Positions 1 through 34,827 of a DNA stretch of 34,827 nucleotides are shown piece after piece. A program made the translations under genes and the position numbers. How positions within the stretch are numbered: the stretch's first letter is position 1; every line of letters starts with the position of its first letter. Below the pieces are notes generated by a model that worked only from the letters and a program-made list of their open reading frames with translations, made no database searches and was not told where the DNA came from. Origin of the DNA: Clostridiales bacterium GWB2_37_7 (lineage in GTDB: Bacteria > Bacillota > Clostridia > Lutisporales > Lutisporaceae); contig MGOS01000083.1 in NCBI GenBank assembly GCA_001797185.1, positions 339 to 35,165 on the forward strand. Reading direction: 5' to 3'.

Positions 1-227
1 TTGCAGAAATACTCAATAATTCTCATAACCACCATGATGACAGCTATCTTGATAATCAAATCAAAAGCAAGACCTTGCAGATTGTTTATTCCTTTATCCA
101 GTAGAGTTCTAACCAATATAGGAAATAATAAGTCCACTCCTGATACTACTAAGGCACATAGCATATCCGCAAAAAACAAAAGCTTATATGGCTTGTAATA
201 TGCTATAAATCTACGTATTTTACCCAA
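1..227 (-). CDS. ABC exporter (transmembrane/ATP-binding type), N-terminal part, truncated by window edge
   Basis: Minus-strand frame opens at TTG 227 after a GGGGG RBS and reads LGKIRRFIAYYKPYKLLFFADMLCALVVSGVDLLFPILVRTLLDKGINN..., typical of the first TM helices of an ABC exporter. The 1..198 plus-strand ORF in the track is antisense to it. Confidence 0.75.
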   Translation of the reverse strand, partial: MGKIRRFIAYYKPYKLLFFADMLCALVVSGVDLLFPILVRTLLDKGINNLQGLAFDLIIKIAVIMVVMRIIEYFC

Positions 228-387
228 ATCAAAAGCCCCCAATCAAAAATAAATCACCTATTAATTATATCATTTGATTTGGTTTCACTACATAGCTTTA
301 CGCAAAAATATGCGCCTCACGTCGCACTATTTTTCGCTAGGGAACCCTATGGTTCCCTTCGACGGATGCAAGGGAGAGAATCCCCCA

Positions 388-417
388 TTGTATAGGAAAT
401 TATACTTTCCTATACAA
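388..417. repeat. 12-bp perfect inverted repeat (TTGTATAGGAAA / TTTCCTATACAA)
   Basis: Direct reading; 6-nt loop. Confidence 0.8.
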
Positions 418-423
418 TAAAAA

Positions 424-447
424 AATGGTGAAACAAACTTCACCATT
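424..447 (-). terminator. Rho-independent terminator of the DUF5668-like gene
   Basis: TGGTGAA/TTCACCA stem followed on the minus strand by TTTTTTT, just downstream of the stop at 462. Confidence 0.75.
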
Positions 448-461
448 TCTTGAATTCTATA

Positions 462-950
462 TTATCCTTGCTTACGTTCACGTTTAGATATCAATACTAC
501 TCCCAGAAGCACTAAAATTGCTGGTATTACAACCTTCTTGAGATCAAAGAAAAAGAATGACTTGCTCAAGAACATAAGTCCTAATCCACCTAGTATTGCT
601 ACAGGTATCAGCAAACCTTTGTCATGGGTGCCAAATAAGTAAAGCTCCAGCAATCCCACCGCAATACCTATAAGTATGAAAGGCCACATTGTAGTCATTG
701 TACCCCAGCCAAAGAAGACAACGGCATATGCCATTAGACCATAGGTGGTCAAAATCCCAGCAGGTACTAAATTTCCGGGATTCTTATCCATCTTTGTAAA
801 AAATGCAAAGTGTAAGTAAATCCCGGGTAATAATAATGCCAATGGCCAAATATAATCCCAAGAAAAATTAATATATCCTAAGTTGGACAGCAGCAAAATG
901 CAACCTAGGGCAACCAGTACCGCTCCCATCACCATATTTGAATTTCTCAT
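462..950 (-). CDS. DUF5668/LiaI-LiaF-like multi-pass membrane protein
   Basis: 162 aa with repeated short hydrophobic segments of the type GAVLVALGCILLLSNLGYI...WPLALLLPGIYL. Confidence 0.65.
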   Translation of the reverse strand: MRNSNMVMGAVLVALGCILLLSNLGYINFSWDYIWPLALLLPGIYLHFAFFTKMDKNPGNLVPAGILTTYGLMAYAVVFFGWGTMTTMWPFILIGIAVGLLELYLFGTHDKGLLIPVAILGGLGLMFLSKSFFFFDLKKVVIPAILVLLGVVLISKRERKQG

Positions 951-1117
951 TTAGATATCCTCCTAATTGTTAATTTCACTATATTATACGTATAACCGAT
1001 ATTTTTGTCTGATGAATATCGATTATTCATCAAGTTTTAGAAGAAGTATAACTGTGATATAATATTTATTGCTAGGTTTAGGAAAATGAGTATGAACCCA
1101 CTAAGGAGTTGAACGCT

Positions 1118-1699
1118 TTGAGCAAGGATCAAAAAAAACTTATCCGAACCTCCGTATTGAAAAAAAGAAATTCGCTTACCCCAGCAGAAATCAATAAAGC
1201 CGAAAGGCAAATTATGGTTAATTTAATGAAGCTCGATCAGTTTATTAATTCTCAAAATATATTCTGTTATTTAAGCTTTAGAAGTGAAGTTCCTACACAA
1301 AGTATTATTGAGCATTGCCAGCAGCAAGGAAAGAATGTTTACATACCTATATGCATTACCGAAACCAAAGAAATGGTCATCACTAAATATGATAGTGATG
1401 TAAAACTCGAAACTTCAAATTATGGCGTGCAAGAGCCCTCAAAAAGTACCATTAAGCTTGCTGATCGAAACATACTGGATACATCAATTATGCCGGGTGC
1501 TGTGTTTGATGCCAAGGGCTATAGAATAGGCTATGGCGCCGGCTACTATGATAAATTCTTTTCTCACATAGACAAGCAAATATATAAAATTGCCCTGGCA
1601 TTTTCCTTCCAAGTAATTGATGAAGTACCTAAGGATGAATACGATATACCCGTTGACTGTATTGTTACAGAGCAAGAAATAATCACGTGCAGCAGATAA
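1118..1699 (+). CDS. 5-formyltetrahydrofolate cyclo-ligase family
   Basis: Motifs FCYLSFRSEVPTQSII, MPGAVFDAKGYRIGYGAGYYDKFF. The TTG at 1118 has AAGGAG at good spacing (1103-1108); the track start at 1109 abuts that RBS. Confidence 0.9.
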   Translation: MSKDQKKLIRTSVLKKRNSLTPAEINKAERQIMVNLMKLDQFINSQNIFCYLSFRSEVPTQSIIEHCQQQGKNVYIPICITETKEMVITKYDSDVKLETSNYGVQEPSKSTIKLADRNILDTSIMPGAVFDAKGYRIGYGAGYYDKFFSHIDKQIYKIALAFSFQVIDEVPKDEYDIPVDCIVTEQEIITCSR

Positions 1700-1720
1700 T
1701 AAGTTTTAGGTGGTGAAGCA

Positions 1721-2782
1721 ATGTTATTTGACATATTTAAAACCTTCTTCAAAATAGGAGCCTTTACGATAGGTGGAGGCTACGCTATGATACCTATCAT
1801 ACAAAAGGAAGTCGTAGATAATAAGAGTTGGATGGAAAACGAGGAATTTCTCGATTCCATAGCAGTTACCAACAGCCTGCCGGGACCCTTAGCAATCAAT
1901 ACTGCCACCTTTGTCGGCTATAAAACAGCTGGGATCAAAGGTGCCATTGCCGCAGCCTTAGGAGCTGTAATGCCCTCATTTATAATCATACTGATTATTT
2001 CAGCCTTCTTTAGCAGCTTTGGCAACAGTGCTATTTTGGAGCAAATTTTTGCCGGCATACGACCTGCCGTTGTTGCTCTCATTGCATATGCCCTGGTTAA
2101 GCTTGCAAAATCAGCCGGTATTACAAAAATAAACATTGCAATCGGCTTAACAGCACTTACTGCAATATTATTTATTAACCTTCATCCAATTGTAGTTATT
2201 ATACTGGCAGGTATAGCAGGGGTGTTCATTTTCAAAGGAAAGGAGGAATCGACTATGTTGATAAAGCTTTTTATTGCCTTTATAAAAATTGGTGCCTTCA
2301 GCTTTGGTGGCGGCTATGGTGTTTTAGCTTTTATGCAAAAAGAGATTATTGAGAGCAATAATTGGATTAATATGCAGGACTTCACCAACATTGTAGCAAT
2401 AGCAGAGATGACTCCCGGACCTATAGCAGTAAACGCATCAACCTTTGTAGGCTACAAGTTGAGCGGCTTTGTGGGCTCCTCCCTGGCTACCTTTGGTGTT
2501 ATTCTGGTGCCCTTTGCACTAAGCCTGCTTGTATCAATTTATTTCAATAAATTTAAGCATCTAATGCAGATAAATTGGATACTCAAGGGTATAAGACCTG
2601 CTGTATTGGGCTTAATTGCCGCAGCTAGTATCAATATCGGCAAGATCTCCTTTGTTGATTTTAATAGTGTTGTAATAGGCGTATTGGTCTTTATAGGGGT
2701 ATACAGGTATAAGATAAATCCTATACTAGCCCTAGTGCTTTCCGGTGTTATGGGGGTCCTTGTGTACGGTGTAATGGCATAA
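1721..2782 (+). CDS. chrA: Chromate transporter (CHR family), two homologous halves fused
   Basis: Two CHR-type halves: FFKIGAFTIGGGYAMIPIIQKEV and FIKIGAFSFGGGYGVLAFMQKEI, each followed by a TPGP/LPGP-AIN/AVN-(A/S)TFVGYK motif. Confidence 0.9.
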   Translation: MLFDIFKTFFKIGAFTIGGGYAMIPIIQKEVVDNKSWMENEEFLDSIAVTNSLPGPLAINTATFVGYKTAGIKGAIAAALGAVMPSFIIILIISAFFSSFGNSAILEQIFAGIRPAVVALIAYALVKLAKSAGITKINIAIGLTALTAILFINLHPIVVIILAGIAGVFIFKGKEESTMLIKLFIAFIKIGAFSFGGGYGVLAFMQKEIIESNNWINMQDFTNIVAIAEMTPGPIAVNASTFVGYKLSGFVGSSLATFGVILVPFALSLLVSIYFNKFKHLMQINWILKGIRPAVLGLIAAASINIGKISFVDFNSVVIGVLVFIGVYRYKINPILALVLSGVMGVLVYGVMA

Positions 2783-2786
2783 AATA

Positions 2787-2819
2787 AGTGAATTTGCAAT
2801 CTGCGAATTCACTTTTTTT
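2787..2819. terminator. Terminator between convergent chrA and prsW-like genes
   Basis: AGTGAATT...AATTCACT stem followed by T-run on the plus strand. Confidence 0.75.
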
Positions 2820-3507
2820 CTTCTTTGTCCCTAAAAGCAAAGGGAGAGCGTTCTGATAGTTCATCCACATTCCCCAAGCCTCTTTTCCATAGGTATAGCA
2901 TATAGGGTATAAACAGAAGCATAAGCTTAACACTTTGTGCAAAAAGAATAAAGTCATACACACCATGCAGCACAATGGGTATAAAAAATGCAAGCGTCAA
3001 ATAACGAATACTCTTCGATTGATTTGTAAATTTAGCCTTACCAAAGTAATAGCCCATAGCAACCCCAAACAAGGCATGAGCCGGCACTGCTGTAATCGAC
3101 CGTACAAAGGCTGTATGAAAGCCGCTTAGCAGCACATAGCCAATGTTCTCTGTAGTTGCGAAGCCCAGTGATATAAAAACACTATACACGATTCCGTCAT
3201 ACATCTCATTGAAATTCTTGTTTTTCCAAACAAAAATCCAAAATATGAAAAACTTAAAACCTTCCTCTACCAGACCTGCTACAATAAAAGCCGTATAACC
3301 GGCACCCAGCAAATCCTTCTCTGCCAAATCAAAAATATTCAACCTTAGCTCAAAAAATACCACCGGAGCAACTGCAAAGCTTCCCAACGCAAAAGCCTTA
3401 AAAAGCATTTGCCGTGGTTCTTTCTCATATTTATCTCGCAGATAAAAGTAGTATAACAAAGCTATAGATGGTGCAACGGCAGATATTAAAAGCAGCAATT
3501 CAATCAC
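2809..3507 (-). CDS. prsW: PrsW family intramembrane metalloprotease
   Basis: Multi-pass protein with GLVEEGFKFFIFW and later conserved H-containing helices (PAHALFGVAMGYYFG, VLHGVYDF). GTG start overlaps upstream stop (GTGA). Confidence 0.85.
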   Translation of the reverse strand: MIELLLLISAVAPSIALLYYFYLRDKYEKEPRQMLFKAFALGSFAVAPVVFFELRLNIFDLAEKDLLGAGYTAFIVAGLVEEGFKFFIFWIFVWKNKNFNEMYDGIVYSVFISLGFATTENIGYVLLSGFHTAFVRSITAVPAHALFGVAMGYYFGKAKFTNQSKSIRYLTLAFFIPIVLHGVYDFILFAQSVKLMLLFIPYMLYLWKRGLGNVDELSERSPFAFRDKEEKK

Positions 3508-5243
3508 TCCCCTGCCGAGTTCTCAATAATTTTTATTTGATTTTCAGTTAGATTATATATTTTATATATTTCCCTATCTATTGTTTGCAAAATACATTTT
3601 CGCTCTGTTGATTTTTGGGTCTTATATAGCAATTTTACCAACTCTTCAATTGCCTTGCTGCTTCCATTTAATTTTAGCTTTATTGTCAGTACTTTGTTGG
3701 GATAATAATCATAAAATTCAGGACTGATTTTTTTTGCAATGCACTTAAAATAAAATTCAATTACCTTTGAATTCAGCAATGCAGCTATATATTCTAAGGA
3801 ATAAATGCTTTTAAACTCATCCTTCAATACTAGACTATATACATCTGCACTGCAATACATGCCTTGCTTATCCACTGCAAATCTATTTGTGGCAGCTTTA
3901 TAAGGGTATACAAGCTTATCAGCCTCAAAGCATTGGGTATTTCTTCCCCACTGCAGCTGATACCATTGCCTTACCCCCCTTTGACATTCACGTCTCTGCA
4001 GCAGCTTTGTCTTATGGTTCTCAGCGAAAGCAATTGCTTTTGGGTAGTGTTCCGGCTCTTTTATCAGATTACTATAAATAAGAAATTTGTCTGAGGGCTT
4101 TATGAAAAACTTCTCTACATGACTATTCTTTATCCAAGGCTTTAAAAGCTCTTGCTCAATACCTAGCTGCATTGCTTGTTGTTCTGTCAAAACAAAAGCC
4201 TTATCGCAGCCTGTGATGATGCCTTGATAGCTGTCAAATACTTCTCTCACCTCATGAGTGGCATTTCTGTCTATGGTATCAAAGAGTTCTAAAGCTTCGG
4301 GCTTAAGCAATAACCAACCCTCTTTTCTTAGAACCCTTTTTTCAATATAAAAGGGCTCTGTCTTTTCTATTTGTAGATTTCCTGGGGCTTTGCCCCAGCT
4401 TTCTATTTTTCTTACCTTTACCATTTTATCGTCTTGCTGCTTTTTGATTGATATGATGCACACTGACACTCCCGCATCAGCAAAAACCTTGCAGTCGCCA
4501 AAATCCACAACTTCTTCCACATCAAACTCTGTGATGTAACTGCGAAGCTGCTCTGCAGAGGGACCTTCCATAAAGTATCTGGAGGTAATAAAGCTCAGTA
4601 TCCCCCCCGGTTTGAGCAGCTCCAAGCCTCTTTGAAAAAAGCAGTAGGATATGTCAGATTTATCTCTATAAACCTCCCTGTAATGTTGATAAAGCAGGGT
4701 TTTGTACTCATTCGGTACTGCTTTGTGCCCTATATAGGGTGGATTCCCTACAATAAAATCGAATTCATTATTCCAGAATTCATCAGCACCATTGCGATCT
4801 GCAAGTAAGCTGTCTGCGCAAATGATGTTGCTCTTGCAGCAGCAGCCTGCCGCTTTATCTAAGGAGTCCTTCACTAGTTTGACCGCTTCCGGATCAATAT
4901 CTGCACCCCAAATATTATTCTCCACTATAAACTTGCCTATTTCCTCATAACTAAGCTTGCCCTTCAATTGAGGATGCGCATAAATAACATCCTCCAGCTG
5001 CTTCTCATAGGCTTTCTTCAATACTTCAAAGGCTTTCAATAAAAAATATCCCGCACCACAGGATATGTCAAATATCTTAACAAAAGGATTTTTTACAATA
5101 TCCACAGAAGCCAAAGTATTCAGAATCATATATTCTACAACCTCTATGGGTGTATAGAAGACCCCCTTGGCTTTTCTGTCATCTATGCTCTTATTCTTTT
5201 CAAACTTGCTGCCTTCCTGATACAGCTTTTCGATTTGCTTCAT
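3504..5243 (-). CDS. Orphan Type IIG-like N6-adenine DNA methyltransferase with C-terminal target recognition region; CamA-like
   Basis: 579 aa; FYTPIEVVEYM, DISCGAGYFLL (SAM binding), IVGNPPYIGHK (catalytic NPPY), C-terminal QGIITGCDKAF, RRECQRGVRQWYQLQWGR, CSADVYS, YIAALLNSKV, YDYYPNK. No nuclease domain or restriction gene nearby. Confidence 0.9.
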   Translation of the reverse strand: MKQIEKLYQEGSKFEKNKSIDDRKAKGVFYTPIEVVEYMILNTLASVDIVKNPFVKIFDISCGAGYFLLKAFEVLKKAYEKQLEDVIYAHPQLKGKLSYEEIGKFIVENNIWGADIDPEAVKLVKDSLDKAAGCCCKSNIICADSLLADRNGADEFWNNEFDFIVGNPPYIGHKAVPNEYKTLLYQHYREVYRDKSDISYCFFQRGLELLKPGGILSFITSRYFMEGPSAEQLRSYITEFDVEEVVDFGDCKVFADAGVSVCIISIKKQQDDKMVKVRKIESWGKAPGNLQIEKTEPFYIEKRVLRKEGWLLLKPEALELFDTIDRNATHEVREVFDSYQGIITGCDKAFVLTEQQAMQLGIEQELLKPWIKNSHVEKFFIKPSDKFLIYSNLIKEPEHYPKAIAFAENHKTKLLQRRECQRGVRQWYQLQWGRNTQCFEADKLVYPYKAATNRFAVDKQGMYCSADVYSLVLKDEFKSIYSLEYIAALLNSKVIEFYFKCIAKKISPEFYDYYPNKVLTIKLKLNGSSKAIEELVKLLYKTQKSTERKCILQTIDREIYKIYNLTENQIKIIENSAGE

Positions 5244-5286
5244 AAAAATCCCCTTTACAGAAAAACTCGGCTATTGCCGAGTTTTA

Positions 5287-5556
5287 TTATTTATGTTTTC
5301 TTTTTTCTTCTAAGCTGATTACTTTACTGTCGATTATTTTACGCTTGCTTACATATTCGCCTATTTCAGTCTTCACCGCATTCCATATAAAAACGGCTAC
5401 AGCTGCATCATCCAACCAGCCCATAGCAAATATAAAATCAGGTACTATATCAATCGGCAATATGAAATATAAAAAGCTGCCTAAAATCAAACCTTTTTTA
5501 AGGAATGGAACCTCTTTGTCTTTTATGTATTCAAAAAAATATTTTATATCCTTCAA
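5287..5556 (-). CDS. YkvA/DUF1232 family small membrane protein
   Basis: YFILPIDIVPDFIFAMGWLDDAAVAVFIWN signature. Confidence 0.85.
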   Translation of the reverse strand: MKDIKYFFEYIKDKEVPFLKKGLILGSFLYFILPIDIVPDFIFAMGWLDDAAVAVFIWNAVKTEIGEYVSKRKIIDSKVISLEEKRKHK

Positions 5557-5806
5557 TTTCTCATCACCTTGTCTTTTTAATATATATTATACAACAATTG
5601 TGCTTATTTACACCACTATAAAAAAAATGGGGTCAGTCTACACCTCAAAAGAACAAATAAGGATGAAGTCGTTGTGAAATCGAGAAAATTCACAACAATT
5701 AACATTCTTCATAAGGCTGATTGAAAAGTAATCATTCACTCCCTTGTCGAGGTCAATTTTCTTTCAAAAGCAGAATTAAGCTGCAGTATAATGGCTGAGC
5801 ATAAAG

Positions 5807-5854
5807 CAAACCCGCTCCAGCACTTTTAGTAAGAATCCTTTCGGAGCGGGTTTG
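5807..5854. terminator. Hairpin downstream of ABC-2 operon (12-bp perfect stem)
   Basis: CAAACCCGCTCC / GGAGCGGGTTTG; only weak T-tract. Confidence 0.6.
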
Positions 5855-5890
5855 TTAAAAACTGCGTAAGAGATTCTATAGTAGAGGGTA

Positions 5891-6688
5891 TTAACTACTT
5901 GCACTCTTATAACACTTAAGCCCTAATTTCCAGAAAGCAAAAGTAAAAGCGGTAAAAGCAATGGCAATTAGAATTGAATATACGAATCCTACGAGAGTAA
6001 GAGTACCCGCAAAAAACTGTGTTGGAACTGTTGCCATGATTCCATATGGCAATACCAAATAGAATAGGAATTTGAAAGCGCCTTTAAACAAGGTGCCTGG
6101 TATTTTCATACATAATGTTATTACCTCCCCTTCAAGCCGTTCTATAGAAGATGCCTGAATTACGAAAAAAGGAATAGTACGAAGGATTACTTCCATATCG
6201 TAATATAATACGAGCATCATGAAAACTAGAAAGGCATATCCTATAATTGTTAATATTGTTATTTGTTTATGCATTCCTGAAGCAGCATAGACAAGTATAC
6301 CGATACTCGCAAATACAAGCGGAAGTGAGCCTATATCCATACTTTCAAACGAAAGATGAAACAATGAATTTACTGGTTTTGTTATATACAGATCAAGCTC
6401 TCCTGATTTGATTTTACCAGGTATTGATATGACCCCAAAAAAGTACAAAAACATATTAAGTGCATTTATGAGTGAAAATGTTCCAATAAAAAATAGCATC
6501 TGGGATCTATCCCATCCACCAATACTTCCAACCTGTGAATAAATCGTCGAGAACATTAAAAGCTGTATTAAAAACAACGAGCCATCCACAAAAAATACAC
6601 CGAAAAAGGAAAATCTGAAGGCCATATTTCTTGAAAGCTTCATTTTAAGCAGCATGTATATAATCTTTAATTGTCTTGTTATCCTCAT
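5891..6688 (-). CDS. ABC-2 type permease (DUF990-like)
   Basis: Multi-pass protein; overlaps next permease start; IPGKIKSGELDLYITKPVNSLFHLSFES motif typical of this family. Confidence 0.85.
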   Translation of the reverse strand: MRITRQLKIIYMLLKMKLSRNMAFRFSFFGVFFVDGSLFLIQLLMFSTIYSQVGSIGGWDRSQMLFFIGTFSLINALNMFLYFFGVISIPGKIKSGELDLYITKPVNSLFHLSFESMDIGSLPLVFASIGILVYAASGMHKQITILTIIGYAFLVFMMLVLYYDMEVILRTIPFFVIQASSIERLEGEVITLCMKIPGTLFKGAFKFLFYLVLPYGIMATVPTQFFAGTLTLVGFVYSILIAIAFTAFTFAFWKLGLKCYKSASS

Positions 6689-7479
6689 ATTCCCACCCCA
6701 TCATATCTAGATTTTAGTCTTTTATATGTGATTGAAATTAACAACCCAAAAGCAGCATTCCAGAATAAAAGGATTACGATACCTGAGAAAATTTCATTTC
6801 CGTTTCTACCCAATAGAAGCATGGTGGGCAGGTATGAAACATAATAAAAGGGAAAAAACGTCATAGTCTTAATAATTCCAGAAGGTAGAAGTGCCAAAGG
6901 AATAAGTGAGCCAATTATAAATTGGACGATGTTGTCCTTTATCATCATGAAGATGCCTGTATCAAGGAATTTGAAGGCAAGTATCCCGATAAAATAATTC
7001 AGCTGCATCATAAACAATAGCCCAAGCAAAATCAATACTGAAGCAGACTGGATATACCAGCCATTACTGGTGATTGCAAAATCCACTCGGAAGATAAAAA
7101 TCCATATCACTGCAGCAGTAAGATTAAAAAACAGGAGAAAAGCTGAGACGCCAGCTGTCTGGGCAGTAAAGTAGCCAAAAATGTTCATAGGCTTTATTAT
7201 ATATTTTGAAAACCCTCCGTTTCTAATTTCGTTTGAGATTTGCCATCCTGTGCTAGAGGACTGGTCAAGCTGGTTTATAAAAGAACTGATGATATAATAG
7301 GAAAGCATGGAGTTGAAGGTAAAACCAGAAACAACACTTTGCTTTCCAAATATAGCCCCCCATAGTACATATGCAAGAAATACTTTTGAAATAGTGAAAA
7401 TGATACTGGTTATAGTGTCAAATCTATATACAAGTTGAGCTTTGAACAGAACTTTTGCCGTTTCAAAATATTTCTTCAA
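6685..7479 (-). CDS. ABC-2 type permease (DUF990-like)
   Basis: Multi-pass; EIRNGGFSKYIIKPMN motif; operonic with the ATPase and the second permease. Confidence 0.85.
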   Translation of the reverse strand: MKKYFETAKVLFKAQLVYRFDTITSIIFTISKVFLAYVLWGAIFGKQSVVSGFTFNSMLSYYIISSFINQLDQSSSTGWQISNEIRNGGFSKYIIKPMNIFGYFTAQTAGVSAFLLFFNLTAAVIWIFIFRVDFAITSNGWYIQSASVLILLGLLFMMQLNYFIGILAFKFLDTGIFMMIKDNIVQFIIGSLIPLALLPSGIIKTMTFFPFYYVSYLPTMLLLGRNGNEIFSGIVILLFWNAAFGLLISITYKRLKSRYDGVGI

Positions 7480-8461
7480 TTAAAGCACCTCCTTTATCTG
7501 AATAAATGCGTTCAACAACATTACCAATATCTTCTTCTTCGATAGATATATCCTTTATTTCGCATTCAGTCATAATGCAGTTTATAATATGTCGGACATC
7601 TTTACGGTAAGCCATAAAAGAAAGCTTAAAGGGATTTCTCTCAATTATTTGAACATTAAAATCATGAATATATGATGTTGCTTCATCAAATGTCACCGTT
7701 ATCATTTTATGTGTCTGGTAACGGTCAAAAAGCATTTCTAAATTTCCATCATAGATTTTACAGCCATTGTTTACAACGATACATCGTTTGCAAAGACTTT
7801 TAATATCATCCATATAGTGGCTGGTTAAAAGGATTGTGGTTCCTTTTTCGCGGTTGACCTCTTTTAAAAAGCCCCGTATCTGCTTCTGTGCTACTGCATC
7901 AAGTCCTATTGTAGGCTCATCTAGAAAAAGTATTCTTGGGTTGTGCAGAAGTGCTGCTACCAGCTCCATTTTCATCCTTTCGCCAAGGGATAACGTCCGA
8001 ACCTGGACGTTAAGATAGTCTGCAATAGAAAAAAGGTCAATAAAATACTTGAGGTTTTTACGGTATTCATCCTCCGGAATATCATAAATTTCTTTGAGAA
8101 GCAAGAATGTGTCTGCAGCGGACAGATCTTGAAAAAGCTGGCTTTTTTGCCCCATAACGATTGAAAACTGCTTCTTATAGGCATTTTTCAGCTCATTTGG
8201 CACATATCCCAGTACTGAAATGGTGCCGGAAGAGGGAGAAATTATACCTGTCAGCATTTTCATCAGAGTAGTTTTTCCAGCTCCATTGGGGCCAATCAAA
8301 CCAACAAATTCACCTTCATTTATCTCAAGATTAAAATTATTAACAGCAGTTTTTACGATTTTTTCACGCTTGAACAAGCTTTTAATACTACCTCTCAAGC
8401 CTTCCTCTTTTTCAAAACGTATATAAGTTTTAGTAAGATTTTTTGTATGTATAATATTCAT
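7463..8461 (-). CDS. ABC transporter ATP-binding protein
   Basis: Walker A GPNGAGKTT, signature LSLGERMKMEL, Walker B ILFLDEPTIGLD. ATG at 8461 with GAGG RBS preferred over the TTG at 8470. Confidence 0.95.
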   Translation of the reverse strand: MNIIHTKNLTKTYIRFEKEEGLRGSIKSLFKREKIVKTAVNNFNLEINEGEFVGLIGPNGAGKTTLMKMLTGIISPSSGTISVLGYVPNELKNAYKKQFSIVMGQKSQLFQDLSAADTFLLLKEIYDIPEDEYRKNLKYFIDLFSIADYLNVQVRTLSLGERMKMELVAALLHNPRILFLDEPTIGLDAVAQKQIRGFLKEVNREKGTTILLTSHYMDDIKSLCKRCIVVNNGCKIYDGNLEMLFDRYQTHKMITVTFDEATSYIHDFNVQIIERNPFKLSFMAYRKDVRHIINCIMTECEIKDISIEEEDIGNVVERIYSDKGGALIEEIF

Positions 8462-8569
8462 TATAGTCAACCTCTTTCTTCGTTATTAGTTTTAATCACT
8501 AACTGGGGATCATGTTTACGTGCAATATCATGCCTTTTTTATCATTGTTTATTTTCTTTTCGAATAAAA

Positions 8570-8700
8570 TAAATGCCCGCAAAAGACATACTTTGCCTGT
8601 GAAAAGGCAAAGTACTCCTGCGGACATAACGAAAACTAAGCAATCGTTTCTATAAAGAAAAACAAAAATAGCCCGACAAACACTCCTTGTCGCGCCATAC
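8570..8700 (-). promoter_or_regulatory. Structured leader upstream of the ABC operon (candidate attenuator)
   Basis: Minus strand: GCGCGACAA...TTTGTCGGGC hairpin, then TGTCCGCA..TACTTTGCC-TTTTCACA-GGCAAAGTA..TGCGGGCA long stem followed by ATTTATTTTATT. Confidence 0.5.
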
Positions 8701-9025
8701 ATTCATAATTCCGGTATTAAAACAAATGCAATCCGAAAATAGTTATTGAAGAAGTCTGTAAGGTAATGCCTTTTTTGAGCATAACTAATGTACAGGAAAA
8801 TCACCTGTTTTTTGTTAATGCCCTTCCACCTATATTTAGTTGGAAATCACCTTTACAGAGCTTACCGACATCAAAACCATCCTTTCATTCATTAAGATAT
8901 ATACATAATATCATACATAATTTGGAAAATCAATAATGAATTTCAATTAATTTAAAAATGCAACAGGAGGTCAAGTTTGAGTTATTAACTTATATAAAGT
9001 TTATTATTCAAGCCCCATACAGGAC

Positions 9026-10390
9026 TTATACTCCACAGCACTTTTTATATTTCTTACCGCTTCCGCAGGGGCAAGGGTCATTACGTCCAACCTTTACCTC
9101 TGTACGCACATATGGTGTGTTAGTATAGCCATCTACTTCATCATAATCCTCGTCTCCATCAGATTCATCACGCTCAAACCTTTCGGGACAAATCTTCATA
9201 AACCTCTCAAACTTTTTCCTATATGAGTTTATCAGCTTATCTTCATTTTTTCGATTCAATACACTGTCAAAGAAGTCTTTCTTCATATTGTATAGTTCAG
9301 GGTATTTATTTTTAAGATTCTGTATATCTTTTCTATGAGAATTAATATTACAAACAGTATCCATCTCAAATCTAAATTGTTCGAATTCACAGTCAAGACA
9401 ATTCTTTCTACCACATTTATGCATTTCAAATTCAAGCATAGCTTTAAATAAATCATCTATAGCTTTCTCTTCTTCAAGCTGATGCATTTGTAGAATAATA
9501 ATTGAATCCTTGTCAATTTCTGCTTTGATTTTTTTTATTTCAACATCATCAGGAAGCAGTTTAAATGCAGTATTGATAGCAGCTGCTGATTCCTCTATCA
9601 AATTATAAAACTGAAGCTGCTTTGACAGATTCGCTAAGAACCATGCTACATTACCCTTCTCATCTTCATCCCTATTAGCAATGTCCTTCATTTCCTCTAG
9701 GTGCTTGCTCATGCCATCAAGGTCATGGGATTCTATATCAGCCCGAATGATATGATAATAAAGTTCAATATTGTCCCAGCCATTTCTGGTGCTTACCTCG
9801 ATACCTTGAAGTGCAATTTCCTTAGCTTTCGTGATTTGATTTGCACTTAAATAGCATTCTATATGTCCAAGCCATAATGAAATATTGTCCTCATCCAGCA
9901 GCAATGCTTGTTCATATCTTTCGGCAGCTTTTTTATGCCAGCCGCGCATCAGATAGGCATGTGCAAGCTTTCCTACAAAACCGGCATTATTTGGCTCATC
10001 TGCTGCAAGCTCTTCAAATATTTGTATTGCTTTGCCGCTGTTTTCATTCGCCATATATGCATCACCAAGTAGGATGTTGATTACAGAGAAGTCAGAATAA
10101 GTCTTACTTACCTTCTCCAAAAGCTTAATTGCCCTTTGGGCATCTCCGGCTTCCAGCTGCCTCCTACCTTCGTTAAAATATAACCTTGCCTCCACAGGCA
10201 TAGCATCGATTACATCAAATTGTTTACGCGTATTTTCATCAATCAGTATCTCATAAGCTTCTCTAATATTCATAAACTCATCGGGATATCTGTCAGGAGG
10301 ATATTTCCTGACAAGCTTAAAATAAGCTTTCTTAATATCGTCCTTTTTTGCTTCCTTCTGTATGTCCAGTATCTTATAATATTCTTTCAC
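9026..10390 (-). CDS. J-domain/TPR protein with C-terminal SEC-C motif
   Basis: N-term [39 protein letters not shown] (J-domain-like), TPR-like helices, C-term [21 protein letters not shown] (SEC-C). Confidence 0.9.
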
Positions 10391-10407
10391 TTACATTACC
10401 ACCTTTT

Positions 10408-10962
10408 TCAAAACATATCTCTGATAAGCCCACGCAATTTTTGAATAAAGCTTCCTTCTGTTGCAGAAATATAAAGCTTTGCTTTTTCGTTTGAATGATC
10501 AATAGACAAGGCTCTTTCCCATACTTTTATTGCTCTTTTCCTCTCGCCGGCAAGTATTTTTAAAACTCCAAAATAATTGAGAACTTCTACAGAAGAATCA
10601 AGACGAACTACAATTTCCCGCTCAAAAACATCAACCGCTTTTTTGTACTTCTTTTTAGAACACAATTCAGATACTAGAACAAAAAAAGGGGCTACTCCTT
10701 CAAAATCGTTTCTTAATTCTTTCAAGTAAGCCTGCGCAGGGTTCCTTTCACTCTGCTTATTCAAACTTTGAATCCAGCTGTATTCAGCCATTTTAAATCT
10801 TCCAAGCCTGTAAAAGCATAAGCCCAGAAGATTCCAAGCAGCGATGCTGTTATTGTCATAGGTAACAGCTTTTGAAAGATTTTCCACGGCGGACTTTATA
10901 TTTTTATCCATGGCATCTTGAAGTCCATTATTATAGTAGCGCAATGCAAGTGAATCAGTCAT
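10408..10962 (-). CDS. TPR-repeat protein
   Basis: AAWNLLGLCFYRLGRFKMAEYSWIQSL and ALSIDHSNEKAKLYI TPR-type repeats; start overlaps hsp70 stop. Confidence 0.8.
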   Translation of the reverse strand: MTDSLALRYYNNGLQDAMDKNIKSAVENLSKAVTYDNNSIAAWNLLGLCFYRLGRFKMAEYSWIQSLNKQSERNPAQAYLKELRNDFEGVAPFFVLVSELCSKKKYKKAVDVFEREIVVRLDSSVEVLNYFGVLKILAGERKRAIKVWERALSIDHSNEKAKLYISATEGSFIQKLRGLIRDMF

Positions 10963-12682
10963 TTTCCTCCTCCGTTATATCGTAGATAATGTCTGCAAGC
11001 TCATCCTTCAACTTGTCCAATATATCTCTATCTTTGCCCAATACCAGAGCTTCCTTTATCTTCATAATAAGACTTTCCAAATCTATTTCATATGGACCTG
11101 CTTCTCTATTTTCTAAAATCCTATTTGCCTTTTTAATTATAGCTCGATACCTTCTGGCTTCGGATATATTTTCCCATCCTTCCAAATCTACTTCCGCAGC
11201 TATTCCAACTCCGGTTGTCTCAACTGTTATATTTGCCTTTTTCCCTGTACTTACTATTGATGCTTCTACTTGAAGTATCCCATTGATATCATAGGAGAAC
11301 ATCACCTTGATTTTCTCTTGAAATGCCGGAGCAGGCGGAACACCCTTAAGATGAAATTTACCAAGCAGATTGTTCATCGAAGCCTTTTTGCATTCTCCTT
11401 GATATACTTCAATGGCAACTTCTGACTGATCATTCTGTGCTGTTCCGTATATTTTCTCCCTTACAACCGGGATGGTTACATTTCTAGGAATTATAATATC
11501 ATAGACATCCGCTACCGAAAATCCACCGATATAGTCAAGTATTGAGGTTCCTAATGTATAGGGACAAACATCGGTAATCATTATATCCACTTCACTGGAA
11601 AACTCGTTATTGATAATTCCTGCTTGAATTGAGGCACCTCTTACGACTGCCAAATCAGGATCCACCAGCTGCTGAGGCTCTTTACCCAATACCTTTTCAA
11701 CAAACCTTCTTACATATGGAATTCGTGTGGATCCCCCTACAAGAAGTATAAGATCTATATCCGAGGGTTTAATGCCCGAATCCTTCAGTGCAATACCTAT
11801 TTGTTCTTCTGTAGATTCTATCATGTGTTTGATTAATCCTTCAAAGATTTCCCTGTTTACTGTTTCTTCCAGAGACACGGGAGTTCCTTTTACTTCAGCA
11901 AAAAAAGGAAGTATAATATTGTATTCGTTTTCAGTGCTTAACGCAATCTTACACGTCTCAACCGCTTCCTTCAATCTCATCGCAGCTCTTTTGTCAGATG
12001 AAACATCTATGCCGTATGTCTGATTGAATCTATTCAGAAGATAGTCAATAAGGCTTTGATCAAAATCCTTACCGCCAAGCTTGTTATTTCCGCTGCTTGC
12101 CTTCACATCAAGTATACCTTCAAACATTTCAAGTATTGTTACATCCAGTGTGCCCCCACCTAGGTCGTAAATAAGTATATTTTTACATTCGCGCATATGC
12201 TCAATACCATAATCTAGAGAGGCGGCAGTAGGTTCATTTATTATTCTTTCAACCTTTAATCCCGCAAGCCTTCCTGCTTCCACAGTCGCCTTTCTCTGCT
12301 CATCGGAAAAATATGCTGGTACTGTAATAACGGCTCTTTCTATTTTTTCATTCAAATGCTTCTCAGCACACGCAATTAGATATTTTAAGATATAACTCGA
12401 AATCTTCTCTGGTGTATATTCTTTTCCGCCCATTGTCACCTTTGTGCCTGAGCCCATGAGTCTCTTAATCTCAATAACAGTGTCATTTGGTTTTAATAAA
12501 AGCTGCTCCTTTGCTTCTCTACCGACAATTATATCACCATTATCATCAATACTAACCACTGAAGGAGTTATGTACTCTCCATTTTGGTTTGGTATTACCC
12601 GGGGCTTTCCATTTTCTAAAACCGCAATTTCCGAGGTTGATGTTCCAAGGTCTATACCCACAATCTTACTCATCTTCGCCAC
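10955..12682 (-). CDS. Hsp70 family chaperone (DnaK-like, divergent)
   Basis: GIDLGTSTSEIAVLENG, ITVPAYFSDEQRKAT, INEPTAASLDYG, IYDLGGGTLDVTI, LVGGSTRIPYV; 575 aa, ending shortly after a brief lid. Confidence 0.95.
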   Translation of the reverse strand: MAKMSKIVGIDLGTSTSEIAVLENGKPRVIPNQNGEYITPSVVSIDDNGDIIVGREAKEQLLLKPNDTVIEIKRLMGSGTKVTMGGKEYTPEKISSYILKYLIACAEKHLNEKIERAVITVPAYFSDEQRKATVEAGRLAGLKVERIINEPTAASLDYGIEHMRECKNILIYDLGGGTLDVTILEMFEGILDVKASSGNNKLGGKDFDQSLIDYLLNRFNQTYGIDVSSDKRAAMRLKEAVETCKIALSTENEYNIILPFFAEVKGTPVSLEETVNREIFEGLIKHMIESTEEQIGIALKDSGIKPSDIDLILLVGGSTRIPYVRRFVEKVLGKEPQQLVDPDLAVVRGASIQAGIINNEFSSEVDIMITDVCPYTLGTSILDYIGGFSVADVYDIIIPRNVTIPVVREKIYGTAQNDQSEVAIEVYQGECKKASMNNLLGKFHLKGVPPAPAFQEKIKVMFSYDINGILQVEASIVSTGKKANITVETTGVGIAAEVDLEGWENISEARRYRAIIKKANRILENREAGPYEIDLESLIMKIKEALVLGKDRDILDKLKDELADIIYDITEEEND

Positions 12683-13256
12683 TATCCTTATATTTCATAT
12701 TTACAACTACCTGAGCTTTTCTTAATACAACGGAATTATATTTATATCCGCATTTCAAGACTTCTAATATGTATCCCTCAGGAAATTCTTCCTCATATCT
12801 TGTTTGCACTGCAATATTTAATTGAGCGTTAAAAAACACGTGCTGTTCATCGATTCGCATAATGCCACAAATCATTAAGCTGCTTGATATGTTTTTCCAC
12901 AAAATTCTCATTTGCTCTGCCCTACTGTCGGTATCATGCTTTAAAGAATATCTGTACATATCTTCAAGCTGGTCAAGAATCGAAATTAATCCCTTTACAA
13001 GGGCTGTTTTATCTTCTTCAAATACTACTTCTGACTTTTTCAACTCACTGATAAGTTTTTCCTTTTCTTTTTCTTCATCAAGAATAGTAAGAATTTCCTC
13101 AATCTGCATATTCGTCTTGCTTTGCTCTTTTCCAATACGCTTTAATGTCGCGTTAAGAGACTCAATTATTATCACTGTTTCGTTTTGTATATCTATAAAA
13201 GTCTTATCAATCTCCATAAAGTCGAATTTCTCAAGCTCTTTTGTAAAATCAATCAT
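12666..13256 (-). CDS. GrpE-like nucleotide exchange factor
   Basis: C-terminal region EEFPEGYILEVLKCGYKYNSVVLRKAQVVVNMK resembles the GrpE beta-wing; overlaps hsp70 start. Confidence 0.75.
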   Translation of the reverse strand: MIDFTKELEKFDFMEIDKTFIDIQNETVIIIESLNATLKRIGKEQSKTNMQIEEILTILDEEKEKEKLISELKKSEVVFEEDKTALVKGLISILDQLEDMYRYSLKHDTDSRAEQMRILWKNISSSLMICGIMRIDEQHVFFNAQLNIAVQTRYEEEFPEGYILEVLKCGYKYNSVVLRKAQVVVNMKYKDSGEDE

Positions 13257-13404
13257 AATTTGCCCCTTCCACAGTTATTTATTACTTATATTCTGAATTT
13301 ACATTAGCACATTTTTGACCAGTATAAAAGTAGTATTCTCTTAAACTAAAAGTTTAAAATGGCTTCCTAATCTTTGTACCTGAGAAAGCGCTGCATCACA
13401 AGAA

Positions 13405-13430
13405 ATACCTGTCATATGAATGACAGGTAT
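13405..13430 (-). terminator. Hairpin after MNT gene
   Basis: ATACCTGTCAT / ATGACAGGTAT 11-bp stem 3 nt from the stop; weak T-tract. Confidence 0.5.
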
Positions 13431-13432
13431 CT

Positions 13433-13747
13433 TTAGATTTGCTTGTTGTATATTGTTATACCAATTCTATCGATATGCTCTTTAATATCCTTATGCTGCA
13501 AGGAACTATAATCTACCACATCCACCATATATGGTATTGGAAGCTTTTCATTCATATAAGCACTTGCATTCATAGCCAAACTCGCGTTGCAATTACTGCC
13601 TTTTATAGCTAAGTCGATGTCACTTCCATTTTTATAATTGCCTTTTGCTCTACTTCCAAAAATTACCACTTCCTCTATCTCAGCATATTGTACAAAGGCT
13701 TCCAATATCAGATTAAATGATTTTTCCGATATTCCAAATTGATTCAT
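13433..13747 (-). CDS. mntA: MNT-type minimal nucleotidyltransferase (MntA-like antitoxin)
   Basis: VVIFGSRAKGNYKNGSDIDLAIKG: GSx10DxD signature. Confidence 0.85.
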   Translation of the reverse strand: MNQFGISEKSFNLILEAFVQYAEIEEVVIFGSRAKGNYKNGSDIDLAIKGSNCNASLAMNASAYMNEKLPIPYMVDVVDYSSLQHKDIKEHIDRIGITIYNKQI

Positions 13748-14142
13748 ATTTCCACACCCAGTTTTGTAATGACTTGTTTCAATGCCGGATAAAAATTATT
13801 TACAATAAGTTTATATGCCAATTCTGCATTTGTTTCATTATATGTATGTGCCATCAGATTTCTTTTATCAAGCATGTCCATCCATATATCCCCGTTATCA
13901 ATAATCTCATATTTAAAAGCTTCTTTGATTGTATCTCTTGGAAATTTCACTAAGACCTCTTTCTCCTCCAAGTAGTCTTTAAGCGTCTTCCATGCCAATT
14001 CAAATGTAAATTCATATATTTGAATAACTCCAGCTTTTTCCAAATCGGAAAGATTTGTTTTCAATACAGCTTCTTCCAAATGCTTGAAGGCTTTTTCATA
14101 ATTTTGAAAGCGTTGTTTCCACCTTATGTCACGCTCATTCAT
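13744..14142 (-). CDS. hepT: HEPN domain protein, HI0074/HepT-like toxin
   Basis: TFELAWKTLKDYLEE...RNLMAHTYNE; the RX4HXY motif (RNLMAHTY) is intact; overlaps the MNT gene. Confidence 0.85.
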   Translation of the reverse strand: MNERDIRWKQRFQNYEKAFKHLEEAVLKTNLSDLEKAGVIQIYEFTFELAWKTLKDYLEEKEVLVKFPRDTIKEAFKYEIIDNGDIWMDMLDKRNLMAHTYNETNAELAYKLIVNNFYPALKQVITKLGVEI

Positions 14143-14349
14143 ATTGGATACCCTACCTTTACTATTTTTTTGAAATACATCTCAATATTGATTGCTTTGT
14201 ATAAATGCTACCATAACATGCTTATTAATTCAAGAAAGAGGGGGCATACAAGTGACTTGGAACTTCCATCTTTTATAAGCTAGCTTATTGGTTTTGTAAT
14301 GCTTATTGTAATCACAATACATAAACCTTCTGCTGATGCCTTAGCTGTA

Positions 14350-14607
14350 AAAACGGAAAACGGGGTCAGACCTGAGTAATTATTTGCGACTACTCCATTC
14401 ATATTTAATTTCTTCTGTTTTACCTGCTCTCAAATGGTTTTGGTGAATGTATCTTACGGGTATACCAGTTCCTATAGCTGTAGATTCAACATAATAAATA
14501 TCTCCCTTGTTATCAAGAACTATTAGTTTAGTTACGCCAAGTCTTGCTATAAAGGCAGCACTTGCATTTATGCCGATTCCGAGCGTCCATAGTTTGTTGC
14601 TTTGCAC
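14350..14607 (-). pseudogene. REP-associated (Y1) transposase C-terminal remnant, joined to an unrelated short frame
   Basis: Minus frame YIHQNHLRAGKTEEIKYEWSS matches the C-terminal YIHxNPVRAGxxxxxxxYxWSS pattern of TnpA-REP proteins; adjacent terminus-like GGGGTCAGACCTGAGT. Confidence 0.6.
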
Positions 14608-15544
14608 TCCTTTATTGCCTTAAGATATCTTATGCATATTCTGGTTAATTTTTTTTCTGGTTATTATTCTTTTCATTCGAATTATTAACAAGCTTCTTAC
14701 CACATTCAGCGGTAGGACCATCACTACCTTCCATAGCATCCGCTAAACCTGCACTATCCACAAGTATTACTGGGGTTATCTCCCTTAACCTATAGATAAA
14801 TAGGCGGCAACTCTCTGCACTTTTATTATGCCATAAACAGACTAATGCGCTAATAAATTCTTATTTGCTAAATATGTATTTAATTATTAATTCCAATATT
14901 CCCCGTTTATCAAAACTAATCCATCAAAGTTTCTATAAATACTATTCTGCCTCTACTTGTTTATGGCATGTTTATGGCACCTAGAGTGTATTTGATGTTC
15001 TATAACATTAACAAATTCAAATGTCACATAATAAATTACTCCATTTACTATTATGTCACCTTGTTTTTATTCCTTAATTCTTTTGCCATGTTCAACTCTT
15101 TATAATAGTAATCCCTATTAATTTCTAAATTTTCAGTATTTACAAGAGTGCTTTCAATATACTCTTCAGATGTAATATTGAATAATATATCTGAGGAATG
15201 ACCTTTTTCGTAACCTTTGAAATCCTTTGTAATATGGATTTAGTATGAATTAATAATAATAATATAGAAGGTACAAGTTACACTTGTAAAAAAATAAGTA
15301 TATTAAAATTGATATCAGTGCTTCTATTTTCATATAACATATACAAGAACGATGTAGATGTTAAACTAAAAATGCAATATCCATATTAGGCTATTAGGTT
15401 ATAAAATCAAGTAGAAAACGAGGTCAGGCTTGAGTATATAATTTGCATACACATTAAACGTAAAAAAACTACAAAGGAAGTATAGCGGACACTACACACC
15501 AAGCAGTTGTAAAACTAACTGCAGGAATTAACTAATGGCAAACT

Positions 15545-15571
15545 TCAACGCCCCAGATAGGGGCGTTTCTT
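15545..15571 (-). terminator. Hairpin at end of apgM gene
   Basis: AACGCCCC...GGGGCGTT stem immediately after the stop at 15570. Confidence 0.5.
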
Positions 15572-16790
15572 ATGCTCCGAACTTATTCAGCTTCATGGCA
15601 TTGGCCAGCAGATAGTTTATGAGATATCTGCTCTCAAAGGTGCCCAATCCACCGCTGTTGCAGGCATTCTCTGTAAATCTCATGGCTCCGTCTGCTCCGC
15701 AATAATCCGAGCTTATCATTACAGGTACAAGGTGCCAGCTGTGTGCCTTCATAAATGATGGTGTGGAGTGGTCTCCTGTCACGCAGAGTACATTTGGCTT
15801 TTTCTCCAGTATAATGGGCAGTGCCTTGTCTACCTCTTCTATAATTTTTGCTTTTTGTGCAAAGTTGCCATCTTCTCCGCTGCTGTCTGTATATTTCACA
15901 TGTATAAAGAAGAAATCATATTTGTTGTGCAGCTCATTATACTTATGAAACAGCTCCTCAATGTTCTTGCCTGCTTCATCTATAACAGTCATGCCTACCA
16001 ACTTTGACAAGCCCTTGTACATGGGATAGGATGCCAAACATACTGAGTTCAACTTAAATCTTTCCATCATGGATGGGATCCTTGGTTTACCAGAAAAGCC
16101 TCTCATCAAGAAGGAGTTGGCAGGCTTTAGATCCTTAATTACCCTTCTAACCTCCTGATAGAACTTATTGGCTATTTGAGCTGCTAATTCTGCTTTTTCA
16201 TTTAGTGCTTTTACCTCAAGAGGCCGCTTGCCCTCAGTTAGTGGGTCTGAGTCTGTCAAAGCATCGCAGAGGTTCTGTCCTCTAAATGCTACTACAAATC
16301 TATGCTGCATGGAGGGTCTTACAATGACCTCTACTCCATCAATTTCTTTGATGCTCTGACTTATCAAGCTGCATAGCTCTTCACACTTTTCTGTGGGTAT
16401 CCTCCCTGCACGTCGATCCGTAATAACCCCATTGTCATCCGCAGAAGCGAAATTACAGCGAAAAGCAATATCTCCATCCTTTATATCCAGGCTGAGTCCA
16501 ACTGCTTCCAATATACCTCGACCCATTTGATATTGCATTGGATCATAGCCAAACAAGCCTAAATGTCCCGGACCGCTGCCCGGCGTAACGCCTGGCAATA
16601 CCGGTATCATTTTTCCCATTATAGAATCCTTGGCTAACTTATCTAAATTAGGAGTTATCGCATATTCCAAGGGTGTTTTTTTACCAAAATCCTTATGTGG
16701 TATATCCCCTATTCCATCCATAACCAACAGCAGAATCTTTTGATTGTTTTGTGTGACAAGCTTCTCAATGAGGTTATCTCGGTTGTTCAT
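15570..16790 (-). CDS. apgM: 2,3-bisphosphoglycerate-independent phosphoglycerate mutase, archaeal type
   Basis: LLVMDGIGDIPHKDFGKKTPLEYAITPNLDKLA...GSGPGHLGLFGYDP...VTGDHSTPSFMKAHSWHLVPV. Confidence 0.93.
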   Translation of the reverse strand: MNNRDNLIEKLVTQNNQKILLLVMDGIGDIPHKDFGKKTPLEYAITPNLDKLAKDSIMGKMIPVLPGVTPGSGPGHLGLFGYDPMQYQMGRGILEAVGLSLDIKDGDIAFRCNFASADDNGVITDRRAGRIPTEKCEELCSLISQSIKEIDGVEVIVRPSMQHRFVVAFRGQNLCDALTDSDPLTEGKRPLEVKALNEKAELAAQIANKFYQEVRRVIKDLKPANSFLMRGFSGKPRIPSMMERFKLNSVCLASYPMYKGLSKLVGMTVIDEAGKNIEELFHKYNELHNKYDFFFIHVKYTDSSGEDGNFAQKAKIIEEVDKALPIILEKKPNVLCVTGDHSTPSFMKAHSWHLVPVMISSDYCGADGAMRFTENACNSGGLGTFESRYLINYLLANAMKLNKFGA

Positions 16791-16848
16791 AACTTTTGCT
16801 CCTTTCAGTGCTTATGCAATAATAGTTTTATTATGCCAATTTACACTG

Positions 16849-17337
16849 CTAAGAATGCTTTCTTTGCTCATCATGATACACCTGATCTATCACGATTGCC
16901 AAAACCAAAAGGAAAGCATGATCCTCACCCTCAACAATTTCCACCCCATAGGTGTCGCCAAAGGAAAACCATTTCTTGTTGATTGCAGCCACCATACTTC
17001 CATCTCTGTAAATCTGAAAATCATAGCGAAAGATATTACCTGCAATTTCATAAGCTCCATTTACACTGTCTATTGCAAATCTAGGTGTAAAGAGGGATAG
17101 CTGCTTCTTTACGGTCGCCATTTGCTGTCCATCGGCATAAATATGATATTCAGGTAAAAACTTAAAAAGCTGCTGCTCTATATAAAAAAGCTCATTGCCG
17201 CTTAAATCCATTATCTTTAGCTTATCTCCAAAGCTGAGAACCTTTCCTTGTACAATATATCTGTCAATTTCCTGATCATCCTTAATTGTAAAATTATCTC
17301 CTAAGCTAAAAATTCTTTGTCTAATAAGGTATTTCAT
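16849..17337 (-). CDS. LURP-one-related family protein
   Basis: MKYLIRQRIFSLGDNFTIKD..., FYIEQQLFKFLPEYHIY, repeated beta-strand pattern of the LURP-one/YxjI family. Confidence 0.8.
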   Translation of the reverse strand: MKYLIRQRIFSLGDNFTIKDDQEIDRYIVQGKVLSFGDKLKIMDLSGNELFYIEQQLFKFLPEYHIYADGQQMATVKKQLSLFTPRFAIDSVNGAYEIAGNIFRYDFQIYRDGSMVAAINKKWFSFGDTYGVEIVEGEDHAFLLVLAIVIDQVYHDEQRKHS

Positions 17338-17432
17338 ATAATATTCGCCTCCTTATTTTTTTTGCAGATTTCTGATTTTATTATTGTATTATACCATTTT
17401 TTGCTATTTATTTATAACAAGATTTTACTGAA

Positions 17433-17461
17433 AGGTTTTTTGTGTTATTTACAAAAAACCT
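17433..17461. repeat. 11-bp perfect inverted repeat AGGTTTTTTGT / ACAAAAAACCT
   Basis: Direct reading; 7-nt loop. Confidence 0.8.
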
Positions 17462-17474
17462 ACCCGAGCGTTTC

Positions 17475-17560
17475 AACGAGGCAGGGGATATATGCCCACC
17501 GTCTCTTGCAGAAATCGGAACTCGCCACTTATAGAAGTTGGAGACATCTTTTGCCTCGTT
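17475..17560. repeat. Nested inverted-repeat element (AACGAGGCA...GTCTC...GAGAC...TGCCTCGTT)
   Basis: 9-bp perfect outer stem with an inner GTCTC/GAGAC stem and ACTT-ATAG-AAGT hairpin. Confidence 0.65.
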
Positions 17561-17607
17561 ATAATTTTATGCATATTTGCAAATTTTATAGATATGTTAT
17601 AATATTA

Positions 17608-17640
17608 GATAATAACGATTATCGTAGTGTAATTATTATC
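17608..17640 (+). promoter_or_regulatory. Candidate Fur/PerR operator upstream of the fur-family gene
   Basis: GATAATAACGATTATC (palindromic GATAAT/ATTATC) plus a downstream AATTATTATC half-site, just after a TATAAT-like -10. Confidence 0.55.
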
Positions 17641-17708
17641 TTTGAATAAGTAAAACGCACGCCTTTATGCTATTACAGAAAGTATATAATGCGTTGAAGG
17701 AGTTAAAA

Positions 17709-18125
17709 ATGATCGATGTAGTAAAAGTTCTTAAAGAAAAAGGTTATAAAGTAACACCACAAAGATTAGCAGTTTATGATATTCTGAAAAATACAAAGGA
17801 GCATCCCACAGTTGAGGTAATATATAATAAGCTTCAGCCTATGTATCCTACTATGAGTTTGGCTACAGTATATAAATCCTTGGAAATGTTTAAGGATCTG
17901 GATCTGGTACAGGAATTGAATGTAGGCGAAGATAAGTTCAGGTATGATGCCAACGTGAAGCCTCATCCACATATAACCTGTGTCTCCTGTGGAAAAGTTG
18001 ATGACGTCGATGATGAAATGTTCTTTAACCTTTCAGAGCAGGTATCCAATAAAACAGGCTACCAAATAACGGATCAAAAGCTGTATTTCTATGGACATTG
18101 CCCGGTATGTAAACAAAAGCAATAA
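17709..18125 (+). CDS. Fur family transcriptional regulator (PerR-like)
   Basis: LKEKGYKVTPQRLAVYDIL, TVYKSLEMF, HPHITCVSCGKVDDV, YFYGHCPVCK. ATG at 17709 has a GAAGGAG RBS; the track start at 17667 is upstream of it. Confidence 0.92.
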   Translation: MIDVVKVLKEKGYKVTPQRLAVYDILKNTKEHPTVEVIYNKLQPMYPTMSLATVYKSLEMFKDLDLVQELNVGEDKFRYDANVKPHPHITCVSCGKVDDVDDEMFFNLSEQVSNKTGYQITDQKLYFYGHCPVCKQKQ

Positions 18126-18129
18126 ATTA

Positions 18130-18168
18130 GCTCAAGATGGCATTTAGCTGTCTTGAGCTTTTCTTTCT
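18130..18168 (+). terminator. Terminator of fur-family gene
   Basis: GCTCAAGA / TCTTGAGC stem followed by TTTTCTTTC. Confidence 0.7.
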
Positions 18169-18185
18169 ATTTTTTACAAGCAGAT

Positions 18186-18632
18186 CTATTCTATTAAAGA
18201 CTGATCCACTGCATTTCTTATTGCTTTTGTTATTTTGTTTAATATGTATGTAGTATTTTTTGTGCTGTCTGATGGTACGAAGTCTTGGTTTTGAATGACA
18301 TTATATAAGTGCTGTGGTATTTCATCCTTCAATGTGGGGTTCTCATTGATATATTTCGGTGGAAATTCAGTAAGCTTAATATCACTTATTTTCTCATTCT
18401 TGATTATAACCTCTGCACGAATATTTCCATGTTCAGTCTTTTCATTTCCAACAAAGGTTCCATCCTTATACTTAAGGTATGTATATCCTGAGGAAGGTAG
18501 ACCAACCCCGCTGCTTCGCATTGTAAACAGTATTAGTGCTGCTATAACAAGGATCAATAAGAGTGCTGCATACATCATAAGTCTTTTCTTGGTTATTATA
18601 ATAATTTTTGGCCTCAAAACTATCCCTCCCAA
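18186..18632 (-). CDS. Membrane-anchored FMN-binding domain protein
   Basis: N-terminal TM helix then YKDGTFVGNEKTEHGNIRAEVIIKNEKISDIKLTEFP, typical FMN_bind pattern; exact start uncertain (non-ATG). Confidence 0.7.
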   Translation of the reverse strand: MGGIVLRPKIIIITKKRLMMYAALLLILVIAALILFTMRSSGVGLPSSGYTYLKYKDGTFVGNEKTEHGNIRAEVIIKNEKISDIKLTEFPPKYINENPTLKDEIPQHLYNVIQNQDFVPSDSTKNTTYILNKITKAIRNAVDQSLIE

Positions 18633-18746
18633 CGTAATCTCTTATATAACATTATTACTGAGGGAACAAATATATGACAAACATCAAAAATTTTCATGTG
18701 AACTCTATAAATTTCACTATAGTTTTGACCTTGAAGTGAAAAAGTG

Positions 18747-20177
18747 CTATTGAATGTATTTCAGCATGAATAGCATGTTTGTTATCCAAAGGCTGCCTTC
18801 TGCTGTTTTTCTAAATTGCATATCATAATTTCTAAATTTCGCGATGATTGCTTTCTCACGATCCACTTTATAAATTTGCCTATCCAACAGTTCAAACTGC
18901 TTTATGTATGCCATAAAATCAGCCATACCGCCTATTCCAAAGGCATTCAGCTTACTATCCAGATCTTTTTTCCAAAGCTTTTGCTTCTCTTCGAAGCTCC
19001 TAGTATAATAATTGCTTATTTTCTTATCCTTTAGCTCCAAATATATGCTGTAACGATTCAGTTCCTTGATTATAACCTGTGCTGCCTTTGTTTTGTTCAT
19101 ATATAATAGCTCCAGTGACTTTAACTGATCATCAGCTATGTTTGAGTTGGTTGTGTTAACGGATGCCTTATTAATTACTTCTTGCTTTTCTATTAATAAG
19201 CCTTCCAAATCCAATTTGGCAAAACCCTTCTCATCCATAGCGATAGCGGCTATAGCCCTTTCTAGTTCTATCTCGCTTAAGCTGCCGTTTTCTTCCTTAA
19301 AGCTCAGCTTATAATTCTCTTTGCTATAGAGCTCATTCAGCAAGATCAAGCCTCGATAGCGTTCTTCTCCTTTTAATACATTAATTATTTGTACTGCCTT
19401 TTCCTTGCTTTGGGCATCCTTGCTTTGAAGCAGCAGCTCTCCCGCTCTATCAGCAGTAATTACAATTCCAATGTTCTTAATAAGCTTCTCCAGCTTTTGC
19501 TTGTTCATTTCAACCATTTGTCTATAGAGCTGCAGTCTGACTCTGCTTTCAAACAATTGAAATAGGGTTTCCTGACTCTTGCTGTTGTTTGCAGTCTGCC
19601 TTAAAGATAAAATCTCGTCGAGCAAAGCTGTTCTATCCGGTCCCATCTCTACCAATTTATCTATAAGCTTTGATTGCATTAAAATCACCAGCTGTTCCTT
19701 GCTGTTCTGATCTTTTAGCACACCTTTGATATAGCTGTCAAACTCCGGTCTTGATACATTGTTAAAGGCTGGATAATCAAATACCTCCGAGGTCTGGTAT
19801 TGCTTAAGAGGCTTTTCTGTCCTGATGCTGTAATAACCCTTATAAATATCACTATTAAATAATGGAGCATTTTCTTCAAGACTATAGTCCCATTTTAAGC
19901 TGTGCAATATGCCACTGCCATCAAAGCTTCCATTATATGAACCCAAATAGTAGATATAATTTAAAGTATTTAAGCTTTGTCTCTGCTCTGCCAGTATGAT
20001 TTCAAGCTGGTCATAATAGTTATTGATAACCTTCAGATTCTCAGAAGGTTCAAACTTAAGAGCTAATGGCAGGTCTGACATAGGATTTGCAGCTTTGCTT
20101 TCAAAATCAGCATAACTAAACATAATACTATATAAGCTGAATACACATACAATAAATATTAAAAAAAGCTTCTTCAA
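18747..20177 (-). CDS. Secreted/lipid-exported protein of unknown function
   Basis: 476 aa with clear signal peptide MKKLFLIFIVCVFSLYSIMFSYADF; remainder mostly helical with no recognised domain. Confidence 0.75.
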   Translation of the reverse strand: MKKLFLIFIVCVFSLYSIMFSYADFESKAANPMSDLPLALKFEPSENLKVINNYYDQLEIILAEQRQSLNTLNYIYYLGSYNGSFDGSGILHSLKWDYSLEENAPLFNSDIYKGYYSIRTEKPLKQYQTSEVFDYPAFNNVSRPEFDSYIKGVLKDQNSKEQLVILMQSKLIDKLVEMGPDRTALLDEILSLRQTANNSKSQETLFQLFESRVRLQLYRQMVEMNKQKLEKLIKNIGIVITADRAGELLLQSKDAQSKEKAVQIINVLKGEERYRGLILLNELYSKENYKLSFKEENGSLSEIELERAIAAIAMDEKGFAKLDLEGLLIEKQEVINKASVNTTNSNIADDQLKSLELLYMNKTKAAQVIIKELNRYSIYLELKDKKISNYYTRSFEEKQKLWKKDLDSKLNAFGIGGMADFMAYIKQFELLDRQIYKVDREKAIIAKFRNYDMQFRKTAEGSLWITNMLFMLKYIQ

Positions 20178-20213
20178 ATTTACCCCTCCCCTTTTTATTG
20201 TATTAGACTGACT

Positions 20214-21131
20214 CTAAAATATGCTTAAATCCAGCTCTTTTGAAATATACTCCAATATCTTGATACCACCAGCGCTGTTGCCTTTGCTGTCTAATGCAGG
20301 TCCAAATACACCAATTCCCATTTGACCGGGCACTGCTGCCACGATGCCTCCGCCTACACCACTTTTGGAAGGCAAACCTACTCTAACGGCAAATTCGCCA
20401 GATGCATCGTACATTCCACAGGTAACCATAAAGGTTTTTACCAATCTTGCAATGCCCTTAGGTATCAGCACTTCACCCGTAATAGGACTTTTACCGTCTC
20501 CCGCCAGCACAGCACCCATCATAGCGATGTCAAGGGCATTGACCTCAATAGAGCACTGCTTAAAGTACAACTCAAGCACTGCTTCCACTTCACCTTCTAT
20601 TATGCCTGCGTCCTTCATAAAGTTGGCTAAGGCTCTGTTTCTAAAGCCTGTAGTACTTTCTGATGTATAAACATCTTGATTAAACCAAATTTTATCGTTG
20701 TGGCATAGCTTTCTTACAAAGCCTATCAGCCTGTTGAGCTTATCCTCTACTCCTTCACCAGAAATCAATGAATCTACCGCTATAGCCCCTGCATTTATCA
20801 TAGGGTTTAGAGGCTTTGCTGTTTTCATTGTCTCCAGCTTTATTATTGAATTAAAAGGATCTCCTGTAGGCTCCATCCCAACCTTGCTAAATACATACTG
20901 CTCTCCGTTGTCCATAATTGCCAGCATTAGAGCAGCTACCTTAGATATGCTTTGCATAGTAAAGACATTGTGACAATCCCCACTGCTCCAGCTTTTCCCA
21001 TCCATATCAACAACTGCCACACCTAGCTGCCTAGCATCAACCTTGCTTAATTCAGGTATATATGAAGCAGTTTTGCCTTCCAACGTATGAGGCAAACTAA
21101 ATCCTATGGCAGCATCCAAGATATTTTGCAT
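20214..21131 (-). CDS. glsA: Glutaminase A
   Basis: FTMQSISKVAALMLAI, MINAGAIAVDSLI, SESTTGFRNRALANFM, SGVGGGIVAAVPGQMGIGVFGP. ATG at 21131 has GGAGGG RBS. Confidence 0.95.
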   Translation of the reverse strand: MQNILDAAIGFSLPHTLEGKTASYIPELSKVDARQLGVAVVDMDGKSWSSGDCHNVFTMQSISKVAALMLAIMDNGEQYVFSKVGMEPTGDPFNSIIKLETMKTAKPLNPMINAGAIAVDSLISGEGVEDKLNRLIGFVRKLCHNDKIWFNQDVYTSESTTGFRNRALANFMKDAGIIEGEVEAVLELYFKQCSIEVNALDIAMMGAVLAGDGKSPITGEVLIPKGIARLVKTFMVTCGMYDASGEFAVRVGLPSKSGVGGGIVAAVPGQMGIGVFGPALDSKGNSAGGIKILEYISKELDLSIF

Positions 21132-21286
21132 GTCAATCCCTCCATTTAATAAAGACAATATTGCATAGATCAAATATATAATCATAGAGTTTACATATTT
21201 ACCAATAGCATCTATAATTATAATATATATTTGATATTAATTGATAGAGATTATTTATACTATGCATTTTTTTGGGGGTTACTGTT

Positions 21287-22540
21287 TTGAATATACCACA
21301 TGACACACTGGACTTAAATAAATTTATATCTTCTATATCCTTAGCCCTGGATTTGGCAGAATCCTGCGTTTTCAGGGATTGTAGACTTAATGCCGAGAAC
21401 GTTAGAGCTTTTTCACAATTGGATGTTAAAAACCACAATTTTGCTTCTCATTCAAAGAAAACTGCTTTAATTTCTTTATATTTATCAAATAGCCTTGGAT
21501 ATCAAGGAGAGAAATTAAACAACCTATACATAGCTGCTTTTTTACATGATATTGGCGCTGTTGATGCCTTAAGCGTTTGTCACACTGACTTAAATTTCAT
21601 TTACGAGCATTGTGAGTTTGGTTCAAATATAATAAAAAAGCTTCCTATTGACAATGACATTTCCTCATTTATTAGGTTTCATCATGAGAGTTATGATGGC
21701 AGCGGTCCTTCAGGGCTCTGTGCCAATGAAATCCCACTTGAAGCTCAAATAATACATATCGCTGACTTTTTTGAGATTATATACAATAGGGACATTGGTC
21801 CCATACAACGAGAACTCATATTAAACTGGTTTAGGTCTCAGAAAGCTAAAATGTTTGACCCGTATCTGGTAGATATCCTCTTTGATATTACAGAAAAAGA
21901 AAGATTTTGGCTGGATCTGGAAAACATGGACCGGGACTATGGCGTTTTAGAGAGAATAAGTCCCAAGATGCATACACCTATGAATTTGACTCAGCTAGCA
22001 AATATTTCCTCTGTATTTGCAGCTATTATTGATAAAAAGAGTACATTTACCCATGAGCATTCCTTCAGGCTATCCCGCAAAACAGGCAAAGTTGCTGCGT
22101 CGTTTGAGCTTGATCAGCAAAATATAGATAAAATTAAAATAGCAGGTCTGCTTCATGATATAGGTAAGCTTGCTGTTCCCAATGCCATACTAGATAAACC
22201 CGGCAAGTTGACAAAGGATGAATATTCCATCATAAAGTCCCATGCATATTATACTAAACTAGTATTGGACAAAATCGATGGTATTCAGGATATATGCGAT
22301 TGGGCTTCCAACCATCACGAGACACTAAGAGGAACCGGCTATCCTGAAGCCTTTGATGCAGGCAGATTGTCCATTGAGTCAAGAATATTAGCCGTATGTG
22401 ATATTTATCAAGCCCTGACAGAAGACAGGCCATATCGTGCAGGTATGCCCAAAGACAAGTCCTTTGGTATACTAGATAATATGGTCAGTATAGGAAATAT
22501 TGACGGTCAAGTAGTCAGAATACTAAAGGATATAGTATGA
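21287..22540 (+). CDS. Tandem HD/HD-GYP domain protein
   Basis: FLHDIGAVDA + HHESYDGSGPSGL and LLHDIGKLAVP + HHETLRGTGYPE. Second TTG (21287) fits the GGGGG RBS better than 21272. Confidence 0.88.
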   Translation: MNIPHDTLDLNKFISSISLALDLAESCVFRDCRLNAENVRAFSQLDVKNHNFASHSKKTALISLYLSNSLGYQGEKLNNLYIAAFLHDIGAVDALSVCHTDLNFIYEHCEFGSNIIKKLPIDNDISSFIRFHHESYDGSGPSGLCANEIPLEAQIIHIADFFEIIYNRDIGPIQRELILNWFRSQKAKMFDPYLVDILFDITEKERFWLDLENMDRDYGVLERISPKMHTPMNLTQLANISSVFAAIIDKKSTFTHEHSFRLSRKTGKVAASFELDQQNIDKIKIAGLLHDIGKLAVPNAILDKPGKLTKDEYSIIKSHAYYTKLVLDKIDGIQDICDWASNHHETLRGTGYPEAFDAGRLSIESRILAVCDIYQALTEDRPYRAGMPKDKSFGILDNMVSIGNIDGQVVRILKDIV

Positions 22541-22552
22541 TTAAAGCAGCAG

Positions 22553-22602
22553 CTTAGGCATTGCCTGTTCTGCTGCTTTTTTTTCATGTCTTCTATGACA
22601 TT
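22553..22602. repeat. Left copy of ~50-bp imperfect direct repeat matching the MocR gene 3' end
   Basis: CTTAGGCATTGCCTGTTCTGCTGCTTTTTTTTCATGTCTTCTATGACATT versus 33292..33340; about 42/50 identical by eye. Confidence 0.7.
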
Positions 22603-22621
22603 TTTTAAGTCCCTAAGTGCT

Positions 22622-23034
22622 ATATCAAAGTTGACCTTCCTGACGCCGGTACTATCTGCCAGTGCGACTACATTTCCATGGGCATCATGGATATAGAAAT
22701 ATGTTGCAGGGGTTGCTCCTGTATAATCTATCATCTGTAGAAGCACACCGTTTATATCTCTTACAAAGAAATATTTAACCTTGTTTGTTTCATCTGTGAT
22801 ATATGCAAGATCATCACCGGTGTAGTAATAATTCTCTGTTTTGCTAACTGTAATTTTTTTGCTTCTAAGCCCTAGCCAGTTATATTCATAAGTGGCAATT
22901 ACAGTAGCTCCGCTTTCTACTCTTATCAGTTGGTTTTTATCATTATATACAAAAGTATTTCCTCCCGAAGTAACCATGTTTCCATAGTCGTCATGGGTAT
23001 AACTTACATTGCCGGTTCTGCTAAGAAGCTCATT
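22622..23034 (-). pseudogene. Truncated RHS core fragment (third copy)
   Basis: Translated GNTFVYNDKNQLIRVESGATVIATYEYNWLGLRSKK...YYTGDDLAYITDE...RDINGVLLQMIDYTGATPATYFYIHDAHGNVVALADSTGVRKV, a repeat of the main RHS gene without 5' or 3' ends. Confidence 0.85.
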
Positions 23035-23280
23035 AGTAGTAATTATCCATCATTTTTAGCATACAAAAAAAAGTCTATGTCATAGCTAATAAAATTTAAT
23101 ACTGGTCTTGAAATCAAATTGCCATAGATTATTAACTGAATGTATAAATTTATTTGCTGTCTCTACTTAGTATTTACCATAATTTGATAATATACCATAT
23201 CTTGTGTTGATAATCTTCTCTAGAACATCTTCATTATTAGAGCTCATTTTGCAGAAGCTTTCTTAACACATACCTTATCC

Positions 23281-23640
23281 TCACTTTTTTAATCGAAAGT
23301 AAACAATAGCAAATAATATTGCTGCAAGTATTAATGCAATACTCCCAACATATAATGCGTTCTTTCTTTCTGGTTCTTTTCTATGCTTCCAATTGTAAAT
23401 AATCAGTAAATAAAAAGCAACTGCAAGCCCAAAATAAGCGGGTAACATAATAATAGAAGTAAAATTTGCATCTATAACTTTTAAGTCTTCATCTAAAATA
23501 CGTAATATAATATTATAACAACTTGAACTTGAAATAATAATATATATTTTTCTTAGAAGTTTTTCTCCTTTAAATCTAAATATTGAATAGTAAAATAACC
23601 CTATCGATAAAATCAGTACAATATATTTATTAAATATCAT
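23281..23640 (-). CDS. Small multi-pass membrane protein; candidate immunity protein for displaced RHS tip
   Basis: 119 aa with several TM segments; ATG overlaps the TAA of the RHS cassette (TAATG). Confidence 0.65.
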   Translation of the reverse strand: MIFNKYIVLILSIGLFYYSIFRFKGEKLLRKIYIIISSSSCYNIILRILDEDLKVIDANFTSIIMLPAYFGLAVAFYLLIIYNWKHRKEPERKNALYVGSIALILAAILFAIVYFRLKK

Positions 23641-25035
23641 TAGTCAATCATTCCTTTTTTAAATTCTGATGCACCATAAGAAATTAGTGAAGTCGCTGCA
23701 ATGCTTACAATTATACCAGTGAGTGTTGCCGGTATAAAAACAACTGCCGCTAATGATAATAAAGTTGCACCAACGGTGATTAGCATCGCGGTATTCCTCT
23801 GCTCTGAAGTATATGCCGTGTTTACAGAATCTTCATACAAACTAGTTGCTCCATATAATAATGTCGTAAACGGCCCGAAAAATTTACCGAATTTCTTAAG
23901 TGCTCCTGCAGGGTTTAAATACTTACTTGCTTTACTCCATCGAGCTACTAATTTTACAGATTTCTCAACTTTACTTGAACTTCTGGAAATTGGACTTTTT
24001 AATATCTGTAGCCCTTTACGTTCCAAGGCATATTCGGTATATGAAAACAAAGAATCAATTGATGTTGCAGTTTTTAATATTTCTTCACCATAACTATTAG
24101 AAACTCCTCTTCTAACATTAGCTTTTTCTGCACCTTCAATATAATCTTCATAAGGAGATGTACTATACAGATCGCCTATCGGCTCCCATAACCCACTTGG
24201 ATCAACAAAATTTACGGGATTATTATTGCAATACATATATCTATTCTTTGTTAATATAACATCCTCAGTTAAGAACCTGCCTAAGTACTGAGAATAATAC
24301 CTATTCTTCAGATAATAAAACTCTGTCTCGGGGTCAAACTGATAGCCGCTGTACCTAAATGGATTTGCATCTCTTAGAAGCTCTCCGTTGCCTGTAAACA
24401 CGTTTGTCTCGGGAGTGTTTATCAGCAGTCCCCAAGCGTCAAACTCATAATTTACCTTTCTGACACCTGTACTGTCTGCCAGTGCAACTATATTTCCATG
24501 GGCATCTCGGATATAGAAATATGTTGCAGGGGTTGCTCCTGTATAGTCTATCATCTGTAGAAGCACGCCATTTATATCTCTTACAAAGAAATATTTAACC
24601 TTGTTTGTTTCATCTGTGATATATGCAAGATCATCACCGGTGTAGTAATAATTCTCTGTTTTGCTAACTGTAATTTTTTTGCTTCTAAGCCCTAGCCAGT
24701 TATATTCATAAGTGGCAATTACAGTAGCTCCGCTTTCTACTCTTATCAGTTGGTTTTTATCGTTATAAACAAAGGTATTTCCTCCTGCAGTAACCATATT
24801 TCCATAGAAGTCATGGGTATAATTCACGTTGCCGGTTCTGCTAAGAAGCTCATTGAATGTATTGTACTGGTAGCTTATAGTTCCTACTCCTGTGCCTTCT
24901 ACTATTCTCTCTGTCCGGTTCCCCATGATGTCGTATTTATATGTTATTTTTCTGCTGGGGGTTTGTGCGGTAAGGCTGTCAAAATAGCTTTCTGTCTTCA
25001 GTTGGTTTATGGAATCATATGTGTATTCTACCCTT
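23640..25035 (-). CDS. Displaced (orphan) RHS C-terminal cassette with hydrophobic toxin-like tip
   Basis: RHS core homologous to the main RHS gene from VEYTYDSINQLK to NNPVNFVDPSGL, then a different C-terminus ending in LLYGATSLYEDSV...AMLITVGATLLSLAAVVFIPATLTGIIVSIAATSL. No credible native start: the ORF-track ATG at 25103 lies in unrelated upstream DNA. Confidence 0.8.
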
Positions 25036-25077
25036 AGAAAGATTATTTTAATTTCTTGCTTACGTATCAATACAAAG

Positions 25078-25110
25078 GGATGCAATAAAGTTATAACCTT
25101 CATTGCATCC
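25078..25110. repeat. 9-bp inverted repeat GGATGCAAT / ATTGCATCC at the upstream junction of the RHS cassette
   Basis: Direct reading; the track's ATG for the 487-aa ORF falls inside it. Confidence 0.75.
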
Positions 25111-25231
25111 TTATATGAGTTTTGTTACCGCTTTATCATCTTTGTAAAGCCGAGGCATTCATGTCTAAGCATAAAGTATATTGTCAAGTCACAATACCGT
25201 TCCCTTAGGAAATAACCTGACACCTATATTT

Positions 25232-25492
25232 TTATTTTTCGAGCATAAAATAAGTGATAGATAATAAGACTTCGATTACTATTATGATGATTGTGTGCTT
25301 CTTCATATTCATTTTATATTTTGTTACTTCATCTGTTTTAGAAGATTTCCATTTCGAGTTGATACCAAAGCCTCCACTTGAAGGCATTCTGCCAAAATTA
25401 TAGAATATTGCAGGATATTTGTACTTTGCAAACTGTATAGCAAGTGTTATTATTATTATAACTGTAGCAATAATTTTATCTATTATATCCAT
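25232..25492 (-). CDS. Small membrane protein of unknown function
   Basis: 86 aa; TM helices at both ends flanking a polar FYNFGRMPSSGGFGINSKWKSSKTDEVTKYKMNMKK segment. Confidence 0.55.
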   Translation of the reverse strand: MDIIDKIIATVIIIITLAIQFAKYKYPAIFYNFGRMPSSGGFGINSKWKSSKTDEVTKYKMNMKKHTIIIIVIEVLLSITYFMLEK

Positions 25493-25498
25493 ATCAGT

Positions 25499-25759
25499 CT
25501 ATATTTTATCAAATATAAATAAACTTACGCCTGTGAATATTAGTGTTATTAGTATAAATATTGTTGCGACAATTATAAGTATACCTGCTATTTTCTTTGT
25601 TTTTAATAATTTTACTCCAATAACTAATAATGAAAAGGAAACCAATATCCCCCCTATATACATTAGTAATATATTAACTTTACTAAACCAAATAAATGAC
25701 TGTAAATATAAAATTAGCCCTAATATTAATATTAACTTTTGTACTCTTTTCATATTCAA
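25499..25759 (-). CDS. Small membrane protein of unknown function
   Basis: 86 aa, three hydrophobic helices; immediately upstream of the second 86-aa ORF. Confidence 0.55.
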   Translation of the reverse strand: MNMKRVQKLILILGLILYLQSFIWFSKVNILLMYIGGILVSFSLLVIGVKLLKTKKIAGILIIVATIFILITLIFTGVSLFIFDKI

Positions 25760-25909
25760 ACGCTCCTATAATTAACGTAATCTATTTAGAAATTCTCCTA
25801 TATTGAACTGAACATCTATTCTTCCTTCAATACCAATCCCCACAGAAAGTTATCCCCCAATAGTAAGATCGTTGAAGTTATAGGTTAAAAAATCTAATAC
25901 ATTTAAATT

Positions 25910-25960
25910 GCATATTCCGGCGACATACGGACAGTGTAACGGATTATCCGGAATATGCAG
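25910..25960. repeat. Inverted repeat GCATATTCCGG...CCGGAATATGC, IS-terminus-like
   Basis: 11-bp perfect arms enclosing CGACATACGGACAGTGTAACGGATTAT. Confidence 0.6.
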
Positions 25961-26040
25961 GGCCTGCAATAGCCTCTTTGGATTTACAAAGAATTTCTAT
26001 TGCAACTTTGTTCTATACTATTTTACATCAATTGGGTAGA

Positions 26041-26109
26041 GTCTAATGAAACAATGAAAGTCCCTGTTAAGACCGTAGATAAACAGTTTTATAAGGACTT
26101 TCATTAGAC
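26041..26109. repeat. ~69-bp imperfect hairpin (GTCTAATGAAA..GTCC / GGACTTTCATTAGAC)
   Basis: Direct reading; an extra ACAATGAA in the left arm. Confidence 0.6.
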
Positions 26110-26231
26110 ATCGCTATATTTTATTAACTTTAATTATGCTTTGTATCTTAAATTCCTAGCATAGGCGGAATCCAAAAGATAACAATCATGAGTATAAATG
26201 TAAATATCTGTTCGGTTACGCTCATTCCATA

Positions 26232-26663
26232 CTATCTTTTAATATACTTTTTGGCCTTAAGCATATATTTGAGTAAGATAGGTATGAAATAAGAAGCCAA
26301 TATACTGAATGAATATACTCTAACTAGCTGATAGAATGCAAATATTATAGCAGAATTATCACTATCTACTGAATAAAAGTTAGGGGCATAGATTATCAAT
26401 ATAATAATAAATATTATTAGTAGTATATAAAAAATCGAGGCACCTACCAGCAAGACTAGCATGTTTTTCCAAAGCTCTTTGTATGTAGTCAGCTTATAGT
26501 TCATAAAGCTGTTTAAGATAGCAATTAACACAATAATCATTAGTATATTATCGATATTGGCAAAAAAACTATTTAACAAGTTTAATTCTAACATCATTAT
26601 TAGAACTATAAATAATATTGCATTTAGCATGCTTACAAGTGTTAGATAAAGTAATTTTTTCAA
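26232..26663 (-). CDS. Multi-pass membrane protein; candidate immunity protein for main RHS toxin
   Basis: 143 aa, several TM helices, 10 nt downstream of the RHS gene on the same strand. Confidence 0.6.
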   Translation of the reverse strand: MKKLLYLTLVSMLNAILFIVLIMMLELNLLNSFFANIDNILMIIVLIAILNSFMNYKLTTYKELWKNMLVLLVGASIFYILLIIFIIILIIYAPNFYSVDSDNSAIIFAFYQLVRVYSFSILASYFIPILLKYMLKAKKYIKR

Positions 26664-26672
26664 TTTTGTCTC

Positions 26673-29600
26673 CTATTCTTTAAATATGGGTATTGGATTA
26701 TAGTAAACCTGTTCCTTTTGCTCTATTGCATATTCCATAATTCCTCTTATGATTGCAACTGTATCCCTAGGGTCATCTCCATAAGATAAATTATTCATAA
26801 ATGCTCTATCTGATGTTCTTGAATATATCTGATAGAGGCCTGCCGCTCCAATGAGTTCAATCGGAGTAAACCCTGATGCTGATCCAACATAACCATAATG
26901 TATATTCCCTACATCCTGAGCAGTAATAGCTATGCCCTTATAGGTCATTTTCCTAAAAGCCCATCCTGGTTGTATCTTTAGATCCCATGGACCTCCAGTT
27001 TTTACTTGCTTATACCACCATATGGCTACATCAAAATCATTTTTAGTTTCAGCATACTTTCTAGCTATCTTACTGTTCTCTTTCATAATAACATCCAATC
27101 TATTCGTCACATCAATAACCGGATACATACTAGCAAGAGATTGCCTTCTCATAGTTTTAGTTTCTGGTTCTCCCCCTGCGTTATATAGTGGTCTTAGCCC
27201 ACTATGATCAACATAATTCACCGGATTATTATTACAATACACGTACCTATTCTTAGATATAACCGGATCCTCAGTCAAGAACCTACCTAAGTACTGAGAA
27301 TAGTATCTGCCCTTCAAATAATAAAACTCTGTCTCAGCGTCAAACTGATAGCCGCTGTATCTGAATGGATTTGCATCTATTAGTGGCTCTCCATTGCCTG
27401 TAAACACATTATTCTCTGGAATATTTATCAGCAATCCCCAGGCATCGTATTCAAAGTTGACCTTTCTGACACCTGTGCTGTCTGCCAATGCAACTACATT
27501 TCCATGGGCATCCTGGATATAGAAATATGTTGCAGGGGTTGCTCCTGTATAGTCTATCATCTGTAGAAGCACGCCGTTTATATCCCGTACAAAGAAATAT
27601 TTGACCTTATTTGCTTCATCTGTTATATATGCCAGATCATCACCGGTATAATAATAATTCTCTGTCTTGCCTACTGTGATTTTCTTGCTTCTCAGTCCTT
27701 GCCAGTTATATTCATAAGTGGCGATTACCGTAGCTCCGCTTTCTACTCTTATCAGCTGGTTTTTATCATTATAAACAAAGGTATTTCCTCCTGCAGTAAC
27801 CATATTTCCATAGTAGTCATGTGTATAACTCACATTGCCGGTTCTGCTTAGCAGCTCATTGAAGGCATTGTACTGGTAGCTTGTAGTTCCCGCTCCCGTG
27901 CCTTCTACTATTCTCTCTGTACGGTTCCCCATGATGTCGTATACATATGTGATTCTTCTGCTGGGTGTTTGTGCGGTAAGGCTGTCAAAATAGCTTTCTG
28001 CCTTAAGTTGATTTATGGAATCATATGTGTATTCTACCCTTTTTGAGGTACGATTATTTATTTCCTTTGTTCTGTTTCCGTTTTCATCAAATTCATAGCT
28101 GTATTCTGCTATGCGGGAGCCATATCTGTTTTCAACTTTGATACGTGAAATCCTGTTGCCGCTGTCGTACTCCCTGTAGGTTACGTAAAACATATTGCTG
28201 TCTGCTACATAGCTTTTCTTTAGTCTGGATTCTTCATCTATCATGAATGCAGCAGCTGTTCCATTTGGCCCTTTTATGTCGGTATTATTACCGGCATAAT
28301 CATATGTGTACTCTATATGGGGAGCAGCTGCATTAATAGGTGATGCCGATAAAACCGAGTATGTTATTTCAGTTATCTGACTGTTGGCGTTATATTTATA
28401 ATCTTCATCATTGGATGCCGATACAGTCCTCCATACCTGTTTTTTCTCAACTCTGTTTAGGACATCATATAAAAAGCTGTGATTCTTTACTCCGTTTTTT
28501 TGCACTTCTTTGACATTGCTGTTTTCATCAAAGGAATATGACCATGCTGTGCCGTCCATTCCAAGTGTTTCAGTCTTTAGCCTATCCAGACTGTCATAGG
28601 TATAGCTTAGAGATTTGCCGTTTGGAAAGCTTACTTTTGTCAGGTTTGCATTCTTGTCATAGTCAAAGTATGTTGGCCGCCAGTTTGCGTCTGATATTGA
28701 TTTCGGCAGATTAAGCTCATTATAGTTTATCTTGACTGTTGTATTGTAATATATATAGCTGCTTGTTGCACTGTCAAAGACAAGATTATCAATCTGGTCC
28801 AGATTTTCTGTCTTATAAAAGTTATATATGGTTTGAAGCTTTTTTGTACCCTGGCCTGTTTCAATTGGCGGATATTCAATCGTTTTTACTTTGTCCAGCT
28901 TATCATAGGTAAAGGTATATTTGTTCAGCTTTGCATCGGTTAGCTCCAGCTTATTGCCACGGTTGTCATTAAGCATTGTTATGCTATTGCCTGCCTGGTT
29001 TGTTATTTTATTTACATAGTTGGCTGTAGATTCATAAAAGTATCTGATTGTTTCATTGCCCTCAGACAGTCTTACCGCATCAATATATATAGCTCCGTAG
29101 GTAGCTCCTGCAGAGCCTATGGAAACTTGTATATACTTTGCTACGGTTGCCGGATTACCTGTATATGCTTTGGCTATAGCTTGTGCTTCATCATAGGTTA
29201 TGGTTTCTACAAATCTATTCCAATCCCTGGTGCCTTTAATTATTTTAGAAGCTTTTTGTCCCGCGAAGCTTCCGCTTGCATCCAATATATCAAATTTAAC
29301 TAAAGCACCGCTTCCTGTTACATTTTCAGTTCTTATAGCGGCACTTAAGGTATAGCTTGTATTTTGTTTTATAGGCTCTTTTATGTTGTTTACCAGCAGC
29401 ACCCAATCCGAGGTGTTTGATAATTTCAACATCCTGTCTCCGCTGAAAGGGATGATTAGTTTTTTATCATTGCCTATTGTTATGATTTCAGCTGCAATCC
29501 AATTAAGTGTATAGGTTGTTCCAGTGGTACTCTTTAATATCTGCCATTCATCAAAGTCTGCATTGCCGAATTGTTCAAATTCCAAGCTGCCATTTTGTAC

Positions 29601-32600
29601 AAGGTTGTATTGGCTCATTACAGCATTGGAGGCTGCATTTATCCTCACCTTTATATCATCAAACCATACTGTAAGGTTTGGCTGGTTTTCCACTTTGCAA
29701 TATATAGTAACACTATTGAATTTTCTGATAGCTGCTCCTGAGGATTCTATATACTGCCAGCTGCCATCAGAGGTTATTGGGAAGTCTTTTACATAGGTAA
29801 CCTGTGGTGTGCCGTCTAGATTAAATTGCAGCAGAAGCTGGCATTTTCCTCCGGGTGTTGAAGTGCCTGTGGTTCTTCCCCAGCCGGAAAAATGCATTGA
29901 TAAGCCTACTCCACCCTCTTGGTTTATATTCTGTGATAAAAGCTTATTGGCTGTACTGCCTTTAACCATAAAGGATCTTTTACCGGATCTCACATATATA
30001 GTATCCAGTTTATCGTTTGCATCCATTGAAGCTGATAGCCACCAGCCGTCAGGCAAATTATTATTGTTAATGTCTGATTCAAAGCCCTCATTATACAGTA
30101 GGTTTTGTTCATTTAATACAGGCTGGCTTTCAAACTGGACATTGTCAAACCAAGCCTCTGCCGGTGTAGTATCAGTACCTCCGCTTAAATTAAGTGTAAC
30201 CCTTGCATATTGTGCATCGGAGGGTGCATTGACTCTGGCACCCTTTCTTGTAAAGATCAAGGAGTTTGCAACCGAGGGTGTTAATTCAGCAGATAAGGGT
30301 ATGGTTGAAAGTATATTTATGTCTTTGTACCAGCGTACCTCCAGAGTTGCTCCCCCAAAGCTGTAGCCCGCATTTGATGTCCTTATATATGCCGATACAT
30401 TATACTTGAAATTTGGGGTAACATTTATATAGTCGCCTATAATAATTGTGCGTTGAGCTGCAAGGTCACCCTTTGCTATAAGCTTCATGGATTGGTTTCC
30501 ATTTACTTTTTGCGTGGTATCCAATAAAACATTTGCCGGGTCACCCTGGTATATATTCCAATCAAGCAGCGTACCTGTTTTGCCGATGTTTTCAAAGCCT
30601 GAATCCTGAACCAGGTTCCCTGCCAAGCCGATGGGATCTGATTGATACTGCATATTGCCATAGCTGTCATGATCCATTGAAACAGTGGAGAATATTGGTG
30701 TTGTAGTCATCAGTAGATTTCTATTAGCAGGGTCGTGTTCATTTACTGTAGTAAGCTGTCCAAAATCCACAATTTGTTCCGGGTCTTCATTTATGTCAAA
30801 TTTAAAGATAGTACTGAAGCCCTGTTTATTTATTACCCGCCTCATATTTCCATTTACATACTCAATAACAGTTTGATATTTTTCTCTTTCACTTTCTGGA
30901 AGATTCGACCACTTAGGCTCTATTATACCTACCAGATCCTGTTCTTCACTCCACTCATATAGATATTTTCGCTCTACTAGCACAGGAGCTTCTTCTGTAC
31001 CGGTGTTTTCAAATAATGTGAGTTCTGCAACCCTGCCCATAGCATCAGTTTTGTACTGAGTTTTATATACTTTAGGGTCTGTAACGGTTGTTATTACGGT
31101 ATTGTCAGTATTTAATGTATAACTGAATCTTGTTACCAGAAATTGCTGCTGCCCGTTAATAGTAAGCTTTTTGGTGATTGTTTCTATTCTTAGCCCACCC
31201 TCAGTACTATAGGTATAGCCGTAGCTTGTTGAATTTCCTTCTGCATCAACTATGCTTTGTAAGTTTTGATATTGATCATAGGTATAGGTAACCTCTTTTA
31301 ATACTGCTCCTGAGACATCCAGTATTCTTACCTTGCTTAGCAGACTGCCGGTATATACATAATCGACAGTTGGTATATCAGGTCCTGTGATACTCTCAAG
31401 CTTTTCTCCTGCATAGTTGAAGGTTATTGTCCTACCGGATGGATCAACAATGCTTCCTAGCTTCTCAGCATCAAGATATCTCATATCAGTGGTATTGTTG
31501 TTGGTATCAAGGATTTTATCAAGCCTGCCATCAGCTGTAAAGTAATATTTGACACCGGATTGTTCTTTAATGACTATTACATCATTTTCGACCAACATTG
31601 TGGAGTTTACCCCTGCCGGAGATCTGTAAATACCTTCAGGGCCTTTTGTAAATACCTTGACTGTTCCGTCTGCATCTGTAAAATTTACTATTTCTTTGTT
31701 GAAATATGAAGTAACCTTCATCATTAGGTTGTTAATCCAGTTTAAACCTAATACAGATGTACTGCTGGTGCGGGAATTGTATGTTCTTGTGACTACAATC
31801 GGTACCCCTCTGCCCGGAAGCGTTACGTCTACATCACTTATTACAAGGTTTCCATTATATACATTGACATTGCCATGGAAGCCCCAATAAGGCTCGGCAC
31901 CTAAGCCGTCAATTTTATAGTTTATTTTAAGTGAGGGAATTTTTCGCAGGGGATCTGTTTCGTTTGATGAATAGAAGCTTAGAGGAGCTGCTTGCTCGTT
32001 TGTTGGAGACAGCATAAAGCCGTAGTTTGGAGTTGTGCCATTATACCATTCTTTAACCGTTTGTGTTATATTAAAATCCCATACAGAAGCAGGTCCTAAA
32101 CTGAAATTCTGCAATACGGGATTAATAGTATCTATGCTTGGAGGATTATTCCAAGTAGCAGTAGTTACAGACCAGCTGGAGGTAATCCTGTATACATTTA
32201 CTGAGTTACTGACCTGGGGCTGCCACATGGTAAGCTGCATATATGTATCATTAATTCTGGCTCCTGGAGGCAATGGAGGTAAATATCTGAACCATATAAG
32301 AGCTTTGGCTGTTTTATAGTAATCGTCTATCTTCCCTGCATGTATGTTAACATAATTATAATATACAGCATTTGGTGTTCCGCTTGCAATAAATGTGTCG
32401 ATTGTACTTTCGGCGTCAGTATAATTTATGGTTGCTGTGACCGCCGGGTCGAGAATTAATGGATAGCTTGCGTTTTTTAGAAATTCCGCATCTATGATAT
32501 ATACTAATCGTTCTTGTGTTGTATCTCTTACAATATCCATACTGACTTTATCAGTTGTATTATTATTTGCATCGGATGCGAAAGGTTTTCGGAAGTAAAA

Positions 32601-33179
32601 TAACCTTTCTCCCGTCCGGTTATCAATGCCATTTATACTTCCATCACTTAGCTTCTCCAGATTTATGCCCTGGTAGTCCAATAAAAAGCTGAAGCTATTA
32701 GTGGTCGGATAAGTATTGAAAATTATGTTTTCCTTAACTGTGTCCCCTTCAACTATATACTGTAAATCTAATCCTTGTCTTACACCTTGATAATATATGC
32801 TTTGGCCTTTAACGTTTCCTAATTGGGTAAAACGGTCAACAGGTGTGAATGCGACCCAATGAGTATCGTCAGTAGCAAAATATACAAGCTTATCATTTAT
32901 GTTGTTTTTTGCAAACCGTACAGTAAAAGCATTAGCTGAATTTTCATAGTCATAGCCAACAGCCTTACTGGGCACTAAGCTATTATCAATATCCTCTAAG
33001 TTACCGCTTCTGTTTATGAAATTCAATTGTTTGGCTGATACCTCGAGTGTAAAGCTTCCATCTGGATTAATATATGTCTTTGAGAAAGATGTTTTTCTGG
33101 TCTTTAGTTCTGTTCTCTCAATCGCCGGCTTTGGCAGTACATTTTTGGGCCTTTCAATCTGAAACTTCTCAACTGGCAT
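26673..33179 (-). CDS. RHS-repeat polymorphic toxin with DNRLRE-like N-terminal region, jelly-roll domains and Ntox44-like C-terminal tip
   Basis: TATWNNPPSIDTINPV (DNRLRE-like), GRGVPIVVTRTYNSR (DUF6531-like), many RHS/YD repeats, RHS core ending NNPVNYVDHSGL, tip FDVAIWWYKQVKTGGPWDLKIQPGW...IHYGYVGSASGF...SYGDDPRDTVAIIRGIMEYA. ATG at 33179 with GGGGAG RBS preferred over TTG 33194. Confidence 0.93.
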   Translation of the reverse strand: MPVEKFQIERPKNVLPKPAIERTELKTRKTSFSKTYINPDGSFTLEVSAKQLNFINRSGNLEDIDNSLVPSKAVGYDYENSANAFTVRFAKNNINDKLVYFATDDTHWVAFTPVDRFTQLGNVKGQSIYYQGVRQGLDLQYIVEGDTVKENIIFNTYPTTNSFSFLLDYQGINLEKLSDGSINGIDNRTGERLFYFRKPFASDANNNTTDKVSMDIVRDTTQERLVYIIDAEFLKNASYPLILDPAVTATINYTDAESTIDTFIASGTPNAVYYNYVNIHAGKIDDYYKTAKALIWFRYLPPLPPGARINDTYMQLTMWQPQVSNSVNVYRITSSWSVTTATWNNPPSIDTINPVLQNFSLGPASVWDFNITQTVKEWYNGTTPNYGFMLSPTNEQAAPLSFYSSNETDPLRKIPSLKINYKIDGLGAEPYWGFHGNVNVYNGNLVISDVDVTLPGRGVPIVVTRTYNSRTSSTSVLGLNWINNLMMKVTSYFNKEIVNFTDADGTVKVFTKGPEGIYRSPAGVNSTMLVENDVIVIKEQSGVKYYFTADGRLDKILDTNNNTTDMRYLDAEKLGSIVDPSGRTITFNYAGEKLESITGPDIPTVDYVYTGSLLSKVRILDVSGAVLKEVTYTYDQYQNLQSIVDAEGNSTSYGYTYSTEGGLRIETITKKLTINGQQQFLVTRFSYTLNTDNTVITTVTDPKVYKTQYKTDAMGRVAELTLFENTGTEEAPVLVERKYLYEWSEEQDLVGIIEPKWSNLPESEREKYQTVIEYVNGNMRRVINKQGFSTIFKFDINEDPEQIVDFGQLTTVNEHDPANRNLLMTTTPIFSTVSMDHDSYGNMQYQSDPIGLAGNLVQDSGFENIGKTGTLLDWNIYQGDPANVLLDTTQKVNGNQSMKLIAKGDLAAQRTIIIGDYINVTPNFKYNVSAYIRTSNAGYSFGGATLEVRWYKDINILSTIPLSAELTPSVANSLIFTRKGARVNAPSDAQYARVTLNLSGGTDTTPAEAWFDNVQFESQPVLNEQNLLYNEGFESDINNNNLPDGWWLSASMDANDKLDTIYVRSGKRSFMVKGSTANKLLSQNINQEGGVGLSMHFSGWGRTTGTSTPGGKCQLLLQFNLDGTPQVTYVKDFPITSDGSWQYIESSGAAIRKFNSVTIYCKVENQPNLTVWFDDIKVRINAASNAVMSQYNLVQNGSLEFEQFGNADFDEWQILKSTTGTTYTLNWIAAEIITIGNDKKLIIPFSGDRMLKLSNTSDWVLLVNNIKEPIKQNTSYTLSAAIRTENVTGSGALVKFDILDASGSFAGQKASKIIKGTRDWNRFVETITYDEAQAIAKAYTGNPATVAKYIQVSIGSAGATYGAIYIDAVRLSEGNETIRYFYESTANYVNKITNQAGNSITMLNDNRGNKLELTDAKLNKYTFTYDKLDKVKTIEYPPIETGQGTKKLQTIYNFYKTENLDQIDNLVFDSATSSYIYYNTTVKINYNELNLPKSISDANWRPTYFDYDKNANLTKVSFPNGKSLSYTYDSLDRLKTETLGMDGTAWSYSFDENSNVKEVQKNGVKNHSFLYDVLNRVEKKQVWRTVSASNDEDYKYNANSQITEITYSVLSASPINAAAPHIEYTYDYAGNNTDIKGPNGTAAAFMIDEESRLKKSYVADSNMFYVTYREYDSGNRISRIKVENRYGSRIAEYSYEFDENGNRTKEINNRTSKRVEYTYDSINQLKAESYFDSLTAQTPSRRITYVYDIMGNRTERIVEGTGAGTTSYQYNAFNELLSRTGNVSYTHDYYGNMVTAGGNTFVYNDKNQLIRVESGATVIATYEYNWQGLRSKKITVGKTENYYYTGDDLAYITDEANKVKYFFVRDINGVLLQMIDYTGATPATYFYIQDAHGNVVALADSTGVRKVNFEYDAWGLLINIPENNVFTGNGEPLIDANPFRYSGYQFDAETEFYYLKGRYYSQYLGRFLTEDPVISKNRYVYCNNNPVNYVDHSGLRPLYNAGGEPETKTMRRQSLASMYPVIDVTNRLDVIMKENSKIARKYAETKNDFDVAIWWYKQVKTGGPWDLKIQPGWAFRKMTYKGIAITAQDVGNIHYGYVGSASGFTPIELIGAAGLYQIYSRTSDRAFMNNLSYGDDPRDTVAIIRGIMEYAIEQKEQVYYNPIPIFKE

Positions 33180-33291
33180 TAAACTACTCCCCAATAATAT
33201 ATTTACATAAGTTGTTACATAACAAAATATGCTTACATTATTTGGGTTATTCGATTAATTTGACAGATTACTTTGCCTTTTTCAACGGTTT

Positions 33292-33340
33292 CTTAGGCAT
33301 CGCCTAATCTGTTGCTTTTTTTTATTTCTTCTATAGCATT
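33292..33340. repeat. Right copy of ~50-bp imperfect direct repeat (3' end of MocR gene)
   Basis: CTTAGGCATCGCCTAATCTGTTGCTTTTTTTTATTTCTTCTATAGCATT; pairs with 22553..22602. Confidence 0.7.
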
Positions 33341-34723
33341 GCCTATAACGGCTATACCTCTTGTAATATCAGGCACATCTACAGCTGCAAAGCTGAGTCT
33401 TATGTATTGCTCACCCTCTTGTCCCTTCAAAAACAGAGTGCCTGTTGTAATAAGTACTTTGTTTTTTTTACAAAGCTCATATAAATCACTGGAATTCACA
33501 CTTTCAGGCAGCTTGATCCATAGGTTGAGTCCACCGTTTGGCTGATTGAATAAAGCACCTCTAAGATATTTTTTAACGGCTCGTACTGCTTCAAAATATC
33601 TTACACTATATTCTTTTTTCATATATTTTATATGTTCATCCAGAATATTTCTATTTAAGTACAAATCTAACACTCTTTGCATAAAGCCTGAGGTGGATAA
33701 ATCCGTCATATGCTTGGCAGATGCAATCGTTTTTTTGATATTCTCAGGTATAACCAAAAAAGCCACACGAAGTCCCGGCATAAAGATCTTAGAAAAGCTT
33801 TTGATATATATTACACTATCAGATTTATCGTAGGTCTTAAGCGGTATTGCAGGCTTTTCAGTGTAGCTTAAATCACCTGAATAGTCATCTTCCACCACCA
33901 ACAGCTTATACTTTTTACATAACAGCATAAGGTGTTTCTTCTTGCGCTCAGAATAGCTGCAGCCTGTCGGGTTTTGAAAGCTTGGCATGATGTACATGAA
34001 TTTTGGTTTGATTACTTGAAGCAGCTTTTCCAGTTCCTTCATATCAGGTCCATCATTTTGCAAGGGTATCTCCACGATCCTGGCACCTCTTGATTTAAAA
34101 ACTGCAGCAGCGCCCGTATAAGTAGGACTTTCTACAAAAACATAGTCGCCATTTGTAAGCAAAGCCTTGGCAATAATATCTATACCCTGCTGTGCTCCGG
34201 ATATGATATAAATATCCTCTGCCCCTACCTCAATAGCCTTGACAGACAAATAGTCAGCAATAGAGCTTCTAAGCGGCAGGTAACCCCTGCTATCATGATA
34301 CATAAAGGCCTTGCCTCCATCTCTTTCTATTACTTCATTAATTGCCTGCTTGAAGTCTTTCATCGGAAAAAGCCTGGGATCCGGCGAAGCTGTGGCAAAA
34401 TCTATATAGCCGTCTTCTCCATTGTAATCATACTCTTGTTCTTCACGATCATCACTTATGGCATTGCTAATATTTAATTTTTCTACCATAGGTAATACAT
34501 AGGTTCCGCTTCCTACCTTTTTATAGACAAGCTTGTTATCCTCCAAAAGCTTATACGCGTTTACAATTGTAACATTGTTTACGTCCAGCCTATTTGCAAA
34601 CGCCCTTATAGTAGGCAGTTTATAGTCTTCTGGCAAAACTCCCTGCTGTATTAATTCCTTTAGCTGCTCAAAAATCTGTATATATAAAGGCTCACTGCTT
34701 TGTTTGTTAAGATTGATATTCAA
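33293..34723 (-). CDS. MocR-type GntR/aminotransferase fusion transcriptional regulator
   Basis: N-term wHTH EPLYIQIFEQLKELIQQGVLPEDYKLPTIRAFANRLDVNNVTIVNAYKLLE; aminotransferase fold with PSFQNPTGCSYSERKK and SKIFMPGLRVAF. Confidence 0.93.
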   Translation of the reverse strand: MNINLNKQSSEPLYIQIFEQLKELIQQGVLPEDYKLPTIRAFANRLDVNNVTIVNAYKLLEDNKLVYKKVGSGTYVLPMVEKLNISNAISDDREEQEYDYNGEDGYIDFATASPDPRLFPMKDFKQAINEVIERDGGKAFMYHDSRGYLPLRSSIADYLSVKAIEVGAEDIYIISGAQQGIDIIAKALLTNGDYVFVESPTYTGAAAVFKSRGARIVEIPLQNDGPDMKELEKLLQVIKPKFMYIMPSFQNPTGCSYSERKKKHLMLLCKKYKLLVVEDDYSGDLSYTEKPAIPLKTYDKSDSVIYIKSFSKIFMPGLRVAFLVIPENIKKTIASAKHMTDLSTSGFMQRVLDLYLNRNILDEHIKYMKKEYSVRYFEAVRAVKKYLRGALFNQPNGGLNLWIKLPESVNSSDLYELCKKNKVLITTGTLFLKGQEGEQYIRLSFAAVDVPDITRGIAVIGNAIEEIKKSNRLGDA

Positions 34724-34827
34724 TGCTGCTCACCTGCTGTTCTTTTCTATTTAATCATAGGAAGGGTTTTTCCGCCCTCTAGCTTCGTTTTGTAAAGCTT
34801 GTTAAATGTATTTACATAGTATATGTT

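Follow-up and report, generated by a model that had tools for sequence, protein, structure and literature searches.

An orphan adenine methyltransferase of the CamA family in a Clostridiales genome: recognition residues, predicted target and distribution in Clostridia

The window analyzed here, a stretch of 34,827 nucleotides from Clostridiales bacterium GWB2_37_7, carries on its minus strand a gene for a CamA-type DNA adenine methyltransferase, framed downstream by prsW and upstream by a DUF1232 gene and ABC transporter genes (Table 1). A preliminary description of the sequence had given the correct coordinates for this gene and no strand; the plus-strand reading was rejected because it is full of stops. 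The ATG on the minus strand is preceded by a good ribosome-binding site, AAAGGGGA. The adjacency to prsW recurs in nearly all relatives of the window clade (g1-g5, see below), and the two genes are probably co-expressed. A terminator-like hairpin lies about 20 nt ahead of the methyltransferase start and leaves no room for a promoter behind it. It is also found before the gene in two congeners (L054, L055), where changes in the stem are compensated and pairing is kept, so that read-through or attenuation may control expression.

Table 1. Features of the methyltransferase locus (window coordinates)
Feature	Position	Strand	Remarks
prsW intramembrane protease gene	2809..3507	-	directly downstream of the methyltransferase gene, 4-bp overlap; NCBIfam NF033739
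CamA-type N6-adenine DNA methyltransferase gene	3504..5243	-	single unbroken 579-aa ORF, ATG at 5243, stop ends at 3504; no nuclease domain
Target recognition domain	3507..4304	-	about residues 314-579; alignment to CamA 8cxz
Catalytic motif IV NPPY	4734..4745	-	residues 167-170, in GNPPYIGHK
SAM-binding motif I DISCGAGYF	5043..5069	-	residues 59-67; Ser61 and Ala64 at the positions of CamA Ser62/Cys65
Terminator-like hairpin with T run	5262..5285	-	just upstream of the methyltransferase ribosome-binding site
DUF1232 gene	5287..5556	-	upstream, same strand as the methyltransferase gene

The window, in which no tRNA genes were found, holds several further clusters on the minus strand. GrpE-like, Hsp70, TPR-like and DnaJ-TPR-SEC-C genes (9026-13256) look like an extra chaperone set. 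At 13433-14142, a nucleotidyltransferase gene overlaps by 4 bp with a gene for a nucleotidyltransferase-substrate-binding-like protein, a pair of genes typical for MNT/HEPN toxin-antitoxin modules. The stretch 26673-33194 encodes an RHS-repeat protein of 2173 aa that carries Ntox44 as its C-terminal domain, and after this gene two shorter open reading frames (23640-25103 and 22507-22977) repeat the RHS core with other C-terminal ends, in the manner of displaced RHS tips.

The methyltransferase has the domain order of a gamma-class adenine core, with motif I (DISCGAGYFL, starting at D59) followed by NPPY and a C-terminal recognition domain. His173 and Lys174, right after NPPY, correspond to His171 and Lys172 of CamA, which contact the minor groove (PMC8187626). 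Pfam assigned an Eco57I/N6_Mtase core and a TaqI_C specificity domain and found no nuclease domain in the protein. Both core motifs named in the preliminary description, with NPPY at the residues claimed, and every C-terminal sequence block quoted there are present. A type IIG restriction-modification enzyme was rejected on the grounds of protein length and the missing fused nuclease domain. BREX PglX, a protein of about 1200 aa with pgl/brx partners, was likewise rejected, since the NCBIfam PglX score is far under the cut-off; brx-like neighbors were absent among the window genes examined.

When the protein was compared with all PDB chains by phmmer, CamA from Clostridioides difficile was the top match (E 8.3e-116, residues 12-540), and the next different protein, M.BseCI, followed at E 4.2e-23. 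BLASTP aligned the window enzyme and CamA with 39% identity over 541 columns. The AlphaFold model (pLDDT 90.6, pTM 0.83) superimposes on the CamA-DNA-SAH complex 7lt5 with TM scores of 0.85/0.87, as compared with 0.74-0.78 for M.BseCI. CamA is the best solved match both by sequence and by predicted fold, the identity is not restricted to the motifs, and the residues that read the bases are kept, which bears out the likeness to CamA stated in the preliminary description. M.BseCI, which belongs to a restriction-modification system and recognizes ATCGAT, shares the gamma-class fold but only 20% identity, and its target is a different one. CamA (CAAAAA m6A, PDB 7lt5/7lni) and the window enzyme, on the other hand, agree in length, domain order, a motif I with Ser, NPPY, all base contacts bar one and the lack of a linked nuclease. 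They differ in that Phe replaces Ile517 in the window enzyme, in that its host belongs to a different order of Clostridia, and in that the window gene adjoins prsW whereas camA of C. difficile and the family gene in C. difficile-like genomes lie beside ptsH-ptsI. It is well supported that the window gene encodes a CamA-type orphan adenine methyltransferase and thus a member of an already known family.

The CamA side chains that touch the bases of CAAAAA have been listed (PMC8187626). The CamA residues used here were taken from an alignment with the PDB sequence (8cxz), and their numbering was verified against that list. In the window enzyme the corresponding positions of the recognition domain are Q340, I343, R418, Q431, W432, R434, Y448, K449, S465, A466, S507, F510 and Y514, and 12 of these 13 contacts are identical to CamA (Gln346, Ile349, Arg425, Gln438, Trp439, Arg441, Tyr455, Lys456, Ser472, Ala473, Ser514 and Tyr521), as are His171 and Lys172 of the core. 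The exception is F510 at the position of CamA Ile517, a residue that touches the rearranged A5:T6 pair and is Leu in most relatives. This exchange could give the window enzyme a motif with a different 3' end. Over 52 family members, conservation reaches 95% or more at 10 of the 13 contacts of the recognition domain, as opposed to 37 of 217 columns domain-wide (P 1.3e-6, a guide only, as it takes columns as independent), and the two most variable contacts are CamA positions 514 and 517. Six outgroup adenine methyltransferases have the NPP core in common with the family and do not keep the contact set. A 1102-aa protein, possibly type IIG-like (L108, G013:C23), is placed close to the family, with a branch that is very long, and keeps the contacts Arg425, Trp439 and Arg441 and not Gln346 or Ile349.

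Information on the target motif beyond CamA comes from Acetobacterium woodii, whose enzyme Awo_c14460 produces CAAAAAR m6A when expressed alone (PMC6700114). One of our family members, L044 in genome G102, is Awo_c14460 by three fingerprints: the genome contains 304 copies of TAAGNNNNNTCC, exactly the count published for A. woodii DSM 1030 (PMC6700114); L044 lies about 17 kb off the position of Awo_c14460 that we interpolated by our own arithmetic from the HsdM genes (PMC6700114); and it is 48.6% identical to the Eubacterium limosum-like enzyme L037, as compared with a published 48.92% between Awo_c14460 and the E. limosum enzyme (PMC9503626). By sequence and recognition residues both CAAAAAR enzymes belong to the same family as the window enzyme, and no linked nuclease was seen for either. 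Awo_c14460 differs from the window enzyme in that identity is about 34%, in its approximately 100 additional residues, in Gly514/Leu517, in its location next to rarA/mgsA and a gene for a PreP-type protease, and in its host, which gave no SpoIIE match. Methylation of CAAAAAR has also been reported for C. ljungdahlii, E. limosum and others, and for CP6013_1459 of Clostridium pasteurianum, a lone enzyme that shares the core motif, for which the assignment was by prediction (PMC5027557) and whose sequence was not identified among the loci compared. In the part of the literature covered, the CAAAAAR enzymes are compared by motif, and no sequence tie to CamA was found. CamA (CAAAAA) and Awo_c14460 (CAAAAAR) bracket the window enzyme, and since the window enzyme is nearer to CamA than the A. 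woodii enzyme is, we predict CAAAAA, perhaps with a 3' purine (CAAAAAR), as its target.

CamA has been called specific to C. difficile (PMC8187626, PMC13395437) and has also been stated to be rare elsewhere, and the preliminary description had noted that enzymes of this type have been regarded as largely confined to that species. This view does not hold. Homologues are present at E 1e-60 or better in 18 of the 22 genomes of the window's order (one family), among them all seven of good quality. Of the other Clostridia sampled, 32 of 375 have one. At E 1e-80, a phylum-wide sample with an unstated number of non-Clostridia yielded two matches, both within Clostridia, and a scan of genome contigs with a single-protein query, which picks close relatives only, reached only Clostridium aestuarii. 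The spread of homologues means that the published rarity and specificity of CamA need revision, at least as far as the protein family and its recognition residues are concerned, and the window enzyme is less exceptional than originally assumed. In the phylogenetic tree, the window clade (g1-g5) is sister to a clade that comprises CamA, its f55 relatives, f43 and g6-g7 (support 94/98), while the A. woodii group lies further out. As g6-g7 belong to the window's own order, this order holds two clades; a single clade for the whole order was rejected (AU p 0.0013), and at least one transfer, or duplication with differential loss, must therefore have occurred. Given the sister position, the two clades and a neighborhood that is not common with C. 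difficile, "CamA family member" appears the safer designation for the window gene than "ortholog of camA".

Alternatively, the enzyme might supply the modification activity of a restriction-modification system or of some other kind of defense. Such a role might be considered because fold relatives include BREX PglX and type IIG enzymes and because one Clostridium has a restriction-methylase fusion that methylates a CAAAAA-like motif. We judge it highly improbable. The window methyltransferase is an orphan at its locus: as originally noted, the 579-aa protein lacks a nuclease domain and no restriction gene adjoins it (its neighbors being the prsW, DUF1232 and ABC transporter genes), and in none of the lineages is a nuclease gene found among the annotated conserved neighbors of the loci examined. 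Neighborhoods are instead stable, lineage-specific and of a housekeeping type, for example rarA/mgsA with genes for a PreP-type protease and a D-Ala-D-Ala carboxypeptidase in the A. woodii group, and searches of plasmids and phages returned no close relatives, the best matches having 26-30% identity, on which basis a mobile origin was rejected. This pattern fits a gene that is inherited vertically on the chromosome better than it does a mobile defense gene. Another reading accepts the CamA family and holds that specificity has drifted at the edges of the site (CRAAAAR, or relaxed positions 5-6), such that partly different sites are marked. The exchange of Ile517 for Phe, the variability of positions 514 and 517 within the family and the methylation of CRAAAAR in C. 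carboxidivorans and C. cadaveris (PMC10745947, PMC8928765) point in this direction, but the window enzyme retains the residues that contact positions 1-4, as well as Lys456 and Tyr521, which form the wedge, and CRAAAAR methylation in C. carboxidivorans is due to a restriction-methylase fusion (3726 bp) and not to a stand-alone CamA-like enzyme. Drift of this kind is improbable in our view, albeit less so than a role in defense.

The link to sporulation deserves closer consideration. In C. difficile, methylation of one site in the promoter of spoIIE increases the activation of sigma-F (PMC13395437), and it could be argued that the family, including the window enzyme, is a strict clostridial sporulation regulator that exists to tune this step. 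Consistent with this idea, spoIIE is present in 21 of the 22 genomes of the window's order, the window genome included, and the regions ahead of spoIIE in these genomes show a mild enrichment of CAAAAA (1.11 vs 0.65 per 300 nt, P 0.016, uncorrected and from related genomes). Furthermore, the CamA-family gene of Clostridiaceae, a group identified through L002 (Clostridium aestuarii), lies upstream of spoIIAA-spoIIAB-sigF on the same strand in all 11 testable loci (L002, L073-L077, L079, L080, L082-L084) and is directly adjacent in seven; spoVAC and spoVAD lie beyond sigF in most of them. However, this linkage is absent in the window and is suggestive only, as it represents one inherited arrangement and not independent events. 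Unlike in C. difficile, no CAAAAA occurs in the 300 nt ahead of the spoIIE start assigned in the window genome (L086; a simple rule served to pick this start), and the site is also missing from most spoIIE promoters of Clostridiaceae. The best-studied regulatory link of CamA is thus not common to the window genome, and wiring through the spoIIE promoter, absent there and not clear elsewhere, was rejected. SpoIIE is encoded by 20 of the 32 carriers outside the window's order, as compared with 276 of the 375 sampled Clostridia overall; the 12 carriers without a SpoIIE match are no rarer than in this background, so the CamA family is no sporulation marker. In addition, the effect of CamA on fitness in mice is largely independent of sporulation (PMC13395437). 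Taken together, a strict sporulation regulator appears unlikely, though it is the alternative that we would take most seriously, and the window promoter without a site, along with a family distribution that does not follow sporulation, leads us to infer epigenetic regulation with lineage-specific targets rather than a fixed spoIIE switch.

Very probably, then, the product of the window gene is a gamma-class orphan enzyme of the CamA family, a DNA adenine N6-methyltransferase that sets a CAAAAA(R) mark for epigenetic regulation at the level of promoters. In vivo, the C-terminal domain would read the asymmetric sequence CAAAAA, possibly with a preference for a 3' purine, and the last adenine of the site would be squeezed out and methylated with SAM. 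Since the draft assembly of the window genome (92% completeness) contains 6,419 CAAAAA sites, the resulting mark would be strand-specific and present at up to about 6,400 chromosomal positions. Its role would most likely be epigenetic regulation of transcription at promoters, as with CamA, because no nuclease partner adjoins the gene.

Part of the interest of this finding is that the CamA family, and very likely its motif as well, is spread through Clostridia. CamA could be one branch of an ancient clostridial system, a chromosomal orphan that marks CAAAAA in many families, is core in the window's little-known order and is tied to sigF in Clostridiaceae, and as such a general developmental or physiological switch and no peculiarity of C. 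difficile; we put this forward tentatively, as a possibility that falls somewhat short of being probable. CamA is promoted as a target for drugs specific to C. difficile, a 2026 paper being the latest example. If the recognition residues are invariant across Clostridia, inhibitors of CamA may lack selectivity, and what is learned about this enzyme can be tested in species that are harmless and easy to work with, A. woodii being one. Finally, the sigF-linked copies of Clostridiaceae offer an immediate setting in which to examine whether the sigma-F switch is affected by methylation in species other than C. difficile.
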